Part shown: positions 1-40,808 of the stretch, in pieces | Layout of the letters: every line of letters starts with the position of its first letter | Position numbering within the stretch: the stretch's first letter is position 1 | IMG/VR virus record: IMGVR_UViG_3300040810_001033 | Coordinates: 1 to 40,808 of that record | Strand: one strand, 5' to 3' | Source: a virus | DNA length: 40,808 nt | Notes under the pieces: model-generated | What the model was told of the DNA's origin: nothing | Database searches by the model: none | Seen by the model: the letters and a program-made list of their open reading frames with translations, nothing else | Made by a program: the position numbers and the translations under genes

Positions 1-127
1 CCCGGCCCACCATGACCACCACGCGGATCGTCGACGACGGCCGCCGCGCCTCCGCCCTCCAAGACGCGTGGGCGCGGGGGTCACGGAGCAAGGCATCCAC
101 GGCGATGAAGATCGCCGCCCTGGACGA
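1..127. repeat. Left copy of 127-bp terminal direct repeat (contig closure)
   Basis: Bases 1-127 are identical to 40682-40808. The repeat lies inside a coding sequence that is in frame across the junction, so the contig closes into a circle of about 40,681 bp. A length of exactly 127 equals a commonly used maximum assembly k-mer. I therefore infer an assembly overlap of a circular or circularly permuted genome rather than a biological terminal repeat. Confidence 0.93.
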
Positions 128-488
128 GCTAGGCGCCACGGGTGTCCCCTATGCCCGGAGATCGTGGACCTACTCCACCCGGGACATGGACCAGACCCGC
201 GCCGCCGTCCGAACCCTGTACGCGGAGACCCAGGACGCCCTCCGCGCCACCGGCCGGGAGACCGTGACCCTGTACCGGGGGATCCGTGAGTCCTACGGGA
301 TCGGGGGCGCCCTGGAGTCCTGGACCTCGGACCTCGAGACGGCGCGGAAATTCGCCGGGGTGTCCGGTGTGGTCATCTCCGAGGAGGTCCAGATCTCCCG
401 CGTCCTCACCTACTCCGGGGGGCCGCGGTGGGACAACGGCCCGCACGGGGAGCAATACGAGTATGTGATCATCGGGAGGCAACCATGA
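3..488 (+). CDS. C-terminal part of MuF head protein: ADP-ribosyltransferase domain (continues from the right end)
   Basis: This is the 3' end of the gene starting at 39412; 40693 corresponds to base 12 and lies 427 codons into that frame. Counting from the ATG at 12 (158 residues), the segment looks like a mono-ADP-ribosyltransferase domain of the R-S-E class. The conserved Arg is in LYRGI (R89), the STS-like motif is SWTS (103-106), and a QxE catalytic motif QYE (148-150) sits near the C-terminus. Such domains are known fused to phage minor head proteins. The natural product would be about 585 residues. A stand-alone protein from the ATG at 12 is possible, but I see no ribosome-binding site there. 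It overlaps the next gene by ATGA. The enzymatic call is inference from motifs. Confidence 0.8.
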   Translation, partial: RPTMTTTRIVDDGRRASALQDAWARGSRSKASTAMKIAALDELGATGVPYARRSWTYSTRDMDQTRAAVRTLYAETQDALRATGRETVTLYRGIRESYGIGGALESWTSDLETARKFAGVSGVVISEEVQISRVLTYSGGPRWDNGPHGEQYEYVIIGRQP

Positions 489-655
489 GGGAAGAGACCA
501 GGACCGGCGTGGACGCGGAGGGCAACCCGCGCCCGGTGGTGATCCTGATACCAGAGACACCGGAGGACGTGGAGGAGCTACAGCGCCGCGCCGCCGCCGG
601 GGACGTGGACGACCGCGTGGGATTCGCCGACGCCGGACGACGCCGGACGAGGTGA
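485..655 (+). CDS. Small acidic protein of unknown function
   Basis: A 56-residue ORF whose ATG overlaps the stop of the ADP-ribosyltransferase domain (ATGA), so it is probably translationally coupled. The first two thirds are acidic and may form a short helix (ETPEDVEELQRRAA). The C-terminus is Arg-rich because of a short imperfect tandem repeat in the DNA (about 629-651). I recognise no family. Position suggests a head-assembly accessory, but the sequence does not show this. Confidence 0.6.
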   Translation: MREETRTGVDAEGNPRPVVILIPETPEDVEELQRRAAAGDVDDRVGFADAGRRRTR

Positions 656-700
656 CGCGGACGGCGCCCCGCGTGTTACCGTGGGCCTCAGGAGGTACCG

Positions 701-1057
701 ATGATCGATACACGTCTCAACTTGAGCCCCCCGGGCACCGACATCCACACCGTGGGCGCCTGGATCGCCGACGTCCAGGCCACCGTGGACGCCTCGTCCA
801 AGCCTGTGGACATGTCCCTCGGAGACCTCGTCACCGTGGCCGGCTATGCCGCCCTGGCTGCACCGGTGGGGGACGACCCCATGACACCCGCGGAGGCGCA
901 GACGTGGTTCATCTCCCACGTCATGGCCAACCTGGGAGCGCCCCTGTATGGCGATCACACGGTCACCGTGGCGTCCGTCCTCCCGTCCCTCCGCGCCCTC
1001 CTGGCCATGGATTGCCCGGACGCCCTGGCCGCCATGCTCAAGAGCAACCTCCCGTGA
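701..1057 (+). CDS. Hypothetical protein, 118 aa
   Basis: ATG 701 has a strong Shine-Dalgarno (AGGAGGT at about 690) and is the first such site after the short 656-700 gap, so it may be well translated. The protein has no Cys-rich or membrane motif. A central Ala-rich segment (YAALAAP) and a C-terminal helix-forming stretch (LPSLRALLAM) are visible. It overlaps the next gene by GTGA at 1054-1057. Placed between the MuF-type head protein and the lysis genes, it could be a head accessory protein, but I do not recognise it. Confidence 0.7.
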   Translation: MIDTRLNLSPPGTDIHTVGAWIADVQATVDASSKPVDMSLGDLVTVAGYAALAAPVGDDPMTPAEAQTWFISHVMANLGAPLYGDHTVTVASVLPSLRALLAMDCPDALAAMLKSNLP

Positions 1058-1458
1058 GCCCGGTAGAGATCACGCGGATCGCCGCGTCCTCCGTGGCGCT
1101 GGCTCTATCCCTCGTCCCGGATCGCCGGGTGTCGGGATTCTCCCGCGCCGTGGCGGAGATCCCGGACATGGTGGACAAGGTGATCCGCCGCCGTGGCCGC
1201 GTCCGTGGGCAGGCCCGGGCCGTGGGCGCCTGGATCGACACCCTGGACGACGCGATCCCCGGGGCGGACGACGTGATCCCGGAGGACGTCCGGGACGCGT
1301 TGATCACCGTGGGCGTGTGGGCCGCCACCGCGATCGGGGGCGCCGTCAGGCGAGACACGGACACCTCGGCGCCGCGCCCAAGCAAGGACACCCCCGGCGC
1401 CTCCGTGCGTCATGTCCCCCTGCGTGACGTCGTCCCCGTCCCGATGCGTGACACCTGA
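1054..1458 (+). CDS. Hypothetical protein upstream of the lysis genes, 134 aa
   Basis: I start this gene at GTG 1054, which overlaps the previous stop (GTGA). A longer reading from 652 would run through the upstream gene in another frame. The N-terminus is moderately hydrophobic (ITRIAASSVALALSLVP), and a second apolar stretch (ALITVGVWAATAIGGAV, about residues 87-103) could be membrane-associated. The C-terminus is Pro-rich and probably disordered. With the amidase directly downstream (TGATG overlap), a lysis-related membrane role is possible, but no holin family is recognisable. Confidence 0.65.
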   Translation: MSPVEITRIAASSVALALSLVPDRRVSGFSRAVAEIPDMVDKVIRRRGRVRGQARAVGAWIDTLDDAIPGADDVIPEDVRDALITVGVWAATAIGGAVRRDTDTSAPRPSKDTPGASVRHVPLRDVVPVPMRDT

Positions 1459-1856
1459 TGAGGGGGATCGCTGCCATCGTCATCCACCACGCCGCCGCGG
1501 TGGCTACCCTCGAGGAGATCGACGGGTGGCACCTGGCGCGTGGGTGGCGTGGCGTGGGCTATCATTACGTGGTGGAGGCGGACGGCCGTCTCCGCCTCGG
1601 ACGCCGTGAGGACGAGGTGGGGGCTCACGCAAGGGGACGCAACGCGGACACGATCGGCGTGTGTGTCGCCGTGGACGCGCGGGACGGGATCCCCTCCGTC
1701 GCGTGGGACCAGCTGGTGACCCTCACGCGGGACTTACTCCGCCGCCACCGGCTCACGGTGGACGACGTGATCCCCCATTCCGCCGTGAGCGCTACCGTGT
1801 GCCCAGGATTTCCGATCTCCAGACTCCACATCGCCATCCGTGAGGGGGACGCGTGA
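1458..1856 (+). CDS. N-acetylmuramoyl-L-alanine amidase (endolysin, amidase_2/PGRP fold)
   Basis: A 132-residue protein the size of a bare amidase_2 domain such as T7 lysozyme. The family zinc and catalytic positions are visible: His-His at 10-11, Tyr35-His36 in GYHYVVEADG, His107 in VIPH, and Cys115 in VCPGF. Spacing His107 to Cys115 is eight residues as in T7 lysozyme. The lysine two residues before that Cys in T7 is Thr113 here, as in many PGRP amidases. It would cleave the amide bond between N-acetylmuramic acid and L-alanine in the host wall at lysis. No signal peptide or cell-wall-binding domain is present, so release should need the holin-like protein downstream. The start overlaps the previous stop (TGATG). 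Confidence 0.88.
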   Translation: MRGIAAIVIHHAAAVATLEEIDGWHLARGWRGVGYHYVVEADGRLRLGRREDEVGAHARGRNADTIGVCVAVDARDGIPSVAWDQLVTLTRDLLRRHRLTVDDVIPHSAVSATVCPGFPISRLHIAIREGDA

Positions 1857-2098
1857 GCCCCGCGGACGTCCTCGTGGTGGCTGTGGTCGTGGCGTCCCTA
1901 CTCGGACGCGCACACCGTGAGCGTGAGCGTGAGGACGCGCGCGCCCAGATCCTCACGGCCGCCGCGGAGGTGTCCGCGGACCTGGCCACCCTATCCGCAC
2001 GCCTGGACGCGCTGCAGCGTGAGGTCCAAGAGATCCGCACGGCTCACCGCCCACGCGTGAGCCCCGCCCCCCTCGGAGGTCAACGTGAGCGAAGATGA
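1853..2098 (+). CDS. Small membrane-anchored coiled-coil protein of the lysis cassette (spanin- or holin-like)
   Basis: GTG 1853 overlaps the amidase stop. The 81-residue product has one N-terminal hydrophobic segment (about residues 5-18, VLVVAVVVASLLG). A long charged heptad-like helix follows (REREREDARAQI through LQREVQEIRT), then a short Pro/Arg tail. That layout matches an inner-membrane spanin subunit or a small anti-holin. The gene overlaps the next one by 14 bases, a nesting common among lysis genes. Function is inferred from topology and position only. Confidence 0.65.
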   Translation: MSPADVLVVAVVVASLLGRAHREREREDARAQILTAAAEVSADLATLSARLDALQREVQEIRTAHRPRVSPAPLGGQRERR

Positions 2099-2516
2099 AT
2101 CCCCACGAGCCACACGGCGGGAGCAGAGGGAGCGGCTACGCGTCGCGGCCGAGGAGGGCGCGGGGGCTCTCGTGGAGGCGTTCGTGGACCTCCAGGCGGA
2201 CCATCTGGACGAGATCGCCACCCTCGGACGTGAGATCCGCTCTATGTCGGAGCGGGTGGCATCTATCGTGGAGGCGTCCGTGAGGCAGGCGGACGCCCTA
2301 GAGGCGGACATGGCCGCGCGACGTGAGACCACGACGTGGATCCGCGGCGCCGTGTCCTCACGGTGGGGGGTCCTCGTGATCGCCACCGCCCTCCTATCAC
2401 AGGGGATCGGTATGGCCGTCCTCGTGGGTGGCGTGGCCTACCTATTCGGCGCCCGTGGACTCGTGGACCTACTGGCCCACGCCCTCGGACCCGGCGCCCC
2501 CCTCCCGCCGAATTGA
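2085..2516 (+). CDS. Putative holin: coiled-coil N-terminus, C-terminal membrane hairpin
   Basis: Start GTG 2085 has a good Shine-Dalgarno (GGAGG, 2075-2079). Residues 1-95 are charged and helical, with coiled-coil character (LDEIATLGREIRSMSERV). Residues about 97-127 are strongly hydrophobic (WGVLVIATALLSQGIGMAVLVGGVAYLFGA) and could form one long or two short membrane spans. A short tail follows. Size, topology and position after the amidase suggest a holin or holin-like pore protein in the host inner membrane. It does not obviously belong to a named holin family, so this is inference. Confidence 0.6.
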   Translation: MSEDESPRATRREQRERLRVAAEEGAGALVEAFVDLQADHLDEIATLGREIRSMSERVASIVEASVRQADALEADMAARRETTTWIRGAVSSRWGVLVIATALLSQGIGMAVLVGGVAYLFGARGLVDLLAHALGPGAPLPPN

Positions 2517-2548
2517 CCGCCGGGCCGGTCTGTGGTAGGCCGTGAGGT

Positions 2549-3517
2549 ATGAGCCGGACCCCTCACGACACGACACGCGCCGATCGCGCCGTCCTCCGGT
2601 CCCCCGTCCGCCTGGACTCGGGATCCGTGAGGTACGATGCGATCCTCACGTCCGCCGGTACCCGTCTCCGATACGCTCACGGTGAGGAGACGGTGGCCGC
2701 GGAGGCCCTCGAGGACCCGGAATATCTCGAGGCCCTCCGAGGCGTCCCCGTCATCCTGGACCCGGATCTCCACTGGCCCGGCGTGAGCGTGGACGCCGAC
2801 GGCGCCGCCATTGTGGGGACCGTGACCCGCGCGGACTACCAGGACGGAGCCCAGATCGTGGAGATGACCCTCCACGCCCCGGACGCGATCAAGTGGATCG
2901 AGGACCACAAGGACGGCCCCGATCGTCCCGGTGTCTCCGTCCGGTATGACGTGGCCGAGATGGACGACACCGGGACGGTCCAGCGCCGCCGCCGCGCCCC
3001 CAATCACGTACTACTCACGCTCCACCCCAGAGACACCACCGCCCGGATCCGGGCTGATGAGGACACCATGACACCAGACGAGATCCGGGAGGCGGTGGCC
3101 CCCCTCCTTGAGCCGATCGCGGAGGCCCTCAAAGAGATGGCCGGACGCATGGACGACATGCACGAGAAAGCCGACGAAAAGCACTACGAAGACAAGGCGG
3201 ACGAGGGGGACGAGGATCCCCGCGCCGACAGCTACCGCGCCCGCGTCCACGCCGTGGAAAAGATCGCCCGCGTCCGAGGTATCGACCTCCCCGCGGACGC
3301 CACCCTCACGGCGTGTGAGGCCCTGGTCATGGAGTCCCTGAGCCTCCGTGCGGACGGACTGGACGCCCCGGCGTACCTGGCCGCCCTGTCCCACCTCGTG
3401 GACGAGGTCCCCGCCGAGACCCCCGCGCCCCGCGCGGACGGCCTCCGCGGTCGCCCCGTGCACGTCCAGACCCCCGCCACGTCCTCGAGCGTGGATGACA
3501 TCTTCTCCACCCTCTGA
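2549..3517 (+). CDS. DUF2213-like prohead protease with C-terminal scaffold
   Basis: The 322-residue protein has an N-terminal domain (about 15-170) that looks like the DUF2213 head-maturation protease family. Features are an opening strand SVRYDAILT, a RGVPVILDPDLHWPG loop at the place of the family GxPV...HP motif, and a VSVRYD segment near the end of the domain. Residues about 174-235 are acidic and helix-rich (EAVAPLLEPIAEALKEMAGRMDD, then Glu/Asp/Lys runs) as in scaffolds. A second in-frame ATG at 3068 has its own Shine-Dalgarno (GAGG), suggesting a separately made 149-residue scaffold. It is followed by decoration and capsid genes, the standard order. Confidence 0.75.
   Translation: MSRTPHDTTRADRAVLRSPVRLDSGSVRYDAILTSAGTRLRYAHGEETVAAEALEDPEYLEALRGVPVILDPDLHWPGVSVDADGAAIVGTVTRADYQDGAQIVEMTLHAPDAIKWIEDHKDGPDRPGVSVRYDVAEMDDTGTVQRRRRAPNHVLLTLHPRDTTARIRADEDTMTPDEIREAVAPLLEPIAEALKEMAGRMDDMHEKADEKHYEDKADEGDEDPRADSYRARVHAVEKIARVRGIDLPADATLTACEALVMESLSLRADGLDAPAYLAALSHLVDEVPAETPAPRADGLRGRPVHVQTPATSSSVDDIFSTL
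3068..3517 (+). CDS. Probable internal-start scaffolding protein, nested in the protease gene
   Basis: The in-frame ATG 3068 follows TGATGAGG at 3056-3063, giving a plausible ribosome-binding site about 4 bases away. The product (149 aa, beginning MTPDEIREAV) is the acidic helical C-terminal part of the DUF2213-type protein. Phages such as lambda make their scaffold from an in-frame internal start in the protease gene. The first 18 bases of this ORF recur at the start of the gene at 20943, which supports this as a real start. This is inference without protein data. Confidence 0.5.
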   Translation: MTPDEIREAVAPLLEPIAEALKEMAGRMDDMHEKADEKHYEDKADEGDEDPRADSYRARVHAVEKIARVRGIDLPADATLTACEALVMESLSLRADGLDAPAYLAALSHLVDEVPAETPAPRADGLRGRPVHVQTPATSSSVDDIFSTL

Positions 3518-3529
3518 TCGGAGGCACGT

Positions 3530-4711
3530 ATGCCACTGTCACAGATTCGGGGCCGCGCCGGTCAAGCGATTGGCTCCCGCCTCGGTACCGAGTACACCGC
3601 CGATGACCTCTCCAAGGTCGTCACCACGGGAAGCGCCTCCGCCCCCGTGGCCCAGATCTCCACCGTCACGGTGGACAGCGCCCAGAACTCCACGCTCTAC
3701 AGCCTGGACATCCTCCCCCCGGGCTACGAGTCCCCGATCGTGGTCTCGTTCACGTCGGACGCCACGGCCACCACGGCGGAGATCGCCGCGGGACTGGCCG
3801 CCTCCGTCAACGCGGACGCCGCCGCCTCGGGGTGGTTCGACGCTGGCGCGGCCGCCAACGTGGCCACCCTCACGGGCAACGCCCCGGGGATCGTGGTCTC
3901 CGTGTCGTCCAGCGCCGCCTCCGCCTCGGACCTCACGATCGCCGTGGCCACCGCCGCCGCGTCCGGTGGGTCCTACACGTTCGGCCGCGTGGTCGATTTG
4001 TCCAGCTTCGACGCCGCCGCCGGTGTCTACGCCGTGAGCGCCCCGGCCCTCCCCTCGCAGTCCACCCTGGTCCTCTCCGCCACCCACGACGCCGGCGCCA
4101 CCTACTCCGTGCAGATCTCCGCGCGGAACATCAACACCAACGCCACGATCGTACCCAGCGCGATCAGTTTCTCGGCCGGTGCCAGCGCGTCCGCCACCGC
4201 CACCAACGCGGTCACGGCGTTTGATGCGGCATTCGGGGCAGGCGCCACCGTCACGAGTGTGGCCGGCGCGGACATCACGATCACCATCACGGCCGCCCTC
4301 CCGAATGAATTCTCGGGCATCGTCACCGCCCCGTCCGCCACGGGTGGCGGTGGCGCTGAGGACTACGGCGTGACCTCAGTCAACCCCGCCGGAGATCTCC
4401 CCCGATCCGGCGTGGTCATGGACTACGACGTGACCCCCTCCACCTCGTTTGGTGTGAGCCCCACGGCCACCCAAGCCGGGGACGCCGTGAGCGTGGCTGA
4501 GCGCGGTCTGGCCGTGTTTGTCGCCGATCCCGGCGTGAGCGTCACGACCGGCGCCGCGGTCCTCGTGGAGACGGCCGCCGGCGCCAACCAAGGCCGCCTC
4601 TACACCACCTCGTCCGCCACCCGCCGCCCCCTCGTCGGGGCGTCGTGGGTCGTGGGCGGGATCACCCTCTCCGATGGCACCACCGCGGCCGTCGTCCAGC
4701 TTGCGGAGTGA
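3530..4711 (+). CDS. Capsid decoration / head cement protein with repeated beta domains
   Basis: A 393-residue protein directly before the major capsid gene, the usual place for the cement (DUF2190 or P22 gp24-like) protein. It is rich in Ala, Ser, Thr and Val with alternating polar/apolar residues, i.e. beta-sandwich character. Two similar inserted domains are visible (about residues 42-145 and 178-270), each containing a helix of the form AEIAAGLAASVNA or ATNAVTAFDAAFG. The C-terminal 110 residues (SGVVMDYDVTPSTSFGV...RPLVGASWV) look like the cement core. Start ATG 3530 has GGAGG upstream. The inserts may be surface-exposed Ig-like decorations; this is inference. Confidence 0.65.
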   Translation: MPLSQIRGRAGQAIGSRLGTEYTADDLSKVVTTGSASAPVAQISTVTVDSAQNSTLYSLDILPPGYESPIVVSFTSDATATTAEIAAGLAASVNADAAASGWFDAGAAANVATLTGNAPGIVVSVSSSAASASDLTIAVATAAASGGSYTFGRVVDLSSFDAAAGVYAVSAPALPSQSTLVLSATHDAGATYSVQISARNINTNATIVPSAISFSAGASASATATNAVTAFDAAFGAGATVTSVAGADITITITAALPNEFSGIVTAPSATGGGGAEDYGVTSVNPAGDLPRSGVVMDYDVTPSTSFGVSPTATQAGDAVSVAERGLAVFVADPGVSVTTGAAVLVETAAGANQGRLYTTSSATRRPLVGASWVVGGITLSDGTTAAVVQLAE

Positions 4712-4715
4712 CCCC

Positions 4716-5858
4716 ATGATTCAACGTGCATCCTCTGAATTGATCGATCTCGTCACGAGCGCCGCCCGTGACGCCATGGGTGAAGCCATGGACGCCGCCG
4801 TCCGCGCGGACGGCCACGCCGCCCCCATGAGCCCTGAGCGGGTCATGGTTAAGCGCCACCTCCTCGCCCGTGCGGACGCCCTCGGTCTGGACGTGGAGAG
4901 CCCACGGGGCCAGCGCTGGCTCCGTGAGTGTGCCCGGTTCATTCTCCGCCCCTCGGACACGCGCGCGGACGCGGCCTACTACGACGGCACCCTCCGCGCC
5001 CAGTACAGCGGATCAATCCTCATGACGCCGACCCAGGACCGGGCCGACATCATGAGCGGGATCCCCGTCCGACAGGTGGCCGCCGGTGCCAAGACCTACA
5101 TGCTACGCGGCGCCTCCGTCTCGGGTCAGGCGCAGCCCTACTCCGAGAGCCGGACCAGCTACCCGCGCCCGTCCTACGATCTCACGGAGTCTGAGGCCCC
5201 GCTGGGGTTCTGGTGTTTCGAGATCCCGGACAGCTGGCTCACGAGCATGTACGACAGCTTTGCCGGCCTGGACAAGGCAGCGATGAACATGCAGGCCCTG
5301 CGTACCGCGTTTGTCGAGGCCGAATACTCCACCCGGATCAACGGGTACGGCCCTCTCGGCGGTCTGTTCGGGATCGGGATCCCGGAGCTGACCAGCGCCC
5401 AGACCTACACCGGCGCCACGGCGATCGAGGATCTCTACTCGGATTTCTTGTCTCTCGTGGACGAGGGCCGACTGAGCAACCCGACCGGGGGCGTCTATGA
5501 CACCCTGATCGTGTCGGATCGCCCGTGGTACCGCATGAGCCACAGCAGCAATCTGGGCAGCGGTGGCAGCACGGACGCGCAGACCCAGATCGTGGCCGCC
5601 CTCCAGGCGCGCGGGATCTCCCGGATCATCGTGGGCCGGTCCCTCCGTGACGTGGACGGCGGGACGGACGTGGACGGGGCGCTCCTGTTCCAATCGTCGG
5701 ATGAATTCGGGATCAAGCAGGTGCGCCAGATGGGCGCCACCCCGGTCCACACGTACCAGTCGGCCAACGGGTCAAACACCGTTTACGCCGCAAGCTGGGG
5801 TGGTATCGAGTGTCCCAAGCCTGAGACGGCCCTGATCCTCAAGCTCCCCACCTCGTGA
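4716..5858 (+). CDS. Major capsid protein (DUF2184 type, HK97 fold)
   Basis: I choose ATG 4716 (380 aa), just after the previous stop; an upstream in-frame start at 4674 would overlap the decoration gene. The sequence resembles the DUF2184 capsid family of short-genome myoviruses. It has an N-terminal helical region (1-85), then GSILMTPTQDRADIMSGIPVRQVAAGAKTY, a FEIPDSWL segment, a GLDKAAMNMQALRTAFVEAEYSTRINGYG helix (spine-like), and a C-terminal strand ending GGIECPKPETALILKLP. It forms the icosahedral shell. Length fits the family. Protease, cement and connector neighbours support the call. Confidence 0.85.
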   Translation: MIQRASSELIDLVTSAARDAMGEAMDAAVRADGHAAPMSPERVMVKRHLLARADALGLDVESPRGQRWLRECARFILRPSDTRADAAYYDGTLRAQYSGSILMTPTQDRADIMSGIPVRQVAAGAKTYMLRGASVSGQAQPYSESRTSYPRPSYDLTESEAPLGFWCFEIPDSWLTSMYDSFAGLDKAAMNMQALRTAFVEAEYSTRINGYGPLGGLFGIGIPELTSAQTYTGATAIEDLYSDFLSLVDEGRLSNPTGGVYDTLIVSDRPWYRMSHSSNLGSGGSTDAQTQIVAALQARGISRIIVGRSLRDVDGGTDVDGALLFQSSDEFGIKQVRQMGATPVHTYQSANGSNTVYAASWGGIECPKPETALILKLPTS

Positions 5859-5867
5859 GGGTGATCC

Positions 5868-6269
5868 GTGTCCGTGTATGACGACGCCCGCGCACTAGCC
5901 CCGGAGATCGGGGGACTCTCGGACGCCACTTTGGCGCCGTTTCTCCCGCTCGCTCAGGCTATGGTGGGCGTCGCATGGTACGGCGCGGACTACTCCACCG
6001 CCCTGGCCCTGGCTCTGGCTCACCGCGCGATCCGTGGGCTGGCCAACAGTGGCGGGGCGTCCGGGGGCGGGACGATCGGGGGCGGCACCGTGGGACCCCT
6101 CACGGCCGCCTCCAACCGCGCCGCCTCCGTGAGCTATGGCGGCCCCCTCGGATCGTCGTCCGGCTACCTCTCCGCCGCGGACGCGGACCTCATGCTCACG
6201 GCGCCGGGTCAAGCCCTCCGCGTCCTCCGTGACTCCAAGGCCAGCAACACGCCACAGGTGATCCTGTGA
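5868..6269 (+). CDS. Head-tail connector (DUF4054-like adaptor)
   Basis: GTG 5868 is preceded by GAGG at 5857-5860. The 133-residue protein begins with a short helical bundle (LAPEIGGLSDATLAPFLPLAQAMV) that includes WYGADYSTALALALAHRA. It continues with a glycine-rich loop (GGASGGGTIGGGTVG) and a C-terminal strand region. That helix-helix-loop layout directly after the capsid gene is typical of DUF4054/YqbG-type adaptors that sit under the portal. It ends overlapping the next gene (GTGA). Confidence 0.72.
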   Translation: MSVYDDARALAPEIGGLSDATLAPFLPLAQAMVGVAWYGADYSTALALALAHRAIRGLANSGGASGGGTIGGGTVGPLTAASNRAASVSYGGPLGSSSGYLSAADADLMLTAPGQALRVLRDSKASNTPQVIL

Positions 6270-6775
6270 CCCAGCGCCGCCGGGTGGCGGACGTCGTCCG
6301 GGACCTCTCGGACCTCGAGGGATTCGAGATCCGTCTAGGGATCCAGGGGGACCTGGCCCGCGCCCTCAAGACCTACCGCGGGCCGGACGGGGAGACGGAG
6401 GAGGACCCGGACGTGACCCTAGTCGAGGTGGCGGTGGCCCTGGAGTATGGCGACGAGACCACCCCCGAATACGCGCCATACAGGACCGCCGCGGAGGCGG
6501 ACGGCCCCCGGTGGCTCCGGGCTACCCGGACGCGGATCCAGCGATTCGTGGAGACCGGGGACGCCGTGAGCCTGGAGACCGGCCTCCGTGAGGTGGCCGT
6601 GGCCATGGTGCAAGATCAGAAAGCCACGATCGTGGAGATCGACGAGCCGCCTAACAGCCAAGAGACGATCGATCGGAAGGGCAGCGACAACCCCATGATT
6701 GACACGGGGCAATTTCTCAACTCACAGCGCGCCCTCCTGGTCCTCCCCGGCGTGCCTCCATTCTTGGCCGGGTGA
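6266..6775 (+). CDS. Neck / tail-completion protein (HK97 gp10-like or virion morphogenesis family)
   Basis: GTG 6266 overlaps the connector stop. The 169-residue product carries hallmarks of the family: an early segment VRIG-like (FEIRLGIQGD), the VALEYGDETTPEYAPYRTAAEAD region that in relatives reads VEYGT..IPARPFLR, and near the C-terminus RKGSDNPMIDTGQFLNSQR, which matches the common KGSxxPLIDTGxLxxSI motif. These proteins join the neck to the tail. The gene order (connector, this, head closure, terminator) is standard for myoviruses. Confidence 0.72.
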   Translation: MTQRRRVADVVRDLSDLEGFEIRLGIQGDLARALKTYRGPDGETEEDPDVTLVEVAVALEYGDETTPEYAPYRTAAEADGPRWLRATRTRIQRFVETGDAVSLETGLREVAVAMVQDQKATIVEIDEPPNSQETIDRKGSDNPMIDTGQFLNSQRALLVLPGVPPFLAG

Positions 6776-6778
6776 CCC

Positions 6779-7168
6779 ATGCCCCTACCCCTCCCCGGGC
6801 TGGACGCGGCCGTGAGCGTCACGCGCCACCGATACGGCGCACAGACGATCGGCACCGATGGCCGCCCCGTGAGGGCCGCGGAGTCCTCCACCGTGATCCG
6901 CGCCGTCGTCCGTGACCTGGACATGGCCGAGATCCGCACCCTCCCGGAAGGGTGGCGGGAGACGGCCTCCGTGGGCGTCACGACGTCCGCGGACCTCCAG
7001 ACAGGAGACGACACCGCCGGGACCTGGCCGGACGTCGTGGAGGTGGACGGGGAGCGCCACACGGTGGTCAAGGTGGGCAGCGGTCCACCCGTGGGACCCC
7101 TCCCCCGCGTGTATGATGCGATCTGTATCCGTGAGCCGGCCCGCGGCCCTCGAGGGTGGACACCGTGA
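6779..7168 (+). CDS. Putative head closure / head-tail joining protein
   Basis: A 129-residue protein starting at ATG 6779, three bases after the previous stop. The pattern is largely beta: VSVTRHRYGAQTIGTDGRPV, then a middle SSTVIRAVVRDLDM and a C-terminal ...TWPDVVEVDGERHTVVKVGSGPPVG with strands typical of head-closure barrels. I recognise the type by context and secondary-structure pattern more than by a sequence motif. It sits between the neck protein and a tail terminator. Confidence 0.55.
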   Translation: MPLPLPGLDAAVSVTRHRYGAQTIGTDGRPVRAAESSTVIRAVVRDLDMAEIRTLPEGWRETASVGVTTSADLQTGDDTAGTWPDVVEVDGERHTVVKVGSGPPVGPLPRVYDAICIREPARGPRGWTP

Positions 7169-7692
7169 CCCGTGAGCAGATCCGTCAGGCCGTCCGCGGA
7201 CTGATCAAGACGGCCCTATCCCTCCCGGATTCACAGGTCCTCGTGGCGGACTCCGCCGGGACCGTCCCCGCCGGGTCCGATCCTTTCCTGACGGTCAGCG
7301 TGATCGACGGCGCCGCGGTGGACCACCAAGCCGCCCCGGTGGCGGTGGCCGGGTCCCCCCGCCTCCGCGTGAGCACACAGCGCCGCGTCCGCGTGAGCGT
7401 CAACGCGTACGGCTACCAGGCAGAGGAATACCTCCAGACCGTGGCGGCCGTGTGGTATTCGACCCACCCGGACATGGACGCCGTGAGGGCCGCCGGGCTC
7501 ACGCCGGGGAGGCCCACGCCGATCCGTGAGCTGAGGGCCACGGTGGACCGCTACCCGTCCCCCCGCTACCAGGTGGACCTGATAGGCTACCACCGTGTCA
7601 CCCTCTCCGATGCTACGATAGGCACGATCGATCAGATCGACGTGGATCAGACTCTCGGAGGCGTGACCCTCCCCACCTACACGATCACCTGA
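7165..7692 (+). CDS. Tail terminator / phage neck terminator-like protein
   Basis: I prefer GTG 7165, which overlaps the previous stop (GTGA) and follows GAGGGTGG at 7153-7160; GTG 7156 is an alternative. The 175-residue protein has an N-terminal helix (REQIRQAVRGLIKTAL), a mixed strand region (VRVSVNAYGYQAEEYLQTVAAVWYSTHPDMDAVRAAGLTP) and VDLIGYHRVTLSD near the end. This resembles neck-terminator proteins (LIC_12616-like) that cap the tail just before the sheath gene. Position immediately before the sheath supports it. Confidence 0.62.
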   Translation: MTREQIRQAVRGLIKTALSLPDSQVLVADSAGTVPAGSDPFLTVSVIDGAAVDHQAAPVAVAGSPRLRVSTQRRVRVSVNAYGYQAEEYLQTVAAVWYSTHPDMDAVRAAGLTPGRPTPIRELRATVDRYPSPRYQVDLIGYHRVTLSDATIGTIDQIDVDQTLGGVTLPTYTIT

Positions 7693-7699
7693 GGACACC

Positions 7700-8779
7700 A
7701 TGGCCGCTACGCCTCCGAGCTACATTGAGAGCGCGATCTCCGTCTCCGTCGTGGACGGGACCGCGATCGACATCACCACAGATTTCGACGTGGCGATCGT
7801 CGCCGACATCACCGGCGGGAGCGCCGCGGGGGACGTCTACCGTGAATACACGGCCGCCTCCGCCGTGACCCAGGCGGCCGCGGACCTCACGGCCACGGAC
7901 ATTACCCAGATCGTCCACGATCAGATCGTGGCGATCTACAGTCAGGACAAGGTCCCCAGCCGGACCACCCTGATCAAGCTGGGCGGTGGCACCTATGACG
8001 CCGCCATCGCCGCCGCGGAGGCCAACGGCTATCGCGCCCCGTGGAATTTCACGTACCTCCTGATCGACTCACGGACGGCCGCGGACATCGTGGACGCGTC
8101 CGGCGCCGCGGAGTCCCGGGATCTGCTGTTCGTCGCGCAGTCCTCGGATGCGACGTGGGGAACGTCCGGTTTTCCCGCTGCATTCTCCTCGATCGCGTCC
8201 AACACCAAGACCCTGATCGTATACGAGGACACGGACGGCGCCGCCGTCGACGGTGCATGGATCGGCCGCCTGGCCGGGACCGCCTCGGACACGGAGCGCC
8301 AATCCGGGATCGTGAGGCTGAACGGGCTCGCGGAATACTCCCCCCTCCTCACGAGCGATCAGCGGCTCACGCATCTACCGGACAACCGGGCCAGCTTCCA
8401 CCAGATCACGATCCCCGGTGGCGTCACGCGCAACATGACCGGCGCCAAGACCCTGAGCACGCGGACGTTCTCGCTGGCTTTCGCTCTGCTCTGGACCAAG
8501 GTCCGGCTCACGGAGGCCCTCGGAGAGGTCCTAGCCGCGGAGATCGCGCTGGGTACCGAGCTAACCAACGACGAGCCCGGCAAGGACAAGATCCGCGCCG
8601 CCGTCCGATCCGTCATGCTCACGGCACAGGTCCCCCCCTACATCGGACCCTCCGCCACCCTCCCGGAGGCGTACGAAATCACGTCTCTCACGGTCTCGGG
8701 GACCGCGGCCGCCCTGGCCGTCCGGGCAAATTATATCGAGGGGATCCGCACGGTCTCCGTCTCCGTCACCCTCGTCTGA
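7700..8779 (+). CDS. Contractile tail sheath protein (DUF3383-like)
   Basis: The 359-residue product starts at ATG 7700. It resembles DUF3383 sheath proteins: an N-terminal strand after YIESAISVSVVD, a central TYLLIDSRTAADI region, the DTDGAAVDGAWIGRLAGTASDTERQS segment, and NRASFHQITIPGGVTRNMTGAKTLSTRTF. The C-terminal domain, with RAAVRSVMLTAQVPPYI, is where sheath subunits interlock. Sheath subunits polymerise around the tube and contract to drive injection, so this gene makes the phage a myovirus. The tube gene follows, as expected. Confidence 0.82.
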   Translation: MAATPPSYIESAISVSVVDGTAIDITTDFDVAIVADITGGSAAGDVYREYTAASAVTQAAADLTATDITQIVHDQIVAIYSQDKVPSRTTLIKLGGGTYDAAIAAAEANGYRAPWNFTYLLIDSRTAADIVDASGAAESRDLLFVAQSSDATWGTSGFPAAFSSIASNTKTLIVYEDTDGAAVDGAWIGRLAGTASDTERQSGIVRLNGLAEYSPLLTSDQRLTHLPDNRASFHQITIPGGVTRNMTGAKTLSTRTFSLAFALLWTKVRLTEALGEVLAAEIALGTELTNDEPGKDKIRAAVRSVMLTAQVPPYIGPSATLPEAYEITSLTVSGTAAALAVRANYIEGIRTVSVSVTLV

Positions 8780-8791
8780 TAGGAGCCCACC

Positions 8792-9253
8792 ATGTCAGCA
8801 GGTACGATCGACCTCTCCCGCGCCTCCCTCGTCCTCTCCGTCACCGGACAGATCCCCCCGTCCGGGGCGGACACGTTCCTCACGGGCACTTTCCCGGAGG
8901 TGGTGGAGTCCGTGAGCACCATGTCCGACGGTCAGGCCGTCCGCCGCGTCCGCCAACCCGGGGCCATGGATTTCGCCGTGACGTGTGGCAAACATAGTGA
9001 AGCCAATCGGCTCTTGGGCCTCAAGTGGGACCGGGAGACCGCACAGCGAAACGCCCGTTTGAAGATCCCCGGCGAGAACCTCCAGGCCAACGATCCCACC
9101 GCGGGAACCGTGTTCAGCGCTCAAGAGGTCGTGATCAAGCAACCCCCGGCCCTGTCGATGGACTCAACGGCTGAGGTGACGTGGGTGCTCACGGGCACCC
9201 AGATCTCCGCCGTGTATGGCAGGCTGATCCCCGTCGGTGGGGGCGCCGCGTGA
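8792..9253 (+). CDS. Tail tube protein (DUF3277-like)
   Basis: The 153-residue protein directly follows the sheath and has the size and beta-rich pattern of an inner tail tube subunit. Visible segments are IDLSRASLVLSVTGQIPPSG, a VVESVSTMSDGQAVRRVRQPGAMDFAVTCGKHSEANRLLGLKWD middle, and SMDSTAEVTWVLTGTQISAVYGRLIPVGG at the end. Sheath-tube pairing is near universal in myoviruses. It overlaps the following chaperone gene by GTGA (9250-9253). Confidence 0.75.
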   Translation: MSAGTIDLSRASLVLSVTGQIPPSGADTFLTGTFPEVVESVSTMSDGQAVRRVRQPGAMDFAVTCGKHSEANRLLGLKWDRETAQRNARLKIPGENLQANDPTAGTVFSAQEVVIKQPPALSMDSTAEVTWVLTGTQISAVYGRLIPVGGGAA

Positions 9254-9756
9254 TCTCCGTGACCTATCGGGGGCGTGAGTACTCCCACCCCGGCTACCGG
9301 TCCCCGCGCGCCCTTTTCGGGATCGCGCGACGGGCCGCGGCGGTCCTAGACGGCCCGGTCCTCTCCCTCGTCCCCCGTCTCCTCGGGTCCTACAGCCAGA
9401 TCGCCGCGTCCGCTGACAGCGCCGTGGCGGCCGGTGTGGGCGCCGTGGCGGCACACCGGGACGCCGTGGCCGAGGCCCTCCAGGGTCGCCCCCTCTCCGC
9501 CCTCCTGGCGGACCTCACGGCGGATCCCGTCCTGGACGTGGTGGACGAGGTCCTCCAGGGGGCCACCGTCGACGGAGCCCCCGCCGGCGGGACTCACGCG
9601 TGGCACGCGTCCGGGGACCCGTGGGGACCTCACGCCGTGGCCGCCCTGATCCTCTGGACGGCGCAGGGTTTCAGCTGGCCCGGTGGCTCACGCGACGCCA
9701 CCGGGGAGGCGGAGGACAACAAGCCGGGATCCCCCGCTGGGTCCTCGAGGCCCTAG
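9250..9756 (+). CDS. Tail assembly chaperone, zero-frame product (gpG-like)
   Basis: GTG 9250 overlaps the tube stop; the zero-frame product is 168 residues. It is Ala/Val-rich and mostly helical (RSPRALFGIARRAAAVLDG). It lies between the tube and tape-measure genes, where phages encode paired tail assembly chaperones linked by programmed frameshifting. A canonical slippery heptamer is in the correct frame at 9666-9672 (G GGT TTC), before the stop at 9754-9756. The last 28 residues (after GF) would be replaced in the frameshifted form. Confidence 0.72.
   Translation: MISVTYRGREYSHPGYRSPRALFGIARRAAAVLDGPVLSLVPRLLGSYSQIAASADSAVAAGVGAVAAHRDAVAEALQGRPLSALLADLTADPVLDVVDEVLQGATVDGAPAGGTHAWHASGDPWGPHAVAALILWTAQGFSWPGGSRDATGEAEDNKPGSPAGSSRP
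9666..9672 (+). promoter_or_regulatory. Programmed -1 ribosomal frameshift site
   Basis: The heptamer GGGTTTC fits X XXY YYZ with the zero-frame codons GGT TTC. Slippage gives GGG TTT, re-pairing Gly and Phe tRNAs. It lies 82 bases before the zero-frame stop in the chaperone overlap, and a long -1 frame ORF follows. Confidence 0.78.
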
Positions 9757-9965
9757 ACGGGGACCCAGAGGACCCGGACCTGGTGGCGGCGTGGATCTCC
9801 GTGGGACTCTCCGAGCGTCTAGGACGTCCGGGGGTCACGGCCGCGCGCCTCATGCCACCCGGGGACCTCGTCCGGTGCCTGCTACTCCTGGAGGCGTACC
9901 GTGGTATGGATAGATTCCGTGGGATGCAACGCCGCGCCATGGCCGCATTGAAGGGGGCACAGTGA
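9672..9965 (+). CDS. Tail assembly chaperone, -1 frameshift extension (gpGT-like)
   Basis: This stretch is open in the -1 frame relative to the chaperone at 9250. It has no convincing start or ribosome-binding site of its own. After slippage at 9666-9672 it adds 98 residues (QLARWLTRRHRGGGG...AALKGAQ). The joined product spans 9250-9965, about 239 residues. The extension is helical with a LVRCLLLLEAYRGMDRF segment. In lambda the long form bridges chaperone and tape measure. It ends overlapping the tape-measure start at 9962. Confidence 0.72.
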   Translation, partial: QLARWLTRRHRGGGGQQAGIPRWVLEALDGDPEDPDLVAAWISVGLSERLGRPGVTAARLMPPGDLVRCLLLLEAYRGMDRFRGMQRRAMAALKGAQ

Positions 9966-11551
9966 TAGTCGAGGACCTCGTCCTACGCCTCCGCGGCATC
10001 GTGGACCCCAGCGCCAAGGGGATCGGCAAGGTGGCCACCGAGGCCGCCGCCGCCGTGGCAGCACTAGCCGCGGCCCTCTCCGCCCTCACGATCGCGTCCG
10101 CGTCCACCGTCCGGGCACAGGCCCGGCTGGCGGAGGGTCTCGGGGAGACCGTCCAGACCGTCCAGGAGCTAGGGTTCGCGTTTCGCCGATTCGGCGCGGA
10201 CGAGGAGGACGTGGGGGACGCCCTGGCCACGATCGCAGATCGGGCCGAGGACGCCAAGGGGGGGATGCAATCGTTCATCGATGACTTCGCCCTGGTGGGC
10301 GTCACGGTGGACGACCTGCGAAACCGGCGCCCCTCGGAGATTTTCGAGGCGTTCGTGGAGGGCGCGTCCAAGGTGGACGACGCAAACAAACGCGCCGCCG
10401 CCGCCGTGCGTATTTTCGGGGACGACCTCGGACGCAAATTGTTGCCGATCCTCACGCGTGGCACCGGCGCCCTCCAGGACCTCAAAGATGAGGCCCGGGA
10501 TCTGGGCGTCGTGGTGGACGACGAGACCTCGGAGGCCGCGGAGGCCCTCACGGATGGATTCGACGCGTTGACGGCCCGCGTGGGGGGACTGGCCACCGGC
10601 CTCGGGCTGCGGTTGATCCCCACGGGGCGGATCCTCGTCCGGGAGCTAGGCCGGATCCTGGACGTGGTCCAGCCACTGATCACCAAGGGATTCGACGCCC
10701 TAGCCTATGCGGTGGAGCGCGCCGCGGAGGCCCTCGAGACACCGGGGGGGCGGATCGTGGCCCTCCTGATAGGTGGCGCCGGGGCCGTGGGTCTAGCGGG
10801 GGCGGTATCGTCCGCCGCCGCGTCTATCCCCATCCTTGGGGCCGCCCTTGTGGGCCTCGGATCCGTCCTCTCCGGGCTGGCGATCCCGGCCGCCGTCCTC
10901 ACGGCGATCGCGCTGGCCCTGGACGACATCAACGCCGCCGCGGAGGGTCAGGCATCCCTCACGGGGACACTGGCGGACAAGCTGGGCGTCGGAGGGGAGA
11001 CACGGACGGCCCTGTCTGGATTCAAGGATCTATTGTTGGAGCTGGGGGACGCGTTCGATTTGCTGGCGGACTCCGTGGCGGAGTCCGTGGGACGCATGAT
11101 CCCGGACCTCGGAGTGATCGAGGGGATAGCCGGGACCGTCGGCCCGGTCCTCGATTACTTCGATGCTCTCGGACGTGAGAAGATCGACGAGTCCGCACGG
11201 GGACGCGCGGAATTCCTCACGGAGTCAGGAGAGGCCATGGCGTCCGCCGCGCGCGGATTCAGTCTGGCGTCCAGGTACGCCGCCGGAGAGTCCGGGATCC
11301 GCATGGATTATGCCGGGATGACGGAGATTAATCCCCTGTTCGGTCTACAGACGGTCTCCGCTCAGGTCATGGAGTCCGCATTCCAGCGCCGCGGGGAGTC
11401 TCTCGGGACGTCCCCTGTCTCCTATCTGGACACGCTCCCGCCGGTGTCGGTCAATATCAGCGCCGGGCCGTCCTCGGACGAGATAGCCCGCGCCGCCGGG
11501 TCCGAGGTGGAGCGACAGGTGAGATCGGCACTGGCCGAGGCGGGGGGGTGA
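9962..11551 (+). CDS. Tail tape measure protein
   Basis: A 529-residue protein starting at GTG 9962, overlapping the chaperone frame. It is Ala-rich and mostly helical, with an N-terminal VEDLVLRLRGIVDPSAKGIGKVATEAAAAVAAL typical of tape-measure starts. A hydrophobic zone lies at about 263-320 (VALLIGGAGAVGLAGAV ... PAAVLTAIALAL), and the C-terminus has the RSALAEAGG-type amphipathic helix seen in these proteins. It sets tail length and is threaded out on injection. At 529 residues it predicts a short tail, on the order of 80 nm by the usual 1.5 angstrom per residue rule. It follows the chaperones, as in most tailed phages. Confidence 0.83.
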   Translation: MIVEDLVLRLRGIVDPSAKGIGKVATEAAAAVAALAAALSALTIASASTVRAQARLAEGLGETVQTVQELGFAFRRFGADEEDVGDALATIADRAEDAKGGMQSFIDDFALVGVTVDDLRNRRPSEIFEAFVEGASKVDDANKRAAAAVRIFGDDLGRKLLPILTRGTGALQDLKDEARDLGVVVDDETSEAAEALTDGFDALTARVGGLATGLGLRLIPTGRILVRELGRILDVVQPLITKGFDALAYAVERAAEALETPGGRIVALLIGGAGAVGLAGAVSSAAASIPILGAALVGLGSVLSGLAIPAAVLTAIALALDDINAAAEGQASLTGTLADKLGVGGETRTALSGFKDLLLELGDAFDLLADSVAESVGRMIPDLGVIEGIAGTVGPVLDYFDALGREKIDESARGRAEFLTESGEAMASAARGFSLASRYAAGESGIRMDYAGMTEINPLFGLQTVSAQVMESAFQRRGESLGTSPVSYLDTLPPVSVNISAGPSSDEIARAAGSEVERQVRSALAEAGG

Positions 11552-11552
11552 C

Positions 11553-12080
11553 ATGAGTGAGACGGCATATCTCTACCGGGAGCGGGACGGGGGGATCGTG
11601 GAGATCGCGATCCCGGCCGCGTCCATCACACGCCCCGCCGTCCTGGCCGTCCACCCTATGCAGTCCCGGCGGACGACATCCACCGGACGCGCGCGGCTAC
11701 CCACGACGATCCAGGCGTCCGTCTACATCTCCACCTCGGACCTGGGACCGGACGAGGCGGAGCGGGTCCGTGTGCAGCTGGTGGACAGCGCCGAGCGGTG
11801 GCGCCTGTATACCCCGGGGCGTCCGGGGATCCGGGACCTCGTGATCGGGACGACGGTAGAGCGCCGGGACGTCTACCAAGCGGTAATCGTGGACCTCGAG
11901 CTGACCGAATCCCGGCTATTCGTGGTGACGGACGAGGCGATCGGGGCGCCGTCTCCGAGGGCCGACGCCGCCGCCGGGCTGGCCTCCGAGGAGGACCGGG
12001 GGACCGTGTCCACCCAGGAGCCAGATCAGGCACAGGGGTCCTACGTTGCGCGATTCCTCGGACTTGGGGAGGGGGAGTAG
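11553..12080 (+). CDS. Dit-like baseplate protein
   Basis: The 175-residue product begins at ATG 11553. The first half (AAYLYRERDGG-type start through ITRPAVLAVHPMQSRRTTSTGRARLPTTIQASVYIS) has the strand pattern of the Dit-like N-terminal fold, with the usual VYISTSDL region and a VQLVDSAERWRLYTPGRPGIRDLVIGTTVERRDVYQAVIVDLELTESRLF continuation. The C-terminus is acidic and low in complexity. Dit-like proteins connect the tube end to the baseplate hub. Its place after the tape measure and before a small plug protein agrees. Exact family membership is inference. Confidence 0.6.
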   Translation: MSETAYLYRERDGGIVEIAIPAASITRPAVLAVHPMQSRRTTSTGRARLPTTIQASVYISTSDLGPDEAERVRVQLVDSAERWRLYTPGRPGIRDLVIGTTVERRDVYQAVIVDLELTESRLFVVTDEAIGAPSPRADAAAGLASEEDRGTVSTQEPDQAQGSYVARFLGLGEGE

Positions 12081-12389
12081 ATGGCCGCCGTGGTGATCCC
12101 CGTGGACGTGGGCGACGCGTACCGCCTCCGCCTGGACGTGGACCTATCCGGGGTGGAGGTGACCCTCCGTCTACAGTGGCGCGACGCGTCCGCCGGGTGG
12201 TACCTCTCCGCCGCCCTCCCGGACGGGACGAGCCTCCGAGACGGCGCGCGCCTGTGCACCGGGGCGGAGGTCCCGCTGGACCTCACGGTGCCGGGGGCGC
12301 CGTCCGGCCGCCTGTATTGCCTCGGTTCCCTAGAACTGACGAGACGCGATCGTCTAGGTGTGACCTCGTTTCTTGCGTGGGTCTCCTGA
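12081..12389 (+). CDS. Small baseplate plug-like protein
   Basis: A 102-residue, beta-rich protein beginning one base after the previous stop. The segments IPVDVGDAYRLRLDVDLSGVEVTLRLQWRDASAGWYLSAALPDGT and GRLYCLGSLELTRRDRLGVTSFLAWVS recall baseplate plug proteins of cyanophage Pam3 type (about 100 residues, downstream of the Dit-like gene). It would seal the tube end. The next 100 bases hold a promoter and a non-tail cassette, so tail transcription is interrupted here. Confidence 0.6.
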   Translation: MAAVVIPVDVGDAYRLRLDVDLSGVEVTLRLQWRDASAGWYLSAALPDGTSLRDGARLCTGAEVPLDLTVPGAPSGRLYCLGSLELTRRDRLGVTSFLAWVS

Positions 12390-12390
12390 T

Positions 12391-12496
12391 TATTTGCGCT
12401 AAATGTGGCCGGATTCCTTGCGCGTTATTCGGTGGGAGCGTATAAGTATTGTGTCGGGGGGGAGAGATGACCAACACCCCCCGGCGGGAGATGACC
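12391..12496 (+). promoter_or_regulatory. Cassette promoter P1 and leader (repeat family, copy 1)
   Basis: This gap carries a block shared with three other sites (30389, 34371, 35183): TTTGCGCTAAATG...GCCGGATTCC, then TTGCGC (12418-12423). Here TATAAG lies exactly 17 bases downstream (12441-12446), a good sigma70-type -35/-10 pair. The G-rich leader (GGGGGGAGAG) and the GGAG-ATGACC-ATG start region also recur. It would drive the small genes at 12497 and 12981 and possibly the baseplate genes beyond. Transcription is inferred. Confidence 0.68.
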
Positions 12497-12937
12497 ATGA
12501 GCAACGCAGTCACCAACCCCGCCGCCCTCTCCGTTAACGCCCGCATTCATGCGGACGGCGTGACGGTCTCCTACGATGACCACGACGCGGGAGAGCGTGA
12601 CGAGGTCACGGTCCCCACCCGCGACCACGCGCGCGCCCTCGTGGGCCTGGTTCGCATGGCCGAGGCCGCCGGGCTGGAGATCGTGAGCGTTCGCGCCTGT
12701 CGCGACGGACGTAACTACTCTGTCAATGTGGACGTGGAGGTCGGGGGAATCATCGGGAGCCTGTCTCACTACTGGTGCCGAGGTACCCATGGAGCAAACG
12801 GGTTTGCCTACACCGGTTCCGTCAAGGCACAGGGCCGGATCCGCGCCACCCTGCGGAATCGCATCCTGACCGCCCAAGACCGCGCCGAAGGATACGAGCC
12901 CGGCGATATGCTGGCCGACTTCATCCCCGCCACCTGA
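12497..12937 (+). CDS. Unknown protein of cassette 1, 146 aa
   Basis: Three in-frame ATGs exist (12467, 12491, 12497). I choose 12497 because GGGAG lies 6 bases upstream, the same spacing as in the other cassettes. The protein opens MSNAVTNPAALSVNARIHADGVTVSYDDHDAGERDEVTVP. It has mixed alpha/beta character with a conserved-looking middle (VRACRDGRNYSVNVDVEVGGIIG) and lone Cys residues. No family is recognised. It interrupts the baseplate operon, has its own promoter and shares its opening MSNA with the next gene. I regard it as a moron-type accessory gene, possibly acting against the host; that is speculation. Confidence 0.75.
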   Translation: MSNAVTNPAALSVNARIHADGVTVSYDDHDAGERDEVTVPTRDHARALVGLVRMAEAAGLEIVSVRACRDGRNYSVNVDVEVGGIIGSLSHYWCRGTHGANGFAYTGSVKAQGRIRATLRNRILTAQDRAEGYEPGDMLADFIPAT

Positions 12938-12945
12938 CCACCACC

Positions 12946-12961
12946 GCCCCCTCACGGGGGC
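12946..12961 (+). terminator. Intercistronic G/C hairpin of cassette 1
   Basis: GCCCCC-TCAC-GGGGGC. The same hairpin, in the same CACC context, lies between the first and second genes of cassette 2 (30732-30747), and a related one in cassette 3. No T-run follows, so it may attenuate or protect mRNA rather than terminate. Confidence 0.5.
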
Positions 12962-12980
12962 GCCACCCTTGGAGATGACC

Positions 12981-13166
12981 ATGAGCAACGCAATCACCGA
13001 CGACCACATCGAACAACTAGCCACCGAGGCCGGCGCCGCCGGTGACCTCGAGACCGTCCACCTGTGCCACGCCGCCCTGGAGGGGGACGAGGACGCCCTC
13101 CACGAGGTAACGGCGTGTATCCTATGGGCGCGGGAGATGGCCGCGGAGGGAGACGAGTATGAGTGA
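12981..13166 (+). CDS. Small acidic protein of cassette 1, 61 aa
   Basis: ATG 12981 has GGAG at 12971-12974 and the ATGACC spacer shared by the cassettes. The 61-residue protein (MSNAITDDHIEQLATEAGAAGDLETVHLCHAALEGDED...) is strongly acidic and helical, resembling small helix-turn-helix-like Asp/Glu proteins or DNA mimics. It shares its first residues with the preceding cassette gene (MSNA), as does the leader DNA (GGAGATGACCATGAGCAACG), which suggests duplication of the start region. Function unknown. Confidence 0.65.
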   Translation: MSNAITDDHIEQLATEAGAAGDLETVHLCHAALEGDEDALHEVTACILWAREMAAEGDEYE

Positions 13167-13332
13167 GATCCGAGACACGGCGGTCCAGGTGATCGCTATC
13201 GCGTGGTCCTCGTGGGTCAGCTGGCTCCCGGTGTGGCAGTCGGGATTGGTGGAGGACCCTGTGGACGCGGGCCTCCTCTGTCTCTCCGTGTCCTGCTACG
13301 CCGTGGTGGTGTTCTTGTTGGTGGACCAGTGA
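13159..13332 (+). CDS. Small membrane protein, 57 aa
   Basis: ATG 13159 overlaps the previous gene by 8 bases and the hub gene by 4 (GTGA at 13329-13332). The 57-residue product has two hydrophobic stretches: VQVIAIAWSSWVSWLPVW (about 9-26) and AGLLCLSVSCYAVVVFLLV (about 37-55), Trp- and Cys-containing. That gives a two-span membrane hairpin with a short acidic loop. It could be an accessory holin or a superinfection-exclusion protein. Its tight overlaps couple the inserted cassette to tail translation. Confidence 0.6.
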   Translation: MSEIRDTAVQVIAIAWSSWVSWLPVWQSGLVEDPVDAGLLCLSVSCYAVVVFLLVDQ

Positions 13333-14141
13333 GGTACGGTCACCGCCTCCGCGTCCGTGTCGTGGGCGCGGGCCGCGCCGTCACGGTGGACGCCGTGGAC
13401 GGGGACGGCCCCACGATCGAGGTCAAGCTGGCCCGGACGGCGGACACCACGGCGGACGAGGCCCGGATCACTGTGTACGGCCTCCGCCCCGGGTACCTCT
13501 CGGAGATCGTCCGGGACGGCGCCACGTGCCAGGTATCCGCGGGTCTCGGGTCCCTCTCCGGCCTCTGTACCGGCCGGATCGTCCCCGGGTCCTACACGGA
13601 CGGGGTGACCGGACAGGACCGGGTCACCTCGTGGACCATGCTAGACGGACGCGCGGAATTGCGAGACGTGACGGTCTCCCGGTCCTGGACGTCCACGGAC
13701 TCCGAGACCGTGTGGGCCTACCTCGTGGCACAGTCCGGCCTCCCCGTCGGTAGCCTCCGCCCCGGCCGCGTGATCCGGTATCCCCGCGGCTATGTCCTGG
13801 CCGGTGGGTGGCGACGGGCCGCGGAAAGGATCGCGGAGGCCACCCGGTCCCGGTGGGTCGTGCAGTCCGGGACCCTCCAGGTGTGGCCGGACGGGGAGAC
13901 CCTCACGGCCCGCCGCCTCGTCCTCGGGGCAGATCAGATCGTGGGGGATCCCGCCTCCGTCGACGGCGGACGCCTCCGCGTGGCCACCGTCTACACGGGA
14001 CGCCCCGTCAATCCTGGCGATACCTGGAGGATGGACGGCGGAGAGTACGCCGGGACGTGGACGGCGGAGGCCACGGATTGGGCGCTATCGTCCGGCCGGT
14101 CCCCATCGTGGTACATGACGATCACGGGGAGGCGGACATGA
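13329..14141 (+). CDS. Baseplate hub protein (gpD / gp27-like)
   Basis: I start at GTG 13329, overlapping the previous stop; a longer reading from 13203 would run through the membrane gene in another frame. The 270-residue protein shows repeated strands: VRYGHRLRVRVVGAGRAVTVDAVDGDGPTIEVKLARTADTTADEARITVYGL, later ATCQVSAGLGSLSGLCTGRIVPGSYTDGVTG, and SRWVVQSGTLQVWPDGETL. This is the pattern of late-control gpD-like hubs, where split barrels form the trimeric hub holding the spike. A spike gene follows directly. Confidence 0.68.
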   Translation: MRYGHRLRVRVVGAGRAVTVDAVDGDGPTIEVKLARTADTTADEARITVYGLRPGYLSEIVRDGATCQVSAGLGSLSGLCTGRIVPGSYTDGVTGQDRVTSWTMLDGRAELRDVTVSRSWTSTDSETVWAYLVAQSGLPVGSLRPGRVIRYPRGYVLAGGWRRAAERIAEATRSRWVVQSGTLQVWPDGETLTARRLVLGADQIVGDPASVDGGRLRVATVYTGRPVNPGDTWRMDGGEYAGTWTAEATDWALSSGRSPSWYMTITGRRT

Positions 14142-14800
14142 GCGGCAACGCACGCCCGCGCCTAACCGCCGCCCTGGCCGCCTGGACGAGGTCCGCCGCC
14201 GCTGAGGTGGTGGTGGCGCGATCGGTGGAGGTGGTGGATGTGGACGCGGACGGCGCCGTGTCCGTCCGCATGCTCACGCCGATCCAGGAGGTGGTGGCCG
14301 GGACGCCCCGGTGGGTGGATGCTCCCATACTCCCCCGGATCCCCGTGGCCTACATGTCGATCGGGGACCTCACGATCACGGCCGCGCCGTCGATCGGAGA
14401 TCGTGGCCTCGTCCTCGTCCGGGACGTGGACCACGGACAGGTCGACGAGCGACAGGGGGACCCCACGGTGTCGCCGGAGGACCCGCGCCGGTGGGACCCG
14501 GTGGACGCGGTGTACCTCCCGGTAGCCCTCACGGATTCGGCGTGGGACACCTCGAGGACACCCGCCACCGGTGGCGCCGTGGTCCTGGCCGCCGGGACGG
14601 CCCTCCGTGTGGGTAGCGCGTCCGCGTCGTCCGCGGTGGCGCTGGCTCAACAGACCAATTCGCGCCTGGACGCCCTGGAGGCATTCGCCGCCACGCACAC
14701 ACACGAGGACGTGCAGGCAGGCACCGAGCAATCCGGCGTCGCCGCCGGAGCCCCGTCTGGGTCCTCCGTGGCCTCGTCCCGGCTATACACGGACGACTAG
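14138..14800 (+). CDS. Baseplate spike protein (Gp138-like N-terminal OB fold)
   Basis: ATG 14138 overlaps the hub stop (ATGA). The 220-residue protein has the Gp138 N-terminal pattern: VVVARSVEVVDVDADGAVSVRMLTPIQEV, PILPRIPVAYMSIGDLTITAAPSIGDRGLVLVRDVDHGQVDERQGDP, and YLPVALTDSAWDTSRTPATGGAVVLAAG. The C-terminal HTHEDVQAGTEQSG segment is typical of spike ends. It probably forms the membrane-piercing tip. The stop TAG at 14798-14800 lies inside a 31-base repeat that is duplicated 118 bases downstream, next to an 18-base tandem repeat. Confidence 0.72.
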   Translation: MSGNARPRLTAALAAWTRSAAAEVVVARSVEVVDVDADGAVSVRMLTPIQEVVAGTPRWVDAPILPRIPVAYMSIGDLTITAAPSIGDRGLVLVRDVDHGQVDERQGDPTVSPEDPRRWDPVDAVYLPVALTDSAWDTSRTPATGGAVVLAAGTALRVGSASASSAVALAQQTNSRLDALEAFAATHTHEDVQAGTEQSGVAAGAPSGSSVASSRLYTDD

Positions 14801-14931
14801 CCGCGGCCGTGGTGAGCTCCGAGCTCGTGGTGAGCTCCGAGCTCGTGGTGAGCTCCGAGCTCGTGGTGAGCTCCGAGCTCGTGGTGAGCTCCGAGCTATC
14901 CTATACACGGACGACTAGCCGCGGCCGTGGT
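14783..14931. repeat. 31-bp direct repeat flanking five 18-bp tandem repeats
   Basis: The 31-base segment 14783-14813 (CTATACACGGACGACTAGCC... ) recurs at 14901-14931, offset 118 bases. Between and overlapping them lie five copies of an 18-base unit, GTGGTGAGCTCCGAGCTC, at 14809-14898; the last copy ends in A instead of C. Each unit contains two GAGCTC palindromes. The unit is six codons, so frame +1 reads through as (RGELRA)n ending ILYTDD, the same tail as the spike. The block fills the gap between spike and gp25-like genes, 141 bases. It could be a recombination scar, a structured RNA or an assembly artefact. Confidence 0.92.
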
Positions 14932-14941
14932 ATGGTCTCCC

Positions 14942-15373
14942 ATGCCCTACGCCACGGATAGCACCGGCGCCGTGTCCTTCCCCCTCCGCACGGTGGACGG
15001 GGTGGAGGCCGTGATCGTCCGGCTCACCACGAGGCTACAGACGATCCAGGGGGAGTGGCCCTCGGACACCTCGATCGGTCTCCCCTGGCTGGACTGGATA
15101 GAGGCCGGACGCGTGGCCGCCCCGGAGGCGGAGGCCCTCGTCCGTGGCCAGCTAGAGGACGATCCCGCCGTGGTCTCCGTGGACGCCGTGACGGTGGCGA
15201 CGACGGGGGAGGCGGTGGGGATCACCGTCCGCGCGACGATCGCCACAGAGGGGGCCTCCGCGCCCGTGGTCCTCACGGTCGGGCCGGACCCCTACGCGAC
15301 GCGGGCCGCGCCGCCGTGGTATCTGTCCTCTGGAGCCCTGCGATACACGCGGGGCGCCCTCATGGGGGCGTAG
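14942..15373 (+). CDS. Baseplate wedge protein (gpW / gp25-like)
   Basis: The 143-residue product from ATG 14942 has the gp25 wedge pattern: an N-terminal DSTGAVSFPLRTVDGVEAVIVRLTTRLQTIQGEWPSDTSIGLPWLDWIEAGR, where LxTxxGEWpxDxxxGxPW is typical. A beta/alpha C-terminus follows. These proteins make the wedge with baseplate J, the gene directly following (overlap at GTG 15373). No clear Shine-Dalgarno is visible, probably because the repeat block lies just upstream. Confidence 0.74.
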   Translation: MPYATDSTGAVSFPLRTVDGVEAVIVRLTTRLQTIQGEWPSDTSIGLPWLDWIEAGRVAAPEAEALVRGQLEDDPAVVSVDAVTVATTGEAVGITVRATIATEGASAPVVLTVGPDPYATRAAPPWYLSSGALRYTRGALMGA

Positions 15374-16533
15374 TGGGTACCTACAGCGACAGCGGATACA
15401 CGCCCTCCACCGCGGGCCAGATCGCCGACGAGATCCGGGACGCCATCGACACGGAGATCGGAGCCCAGGACTACGGGACCGCCTCCGTACCCACGATCGC
15501 CGGGGGCTGGACCCTCGGACTCGGCGCCGTCCTGGCCGCTCAAGAGGAGCGGGCCGCCCTACTCGTGGACGCGGTGGACCCCCGGACGGCCCGGGGCGCC
15601 CTCCTGGACGGACACGCGGAGGCCGTGGGCATCACACGCCAGGCGGCCACGTCCTCGATCTACATCATCCGAGGGTCCACGACGTCCGGGACGTCCACGC
15701 TACTCGTGGGCCACGTCCTCGAGGACGACACGGACTCCACCCAGTGGACCGTGGTGGACACCGTGACCGTCACCACGGCGTCCACCCAGATCACGATCCA
15801 GTCCGTGACCCCCGGCCCCGTCGTCCTGGACGCGGCCCTCCAGACCAAATTCAGGACGATCACGCCGGCCCAGAATACGCCGGCCATGCTGTATGACCCG
15901 GCCACCGGGGACCCATTCACACCGGGGACCAATCGGGAGACGGATCCAGAGTTGCGCGTGAGGATGCAACGCTCACGCGCGGCCGTCCCCTCTCCGACGC
16001 GCGACGGGATCCGCGCGGGTCTCCTGGCCCTCACGTGGGTCCAAGCCGCGTCTATCGTGAGGTCCGCGCCTCACACAATCCAGGCCTACCTCTACCCACA
16101 GCCCGCCACCGCCACCCAAGAGCAGGAGGCGATCGACGCGGTAGGATTCCGCGTGGCCGCCGGGACCCTCACGGCCGCCGGGACCGGTACCACCGTGTCC
16201 GGGACCTACACGACGGCGGACGGATCCACCGTGGCGATCGTCCTCACGGTGCCCGCGGCCCAAACCGTGGCCGTGGTCGTGGCCCTCACGTATGCCCCGG
16301 GGCTCACGGCTACCCAACAGGCCACCGCCCGGACGGACGCGGAGGCCGTGATCGTGTCCGTGTTTGCGGCCCTGGACGTGGGAGAGTCCCTCTCCTACGC
16401 CGGGACGTTCTGCGCGATCTATGACGTGGAGGGCGTGATTGGGCTCACGCTCACGCTAGACGGCGGGACCGCGGACGTGGCCCCCGCCACCTCCACCACC
16501 CAGCTGACACGCGGGACCGTGACGATCACATGA
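15373..16533 (+). CDS. Baseplate J-like wedge protein
   Basis: GTG 15373 overlaps the previous TAG by one base; an earlier in-frame start at 15055 would overlap the gp25-like gene. The 386-residue protein shows the baseplate J layout: an N-terminal helix (GQIADEIRDAIDTEIGAQDYG), LLDGHAEAVGITRQAATSS, then GTSTLLVGHVLEDDTDSTQWTV strand repeats, and the hallmark TNRETDPELRVRMQRSRA region. DGIRAGLLALTWVQAA follows, then a C-terminal ferredoxin-like segment. It forms the baseplate wedge around the hub. Order gp25, J, DUF2612 is standard. Confidence 0.8.
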   Translation: MGTYSDSGYTPSTAGQIADEIRDAIDTEIGAQDYGTASVPTIAGGWTLGLGAVLAAQEERAALLVDAVDPRTARGALLDGHAEAVGITRQAATSSIYIIRGSTTSGTSTLLVGHVLEDDTDSTQWTVVDTVTVTTASTQITIQSVTPGPVVLDAALQTKFRTITPAQNTPAMLYDPATGDPFTPGTNRETDPELRVRMQRSRAAVPSPTRDGIRAGLLALTWVQAASIVRSAPHTIQAYLYPQPATATQEQEAIDAVGFRVAAGTLTAAGTGTTVSGTYTTADGSTVAIVLTVPAAQTVAVVVALTYAPGLTATQQATARTDAEAVIVSVFAALDVGESLSYAGTFCAIYDVEGVIGLTLTLDGGTADVAPATSTTQLTRGTVTIT

Positions 16534-17105
16534 GCGACACATACCCCGGGATCGACGACTGGAGACGGGACGCGCTAGACCGCGCGCCCTCACGCTCACG
16601 CGCCGGGGACGGCGCCGGGTGGTATGTCGGGCTCACGCGGACGGCCGCGGATCTGGAGCTAGTCCTGGAGGGCGTGGCCCGGGAGATCGGGGATCTCGAG
16701 GCCGCCGGCCGGTACGTCCTGGACGCGCGCGCGGCCCTGTATGGGGGCGACGCCGCCGGGGTGTCCACGGAGGAGCTGAGGCGCCTAGCCATAGGCTCAC
16801 GCGCCGCCATGGCGTCCACCGGGACCGATGCGTCCCTATACCGCATGTGGACCGCCCTCACGGGCTCCGAGGACGTCCAGGTCCGCGTGATCGGTGTCAC
16901 CGCGCGATCGGTATTCTTGGCCGCGCGGATCGGGTTTGTCCCCTCGTCCTCGTGGCTCCGGGCCGCGGGCCGGATCGTCGATCGATCCGTGGAGGCCGGG
17001 ATGGACTGGTCCGCCGTCGTCCACGTGGGCGGCGTGCTACGGTGGGGGGCGGCCCCTCCAGGATGGGGGATCGGTACGTGGGCCTATCCACTGATCAGAC
17101 CGTGA
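16530..17105 (+). CDS. Tail protein I-like / DUF2612-type baseplate protein
   Basis: ATG 16530 overlaps the J stop (ATGA). The 191-residue protein starts DTYPGIDDWRRDALDRA, continues with helices (LEGVAREIGDLEAAGRYVLDARAALYGG...GVSTEELRRLAIGSRAAMAS) and ends with strands and WGIGTWAYPLI. DUF2612-type proteins lie right after J and connect the wedge to fibres. Size and position fit; sequence similarity is weak by eye. Confidence 0.6.
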   Translation: MSDTYPGIDDWRRDALDRAPSRSRAGDGAGWYVGLTRTAADLELVLEGVAREIGDLEAAGRYVLDARAALYGGDAAGVSTEELRRLAIGSRAAMASTGTDASLYRMWTALTGSEDVQVRVIGVTARSVFLAARIGFVPSSSWLRAAGRIVDRSVEAGMDWSAVVHVGGVLRWGAAPPGWGIGTWAYPLIRP

Positions 17106-17112
17106 GGATGTG

Positions 17113-18123
17113 ATGGCGAGACCGACAACGATCCCAAGCTGGGCCACGGCGATCACGCCGGCCACGCCGTCCGCCGGGACCCTCCAGGTGGGGGCGGTGG
17201 CGGGACAGGCCGCGTCCCCGGACGATTCCAACTGGATTTGGAAGTACCTGGCCGAGTGGTCCACCTACACCTCGGAGATCTCCCCCTCGGATCGTCTCCT
17301 GGACGTGGACGCGATCCGGTCCACCTCGTCCGGCGCCGGTGTCACCCCCACGGCCCTCACGCTCACGGGTCTATCCCTGTCCCTCCAGGGGTCCGACGGG
17401 ACCACGGCCACACAGTGGACCATGGCGGCCGGGTCGGCGATCTTCACTTACGACGACGGCGCCACGACCACCACATACGGGGCGTTTGTCCCGGCCTATG
17501 GCTGGGCCTACACGATCGGCCAGATCGTCACGACGGGGACGGCGGACGACGGATTCCGGTATGGATATGCCTCGTCCGTGGCCGGTGGCGCCACGGGGCT
17601 CGCCCTCGTCCGCAACCTCAGCCAGTCCCCCGGACTGTGGGGATTTGTGGACACGGCTTACGCGTCCCCCGTCATCGATCACGAGGTGAGGAAAGACAAG
17701 AGCACAGGCGCTCTATTTGTGATCAACGGCTCCGCATCCTCACAGACGATCGAGGTGGAGCGGGACCTATTGCCAGAGGCCGCGGACAACGCCGCCGCGC
17801 GGACGGCCGGCGGCACCGTGTACACGGTCACGGCCCTAGAAGGTGAGATCGGCTCCGGGTTGGCCACGGACATCCTGGTCCAGGTGGTCCGCCGGACGCT
17901 AGGATCGGGGACTGAGTCCGTCCTCGCCACCCTACCGTCAAGCGGTACCCCGCTGACCACGGCCGCCCTCACCTCACAGACCAACACGGGGCTGAGCTTG
18001 GCTCTCGATTTCAACCAATACGCGTATACTCTGCGGGTTGTCACCACGGGGGTCGTGGGCAATTCCACCGGCGGACTGTGGCGGGACGTCAAGGTGACGA
18101 TCAGAAAGGACGCGGTGGAGTGA
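17113..18123 (+). CDS. Putative tail fibre / appendage protein
   Basis: I choose ATG 17113 (336 aa) with GAGG at 17104-17107; a GTG at 17110 is in frame. The protein is Thr/Ser/Gly-rich and beta-like over its whole length, with no coiled coil and few charged runs. Its opening TTIPSWATAITPATPSAGTLQVG and internal SSGAGVTPTALTLTGLSLSLQGSDG resemble tail-fibre or tail-tip decoration domains. It comes right after the baseplate genes, where host-range proteins usually sit. Which domain binds the host cannot be told. Confidence 0.55.
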   Translation: MARPTTIPSWATAITPATPSAGTLQVGAVAGQAASPDDSNWIWKYLAEWSTYTSEISPSDRLLDVDAIRSTSSGAGVTPTALTLTGLSLSLQGSDGTTATQWTMAAGSAIFTYDDGATTTTYGAFVPAYGWAYTIGQIVTTGTADDGFRYGYASSVAGGATGLALVRNLSQSPGLWGFVDTAYASPVIDHEVRKDKSTGALFVINGSASSQTIEVERDLLPEAADNAAARTAGGTVYTVTALEGEIGSGLATDILVQVVRRTLGSGTESVLATLPSSGTPLTTAALTSQTNTGLSLALDFNQYAYTLRVVTTGVVGNSTGGLWRDVKVTIRKDAVE

Positions 18124-18126
18124 CCC

Positions 18127-18957
18127 ATGAGTAGCGACCTACAGACCCGATCTATCCAGTACGCGATCCAGTCCACCGGGACCAACCCGGAGCTGAGCCG
18201 GGACGTCATCGACGCCACGGCAGCACCCACAGCCCAGGGTACCGGGTACGACGTGGGGGCGGCCCTCTATGGGACCGTCCGCCTACACATGCGACGGGGC
18301 GGGCCGTCGATGGTCGTGGACCTCGAGATCACCACGGAGGACCTCACGACCGGCGTCACCTACACCGCCACCGTGTCCGGCTCCGCCGTGACCTACACCG
18401 TCCCCGCCTCCCCTCCCGCGGACCTGGCCGCCCTGGTGACGGCTATCCGGGACGCGGTCAATGGGGACGCCACCGTGGGCGCCCTCGTCACCGCCACCGC
18501 GATCGACAGGACCGCCACCGGGGACGCCGGCGGGACGGCATACGATACCGTCCGGCTCACGTGGGACACGCCCACGGCCTCCGCCCTCGTGTGGGCGATC
18601 TCCGGGTCCACCGCGCGCGCCACCATCTACGCGGACCCGGAGGACGCGCGCCTGCGTGTCTACGGCGCGTGGTCCACGGGATCCGTCACCACGCGACTGG
18701 CCGCGGAGTATGACGACCTGGAGAGGTCGCGAGCGTGGGAGATCCTACGCGGCGCGGACGGGACCGCGGCGGACGTCACCGTGTCCGATGGCCTCGGATA
18801 CGCACAGCCGATCTACGTGGCTGAGCTGGCGAGCGTGAGACCCTACGTGACCGGGGTGGCTAATACCCTCGTCACCACCACCACGGCCACGACGATCCCA
18901 ACGATCACGGTCCAGACGCCTCTCGTCCTGGTGACATTCGGCCGGGTGGCGTCGTGA
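18127..18957 (+). CDS. Putative tail / appendage structural protein
   Basis: A 276-residue protein starting at ATG 18127, three bases after the previous stop. It is Thr/Ala-rich and beta-like. Residues about 60-140 (ITTEDLTTGVTYTATVSGSAVTYTVPASPPADLAALVTAIRDAVNGDATV) have the same beta-strand/helix plan as the inserted domain of the decoration protein at 3530. This module may be used on both head and tail surfaces. It overlaps the next gene by GTGA. Specific role unknown. Confidence 0.55.
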   Translation: MSSDLQTRSIQYAIQSTGTNPELSRDVIDATAAPTAQGTGYDVGAALYGTVRLHMRRGGPSMVVDLEITTEDLTTGVTYTATVSGSAVTYTVPASPPADLAALVTAIRDAVNGDATVGALVTATAIDRTATGDAGGTAYDTVRLTWDTPTASALVWAISGSTARATIYADPEDARLRVYGAWSTGSVTTRLAAEYDDLERSRAWEILRGADGTAADVTVSDGLGYAQPIYVAELASVRPYVTGVANTLVTTTTATTIPTITVQTPLVLVTFGRVAS

Positions 18958-19667
18958 CCCGGCCGTTTTTTGGCGCGCGGGGGAACTGGCCGGTCCAGAC
19001 GAGACCAGAGGCCGCCGCGTGGGAGACCCTGCAATATGCGGACATTGCCGCCAACTATGCCAACGGGCACCAGACCGCGACGATCGCGGACTCCGGGGAC
19101 GGGTATCTAACCCTGGCGTGTGACGACGACGGGACGGTGGGAGACTACCCCTCACGCATGCGATCCGTCGCATGGGACCTACCCGCGCGCGTCCCCTCCG
19201 TGGGACCGGGTGGCTATGGCGTGGTCCTCCGCGTGACCCTCGACACACAGCCCGCCCTCGGCACCCGGTTCAATTTCGGGATCGGGCTCACGGACGGGGA
19301 CCCGGGATCGTCCGGCGTGGTCACCCTGATCGCGGGGGTCCGATACGCCGCGAGCGGGGAGCTGTACGCCTCCAAGCGCCACGGAGGCACGGCGGACAAG
19401 GTTCAAGCGTGGACGACGCCCGCCACCCTCGGGGAGCTGATCGTGAGTCCGTCCGCGTCCGGGCTGGCCCTCAATCAGATCGACGTCTACGGGCTGGACG
19501 CGGGCCGGACGATCAACACCGACGCCACGATCCAGCAGCAAGACCCCACCGCCTACACGGCCCCCCTCCGTGTCCTCCTGGCGTGGGGGCGGGACTCCAA
19601 CACCTCCAGTGGGTCCGTAAGCCTCCGCGCGAAATTTGAAGCCCTGTGGTATCCGTTGCCCTACTAG
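18954..19667 (+). CDS. Putative tail tip / receptor-binding accessory protein
   Basis: GTG 18954 overlaps the previous stop. The 237-residue protein has a jelly-roll-like mix of strands (GYLTLACDDDGTVGDYPSRMRSVAWDLPARVPSVGPGGYGVVLRVTLDTQPALGTRFNFGIGLTDGDPG). It has aromatic-rich strand ends and closes KFEALWYPLPY, as some carbohydrate-binding or receptor-binding domains do. It is the last gene of the late tail operon; the next gene has its own promoter region. The role is inference from position. Confidence 0.5.
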   Translation: MTRPFFGARGNWPVQTRPEAAAWETLQYADIAANYANGHQTATIADSGDGYLTLACDDDGTVGDYPSRMRSVAWDLPARVPSVGPGGYGVVLRVTLDTQPALGTRFNFGIGLTDGDPGSSGVVTLIAGVRYAASGELYASKRHGGTADKVQAWTTPATLGELIVSPSASGLALNQIDVYGLDAGRTINTDATIQQQDPTAYTAPLRVLLAWGRDSNTSSGSVSLRAKFEALWYPLPY

Positions 19668-19703
19668 TAAGACCGTGCTAACCTCCACGGAGGAGGTAGC
19701 ACC
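19656..19703 (+). promoter_or_regulatory. Promoter/operator with CGTGCTAAC motif upstream of the nuclease gene
   Basis: TTGCCC (19656-19661) lies 16 bases before CTAACC. The block AGACCGTGCTAAC (19670-19682) is identical, on the other strand, to the terminase promoter at 23474-23486, and CGTGCTAAC recurs at 23511 and 36250. A strong Shine-Dalgarno (GGAGGAGGT, 19688-19696) precedes ATG 19704. Early promoter or repressor site: inference. Confidence 0.55.
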
Positions 19704-20825
19704 ATGCACCACAGACCAACCACGATCACCCTGGCCGCCCGCGCGTGCCCCCACGCCGTGACCCTGTATGAGCAGGGAGCGCCGCGGGACCGGCGGATCT
19801 TCCACGCCGGGACCGCGTGCCACGAGTACCTGCGCGCCCTCGTGGACGGGGACGACCTAGACGCCCTGTTCCGAACCCTCGTCTCCACCGGACGCACGGG
19901 AGAGGACGCGGAGGGACCCCTGGACATGGACGCCGTGGCCCGCGGGTGGGACCTGGCCCGCGCGTGGGATCGGGTCCACCCGATCCCGGACGGGGCAGAG
20001 GCCGAGGTACCCCTGGCCATGGACGCGGAGGGCCGCCCGTGCGAGTATGACGCCGGACACGTCCGCACGCGGATCGACCTGATCGCCCCCTGGTATGACG
20101 AGGACGAGGACCTCGAGGGCGTCCGCGTCATGGACTACAAGACCGCCTGGACGGCGGAGACCCAGCTGGACACCATGCAGCGCCGGATCCAGGCGGTCCT
20201 AGCGTGGGACGCCTACCCGGACGCGGACTGTATCCGCCTGGAGATCGGGGCCGTGCGGACGTGCAAGATCCACGCGCGGACCCTGTACCGTGAGCATGAC
20301 CAGGACGTGATCGACGCGTGGCGGCATGACATCCTCCAGGCGGCCGCCGCCCTCTCCGAGACCCGGACGCCGTCCCCCGGGGCCGCGTGTCTCTCGTGTG
20401 AGTATGCCCACGCCTGTACCCACGCGTGGGACCTGGCCACGAGCGAGGGCGCGGATCCCGTCCTCCGGTGGGCCGCTGCGGAGGGCGTCCGCGCCGCCGT
20501 GGCCCCCCTCGCACGGGAGGCCACCAAGCACGAGCCCCGCCACGGGATCGGACACTACCCGCAGACGTCCCCCGCGCCGGACGAGACGACGCCGGGGACC
20601 GTGATGGATTTCTGGACGGCCCGGACGGGGATCACCCTCCCGGCGGAGTACAGGGACGCCCTGGAGGGCCTCGTGGGCGCCCTGAAGATCGGCGCAACCC
20701 AGGTCAAGGGGATCGCGTCCGCCCTCACGCCACGGGGCAAGGGCGGCAAGGTGGCGCGGGATGAATTCGTCGCCGCCGCCCTCCCCGCCGCCAAGATCTC
20801 CAAGCGGTGGGGAAAACTCAAGTAG
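19704..20825 (+). CDS. PD-(D/E)XK nuclease with Fe-S cluster cysteines (Cas4/AddB-like)
   Basis: A 373-residue protein from ATG 19704. The Cas4/RecB-type nuclease motifs are visible: His40 (ACHEY), Asp125 in TRIDLIAPW, and Asp144-Tyr-Lys146 in VMDYKT. Four cysteines are placed as in iron-sulfur nucleases, one near the N-terminus (Cys15) and three later (Cys229, Cys232, Cys238, pattern CxxCx5C). A conserved QxxxY-like motif would be around 159-171. The C-terminal 110 residues (after 260) are a separate helical region. It probably processes DNA ends in recombination or replication. It is the first gene of the early block, with a strong Shine-Dalgarno. Confidence 0.75.
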   Translation: MHHRPTTITLAARACPHAVTLYEQGAPRDRRIFHAGTACHEYLRALVDGDDLDALFRTLVSTGRTGEDAEGPLDMDAVARGWDLARAWDRVHPIPDGAEAEVPLAMDAEGRPCEYDAGHVRTRIDLIAPWYDEDEDLEGVRVMDYKTAWTAETQLDTMQRRIQAVLAWDAYPDADCIRLEIGAVRTCKIHARTLYREHDQDVIDAWRHDILQAAAALSETRTPSPGAACLSCEYAHACTHAWDLATSEGADPVLRWAAAEGVRAAVAPLAREATKHEPRHGIGHYPQTSPAPDETTPGTVMDFWTARTGITLPAEYRDALEGLVGALKIGATQVKGIASALTPRGKGGKVARDEFVAAALPAAKISKRWGKLK

Positions 20826-20942
20826 CCCCCGCCGGGGGCGTATGCTGGGTCCGTCGTTGTCGTTGGGGCGACGGGTGACCAGCGCCGCCCCCGCCGGGTG
20901 GTCCGGTGGGGGCGGTTTTACTTGCATACATAGGGGGATGTG
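20825..20942 (+). terminator. Two G/C hairpins, the second a strong terminator, after the nuclease gene
   Basis: The first hairpin is GCCCCC-GCC-GGGGGC (20825-20839). The second is CCGCCCCC (20885-20892) pairing with GGGGGCGG (20908-20915), followed by TTTT (20916-20919). Between them lies a 45-base stretch with no ORF. A Shine-Dalgarno (AGGGGG, 20932-20937) precedes ATG 20943. A small RNA between the hairpins cannot be excluded. Confidence 0.72.
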
Positions 20943-21266
20943 ATGACACCAGACGAGATCAGCAGAGAGATCAACGGCGCGATCGCCGCGCTGCGCGAGG
21001 CCGGAAGGGGCGCGGCCGTGGTCAAGATTACGATCATGGCAGCGCACCGCGTAAGCGGTCGGACGGGGGACAACGTCACCGAGGGGGCCGCATTGGTGGC
21101 GGTGGACTGCGCGCTAGACGCGGCACGGTACGCGCTGGACGGGGAGATCGAGATGGCGATCAAGCACGCGATCGTGGCTCTACAGGCGGCCCGGGACGCC
21201 GGCGGGGAGGACGAGATCGTGGAACAGGTCCGCGATCTGCGTGAGATTCGCCGGGGGGGGATGTGA
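20943..21266 (+). CDS. Hypothetical helical protein, 107 aa
   Basis: ATG 20943 follows AGGGGG by 6 bases. The protein is mostly helical: EISREINGAIAALREAGRG, then ALVAVDCALDAARYALDGEIEMAIKHAIVALQAARDAGGEDEIVEQVRDLREI. Its first 18 bases (ATGACACCAGACGAGATC) equal the scaffold start at 3068, and the next gene starts with nearly the same (MTPDE). No family recognised. Confidence 0.68.
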   Translation: MTPDEISREINGAIAALREAGRGAAVVKITIMAAHRVSGRTGDNVTEGAALVAVDCALDAARYALDGEIEMAIKHAIVALQAARDAGGEDEIVEQVRDLREIRRGGM

Positions 21267-21415
21267 TGACACCAGACGAACGCGAATACCTGTGGATGGA
21301 CTTGGAGGCCGCCGTGGACGCGGTCAAGGCGGCGATCCGGGACGGCGCGGACACGGCGGACGCCCTGGAGGCCCTCGAGGACGCCGTGGCCGCCCTGCGT
21401 GGGGGTGCATCGTGA
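21266..21415 (+). CDS. Small acidic helical protein, 49 aa
   Basis: ATG 21266 overlaps the previous stop (TGATG). The 49 residues (MTPDEREYLWMDLEAAVDAVKAAIRDG...) are one or two amphipathic helices. The start resembles the preceding gene, suggesting a duplicated start segment. It ends overlapping the next gene (GTGA). Coding because of the overlaps on both sides and the phage-like codon use. Confidence 0.6.
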   Translation: MTPDEREYLWMDLEAAVDAVKAAIRDGADTADALEALEDAVAALRGGAS

Positions 21416-21585
21416 GGGACGAGGACGAGCGGCGGATCTGGCGGGGCGTCCACCCGTTGAGGGCGTGGATGCTCATGTGTCGCCTGTGGTCGTCGCCGCC
21501 GCGACACCCGCGGGACGAGGCCCGAAAGAGGCACGGTAAGCACGGGGAGAAGTCCGAACGGCTACACAACGTGAAGCGGCGCTAG
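21412..21585 (+). CDS. Small basic protein, 57 aa
   Basis: GTG 21412 overlaps the previous stop. The 57-residue product is strongly basic, with RRIWRGVHPLRAWMLMCRLWSSPP at its centre and a Lys/Arg/His tail (KRHGKHGEKSERLHNVKRR). It could be a nucleic-acid-binding peptide. It is convergent with the minus-strand HTH gene, and the two stop codons share the palindrome CTAG at 21582-21585. No hairpin terminator is visible there. Confidence 0.55.
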   Translation: MRDEDERRIWRGVHPLRAWMLMCRLWSSPPRHPRDEARKRHGKHGEKSERLHNVKRR

Positions 21586-21854
21586 ACCACCCGGAGGACG
21601 TCCACGAGGTCCGCCACCTCCACGCCGGGGGCGTCCGCCTCGAGGACGTCCAGGATCGCCGCGGCGCACAGGCGATCCCACGGCTCCCCCTCTCCGAGGG
21701 GGCGGAGGCGGAGGACGTCCCCGATCGTGGTCCTACAGCGCCCCGATCGGCGCTGGGATACCGCCGGGCCGGTCACGTCTAGGGACGAGGCCACCCGGTC
21801 ACGGGTGAGGCCGTGGTGGTCCATGTAGGCCACGAGGGCCGCGGCGGTTCTCAT
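21582..21854 (-). CDS. Small HTH DNA-binding protein (Cro/XRE-like)
   Basis: On the minus strand, I use the ATG at 21854 (90 aa; MRTAAALVAYMDHHGL), with GGAGG about 5 bases upstream; an earlier ATG at 21875 lacks this. Residues about 15-45 (GLTRDRVASSLDVTGPAVSQRRSGRCRTTIGDVLRL) read as a helix-turn-helix of the XRE/Cro type. It lies downstream of the terminase large gene, the only other minus-strand gene. A role as transcriptional regulator of the divergent promoters at 23466-23540 is plausible, but unproved. Confidence 0.62.
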   Translation of the reverse strand: MRTAAALVAYMDHHGLTRDRVASSLDVTGPAVSQRRSGRCRTTIGDVLRLRPLGEGEPWDRLCAAAILDVLEADAPGVEVADLVDVLRVV

Positions 21855-21884
21855 GTCGTCCTCCAGGTAAGGCACACGTAACGG

Positions 21885-23465
21885 CTAGATCCCCAAACCG
21901 GAGAGGGCCGCCCAATAATCGCCGGTGTCGACGGGGGCGGACTCCAGGCGGTACCGGAGCGCCTGGCATAGCGCGTCCGCCTCGTCGTCCACCTCTCCCC
22001 TCATGTCCGGCCGGTCCCCTCGGAGGCGTAGCAGTCGCGCGCGGAGGTCCAGGCCGTCCGCGTCGTGGCCATAGCACCACGAGACCGCGGCGCCGTGGCG
22101 GGCCTCGGGGAGCCGGACGCGGCCGAGTAGCCACAGGCTCAGGGTCCCCTGGATTTGGTCCCGCTTGGACCCGCGGCCGGACGTGGGGACCTCCTCCAGC
22201 TGAGGGAACATCGACCGGAGAGCCAGGACAGCCACGCGGCCGGACGACGCCCCCTCCACGAGGGCGCGGTGGGGGCGGTAGTCCTCCAGGACGGCGCGGA
22301 GACGGCGGATCACGCCTAGCTCATCCCACTGGCCCCGGTCCTGGTAGATCAGATCGTGATACTCCCCGCGGATTGCTAGGACCTGGATCGCCGTCCAGTC
22401 CCCGGCGCCCTCGGTTTGTGCGGAGTCCATAGAGACCCAGATCTCCGAGGCGGACGCGCGGACGTGGTCCGGGTGGTCCGGGTAGGTATGGGAGAGGGCC
22501 TCCACGGGAAACAGGCCGCCCACGGAGTCCACGTCCTCACCGTCTAGCAGCGGGGCCGCCCACCGTCCGAGGATGACCCGCTGAGCCGCCTCTTTCTCCT
22601 CGGTCCACGCTGGCGTGAGGTAGCCCCGGGGACCGTATCGCCACGGCTCCGGGCCTCGGAGCGGGTAGCTGTGGCGGACGATCTCCATAGTGAGCCCCGC
22701 CGCCTCCACCTCGTCCCGCTTGCGGATCCAGAATCCTTTGCTGTCCGTGGACCCGCGCCGCGTCCCGATATCCCAGATCTCCCCGCCGCGATCCGCCACG
22801 CGTCCGAGGGCGGAGGACAAGAGAAGATCCTCCACCTGGCGGACGTTGGCCGGGGACTGTGCGTCCCCGATCGTCTTATAGAGATCATCAGCAATCACCA
22901 CGTCCAGCGGGAGACCCTCGAGACCGCCGCGCCGTCCGGTGGCGGCGAATCGTACCGGGGGCCGATCCGCCACCGGGTGGGGCACGGTCCACCGCGTGGC
23001 CGCGTCCGATTGGTCCCGCCGCGCGGACGCGTGGCCCGGGCCGTCCGGGACGCGGAGGTGGGGCCACGTGGCCACCGCCGCCGGGGACCGCATGAGGCGG
23101 CGCATATCCCGCCCCCATTCCCGCGCGAATTCTTCATTGTACGCGAGGACGCCCACGGATAGCCCGGACGCGAGCGCCATGGCCGCGGTACGCTTGACGA
23201 TCTCCGACTTCCCCGATTGCTGGGGGGCGTCGATCAACAGGATCCGCACGGCGCCCCCGTGGCCGCCGTCCACGAGACGGCCAATCGACCCCTGGAGGAT
23301 CCGGCCTATGTGACCCTGCCACCCGTGGGGGACCATGGCGCCGCGGAGCGTGTGGGGACCCTGGCGACACCATTCCACGACGTCCGCACGGGCACGGGCC
23401 GCGCGGATCCGCCGCGCCCTCTCCGCCTTGATCGCCTCTCTCAGGATGTGGTCCGGGATCGTCAT
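21885..23465 (-). CDS. terL: Terminase large subunit
   Basis: A 526-residue protein on the minus strand. The ATPase motifs are Walker A APQQSGKS (80-87) and Walker B VVIADD (189-194). The nuclease domain carries the acidic triad in VSMDSA (Asp347), VEGASSGR (Glu404) and DDEADAL (493-499). It drives ATP-dependent packaging of DNA into proheads and cuts concatemers. Unusually for this gene, it is on the opposite strand and 14 kb from the portal and small-terminase candidate. It has its own promoter region (23466-23540) and is followed by an HTH gene. Confidence 0.9.
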   Translation of the reverse strand: MTIPDHILREAIKAERARRIRAARARADVVEWCRQGPHTLRGAMVPHGWQGHIGRILQGSIGRLVDGGHGGAVRILLIDAPQQSGKSEIVKRTAAMALASGLSVGVLAYNEEFAREWGRDMRRLMRSPAAVATWPHLRVPDGPGHASARRDQSDAATRWTVPHPVADRPPVRFAATGRRGGLEGLPLDVVIADDLYKTIGDAQSPANVRQVEDLLLSSALGRVADRGGEIWDIGTRRGSTDSKGFWIRKRDEVEAAGLTMEIVRHSYPLRGPEPWRYGPRGYLTPAWTEEKEAAQRVILGRWAAPLLDGEDVDSVGGLFPVEALSHTYPDHPDHVRASASEIWVSMDSAQTEGAGDWTAIQVLAIRGEYHDLIYQDRGQWDELGVIRRLRAVLEDYRPHRALVEGASSGRVAVLALRSMFPQLEEVPTSGRGSKRDQIQGTLSLWLLGRVRLPEARHGAAVSWCYGHDADGLDLRARLLRLRGDRPDMRGEVDDEADALCQALRYRLESAPVDTGDYWAALSGLGI

Positions 23466-23540
23466 GGCGAAAAGTTAGCACGGTCTCCCCCTTGACGTCA
23501 TGGGTAAGCGCGTGCTAACTCCTGGTCAGGAGGTGAGACC
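23466..23540. promoter_or_regulatory. Divergent overlapping promoters between terL and the Gp3-like gene
   Basis: AGTTAGCACG (23473-23482) and CGTGCTAACT (23511-23520) form an inverted repeat. For the + strand, TTGACG (23492-23497) is 17 bases before CTAACT. For the - strand, ATGACG (complement of 23496-23501) is 17 bases before its CTAACT. The -35 elements overlap at CG, so the two promoters probably compete. The same CGTGCTAAC motif appears upstream of the nuclease and RuvC genes. Direction and -10 identity are inference. Confidence 0.62.
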
Positions 23541-24656
23541 ATGACCACACGCTCACGCTATGACCTGGACGCGCGGCCGGTGGCGCCGGTGGACGCGTTG
23601 CTGACTCTCGGGAGGAAGGGCCGCAACGGCGCCCCCGTCGGGAAGGATCGATTCTGGATCGTGTCGCCGGACCTGGAGACCAGGGAATTCCAGGCCCGCG
23701 GGGGCCGCACGTACCGCGGCGAAATCCACCCGCTCCACCCGGCTCTCGAGGAATGGCACCGGGACGCCACGGACGAGGAGCGCCGGACGATCACGTATGA
23801 GGTGGAGGCCGCGCGGGTCACGGACGCGATCGAGATCGGACGCGCGCGACCCAAGGCCCCGGACGGCCGGGAGACTCCGACAAAGACGGAGTGGTGCCGA
23901 CAGGTGGAGCGGGGCCGCGCCGCGTCGTGGGATTTCGCCGCCGGACGGTGGACGCCGCGGGCCTGTGCTGGCGACGCATGCCCGGACGCGCGCGGGTGCA
24001 AGCCACGCCTCCAGGTGATCGGCCGCCTCGTCTGGACGGGCCGGTGGGCTCACCTCCCCCGCCTCCGTGTCCGCCTCCGCTCCCGTGGATGGGGGGCGGC
24101 CAAAGGCCACATGGGCGTGGTGGAGCTGCTGGATTCGACGTGGGCCGGGTACATGATCGCCGCGTCCGGTCGGTACGATCTCCAGGGTCTCCCGTGGCAT
24201 GATGTCCACGTCCAGGCGGGCCTCCCGGACTACCTGGCCGCCGGTCTCCAGGTCCGCGCGCACCTCCACGAGGTGACCCGCGACGGGGGACGCCGCCGCT
24301 ACTGGGCGATCCGCGCGTCCACCGTCCAGCCTATGGCGGATTGGCTGGAATCACAGCGCCGCCGGGTGGACCTGGCCCGCGTGATCCGTGGGACCGCGGA
24401 CGCCATACCGGCCCCCACGGACGCCTCGGAGGCCCCTAGCGTCGCGCCCACGCCGTCCCCGGTGGACGAGGTGGACCCGGCCCTCCAGGGACGCCGGGAG
24501 GCCGCCCACGCGTACCTCGTGGAGCACGGGTATCCGCTGGACGAGGTGGCCGCCGTCACCGAGGGGAGGACGCCGGCCACCTGGACGGCGGAGGACCTGG
24601 ACGAGATCCGACACATGATCCGACGCGGCCGCGTGGCCGCCGGGGGGGAAGAATGA
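23541..24656 (+). CDS. Gp3-like / recombination-directionality-factor-like zinc protein
   Basis: The 371-residue protein starts at ATG 23541 with AGGAGGT upstream. The opening LGRKGRNGAPVGKDRFWIVSPD, a GRTYRGEI segment, and the Cys cluster ACAGDACPDARGCKPR (about 140-155) recall the Gp3-like family of phage proteins (phiC31 gp3 being the recombination directionality factor). The middle (GRLVWTGRWAHLPRLRVRLRSRGWGAA) and C-terminal helices are less clear. No integrase is present here, so a replication or ssDNA-handling role is more likely than excision. Family recognition is from memory. Confidence 0.5.
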   Translation: MTTRSRYDLDARPVAPVDALLTLGRKGRNGAPVGKDRFWIVSPDLETREFQARGGRTYRGEIHPLHPALEEWHRDATDEERRTITYEVEAARVTDAIEIGRARPKAPDGRETPTKTEWCRQVERGRAASWDFAAGRWTPRACAGDACPDARGCKPRLQVIGRLVWTGRWAHLPRLRVRLRSRGWGAAKGHMGVVELLDSTWAGYMIAASGRYDLQGLPWHDVHVQAGLPDYLAAGLQVRAHLHEVTRDGGRRRYWAIRASTVQPMADWLESQRRRVDLARVIRGTADAIPAPTDASEAPSVAPTPSPVDEVDPALQGRREAAHAYLVEHGYPLDEVAAVTEGRTPATWTAEDLDEIRHMIRRGRVAAGGEE

Positions 24657-24934
24657 CACAGCGAACGATCAAGGCTTGGACGGCCCTCACGATGGCCGCC
24701 GCGTGGATGCTTATGGGGGCGGCCCGCGCCGTCCTCGTGGCGGTCTCTCCCGCGCCGCGGCCACGGAGGCGAGACACCCCAGAGCGCCGCGCGGAGTACG
24801 CGGCACACATTCTATCTTTCGGCCACAGCCGGGAGGAGATCGCGGAGCACAGCGCCGCCGCGATCTGTCTCCGTGAGCAGGTGATCGCGGACCTGGAGGA
24901 CGAGATCCGACGCATGACCGGGGGTGACGCATGA
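24653..24934 (+). CDS. Small membrane-anchored protein, 93 aa
   Basis: ATG 24653 overlaps the previous stop (ATGA). A hydrophobic segment (ALTMAAAWMLMGAARAVLVAV, about 11-31) is a likely signal anchor. It is followed by an Arg-rich stretch (PRPRRRDTPERRAEY) and a charged helical tail (SREEIAEHSAAAICLREQVIADLEDEIRRMTG). The C-terminal gene edge carries the CGGGGGT-GACGCATG hairpin that also surrounds the next two starts. Function unknown. Confidence 0.6.
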   Translation: MTQRTIKAWTALTMAAAWMLMGAARAVLVAVSPAPRPRRRDTPERRAEYAAHILSFGHSREEIAEHSAAAICLREQVIADLEDEIRRMTGGDA

Positions 24935-24940
24935 CCCCCG
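24919..24940 (+). promoter_or_regulatory. Start-codon hairpin, copy 1
   Basis: CGGGGGT (24919-24925) pairs with ACCCCCG (24934-24940) around the loop GACGCATG. The GGGGGTG Shine-Dalgarno is in the stem and the ATG (24931) in the loop, so translation is probably coupled to unwinding by ribosomes from the gene upstream. Copies occur at 25632-25653 and 26294-26315. Confidence 0.7.
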
Positions 24941-25647
24941 CATACGTGCTCACATACGGGAAACACGCGACGCGCGAGCAGGGCATGTGCCTACTTGAAG
25001 CCGTCGCCTACATCGCGGGCGAGCCGCATAACGACACACCAGAGTGCGCCTGCGGCGTTCTGGCGGCATACGGGCGATCGCTGAATGACGTCATGGGGGA
25101 GGGTCCAGAGGGCGACGCGCTACGCGACCGGTACCTGGGCGACATCGCGCCGCTACTGGTCGGGACACGCAGCACGCCCGAGGTGGAGAGGCGGCGGGCG
25201 TATCTGCTGGCGGATCGCGCCGTGCGTGTGATCGCGCCGATGGCGCTAGAGGCTGTCGATCTGCACGACCACGCAGCGACGCTGCGAGCGCTCGCGCCTG
25301 TCACCGACGCAGCCACCGCCCGCGCCGCCTATGCTGCTGCCACCGTCGGCTGCGCCGCCGCCCGCGCCGCCGCCTACGCCGCCGCCCGCGCCGCCCGCGC
25401 CGCTGGTGCCGCCGCCGCCTACGCCGCTGGTGCCGCCGCCGCCTACGCCGCTGGTGCCGCCGCCGATGCCGTCGATTCCGCCGCCCGCGCCAACGCCCGC
25501 GTCGCTATGCCCGATTCCGCCGCCGATGCCGCCCGCGCCGCCGCCGATGCCGCCCGCGCCGCCCGTGTCGCCGACCCTGACACCGTGTGGGCAGAGGCAC
25601 GTCAGGCGCTGATCGATGCGATCCAGATCTCCGGGGGTGACGCATGA
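24931..25647 (+). CDS. Ala-rich repeat protein, paralogue A (conserved phage family of unknown function)
   Basis: A 238-residue protein with a conserved globular N-terminus: GKHATREQGMCLLEAVAYIAGEPHNDTPECACGVLAAYGRSLND, then ALRDRYLGDIAPLLVGTRSTPEVERRRAYLLADRAVRVIAPMALEA. A C-terminal Ala-rich helical array (about residues 128-215; AARAAAYAAARAARAAGAAAAYA) follows. I recall similar proteins with GEMCxMEAVAYVAGE and Ala/Trp/Asp repeats in actinophages; function unknown. The next gene is a paralogue: about 70 percent of the N-terminal residues match by eye. Codon use differs from the rest of the phage (GCC runs, no CGTGAG/CTCACG). Confidence 0.8.
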   Translation: MTPAYVLTYGKHATREQGMCLLEAVAYIAGEPHNDTPECACGVLAAYGRSLNDVMGEGPEGDALRDRYLGDIAPLLVGTRSTPEVERRRAYLLADRAVRVIAPMALEAVDLHDHAATLRALAPVTDAATARAAYAAATVGCAAARAAAYAAARAARAAGAAAAYAAGAAAAYAAGAAADAVDSAARANARVAMPDSAADAARAAADAARAARVADPDTVWAEARQALIDAIQISGGDA

Positions 25648-25653
25648 CCCCCG
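25632..25653 (+). promoter_or_regulatory. Start-codon hairpin, copy 2
   Basis: CGGGGGT / ACCCCCG around GACGCATG, with ATG 25644 in the loop, identical to copy 1 over 22 bases. It lies at the junction of the two Ala-rich paralogues and probably marks the duplication joint. Confidence 0.72.
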
Positions 25654-26309
25654 CATACACGCTCACACATGGGCCACACGCCACGCGAGAGCAGGGGATG
25701 TGTTTGCTGGAAGCCGTCGCATGGCTCGCGGGCGAGCCGCATAGCGACAGGCCAGAGTGTGCCTGCGGCGTGTTGGCAGCATACGGGCGATCGCTGAATG
25801 ACGTCATGGGCGAGGGCGCTGGCGGCGACGCACTGCGCGCCCGGTACCTGGGCGACATCGCGCCCATGCTCGTCGGGACACGCAGCACGCCCGAGGTGGA
25901 GAGGCGGCGGGCGTATCTGCTGGCGGATCGCGCCGTGCGTGTGATCGCGCCGATGGCACTAGACGCTGCCGGCCTGCACGACCACGCCGCGACGCTGCGA
26001 GGGCTGGATCCCGTCACGGATGAGGGCACCGCCCGTGCCGCCAAGGCCGTCGCTGGTGCCGCCGCATGGGCCGCCGTCGATGCCGCCGAGGCCGCCGCCC
26101 GCGCCGCTGGTGCCGCCGCCGAGGCCGCCGCATGGGCCGCCTACGCCGCCGCCGATGCCGCCGCCGCATGGGCCGCCGCCCGCGCCGCCGCCATCGCCGC
26201 CGCCCGTGTCGCCCATGCCGCCGCCCGTGTCGCCGACCCTGACACCGTGTGGAGCGAGGCACGCCGAGCGCTGATCGATGCGATCCAGATCTCCGGGGGT
26301 GACGCATGA
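25644..26309 (+). CDS. Ala-rich repeat protein, paralogue B
   Basis: The 221-residue tandem paralogue of 24931-25647. N-termini match almost residue for residue (MTPAYTLTHGPHATREQGMCLLEAVAWLAGEP) and both end DTVWxEARxALIDAIQISGGDA. The Ala-rich middle (about 128-200) has a different repeat phase with Trp (AAWAAYAAADAAAAWAA), so these repeats evolve quickly. Both genes start inside the same hairpin. Their DNA lacks the CGTGAG hexamer typical of the other genes. The family is unknown to me by function; a structural or antagonist role is speculation. Confidence 0.8.
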   Translation: MTPAYTLTHGPHATREQGMCLLEAVAWLAGEPHSDRPECACGVLAAYGRSLNDVMGEGAGGDALRARYLGDIAPMLVGTRSTPEVERRRAYLLADRAVRVIAPMALDAAGLHDHAATLRGLDPVTDEGTARAAKAVAGAAAWAAVDAAEAAARAAGAAAEAAAWAAYAAADAAAAWAAARAAAIAAARVAHAAARVADPDTVWSEARRALIDAIQISGGDA

Positions 26310-26315
26310 CCCCCG
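26294..26315 (+). promoter_or_regulatory. Start-codon hairpin, copy 3
   Basis: Same hairpin as copies 1 and 2, with ATG 26306 of the winged-helix gene in the loop. The upstream ATCCAGATCTC also matches copy 2. The start of an unrelated gene thus carries the same element, consistent with recombination at this block. Confidence 0.7.
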
Positions 26316-26737
26316 GCGCCGTCCGCTATCTCCTCGAGGAGATCCACGAGACCGTCCAGCGCCGCGGGGGACGACCGGCCCCCCTCGCTCCACACGTCGC
26401 ACGAGAGGCCACGAGACACCCCGGTGACGTCCTGGTCATCGACGGCCACGCCCTACTCACGGACGCCGGGGTGAGGGAGCTATACCGGCTACAGCGGGAG
26501 ACCCTGGAGCTAGGTCCGCGGGAGAGATCGGTCCACGTGCACCGCGCGTCTGGCGTCGTGGCCTCCGTGGCTCGCGCCGTCGATCGGCTGGACCCGGGTG
26601 TCTACCGGACCAGTCAGATCGCCGTGGTCGCCGGCTACTCACGGCGCCACGTCCGCCGGGTCCTACATGAGAACTCCGAGCGGTGGAGACTTGAGCCCGT
26701 CCAGGTGGGGAACCGGACGGACTGGAGGGTGACATGA
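26306..26737 (+). CDS. Winged-helix DNA-binding protein, 143 aa
   Basis: ATG 26306 is in the hairpin at 26294. The C-terminal half carries a helix-turn-helix followed by a wing: YRTSQIAVVAGYSRRHVRRVLHENSERWRLEPVQVGNRTDWRVT (about 99-142). The N-terminal half is helical with no recognised fold. It probably binds DNA and might regulate the methyltransferase/helicase operon. The next gene has a similar C-terminal domain, so the two may be distant paralogues. Overlaps it by ATGA. Confidence 0.6.
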   Translation: MTPGAVRYLLEEIHETVQRRGGRPAPLAPHVAREATRHPGDVLVIDGHALLTDAGVRELYRLQRETLELGPRERSVHVHRASGVVASVARAVDRLDPGVYRTSQIAVVAGYSRRHVRRVLHENSERWRLEPVQVGNRTDWRVT

Positions 26738-27183
26738 GCCCCTCCGTCCTGTCCCGCGTGGCCGCCGCCATAGAGGCCCACGACGTCACCCGGATCCGTC
26801 TCGGGGCGATCCCTACGCCACTGGCTGAGCTAGACCGACTCCGCGCCGCGGGTCTCCTCCGCCTGGAGGGCGGCCGGGTCGGATTGACTCCCGCCGGGTG
26901 GCGCATCGTCCAGGAGACCGACAGGTGGATCGGACCCGTGGAGACCTACACGCAGACGCTACCGGAGGCCCGCCGCGTGGGTCTCCGCGTCGCGCGCGCC
27001 CTGGACGACCTGGCCGGCCGGTGGGTCGGGTCGGACGAGGTGGCACGGGTCGCCGGGGTCTCGAGGAAGTCCGCGCGGGAGTGGCTCTCTCGGCTGTGGC
27101 GGGACGGACAGATCCACAAGCAGATGGGACACCGGATCCCCGGGGACCATGCACCCAACGCGTACCTATGGAGATCGAGATGA
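26734..27183 (+). CDS. Protein with two winged-helix-like domains, 149 aa
   Basis: ATG 26734 overlaps the previous stop. Residues about 22-62 (LGAIPTPLAELDRLRAAGLLRLEGGRVGLTPAGWRIV) look like one winged-helix with a strand-turn wing. Residues about 95-130 (GRWVGSDEVARVAGVSRKSAREWLSRLWRDGQIHKQ) look like a second. This suggests a small transcription or replication factor. It overlaps the methyltransferase start by ATGA at 27180-27183. Confidence 0.58.
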   Translation: MSPSVLSRVAAAIEAHDVTRIRLGAIPTPLAELDRLRAAGLLRLEGGRVGLTPAGWRIVQETDRWIGPVETYTQTLPEARRVGLRVARALDDLAGRWVGSDEVARVAGVSRKSAREWLSRLWRDGQIHKQMGHRIPGDHAPNAYLWRSR

Positions 27184-28586
27184 CACACAGACCACACGGA
27201 CACCCGTCGCGCGCGGGTCATCGACTAGGCCGCCACCTCGTCCACGCCGGGGACAATCTGGACATGCTTCGGAGGCTACCGGACAATTCCGTGGACGCCG
27301 TGGTGACGGATCCGCCGTATGGTCTCGGACGCCACCCGGACGCGGTGGCCATGCTCCGGGACTGGCTGGACACGGGCTATCACGAGGTCAAGGGGACCGG
27401 ATTCATGGGGCGACGCTGGGACGCGTTCGTGCCTCAGCCCGTCCTGTGGCGTGAGGTGGCGCGGGTGTTGAAACCGGGCGGCCACCTCGTGGCTTTCTTT
27501 GGGACGCGGACGTATGACGTGGGGACCTTGTCGATCCGTCTGGCTGGCCTGGAGGTCCGGGACGCCCTGGCGTGGGTCTATGGGAGCGGGTTTCCGAAAT
27601 CTCACAACGTCTCAGCAGCAATCGATCGCCAACTTGGAGCGACACGGGAAAAGATAAGGATCGACGCGGGAAGTGTCCGCAACCCTAAAAGCGTAAACGG
27701 CGGGCACGGCATCGATGGCGGGGATCGTCCGTGGATGCAGCAAGCACGCGCGCGGGGCTACCATGAGACGGACGGACCCGACGCCGTAACGGACGCCGCG
27801 CGCGCGTGGGACGGGTGGGGTACCGCCCTGAAGCCAGCGCTAGAGCCGATCGCCCTGTGTCGCCTCCCGCCCTCGGAGTCCTCGATCGCCAGGAACGTCC
27901 TGCGGTGGGGGACGGGGGGGATCAACGTCCGAGGCTGTGAGGTCCCGGCGGGACCGGGCCACGACGCGCGGAGGCCGTCCGCGGGTGGAGAGAATGGACT
28001 GGGTGGATCGTCCACATTCAAGATCCGGGAGCGCCGGGTGGAGGACCAACCGCGACGCGCGGGCCGCTGGCCCGCCAACCTGATCCACGACGGGAGCCCG
28101 GAGGCCGTGGCGGGGATGCCGGAGACGGGGGTCTCCGGGGCGGCTAGGAACGGGCGCCCCTCCGCCGCCCTGAACCGGGGGAGCATCGGACCCGGTGGCG
28201 GACTCCATGGCAACGGGGCGCTACACGCGGACCACGGATCCGCCGCCCGCTATTTCTACTCCGCCAAGACCTCCCCGGCGGAACGGGCCGGATCGCGCCA
28301 CCCGACGATTAAGCCCCTGGCCCTCATGCGGTACCTCGTCCGTCTCGTGACGCCGCCGGGTGGCGTGGTCCTCGATCCGTACCTCGGGAGCGGGACGACC
28401 CTTCTAGCCGCGGAGGCCGAGGGGGTCACCTGCTACGGGGCGGAGGCGGAGCACCTGGAGGACATCCTCCACCGGTGGGACCACCGACGCGAGATCCGCC
28501 GCGCGTCCGAGGGCGTCCAGGAGACCGCCGGGGGACGTGACGAGCACGAGGCACAGGGGGAGCTGTTCCCGGGGGTGGTGTCGTGA
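27180..28586 (+). CDS. DNA methyltransferase (N6-adenine / N4-cytosine type)
   Basis: I start at ATG 27180 (468 aa), overlapping the previous stop; a longer reading from 26898 is another frame of the upstream gene. Motif IV TDPPYG (43-48) is near the N-terminus and the SAM-binding DPYLGSGTT (motif I) near the C-terminus, the beta-class order. Between them are FFGTRTYDVGTL and HPTIKPLALMRYLVRL. No restriction endonuclease is adjacent, so this is an orphan methylase, probably shielding phage DNA from host restriction or modifying regulatory sites. The recognition site cannot be told. It ends overlapping the helicase start. Confidence 0.85.
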   Translation: MTHRPHGHPSRAGHRLGRHLVHAGDNLDMLRRLPDNSVDAVVTDPPYGLGRHPDAVAMLRDWLDTGYHEVKGTGFMGRRWDAFVPQPVLWREVARVLKPGGHLVAFFGTRTYDVGTLSIRLAGLEVRDALAWVYGSGFPKSHNVSAAIDRQLGATREKIRIDAGSVRNPKSVNGGHGIDGGDRPWMQQARARGYHETDGPDAVTDAARAWDGWGTALKPALEPIALCRLPPSESSIARNVLRWGTGGINVRGCEVPAGPGHDARRPSAGGENGLGGSSTFKIRERRVEDQPRRAGRWPANLIHDGSPEAVAGMPETGVSGAARNGRPSAALNRGSIGPGGGLHGNGALHADHGSAARYFYSAKTSPAERAGSRHPTIKPLALMRYLVRLVTPPGGVVLDPYLGSGTTLLAAEAEGVTCYGAEAEHLEDILHRWDHRREIRRASEGVQETAGGRDEHEAQGELFPGVVS

Positions 28587-30352
28587 CCACCGCCGCCACG
28601 CCGGCCCTGTGGAGCGGGTCCCGGTGGCCGCCGCGCCGGTGTCAGGACGAGGGGGTCCGGGCCGCCCTGGCTCACGCCGGATCGCCCTTGATCGACAGCT
28701 GCACCGGCTCCGGTAAGTCCATGATGATTTCCGAGCTGGCATGGTACCACCGGGAGACCATGCAACCCCGGGACGTGGTGATCGTCATGACGTCCCGTCA
28801 GGACCTCGTGGCGTCCCTCTCCGAGGCCGCGCGCCACCGTCTCGGGGAGGACGTGGGTGTGTGGTACGGCCGACGCAAGAAATGGGGGCGCGTGGTCTTC
28901 TCGTGCTATCAGTCCCTCCCGGCCGTGGCGGACGAGGTGACCGCCCACGGGTACCGCGTGGCCCTCCTGATATGCGACGAGGCCCACAGGCTCACGACGC
29001 CGGCCCGGTGGGGGGAGGTCCAGCGGTTGGACCCGGTCAAGCGGATCGCCCTCACGGCCACCGCCTACACCGGACGGGGCGAGCCGATCCCCGGGTGGTC
29101 CGTCTGCTACAGTTACCGCGTGATCGACGCGATCCGGGACGGGGTCCTGGTACGCCCGGAGCCCCGGCGGTGGACGGGAGACACCGGGGAGGCCGTGAGC
29201 GTGGCGTGCGTCGAGATGATCGCCGCCGCGCCACCGGGGCCGGGTGTCGCGTCCGCCCTGTCTATCGCTGACGCGATCCATTTCGCGCGGGTCCTCACGG
29301 ACTCGGGGATCCCAGCGCTGGACTACCACAGCAAGATCCGGCCGAGCGAGCGCCGCCGCCGCCTAGCCGCCCTGGCCGCCGGGGACGTCCGGGTCCTCGT
29401 CCACCCGCGGATCATGACAGAGGGCGTGGACGTCCCCGCCGTCCGGTGGATGTGCCTCCGTGTGGCGCGCAATCGCCGGGACCTCGTCCAGGAGGTGGGG
29501 CGGGGCCTCCGTACCCTCTCCGAGCCGGACGCGTGGGGGAGCAAGGTCCGCTGCGTGATCCTGGACCCGCTTCACCAGCTGCCACACGTGGAAAGCATCG
29601 ACATGGACGGGGAGACCGTCCTGGACGGGGCGGACGTGGAGGCCATCCTGGAGGCCCTCGAGGAGCCAGAGGACGAGGACGTCCAGGAGACCAAAGAGGA
29701 ACGGAAACAGCGGGAGGCCGAGGAGAAAGCGGAGGCCACGGTACGCCACGTCTCCGACGTCTCCGCATGGTGCACCCTCGCACGGGACCGCCTAGCAATC
29801 GCCGGGTGGATACAACGGGACACCACGGAGCGGTGGGGGGCGTGGCTGCTACGGGAGCCCACGGCGAAACAGATCGCCACGCTCCAGGCCAAGCGGCGGA
29901 CCCTGCGGTGGTTCCCGCCGTCCTACAGGGACCCGATCCGCGTGGCGCTGGACCACCCGGAGCACCTCACACGCGGGGGCGCGCGGGATCTGCTCTCGGT
30001 CCTCCTGGCCGTGTCCAGACAGTCCGGGATGCACGCGTCCGGCGGTGGGGATCAGGCCCTCGGAGTAGCCAACGATCTCACCCGCCGCCACGGGTGGACC
30101 GCCACGCGCCGGGACATCCTGGAGACCCTCGGACGCGGGTGGACGATCACGCCCCGGGACCTGGCGGACGCGTGGGTGGAGCGGGGGTGGATCTCCGCGG
30201 ACGACCTCGGGACCGGCCGGGTGTCCTTCACGTCCGCCGCCCTCGAGGCCGTCCAGGCACGGAGGGCCGCGGGTCCCCGTGTCCTGTGGTCGTGGCGGTG
30301 GCCGTCCGAGGTGGAGCTACCTGAGGCGCCGTGGGACGAGGCGGAGGAGTGA
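28583..30352 (+). CDS. SF2 DEAH-type helicase
   Basis: GTG 28583 overlaps the methylase stop. The 589-residue protein shows superfamily 2 motifs: Walker A CTGSGKS (40-46), DEAH (132-135), motif III TAT (158-160), and motif VI QEVGRGLR (303-310). A long charged linker at about 350-385 (EEPEDEDVQETKEERKQREAEEKAEATV) precedes a C-terminal helical part. It would unwind DNA (or DNA/RNA) during phage replication or repair. It is followed by a terminator at 30352-30384. Confidence 0.83.
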   Translation: MTTAATPALWSGSRWPPRRCQDEGVRAALAHAGSPLIDSCTGSGKSMMISELAWYHRETMQPRDVVIVMTSRQDLVASLSEAARHRLGEDVGVWYGRRKKWGRVVFSCYQSLPAVADEVTAHGYRVALLICDEAHRLTTPARWGEVQRLDPVKRIALTATAYTGRGEPIPGWSVCYSYRVIDAIRDGVLVRPEPRRWTGDTGEAVSVACVEMIAAAPPGPGVASALSIADAIHFARVLTDSGIPALDYHSKIRPSERRRRLAALAAGDVRVLVHPRIMTEGVDVPAVRWMCLRVARNRRDLVQEVGRGLRTLSEPDAWGSKVRCVILDPLHQLPHVESIDMDGETVLDGADVEAILEALEEPEDEDVQETKEERKQREAEEKAEATVRHVSDVSAWCTLARDRLAIAGWIQRDTTERWGAWLLREPTAKQIATLQAKRRTLRWFPPSYRDPIRVALDHPEHLTRGGARDLLSVLLAVSRQSGMHASGGGDQALGVANDLTRRHGWTATRRDILETLGRGWTITPRDLADAWVERGWISADDLGTGRVSFTSAALEAVQARRAAGPRVLWSWRWPSEVELPEAPWDEAEE

Positions 30353-30384
30353 CGATCCCGTGGTGGTGGGGATCGTGGGTTTTT
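30352..30384 (+). terminator. Terminator at the end of the helicase operon
   Basis: ACGATCCC (30352-30359) pairs with GGGATCGT (30369-30376), loop of 9, followed by GGG and TTTTT (30380-30384). It lies directly upstream of the cassette-2 promoter and closes the operon that ends with the helicase. Confidence 0.78.
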
Positions 30385-30470
30385 CTTCGCTTAAATGAGC
30401 CGGATTGGTTGCGCGTTACAGGGGGCCACCATAAGAGCATTTCACCGGGGGGGACGAACCGCCCCGCAGA
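30385..30470 (+). promoter_or_regulatory. Cassette promoter P2 and leader (copy 2)
   Basis: TTCGCTTAAATGAGCCGGATTGG then TTGCGC (30409-30414) and CATAAG (30430-30435; spacer 15), followed by AGCATTTCACCGGGGGG. This block matches P3 (34373) and P4 (35183) almost base for base and P1 in its first half. The conserved leader beyond the promoter suggests control of transcription start and translation together. Confidence 0.68.
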
Positions 30471-30482
30471 CTGGAGATGACC

Positions 30483-30722
30483 ATGACGATCCACACCCTG
30501 ACCAACCCGCGCGCCACCTCCTCCGGGGAGGTCCACCGCGTCCACTACGTGATCACGGGGGACCGCGCGATCGTCGTCCTGGAGGACACCATGATGGACC
30601 GGGCCACCCCGGCCACCCTGGAGGCCGCGCGCGCGGACTACCGGGAGCGCCTCCGTAGGGGCCACCGGCCCACGGAGACCTCACCACAGGCGCGCCGCCG
30701 CCTCGTCCGTGACCTGACCTGA
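30483..30722 (+). CDS. Unknown small protein of cassette 2, 79 aa
   Basis: ATG 30483 is chosen because GGAG lies 6 bases upstream, as in the other cassettes (an ATG at 30477 is also in frame). The 79-residue product (MTIHTLTNPRATSSGEVHRVHYVITGDRAIVVLEDTMMDRATP...) has a short beta part followed by an Arg-rich helix (LEAARADYRERLRRGHRP). It is not recognised. It may be a small nucleic-acid- or host-protein-binding factor. Confidence 0.68.
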   Translation: MTIHTLTNPRATSSGEVHRVHYVITGDRAIVVLEDTMMDRATPATLEAARADYRERLRRGHRPTETSPQARRRLVRDLT

Positions 30723-30731
30723 CCACCCACC

Positions 30732-30747
30732 GCCCCCTCACGGGGGC
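30732..30747 (+). terminator. Intercistronic G/C hairpin of cassette 2
   Basis: GCCCCC-TCAC-GGGGGC in the context CACCGCCCCCTCACGGGGGC, the same as in cassette 1 (12946-12961). The next gene's Shine-Dalgarno follows. No T-run. Confidence 0.5.
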
Positions 30748-30766
30748 CACACGAGGAGAGGACGAC

Positions 30767-31183
30767 ATGACCGACACGACCACACCGCTGAGCATGCGCC
30801 ACGAGGGCGCGACGTTCTACATGAGCATGAAGCAGCATGGGCTGTGCGCTGAGCTGACCGTGAATCTTCAGTGGTGCCCGGACTGGAACGATCCGCGCCA
30901 CGAGGAGAGCCGGATCCATTCCGTCACGCTGGCGCGCGAGATCGGAGAGGGGGAGACGTGGCAGATCACCCGCGCGGAATGCCACGACATGGCCGCCGGC
31001 TACCCGGTCAAGATGGATCGCATCTTTGCGCCGGGCCTCCCGGAGACGGAGATGGTGGGGACGTGGCTGGATTGGGTCTCCCTCACGGCGATCAAGCTGG
31101 CGCCGATCATGCCCGATCCCCAGGGACTCCTGGAGATCACCCACCCGGATCGCGGCGCCGTCGCTGAGCGCGTCCGCGCGTGA
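30767..31183 (+). CDS. Unknown protein of cassette 2, 138 aa
   Basis: ATG 30767 has GGAGAGG upstream. The protein is mixed alpha/beta with a Trp-rich part (NLQWCPDWNDPRHEESRIHSVTLAREIGEGETWQITRAECHDMAA). It ends overlapping the primase-type gene by GTGA, so it is probably co-translated with it. I do not recognise a family. Codon use includes more unusual choices (CATGGG, GTCACGCTGG) than the structural genes. Confidence 0.68.
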   Translation: MTDTTTPLSMRHEGATFYMSMKQHGLCAELTVNLQWCPDWNDPRHEESRIHSVTLAREIGEGETWQITRAECHDMAAGYPVKMDRIFAPGLPETEMVGTWLDWVSLTAIKLAPIMPDPQGLLEITHPDRGAVAERVRA

Positions 31184-31866
31184 GGGACGCCCTGGACCGC
31201 CTCCGAGCGCTCACGCCCACGGAGGCCCTGCAACGGGCCGGGGCGGAGCATCGGGGCCGGGGACGGTGGGGACCGTGTCCGGCGTGTGGGGACGACAGGA
31301 GCCGGGGGATCCTGCTGGTGTCCTCCCGCGCCTGGACGTGCCAATCTTGCCGAGCCTCCGCGGACGCCATCGGGACCGCGGCCCTACTCGCCACCGGGGA
31401 CCGCCGGGCCGGTGGCGATTGGTCCGCCGTCGCCACGTGGGCCGAGGTCCACGGGTGGATCACGGACGACGGGATCACCGTGCCGCCGCCGCCCAAGACA
31501 GAGACGATCCGCGGGACCCTCCCGGCCTACCCGGACGAGGTGGAGACGGACTCCACCGCGTGGCGTCGTCATCTCCGGGAGACGGACCCGCCTGTGGTGG
31601 CCGCCCTGGCGTCCCACGCCGTGGCGGCCGGCTACCCGGACGCGTGGGCCGTGGACGAGGCCCGGAGCTACCACGAGGCCCGGGAGGCCGACGTGAGACA
31701 CGATCGCGCGCGTGTGGCGTGGCTGGCGAGGATGGCCCGGTGGATGCGTAGGGAGGGCCTCGAGGACGCCGCGCGCGTCTATGCGTCCACAGCATGGGCC
31801 GTGTGGAGGCGGTCCTCCACGGTGGACGAGACACGACAGCGCCCCCGCCGATCGTGGTATCGGTAG
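31180..31866 (+). CDS. Zinc-binding protein, primase CHC2-like
   Basis: GTG 31180 overlaps the previous stop. Near the N-terminus the protein has a four-cysteine zinc ribbon, Cys33-x2-Cys36 (CPAC) and Cys54-x2-Cys57 (CQSC), in the frame LRALTPTEALQRAGAEHRGRGRWGPCPACGDDR. This matches the DNA-binding zinc domain of bacterial and phage primases. The rest (to 228) is helical with no obvious TOPRIM acidic motifs, so it may supply the DNA-recognition part of a split primase working with the DUF927-type ATPase downstream. Confidence 0.6.
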   Translation: MRDALDRLRALTPTEALQRAGAEHRGRGRWGPCPACGDDRSRGILLVSSRAWTCQSCRASADAIGTAALLATGDRRAGGDWSAVATWAEVHGWITDDGITVPPPPKTETIRGTLPAYPDEVETDSTAWRRHLRETDPPVVAALASHAVAAGYPDAWAVDEARSYHEAREADVRHDRARVAWLARMARWMRREGLEDAARVYASTAWAVWRRSSTVDETRQRPRRSWYR

Positions 31867-31885
31867 ACGACCCCCAAAACAGAGA

Positions 31886-31913
31886 CGCCCTCCCGGTGGG
31901 GACCGGGAGGGCG
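31886..31913. promoter_or_regulatory. Perfect 12-bp hairpin before the DUF927 gene
   Basis: CGCCCTCCCGGT (31886-31897) pairs with ACCGGGAGGGCG (31902-31913), loop GGGG. The AGGAG Shine-Dalgarno (31916-31920) follows directly. On the reverse strand the hairpin is followed by TCTCTGTTTTGGGG, so it may end transcription entering from the right or stabilise the mRNA. Confidence 0.6.
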
Positions 31914-31928
31914 CCAGGAGATGACAAC

Positions 31929-33908
31929 ATGCCGGGAGACCAATCCCAACATGGGAGACCTACCACAGCAGAGCAGAGGGATCAAGCGCTAGAGGCCCTC
32001 CGTCTCTGCGTGGAGGCCGTGACGCGCACACCAGAGGACGTGGACACGTGGCGCGGGTGGCTCGCGCGGGTCCCCGCCGGGGACGGCGCCGCCCTCGTGG
32101 GCGTCCGGGAGGTGGACGTCCTCCTGGAGAGGATGGCCACCGTCCCGGGCTACTCGGCCCGCGCCACCGCCGCGCGTCGCATCCTACGGAGCTACCACAC
32201 GCCGGGACCACAGATCCGCGTCGTCCAGGGCGGCACCGACGCCCCCGCCGTGTCCCTATCGGAGAGGATGGCCGCGGACGGATACCACGACGCCCCGGAC
32301 GGGCTCGAGGTCCCGGACGGCTACCGGATCCGGGGATCGGAGATCGTCCGGGTCACCTCGGAGGACCGGGAGGACGTGACCGTATCCGAGCGCCCGATCG
32401 CGATCGTCGGACGTGCCACGGACGCGGAGACCGGGGAGGCGTCCGTCTCCGTGGCGTGGCGATACGAGGACCGGTGGATCTCCGAGACCGTGAGCCGATA
32501 CACCGTCTCGGACGCGCGCGCCCTCGTGGCCCTGTCCCGCCGCGGGGCGCCGGTGGACTCCACCACCGCCTCCGAGGTCGTCCGGTGGCTGAGGCGACAG
32601 GAGAGCGCCGCGGACGGCCTCCCCTCCGTGGCGTCCATGGAGCGACTAGGGTGGACGCCGGACGGGACCGGGTACCTATGGGGTACCCAGTCCATAGGCC
32701 AGCCCGTCCACCTCGTCCCGCCGGGAGAGGGGGAGCGATCCCGGGCCGAGGGGTACCGCGCGCGCGGGACCCTGGAGGGATGGATCCGGGACGTCTGGAC
32801 GCCCTCCCGGGACCAACCGGCCGGACTCGTGATCCTGGCTGCACTAGCCGCCCCCCTCGTCCAGGTCCTAGACGGCCCCGGGTGGACCATGGACATCGGA
32901 GGCCCGCCGGGGACCGGAAAGTCCGCCGCCCTCAAGGCCGCCCTCAGCGCGTGTGGAGACCCGGCCGCCCTGTGGCACCTGTGGGGACCCAACTGGGCCG
33001 GCGTGAGAAACGCGCTGCAATTCGCCCATTCCGCCCCGTGTGTCCTGGACGACACCAAACACACCGCGGGCGACTGGAGCGTGGTCCAGCGGGTGGTGTA
33101 CACCGCCTACGACCGCGCGTCCCAAGCCCTCGGACAGGTGGGGGGAGGCACCCAACGCGCGCGCCCCGTGAGGACGATCGTCCTCTCCACCGGGGAGAGC
33201 CGGATCGCGTCCCACTGTGCGGACGCCGGGGGCGCCGCGTCCCGTATGCTCACCGTGGACCGCGCGCCGTGGGCCGACGTCGACACGGCGCCACGGATCC
33301 ACGACGCCGTCCAGGAGCACCACGGCCACGTCCTCCCGCTCGTGGTCCGGTGGCTACTGGACCACCGGGAGCGGTGGGGGGATCTGCGGACACGGTGGCG
33401 AGAGATCCACCGCGCGCGTACCGAGGGGGAGCGCCGCGCGGACGTGATCCGCGTGGCACAGCTTCCCGCCATGCTCGAGATCGCCGCCTCCGTCGTCCGC
33501 CGCGCCGCCGGGATCGACGTCCCCCGCGCCCTCCTGGGTATGGCGTGGGACCTGGCCACGGCCGCGGAGGCCGAGAGAGACACGGCCGCCACGGCGTGGC
33601 GCTGTGTCGAGCAATACCGCGCCACGCGTCCCGACAGGTGGGCCGGGGTGGCGGACGCGCGGACGCCCTACCTGGGACGACAGACCGGCGCCGCGGTCTA
33701 CTGGACGCGGGAGGGACTGGACGAGGCCCTCCGATCGGGGGGCTACTCCGCCGCGGACGTCCTCCCCATGTGGGCCGCGCGTGGCTGGCTGGAAACCGCC
33801 ACGTCCGGTGGCTACCAGGTGAGGCGGACGATCGGACCCGTCCGCGTGTGGGTCTATGGGCTACTCCGTGGGAGAGGGCCGGACGCCCACGAGGACGCGG
33901 AGGGCTAG
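31929..33908 (+). CDS. DUF927-type replication ATPase/helicase
   Basis: I start at ATG 31929 (659 aa), 8 bases after AGGAG. The ATPase core reads IGGPPGTGKSAALKAAL (Walker A, 324-332) and CVLDDTKH (Walker B, 371-378), with SGYL-like sensor segments after it, matching the DUF927 replicative family. The N-terminal 300 residues are acidic and variable; the C-terminal part, to GLLRGRGPD, is helical. It probably acts as the phage replicative helicase or primase-helicase together with the zinc protein directly upstream and the iteron origin at 35.8-36.2 kb. Confidence 0.72.
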   Translation: MPGDQSQHGRPTTAEQRDQALEALRLCVEAVTRTPEDVDTWRGWLARVPAGDGAALVGVREVDVLLERMATVPGYSARATAARRILRSYHTPGPQIRVVQGGTDAPAVSLSERMAADGYHDAPDGLEVPDGYRIRGSEIVRVTSEDREDVTVSERPIAIVGRATDAETGEASVSVAWRYEDRWISETVSRYTVSDARALVALSRRGAPVDSTTASEVVRWLRRQESAADGLPSVASMERLGWTPDGTGYLWGTQSIGQPVHLVPPGEGERSRAEGYRARGTLEGWIRDVWTPSRDQPAGLVILAALAAPLVQVLDGPGWTMDIGGPPGTGKSAALKAALSACGDPAALWHLWGPNWAGVRNALQFAHSAPCVLDDTKHTAGDWSVVQRVVYTAYDRASQALGQVGGGTQRARPVRTIVLSTGESRIASHCADAGGAASRMLTVDRAPWADVDTAPRIHDAVQEHHGHVLPLVVRWLLDHRERWGDLRTRWREIHRARTEGERRADVIRVAQLPAMLEIAASVVRRAAGIDVPRALLGMAWDLATAAEAERDTAATAWRCVEQYRATRPDRWAGVADARTPYLGRQTGAAVYWTREGLDEALRSGGYSAADVLPMWAARGWLETATSGGYQVRRTIGPVRVWVYGLLRGRGPDAHEDAEG

Positions 33909-33992
33909 ATGTGGACGATCCTGGACGACGTGGCGACCGTGACCGCGATCGTTGTGGTCGTCGTGGTCGTGGCGGCAATCCTTGCGCATTAG
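33909..33992 (+). CDS. Tiny single-span membrane protein, 27 aa
   Basis: ATG 33909 immediately follows the DUF927 stop. The 27 residues are mostly Val/Ile/Ala (VTAIVVVVVVVAAILAH) and would form one membrane span. No Shine-Dalgarno is obvious, but coupling to the gene upstream is possible. It could be chance; low-confidence. Confidence 0.4.
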   Translation: MWTILDDVATVTAIVVVVVVVAAILAH

Positions 33993-34053
33993 GCGCACCT
34001 ATGCGAGACTGGACGGGGGACGCATGCACGCCCCGAAACGTGGAGATGACAAC

Positions 34054-34230
34054 ATGATCGAATTGACTCTATCTGTCCTGGCCGTCCTCGGATTTGGCTT
34101 CACCGCCTACGAGATCGCCATTTTAGACCGATGCACCGCGTGTGAGATGGTGGACATCGTGGTCTGTGGTGACGATCTGACGTATGACCCGCTCGCGGGG
34201 GAGTGTGTGAGCGATCGGACCCTGCTGTGA
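34054..34230 (+). CDS. Small membrane protein with cysteines, 58 aa
   Basis: ATG 34054, with TGGAG 8 bases upstream. The first 24 residues are hydrophobic (LTLSVLAVLGFGFTAYEIAIL), followed by four Cys (27, 30, 38, 51) in a short acidic domain. It may be membrane-anchored with a small Cys-bound head. It overlaps the next tiny gene by GTGA at 34227-34230. Confidence 0.55.
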   Translation: MIELTLSVLAVLGFGFTAYEIAILDRCTACEMVDIVVCGDDLTYDPLAGECVSDRTLL

Positions 34231-34316
34231 TCCCGGACGTCCTGGAGTTCGTCCTGGTCATGGTCGGGTCCTCCTCCGTGGTCCTGGCCATGCTGGACGC
34301 CGCGGGGACCGACTAG
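34227..34316 (+). CDS. Tiny membrane protein, 29 aa
   Basis: GTG 34227 overlaps the previous stop. The 29 residues hold one hydrophobic span (LEFVLVMVGSSSVVLAML). It is the last gene before the terminator at 34335. The overlap supports a real gene, but length makes this uncertain. Confidence 0.42.
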   Translation: MIPDVLEFVLVMVGSSSVVLAMLDAAGTD

Positions 34317-34334
34317 GCCGGGACCTCGAGGACG

Positions 34335-34372
34335 CCCACGATCCGCGCCACGGCGGGATCGTGGGTTTTTTT
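34335..34372 (+). terminator. Strong intrinsic terminator
   Basis: CCCACGATCC (34335-34344) pairs perfectly with GGATCGTGGG (34356-34365), followed by seven T (34366-34372). It closes the DUF927 operon and abuts the cassette-3 promoter. Confidence 0.88.
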
Positions 34373-34440
34373 CGCCTAAACGTGGCGGATTGGTTGCGCG
34401 TTAGAACGGGGCACCATAAGAGCATTTCACCGGGGGGAGA
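34373..34440 (+). promoter_or_regulatory. Cassette promoter P3 and leader (copy 3)
   Basis: CGCCTAAACGTGGCGGATTGG, TTGCGC (34394-34399), 15-base spacer, CATAAG (34415-34420), then AGCATTTCACCGGGGGGAGA. Matches P2 and P4 in order and spacing. Terminator and promoter are back to back, insulating the cassette. Confidence 0.68.
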
Positions 34441-34470
34441 GACCAACCCCCGCCGAGAGGAGAGGACGAC

Positions 34471-34737
34471 ATGAACGCCACCATCGATATCACCGACACC
34501 CGCCTTTCGGCCGCCGCCGCCGCCGAGGGAAACGCCGAGTCCTACGCGAGCTTCGGAGAGGGCTTCGCGGCCGTCTCCGCGCCGCACCCGGACCTCGAGG
34601 ACGGCCGCCTCGTCCATTACGTGGAGCTTGATGGCGAGCCGATCCGAACGAGCCAGGGAGGGATTGACACCTACCCGTCCCGCTCCGCGGCCGTTTTCGC
34701 CGCGAAGACGAAGGCGCGACGCGCCGCATCGGTGTAG
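34471..34737 (+). CDS. Unknown protein of cassette 3, 88 aa
   Basis: ATG 34471 has GAGGAGAGG upstream. The 88-residue product starts MNATIDITDTRLSAAAAAEGNAESYASFGEGF and ends with a basic tail (AAKTKARRAASV). It contains a short strand pair (RLVHYVELDGEPIRT) like small beta-hairpin proteins. No family recognised. In organisation it is like the first genes of the other cassettes. Confidence 0.68.
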   Translation: MNATIDITDTRLSAAAAAEGNAESYASFGEGFAAVSAPHPDLEDGRLVHYVELDGEPIRTSQGGIDTYPSRSAAVFAAKTKARRAASV

Positions 34738-34767
34738 GCATCGTGTCTGTGTACGCGTGAGACCACC

Positions 34768-34783
34768 GGCCCCCGCGGGGGCC
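34768..34783 (+). terminator. Intercistronic G/C hairpin of cassette 3
   Basis: GGCCCCCGCGGGGGCC, a perfect 16-base palindrome in the same GACCACCGG context as the hairpins of cassettes 1 and 2. Not followed by T. Confidence 0.5.
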
Positions 34784-34801
34784 ACGACAGGAGAGGACAA
34801 C

Positions 34802-34981
34802 ATGACCAAGACGGAAGCCAATCAAGCCCTGCGACGCCGGGGGCTCACGTGGCGCTCAGATCACTACAGGATCGTGGACACCCTGGCCGGCCACCTGTTC
34901 GCGCGGAGTAGCCGAACCCTGGACGCGTGGCACGAGTGCTGGGCGGCCGCGGAGAAGGTGGCGTCACGGTGGGAGGTGTGA
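34802..34981 (+). CDS. Small basic protein of cassette 3, 59 aa
   Basis: ATG 34802 has AGGAGAGG upstream. The 59 residues (MTKTEANQALRRRGLTWRSDHYRIVDTLAGHLFARSSRTLDAWHECW...) are helical and aromatic, with two Trp/His-rich parts. It ends with a 4-base overlap to the next gene (GTGA at 34978-34981). Function unknown. Confidence 0.62.
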   Translation: MTKTEANQALRRRGLTWRSDHYRIVDTLAGHLFARSSRTLDAWHECWAAAEKVASRWEV

Positions 34982-35175
34982 CCCCCCACGACGGGGCGGA
35001 GTGCATGGTGTGCCACGCGCGGACGGGTCTCGAGCACGTGACGTACTACCCGCCGGGGTGGACGGGGCGCGTGGACTGGATCTGTAGCGAGGGGGATCGC
35101 CGGTGGACCACGTGTCAGCTGGTGATCCTCCGCCGGGAGAGGATGCACGAGCGGGAGGGGATGCGGATTGGCTGA
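34978..35175 (+). CDS. Small Cys-containing (zinc-finger-like) protein, 65 aa
   Basis: GTG 34978 overlaps the previous stop. Cysteines at CMVC (9, 12) and later at WICSEGD and TTCQLV (36, 46) could bind zinc. The end is basic (LRRERMHEREGMRIG). It may be a small zinc-ribbon nucleic-acid-binding protein. It is followed by the cassette-4 promoter without a clear terminator. Confidence 0.58.
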   Translation: MTPHDGAECMVCHARTGLEHVTYYPPGWTGRVDWICSEGDRRWTTCQLVILRRERMHEREGMRIG

Positions 35176-35182
35176 TTTATTT

Positions 35183-35252
35183 TCGCCTAAATGAGCCGGA
35201 TTCCTTGCGCGTTAGAACGGTGCACCATAAAGGCACTTCACCGGGGGGACGG
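35183..35252 (+). promoter_or_regulatory. Cassette promoter P4 and leader (copy 4)
   Basis: TCGCCTAAATGAGCCGGATTCC, TTGCGC (35205-35210), 15-base spacer, CATAAA (35226-35231), then GGCACTTCACCGGGGGG. Nearly the same as P2 and P3. Here no hairpin terminator precedes it. Confidence 0.66.
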
Positions 35253-35279
35253 AACACCCCGCGGACAGGAGAGACCAAC

Positions 35280-35600
35280 ATGGACATCAACCTCGACACC
35301 TTCGACGCCGCAACCGCAGACTACAACGCCGCATTCGCCGCCGAGGACCGGGCCTGTAGCCGCGCCTACAGCGCCGAGCGCCAACACGCCGCCCTGGTCC
35401 GCCACGTCCAGCGGGGACGCTGTACCGCAGAGCGCGCCGCGCCGTCCCTGGCCATCTACGAAGAGGTCGCGCGCAAGTACCGCGGTATCCAGCGCGCCGC
35501 CGCGGCACGGATCGACCTGCTAGACCGGATCGCGTCCGCCCAGCAGTGGGAGCGCATCCAGGCCCGCAAGCGTGCGCGACTGGCCCGGATCGCATCCTAG
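35280..35600 (+). CDS. Helical protein of cassette 4, 106 aa
   Basis: ATG 35280 has AGGAGAG upstream. The 106-residue protein is all-helical with charged heptads (DYNAAFAAEDRACSRAYSAERQHAALVRHVQRG; YEEVARKYRGIQRAAAARIDLLDRIASAQQWERIQARKRARLARI) and a strongly basic end. It could be a small DNA- or RNA-binding coiled coil. It is followed by a terminator (35619) and then the origin region, so it may act in replication. Not recognised. Confidence 0.68.
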   Translation: MDINLDTFDAATADYNAAFAAEDRACSRAYSAERQHAALVRHVQRGRCTAERAAPSLAIYEEVARKYRGIQRAAAARIDLLDRIASAQQWERIQARKRARLARIAS

Positions 35601-35618
35601 CCCACCGCCACCCCACGG

Positions 35619-35643
35619 AGGCCCGCCACACGGCGGGCCTTTC
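35619..35643 (+). terminator. Terminator after cassette 4
   Basis: AGGCCCGCC (35619-35627), loop ACAC, GGCGGGCCT (35632-35640), followed by TTCTC, so the run reads TTT from the stem end. It ends the rightmost transcript before the non-coding origin region. Confidence 0.72.
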
Positions 35644-35787
35644 TCGCGTCCGGGGAGGGGAGGGATTCTCGCCACGTATGCGCCACGTGCGCAGAATGGC
35701 CCCTAGCGTCGCGCGGGGGAGCTTCCGGGGGTCAAGGGTCGCCCCGGGGCTCCGCGACACCAGAGGGGGCAATACGGGCGCGTGGCG

Positions 35788-36227
35788 GTGTTGGACACCT
35801 CGGGGAGCACTTGGCCGGCACTTGGACGCATGGATTCCGGCGAAAACCAAGGTTCTATCGAGGTACCGTATTCTAGGCCTAACTATATTCTTTAGGTTCT
35901 AAGTAAAGAATATATATAAAGGCTAACAGTGTCCAAGTGGTGTCCAAGTGGTGTCCAAGTGATTAACCCAGGTTCCCCCTACGCTTTCCCCCAGGTGTCC
36001 AAAACGTCCAACGGTTTCAGGAGAGACCCACGAAATATCCCGGGACGCCGGGGTGGGTATGATTCGGCGATATCCACGGTTCTATCGTACCCCCCTCAGC
36101 GCCTCCAGATTCTATGGGTATACTTCCGGGAAACCCTTGGACACTTGGACACTTTGCCGAAAACACGCGGACAACCCGGACAACCAGCGTCCAACACCAC
36201 TTGGACACCCCGGATTCACTTGGACAC
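35788..36227. other. Candidate replication origin: iterons plus AT-rich segment
   Basis: The gap 35601-36285 has no convincing gene and is clearly less GC-rich. GTGTCCAAGTG occurs three times in perfect head-to-tail order (35929-35961) and, inverted, as CACTTGGACAC at 36142, 36198 and 36217, with degenerate copies around 35791, 35819 and 35995. Just left of the first group is an AT-rich stretch (35885-35921) containing an 11-base inverted repeat, TATATTCTTTA/TAAAGAATATA (35884-35894/35904-35914). GGTTCTATCG occurs at 35851 and 36079. Iterons with an unwinding element are the classic ori layout. The RuvC gene follows. Confidence 0.72.
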
Positions 36228-36249
36228 CCCCCCCCACGACGGGGGAGGG

Positions 36250-36285
36250 CGTGCTAACTATACGGAGAGGAGAGGAGAGGACAGC
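36250..36285 (+). promoter_or_regulatory. CGTGCTAACT motif and leader upstream of ruvC-like gene
   Basis: CGTGCTAACT (36250-36259), identical to the divergent-promoter element at 23511-23520, is followed by TATACG, a long purine-rich Shine-Dalgarno (GGAGAGGAGAGGAGAGG) and ATG 36286. No good -35 is seen at the expected spacing, so it may be an operator or an activated promoter. Confidence 0.5.
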
Positions 36286-36918
36286 ATGACCACGCCGCGA
36301 ATACTGATCGGAATCGACCCAGGACACGACGCCGCCGCCGCCGTGGCCCTCCTGGACACGGGGGATCCCGTCCTCGAGGTCCTGGCCGTCTCGAGCTACC
36401 GGAGGACACAGCGGGCCAAGGTCCGCGGGTGGACGGTGGAGACGTGGACGGCGCAGGATCAGGTGGCCGTCCCTGGCGTGTGGTGTAGCGCCGCCGAGCA
36501 GGCCGCCGCCGTCCTGGTGGCCTGTGTCCGATACGTGGGCCGGATGCACCCAGAGACCCCCGTGGCGGCCGTGACGGTGGAGGGCGTCCGGTGGGGAGGG
36601 GGGAAGGGGCGACGACGCACAGCGGCCAGTATCGCCACGCTCGCCACGTCCAGGGGGCGGATCCTCCAGGCCCTCCACGCCGCCGGCTACCCGGTCACCT
36701 CGGAGCCCGTGGCGGCGGACTGGCGCCCCCGTGTCCTCCGCGTGTCCGGGTCCTCGTCCGGGGCCGCGGCTAAACAGGCGGCGATCGCGTGGGTCACGGG
36801 GCGACGGGTGATCCGGCGTACCGTCCCGGATTGGCGGGTGAACTGGCCGGATGCGGTGACCTGTCAAGACCACGCCGCCGAGGCTACCTGTCTCGCCGTG
36901 TGGGGGCGGGGAACTTGA
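36286..36918 (+). CDS. RuvC-like Holliday junction resolvase
   Basis: I start at ATG 36286 (210 aa), after a strong Shine-Dalgarno; an upstream extension to 35929 would run into the origin and is rejected. The RNase H-fold acidic residues of RuvC are visible: Asp11 in IGIDPGHD, Glu99 in VTVEGVRW, and the C-terminal Asp195/His196/Glu199 in CQDHAAEATCLAVWG, where RuvC has DxxDA. It resolves branched DNA before packaging. Its place between the origin and the small-terminase candidate agrees with a role in processing concatemers. Confidence 0.78.
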   Translation: MTTPRILIGIDPGHDAAAAVALLDTGDPVLEVLAVSSYRRTQRAKVRGWTVETWTAQDQVAVPGVWCSAAEQAAAVLVACVRYVGRMHPETPVAAVTVEGVRWGGGKGRRRTAASIATLATSRGRILQALHAAGYPVTSEPVAADWRPRVLRVSGSSSGAAAKQAAIAWVTGRRVIRRTVPDWRVNWPDAVTCQDHAAEATCLAVWGRGT

Positions 36919-37367
36919 CCCGGTCCCTACGAGCGCCGTGTGGCCGTCTCCTGGAGGATCGGGAGTGTCAGGTGGTCCGCATGAGGGCGCGGGGGTCCAC
37001 GTGGCAGACCATAGGGGACGCCCTCGGAATCACGAGACAGAGAGCCCACCAGATCGGCCGAAAGCCACACGTGAGGGCCACGATCGAAGATTTCGCCCGG
37101 GACCACCTCGAGGCCGCCCGGACGCGGCTATCCGAGGGCTACTGGGTGGCGGTGGAGGCCATGATCGAGATCGCCGGGGACAAGGATCACCCGCAGCGGC
37201 TGACCGCCGCGCGCCACCTCGTCCAGGCGGTGGACGGGATCCGCGCGGAGATCGTGGTCACGGACGCGGAGCAGAGACAGCGGGCCGCCATGATCGCCGC
37301 GTCCATGTCGGACGAGGACCTCCAGATCGAGGCCGCCCCCCTCGTCCTCGAGGGGGACGAGGGGTAG
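36915..37367 (+). CDS. HTH protein, candidate small terminase subunit
   Basis: TTG 36915 overlaps the RuvC stop (TTGA); the ATG at 36981 is the alternative. The 150-residue product has a sigma-like helix-turn-helix (STWQTIGDALGITRQRAHQIGRKPHV) followed by helices (IEDFARDHLEAARTRLSEGYWVAVEAMIEIAG). Small terminases have an N-terminal HTH then an oligomerisation helix region, and this gene is near the portal. The large subunit is far away and on the other strand, so the assignment is inference. Confidence 0.55.
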   Translation: MTRSLRAPCGRLLEDRECQVVRMRARGSTWQTIGDALGITRQRAHQIGRKPHVRATIEDFARDHLEAARTRLSEGYWVAVEAMIEIAGDKDHPQRLTAARHLVQAVDGIRAEIVVTDAEQRQRAAMIAASMSDEDLQIEAAPLVLEGDEG

Positions 37368-37431
37368 CGTTGCCACCCCAAACGATGCGCGTTAAAGCGC
37401 CGAATGTATGCAAAAGAACGGAGACCGACAC

Positions 37432-37686
37432 ATGCCACGAGGACGACCCCCACTGACTCCCGCCCAGATCATGGCCGGGATCGATCCTGACTCCACCGTG
37501 ACCGCGGACGGACTGGCCGCCGCCGCCGGTGTCTCCCGCCGGACGGCCCAATACCGAATCCAGCGCCTCCGCGCGGACGGCTACCTCGAGGCCGTGGGCG
37601 ACACCACGGGGCCACGTGGCCAGGGAGTCCGGGCTGAGTATACTCTCACTACCGAGGGCCGCCGGGTAGTCACCGGCGCCCCGTGA
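37432..37686 (+). CDS. Small winged-helix protein, 84 aa
   Basis: I choose ATG 37432 with GGAG about 8 bases upstream; ATG 37408 lacks one. The product (MPRGRPPLTPAQIMAGIDPDSTVTADGLAAAAGVSRRTAQYRIQRLRADGYLEAVG...) has a helix-turn-helix (TADGLAAAAGVSRRTAQYRIQRLRA) and a wing with YTLTTEGRRVV. It may be a regulator or a second packaging factor. The leader 37381-37410 (GCGCGTTAAAG...TATGCA) weakly resembles the cassette promoters. Confidence 0.6.
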   Translation: MPRGRPPLTPAQIMAGIDPDSTVTADGLAAAAGVSRRTAQYRIQRLRADGYLEAVGDTTGPRGQGVRAEYTLTTEGRRVVTGAP

Positions 37687-37699
37687 CGAGGTCTCCCGC

Positions 37700-39409
37700 A
37701 TGCCCACCATACGCGATCGGATCCTGGACTGGCTGGACCTCACGCCCCCACCGGACCCCCCGGACGAGGCCCGCGCGGACGGCGTGATCCAGTCCTCCAC
37801 CATGGGATTCGGGATGACCGGCCGGGACCGGGTGGACGACGTGACACCCAAGACGGGGATCCGCTGGTGGTCTCGGGGCCAGCTACTCCACAGCTACATG
37901 CGGGGCGGGATCGCGCGCCGCCTAGCCGTGGCGCCCCCGCTGGACGCGATCCGCCACGGGTACACGGTCACCACGGACACGGAGGACGAGGAGACGACGC
38001 CCCGCGCCCTCCACGTCCGCCGCGCCGCCGTCCAGGCCCGCCAGTATGCCCGGGCATTCCGCGGCGCCCTCGTCTATGTGAGGGTCGATGGGGACCAATC
38101 CGTCCCCCTCGGAGACGGCCCCCACGACGTCCGCGCCGTCCATGTGATCATGCCCTCCGAGGCCACGCCGTCCGCCCTGTCACGTCAGGCGGACGCGGAT
38201 CGGCCGGACTGGACGGCCCCGGAATTCTGGGACCTCCACCCGACACGGCCGGGGCTATCGTTCACCGGGGAGCGCCGGGTCCACGCGTCCCGCGTGATCG
38301 TCGTCCCCGGGCTGGACGTCCCGCTGGACGTGACGCCACCGGACGACGGATTTCAGGCGGCCGTCCTGGACGTGTACTGGGAAAGCCTCCGCAACCTGGA
38401 GATCGTGACGTCCTCCACCACGTCCCTCATGTCCGAGCGATCGGTGGCCGTGTATGAGCAGGACGGCAGCGGCGCCGCGTCCGGCCGTGACGGGGTGTCG
38501 TGGCTGGACCGCCTCCGCGCCCTCCGCCGGGCTACTTCGGTCCTCGGGGCGATCACGCTCCCGCCGGGGTGGCGTATGTCCCGCATGGACGCGGCGATCA
38601 CCGGGTGGCGTGATGCGAAAGTGTCCGCCTATGAGGACGTCGCAAGCGTGGAGGGGATCCCCCCCGCCGTGGCGATCGGTACCCCACCGGCCGGGATGAC
38701 CTCGGACGATCAAGCGTCGCGCCGGACGTACCACCGACTCCTGGACGGACAGGAGCGCCCGATCCTCGAGGACGTGATCCTCCGCATCCATGAGATCCTC
38801 CACGGCGCGGACGAGTCCCGCCGGATGATCTGGCCCGCCCTGGAGGAGCCCACCGCCATAGAGCGCGCCCAGATCTCCGCCACCCTGGCCCAGCGTGACG
38901 CCGCCCTGTATGCCGCCCAGATCGTGGAGCGGGACGAGATCCGCGGCCGCCACCTCGGGGACCGGGAAATCGAGTATCTCCAGATGGACGCCGCCCTGGA
39001 CGACGGGGCGGACGCGATCACGGTGGACCCGGACTCCACCGTGACCCTGGAGGACCTCATGAGGGCGGACGCGGAGACCTACCGCGCCCCGGAGTCCGCC
39101 AGGAACAACGCGCGCCGCGTCCTACGGTGGCGGGAGAAACACGGGGACGAGGTCAAGGGTATGACCCGCGTGGGCTGGACCCGCGCGCGCCAGTTGGCCG
39201 ACGGCCGCCCCCTGTCCCGGGAGACCGTGGGCAGGATGGCCGCCTTTGAGCGCCACCGGAAGAATTCCGAGGTGGCGCCGGAATACAAAGACACCCCCTG
39301 GAGAGACGCCGGCTATGTGGCGTGGCTTGGATGGGGAGGGGACACCGGGATCGCGTGGGCCGCGGAGATCGTGGGCCGTGGGGACGATAAGTCCACCCGG
39401 GAGGGGTAG
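37700..39409 (+). CDS. Portal protein (DUF1073 type) with a C-terminal extra domain
   Basis: A 569-residue protein from ATG 37700. The N-terminal 450 residues resemble DUF1073 portals: the stem (STMGFGMTGRDRVDDVTPKTGIRWWSRGQLLHSYMRGGIARRLAV), the FRGALVYVRVDGD region and the EGIPPAVAIGTPPAGMTSDDQASRRTYHRLLDG segment. It forms the dodecameric DNA entry port. After about residue 460 comes a separate module (ARNNARRVLRWREKHGDEVKGMTRVGWTRARQLADGRPLSRETVGRMAAFERH...YVAWLGWGGDTGIAWA) that I recall at the ends of various phage head proteins. Family members are sometimes named anti-CBASS Acb1; see the rejected list. Confidence 0.83.
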   Translation: MPTIRDRILDWLDLTPPPDPPDEARADGVIQSSTMGFGMTGRDRVDDVTPKTGIRWWSRGQLLHSYMRGGIARRLAVAPPLDAIRHGYTVTTDTEDEETTPRALHVRRAAVQARQYARAFRGALVYVRVDGDQSVPLGDGPHDVRAVHVIMPSEATPSALSRQADADRPDWTAPEFWDLHPTRPGLSFTGERRVHASRVIVVPGLDVPLDVTPPDDGFQAAVLDVYWESLRNLEIVTSSTTSLMSERSVAVYEQDGSGAASGRDGVSWLDRLRALRRATSVLGAITLPPGWRMSRMDAAITGWRDAKVSAYEDVASVEGIPPAVAIGTPPAGMTSDDQASRRTYHRLLDGQERPILEDVILRIHEILHGADESRRMIWPALEEPTAIERAQISATLAQRDAALYAAQIVERDEIRGRHLGDREIEYLQMDAALDDGADAITVDPDSTVTLEDLMRADAETYRAPESARNNARRVLRWREKHGDEVKGMTRVGWTRARQLADGRPLSRETVGRMAAFERHRKNSEVAPEYKDTPWRDAGYVAWLGWGGDTGIAWAAEIVGRGDDKSTREG

Positions 39410-39411
39410 CC

Positions 39412-40808
39412 GTGCCCGTCCAGCGTGTGACCCCGGACGCGGAGGGCCGCCCCGGCTACCGGTGGGGGGAGTCCGGCGCCGTCTACCGCTACACCGCCGG
39501 GGACCGCCGTGGACGACGCCGCGCGCGCGCCCTGGCCGCTCGTCAGGGCCGCGCCGTCCAGGCACGCAGGGCGGACACCCGGGATCCTCGGAGGCCGTCC
39601 CACCGTGCCTACCGCCGGGCCGCGGTGGCCTATGTGGACGCCCTCGAGACATGGATCCTCTCCGTCATCCGTGCCGCCCTGTCCGCCGCGCGCGCGGACG
39701 ACGCCCACGACGGGGAGGACGTCACGGCGGAGACGGACCTGGAGGAGATGCGACGCCAGGCGGAGGCCGCCTACCAGGCCCGGCGGGAGCTACAGCGCCG
39801 CGCCCTCATGTCCCCCGGGGACGGTGGACCACCGGCGCCGCCCTCCGAGGAGGAGATGGCCCGGATCCTCACGCCGGCCTCCCGGGTGTCCACGTCGTCC
39901 GCGCGTCGTGAGTTACTCCGAGCCGGGGCGGACCCTGAGCGCCTGGACGTCCGCCTCGGTCTCACCTCGGACGAGGGCGTCCCGGAGATCGATATCATGC
40001 CCACGGCATACGAGGCCCGGCGGATCGTGTCCTTCGCATCGGAGGGCGTGAGCCTGATCTCCACCGTGGGCGCGGACCTCCTCGATTCCGTGGACGTGGT
40101 CCTCGCTCACGCCGTGAGGGACGGCCTACGCTACACCCAGATCCGAGACCTCGTGGAGGCCCGGACGGGGATCTCCACCCGTCACGCGGAACTGATCGCC
40201 CGGGACCAGATCGGCAAGATCAACGGCAAGATCGTCCAGGACACGCAGGCCGCCGCCGGGGTGGAGTCCTACACGTGGCGGACGGCCAACGATCAACGCG
40301 TCCGCGGCAACCCCGCCGGACCCTACGCCCGGAGCAAGCAAGACCACTGGGGACTCCGTGGCACGGTCCACCGGTGGGACCGTCCGCCCCGCGGAGCCGG
40401 CCCGTATGGCGAGCCAGCGCACCCCGGCGAATCGATCCAGTGTCGATGCTACGCGGAGGCCATCCTACCTGACGACCTCAGGCGCCCAGCGCGTGGCTCA
40501 CGGGACGTCATGCGCCAGATGGGACCACGGGGCACCATGCAGGACCCGGACGCGCCCCTAGTCGACGTGACCGGGTCCACCTGGAGGGACGCCACCGGCG
40601 CCCCGCTGGACCGTCCCGCCACCCGTGAGGGGACGGCCACGATCCCCCGATCCGTGGGCGGCCACGTGGTGGAGCGGTCCACCCGGCCCACCATGACCAC
40701 CACGCGGATCGTCGACGACGGCCGCCGCGCCTCCGCCCTCCAAGACGCGTGGGCGCGGGGGTCACGGAGCAAGGCATCCACGGCGATGAAGATCGCCGCC
40801 CTGGACGA
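39412..40808 (+). CDS. MuF/SPP1 gp7-like minor head protein, N-terminal part of an ADP-ribosyltransferase fusion
   Basis: GTG 39412 follows the portal stop by 2 bases. The ORF has no stop before the right edge and continues in frame at base 3, giving about 585 residues. N-terminal residues 1-70 are Arg-rich (RGRRRARALAARQGRAVQARRADTRD). The MuF motif is complete around residues 270-350: TANDQRVRGNPAGPYARSKQDHWGLRGTVHRWDRPPRGAGPYGEP with CRC at 344-346. This is the head morphogenesis family encoded next to portals. The C-terminal extension carries the ART domain (bases 12-488). The fusion suggests an enzyme packaged in the capsid and delivered with DNA. Confidence 0.84.
   Translation, partial: MPVQRVTPDAEGRPGYRWGESGAVYRYTAGDRRGRRRARALAARQGRAVQARRADTRDPRRPSHRAYRRAAVAYVDALETWILSVIRAALSAARADDAHDGEDVTAETDLEEMRRQAEAAYQARRELQRRALMSPGDGGPPAPPSEEEMARILTPASRVSTSSARRELLRAGADPERLDVRLGLTSDEGVPEIDIMPTAYEARRIVSFASEGVSLISTVGADLLDSVDVVLAHAVRDGLRYTQIRDLVEARTGISTRHAELIARDQIGKINGKIVQDTQAAAGVESYTWRTANDQRVRGNPAGPYARSKQDHWGLRGTVHRWDRPPRGAGPYGEPAHPGESIQCRCYAEAILPDDLRRPARGSRDVMRQMGPRGTMQDPDAPLVDVTGSTWRDATGAPLDRPATREGTATIPRSVGGHVVERSTRPTMTTTRIVDDGRRASALQDAWARGSRSKASTAMKIAALD
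40682..40808. repeat. Right copy of 127-bp terminal repeat
   Basis: Identical to 1-127; see the left copy. Lies inside the MuF-ART ORF. Confidence 0.93.

Follow-up and report, generated by a model that had tools for sequence, protein, structure and literature searches.

Several small genes of a GC-rich virus are preceded by near-identical blocks, and the question raised by this locus is whether these blocks are ordinary shared regulatory regions or joints at which whole genes are exchanged between relatives. The window analysed (W; IMGVR_UViG_3300040810_001033, positions 1 to 40,808) is a viral stretch of 40,808 nt (40.8 kb, 70% GC). The comparison covered three genomes, W and its relatives A and B. 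W encodes a terminase, a portal and a DUF927 primase-helicase with relatives elsewhere, together with a PD-(D/E)XK exonuclease-like protein and a RuvC-like resolvase. Core genes are syntenic between W and A/B, at amino acid identities of mostly 65-97%. A nucleotide search (near and distant) against annotated phages gave no match, nor did a prophage/host search with the portal and terminase in 84,980 bacterial and archaeal species genomes, and an Rfam scan of W yielded 0 matches at the gathering threshold. A and B were the sole genomes matched in leader-anchored pattern scans of IMG/VR. Scanning IMG/VR for GGATTNNTTGCGCGTTA plus ATAA yielded two matches, which lay inside unrelated coding sequence and were discarded as chance.

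The block is ~105 bases long and is present in four copies in W, upstream of the small genes at 12497, 30483, 34471 and 35280. Each copy lies in the gap that separates the preceding gene from the next start codon; TTGCGCGTTA, an A/T -10-like motif and a GGGG...CCCC leader hairpin are present in it (Table 1). An nhmmer profile trained on the A and B blocks only matched exactly these four copies in W (E 2e-17 to 3e-9), so the four-copy family proposed in the initial annotation, with its divergent member before 12497, is real. The three strong copies (slots 3 and 4) were 72-100% identical over a 98-nt alignment, the copy at 12418 being the divergent fourth. GGATTNNTTGCGCGTTA was found mismatch-free at 12411, 30402, 34387 and 35198 (0.18 matches expected by chance even allowing 3 mismatches; 5 reached in 0 of 100 shuffles), and CACCATAARRGCAYTTCACCGG was found in W only at 30427, 34412 and 35223 (0 expected). 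A possible degenerate copy at 33982 was missed by the profile. The block is not confined to the window, as a search of other phages recovered it in A and B; W, A and B carry 4, 7 and 5 copies, respectively, those of A and B lying in four slots equivalent across genomes. The W slot 3 block is closer to the W slot 4 blocks (84% and 79%) than to those in slot 3 of A and B (61% and 58%). Two blocks of A, A16725 and A17187, are 97% identical.

Table 1. Coordinates of blocks, hairpins, terminators and payload genes in W.
Feature	Position	Strand	Remarks
Block copy 1, slot 1, divergent	12390..12496	+	TTGCGC direct repeat (12394, 12418), TATAAG at -10 position, leader hairpin, RBS; A+B profile E 3.4e-9
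Block copy 2, slot 3	30375..30482	+	TTGCGCGTTA at 30409, CATAAG at -10 position, leader hairpin, RBS; A+B profile E 5.6e-11
Block copy 3, slot 4	34362..34470	+	TTGCGCGTTA at 34394, CATAAG, leader hairpin, RBS; A+B profile E 2e-17
Block copy 4, slot 4	35172..35279	+	TTGCGCGTTA at 35205, CATAAA, leader hairpin, RBS; A+B profile E 1.3e-12
Possible degenerate fifth copy	33982..34053	+	TTGCGCATTA and leader hairpin, before gene 34054-34230; weak
Terminator-like hairpin and T-run	30357..30384	+	closes helicase operon, opens block copy 2
Terminator hairpin and T-run	34335..34373	+	CCCACGATCC...GGGATCGTGGG, before block copy 3
Intercistronic GC hairpin, perfect	12946..12961	+	GCCCCC-TCAC-GGGGGC
Intercistronic GC hairpin, perfect	30732..30747	+	GCCCCC-TCAC-GGGGGC
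Intercistronic GC hairpin, variant	34768..34783	+	GGCCCC-CGCG-GGGGCC, before 34802
Payload gene 1, 146 aa	12497..12937	+	no known function; homologue A25525-25971 (64% aa)
Payload gene 2, 61 aa	12981..13166	+	very acidic (charge -15); no known function
Payload gene 1, 79 aa	30483..30722	+	basic; no known function; 97% identical to A38713-38952
Payload gene 2, 138 aa	30767..31183	+	no known function; without homologue in A, B
Payload gene 1, 88 aa	34471..34737	+	orphan; no known function
Payload genes 2 and 3	34802..35175	+	34802-34981 and 35005-35175; homologues B28199, B28375
Payload gene, 106 aa	35280..35600	+	basic; orphan; no known function; single-gene cassette

A scanner-scored terminator was present at two of the four W copies; none was evident at the 12418 copy, and a weak T-rich stretch stood alone at the 35205 copy. 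No sigma-70 consensus promoter was scored at the W blocks of slots 3 and 4. Because of this, and because the spacing from TTGCGC to the -10-like motif varies among copies (15, 17 or 20 nt), TTGCGCGTTA is not a standard -35; the block is a putative active promoter, as judged from its sequence. The second GC hairpin that the initial annotation placed before gene 2 in three of the W cassettes was confirmed, in two perfect copies and one variant; the 35280 cassette has a single gene and lacks it. The pattern GCCCCC-N4-GGGGGC alone is not rare in W (4 matches at 1 mismatch vs 2.1 expected; 12 of 100 shuffles), and the hairpin owes its evidential weight to its position and its recurrence in relatives, not to motif rarity.

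The payload proteins of W were without a family match, PADLOC and NCBIfam giving no meaningful one, and had no detectable similarity to each other, in agreement with the original description of them as unrelated and without known function. In payload searches of phages and IMG/VR, relative A was the sole source of matches. An alpha/beta fold was predicted for the 12497 protein (pLDDT 83), and Foldseek returned 0 matches at E<=0.001 for this model. The N-terminal domain of RnlA was considered for it and rejected, since the best VIA-align Z of 6.2 (rmsd 3.1, 79 aligned) was not distinctive, unrelated folds scoring Z 5-6. The structure prediction for the 30767-31183 product was unusable (pLDDT 35). 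A role of the payloads in host takeover or counter-defence may be supposed.

In the same slots of W, A and B, the first payload genes are mostly unrelated while the core genes stay syntenic, and across the three genomes the payloads are not always the same genes. One transfer between slots is recent. W30483 (slot 3, gene 1) and A38713 (slot 4, gene 2) are 96.5% identical in nucleotides, with homology spanning from the RBS to 6 nt beyond the stop, and their dS is 0.064, compared with a W-A core median of 0.51 (32 genes, minimum 0.255). Contig A terminates just past A38713, and an assembly chimera was considered; it is unlikely because the junction shares only a short stretch at the start codon and the gene differs by ~3% from that of W. 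W12497 (slot 1) is homologous to A25525, which occupies slot 2. Where A-B homology ends on running into a payload, it does so at -2 to +7 nt from the ATG in five of five cases (probability about 3e-7 if end positions were uniformly distributed), after covering the whole ~110-140-nt joint of terminator, leader and RBS. A38569 and B28055 (94%) share a common block and are followed by different genes, the switch falling at the intercistronic hairpin; the B homologues of 34802 and 35005 likewise come after a different first gene. In A, slot 2 holds an insert bordered on either side by a terminator hairpin; in B the slot is empty and has a single terminator.

We favour, at a probability of roughly three in four, the reading in which the repeated block serves as a composite regulatory joint that enables whole-gene exchange among relatives. 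Such a joint would consist, in order, of an upstream terminator (in most copies), a promoter region (TTGCGCGTTA and the A/T-rich -10-like motif), the leader hairpin, the RBS and the start codon, which is often followed by ACC, and would insulate and drive a single small accessory gene or a mini-operon. Leader folding was stronger than in dinucleotide shuffles (mean z -1.9, n=16), and the leader hairpin may stabilise or regulate the mRNA. Gene 1 would be separated from gene 2 by another joint, made of a short GC hairpin and an RBS. Co-infecting relatives would recombine at the joints, and whole genes could be inserted, deleted or replaced with expression unbroken, because near-identical joints flank the accessory genes on both sides. 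The exonuclease-like and RuvC-like proteins suggest homologous or annealing recombination as the route. The initial annotation had proposed a modular platform with payloads swapped by recombination between the flanking blocks. The modular swap is supported, as read from the alignments, by different genes in the same slots, breakpoints at start codons, the 97% gene in another slot and the empty site, while its mechanism is one that we infer. The flanking blocks account for one type of joint only, the intercistronic hairpin with its RBS being the second.

The blocks could instead be ordinary conserved regulatory regions of one regulon, served by the same factor and taking no part in exchange, the payloads turning over by random illegitimate recombination and selection for intact genes, as in a moron-type mosaic. 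Many phages have repeated regulatory sites that belong to one regulon, TTGCGCGTTA also precedes the conserved core gene W37408/A629/B30597, where what follows it is different, and the slot 2 insert of A, made up of promoter, gene and terminator, looks moron-like. Homology over the whole joint ending at the ATG in all five cases argues against this account, as do the near-identity of A16725 and A17187, the grouping of W copies across slots and the second-gene switches at the intercistronic hairpin, and we consider it unlikely. Far less probable still is a site-specific system of integron-like gene cassettes, with a recombinase targeting TTGCGCGTTA or the GC hairpin. The cassette layout and junction hairpins are reminiscent of attC and the junctions are precise, but no integrase, transposase or integron integrase was found among the W proteins scanned, each cassette has its own promoter-like region, unlike integron cassettes, and the joints are long diverged homologous stretches with no short invariant core.

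The hairpins themselves, leader and intercistronic, might control translation by binding a phage protein, the blocks then marking a co-regulated translational regulon. The G-run/C-run leader hairpin keeps a constant position just 5' of the RBS, its loop is GACCA in most copies, and a 5' CUUUC can pair with the RBS in several, all of which would suit translational control. Against it, arms swapped between copies did not fold with significantly poorer energies (p 0.14), so that covariation of the leader hairpin is not significant, RNAalifold on the leaders returned 4 pairs only with 0 compensatory changes, and payload shuffling is left unexplained. We regard translational control as an improbable account of the blocks, although it could hold in addition to exchange at the joints.

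Promoter early stem-loops (PeSLs) were reportedly described as mobile regulatory cassettes of T4-type phages by Arbiol in 2010 and Comeau in 2014. They are credited with shuffling small genes among close relatives (PMC4503421). They resemble the blocks of W in being a composite promoter (in W, predicted) and stem-loop/terminator unit repeated between small genes, with adjacent genes shuffled between close relatives, as also in W, A and B. The claim of an undescribed system is therefore not upheld, the T4-type cassettes being of the same kind and a similar proposal existing for the haloarchaeal virus HGTV-1 (PMC3950731). Unlike the T4-type myoviruses, whose cassettes have a T4 early promoter, W is a 40 kb, 70% GC genome, and no sigma-70 consensus was scored at its slot 3 and 4 blocks; a sequence relation is not expected. 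W also has an RBS-adjacent leader hairpin, a T-run terminator upstream, and between genes 1 and 2 a further joint with a hairpin of its own. Promoter-terminator cassettes doing the same job are already known in T4-type phages; new are the unrelated GC-rich clade and the second hairpin joint.

HGTV-1 has a TATA-like region and inverted repeat before many ORFs, proposed to be PeSL-like (PMC3950731). The likeness lies in a repeated promoter-like and inverted-repeat motif before many small ORFs; its promoter is of archaeal type and, in the passage cited, its shuffling is suggested from PeSL similarity, whereas the W/A/B exchange is seen between genomes. The SAS/ESAS elements of Cluster K mycobacteriophages (a part close to the RBS and, upstream of it, an inverted repeat that contains a promoter; PMC3203893, PMC11373665) are likewise repeated upstream of small genes of different families. 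The 13-nt SAS consensus GGGATAGGAGCCC, found at start codons, gave 3 matches in W at 2 mismatches (2.6 expected), 0 of them at the blocks. ESAS accompanies one gene family from genome to genome (PMC3203893); in W, A and B, by contrast, one slot holds different genes and one gene occupies different slots. Morons of lambdoid phages are accessory genes that sit among core genes and bring a promoter and terminator of their own, and slot 2 of A fits that description. Morons are not known to have a common homologous joint that recurs at several places in a genome, as the joint does in W, A and B.

A more far-reaching version is tentative, and we would sooner doubt it than accept it: a two-joint system (transcriptional before gene 1, RNA-hairpin/RBS before gene 2) that exchanges single genes with expression intact, evolved independently of T4 PeSLs, would be controlled by a phage factor reading phased TTGCGCGTTA-like repeats and would carry exchangeable host-takeover or counter-defence proteins. 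If the joint reading holds, promoter-plus-hairpin exchange joints would have arisen in T4-type phages and, separately, in this unrelated GC-rich clade, which would make them a general solution and no T4 peculiarity. The joint would then flag sites of swappable, probably early, orphan genes, which could therefore be collected by joint instead of by homology. With one gene at 97% identity moved to another slot, exchange is open to a direct test.

The comparison covered three genomes: W (the window, 70% GC) and its two close relatives in IMG/VR, contigs A (38,963 bp) and B (38,746 bp). Core genes were collinear across all three and mostly 65-97% identical. Relatives among annotated phages were remote only, and no prophage of this kind was found in the bacterial or archaeal genomes searched. 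The 40.8-kb W record carries a 127-base repeat at each end; assembly overlap from circularisation would be the simplest explanation. It encodes a terminase, portal, tape measure, baseplate-wedge-like protein, DUF927 primase/helicase, helicase and methylase, together with a PD-(D/E)XK exonuclease-like protein and a RuvC-like resolvase.

The repeated block that the initial annotation had placed before small W genes was recovered. TTGCGCGTTA of the block occurs four times, far above chance, and an nhmmer profile built from A and B blocks alone found exactly these four places; A holds seven copies and B five. The 5' end is a T-run, at most copies 3' of a terminator hairpin (often CCCACGATCC...GGATCGTGGG in the W/A/B consensus). 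This is followed by ~24 nt holding degenerate TTGCGCGTTAT copies, TTGCGCGTTA, an A/T-rich -10-like motif (CATAAG, TATAAG, TATACT or TATGCT), CACCGGGGGG or GTGTCGGGGGG, an 8-15-nt loop often with GACCA, a C-run, and finally GGAG and ATG, with ACC often next. Mean similarity to TTGCGCGTTAT over copies peaks near -24 and -13 (10/11 match at -24 in two copies), which suggests phased binding sites, as a lead only. TTGCGC and the -10-like motif are 15, 17 or 20 nt apart and no consensus sigma-70 promoter was scored at the slot 3-4 blocks, so we infer promoter function from position. Leader hairpins fold more stably than shuffled sequences do (mean z -1.9); base-pair covariation in them was tested and was not significant. 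A TTGCGCGTTA-like element with another downstream part (ATGTATGCAA) lies 5' of a conserved small HTH-like gene in 3/3 phages, and is possibly read by the same factor.

The GC hairpin between gene 1 and gene 2 had also been correctly noted in three W cassettes, and was present in several of A and B; as an isolated motif it was not statistically special in W. Two such hairpins stand in tandem between genes B23464 and B23920, and could be the scar of a gene lost between two joints.

Locations of slots (equivalent sites between core genes) and other features.
Feature	Location	Remark
Slot 1	3' of Pam3 gp18-like baseplate gene	
Slot 2	3' of PD-(D/E)XK gene	filled in A only
Slot 3	3' of helicase	
Slot 4	3' of primase	
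TTGCGCGTTA of blocks	W 12418, 30409, 34394, 35205	
TTGCGCGTTA-like element	W 37385-37405, A579, B30547	
Tandem GC hairpins	B 23857-23919	
N6/N4 DNA methylase	W 27168-28586	
Duplication	W 24918-25930, 25277-26246	~300 bases, 88% identical
Proteins of duplicated segment	W 25093-25647, 25806-26309	
18-nt repeat GTGGTGAGCTCCGAGCTC x4 in tandem	W 14801-14897	tail gene region
Portal protein	W 37700-39409	

First genes of equivalent slots were mostly unrelated among W, A and B, and the two payload families searched had no match outside this clade. Payload pairs gave dN/dS <1, so these are real genes. Four findings point to exchange at joints. W30483 (slot 3, gene 1) and A38713 (slot 4, gene 2, at the end of contig A) share 96.5% identity; the match spans the RBS to 6 nt beyond the stop, the upstream sequence is unrelated, and dS is 0.064 against a median of 0.51 and a minimum of 0.255 for 32 core genes. 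W12497 (slot 1) matches A25525 (slot 2). The orthologues A38569 and B28055 stand behind the same block, and the genes after them differ, switching at the intercistronic hairpin; those after B28055 are counterparts of the W34802/35005 pair. Slot 2 holds an insert in A, with a terminator hairpin at both ends, and is empty in B. Where A-B homology entered a payload, it broke off close to the start codon, between -2 and +7 nt (5/5). W blocks grouped with each other across slots, a pattern that movement or homogenisation of cassettes within a genome would produce.

The simplest account of the cassettes is that of composite joints that would each supply termination, initiation and ribosome entry; any gene set between two of them would then be expressed, and homology between joints would make exchange easy and harmless. 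The main rival is random recombination with a selection filter, which would also produce payload turnover and, on three genomes, keeps a lower but real probability. As for the swappable platform proposed initially, the W/A/B comparison upheld payload turnover at joints, while homology-driven recombination as its route is what we infer.

The system had been put forward as the best candidate for an undescribed one, but its kind is known. PeSLs of T4-type phages, for which PMC4503421 cites Arbiol 2010 and Comeau 2014, match the W blocks in architecture and effect, and HGTV-1 has a comparable motif (PMC3950731). Cluster K phages have a partial counterpart in their ESAS/SAS elements (PMC3203893, PMC11373665), whose motif occurs in W at chance level only. 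The W cassettes are thus a variant of the PeSL kind, marked by the extra intercistronic joint, and the genome comparison gives clear evidence that genes have moved.

GATC is ~5x above base-composition expectation (509 in W vs 111 expected; 549 in A, 591 in B), and all three phages encode an N6/N4 DNA methylase. Both copies of the W duplication contain 9-15-nt repeat runs, and its proteins have no homologue in A and B. The C-terminal part of the W portal protein (residues ~443-560) reaches ~46-55% identity with proteins from Salicola phage SCTP-2, haloarchaeal virus HRTV-4 and one huge uncultured phage, much closer than the matches to the portal domain itself.
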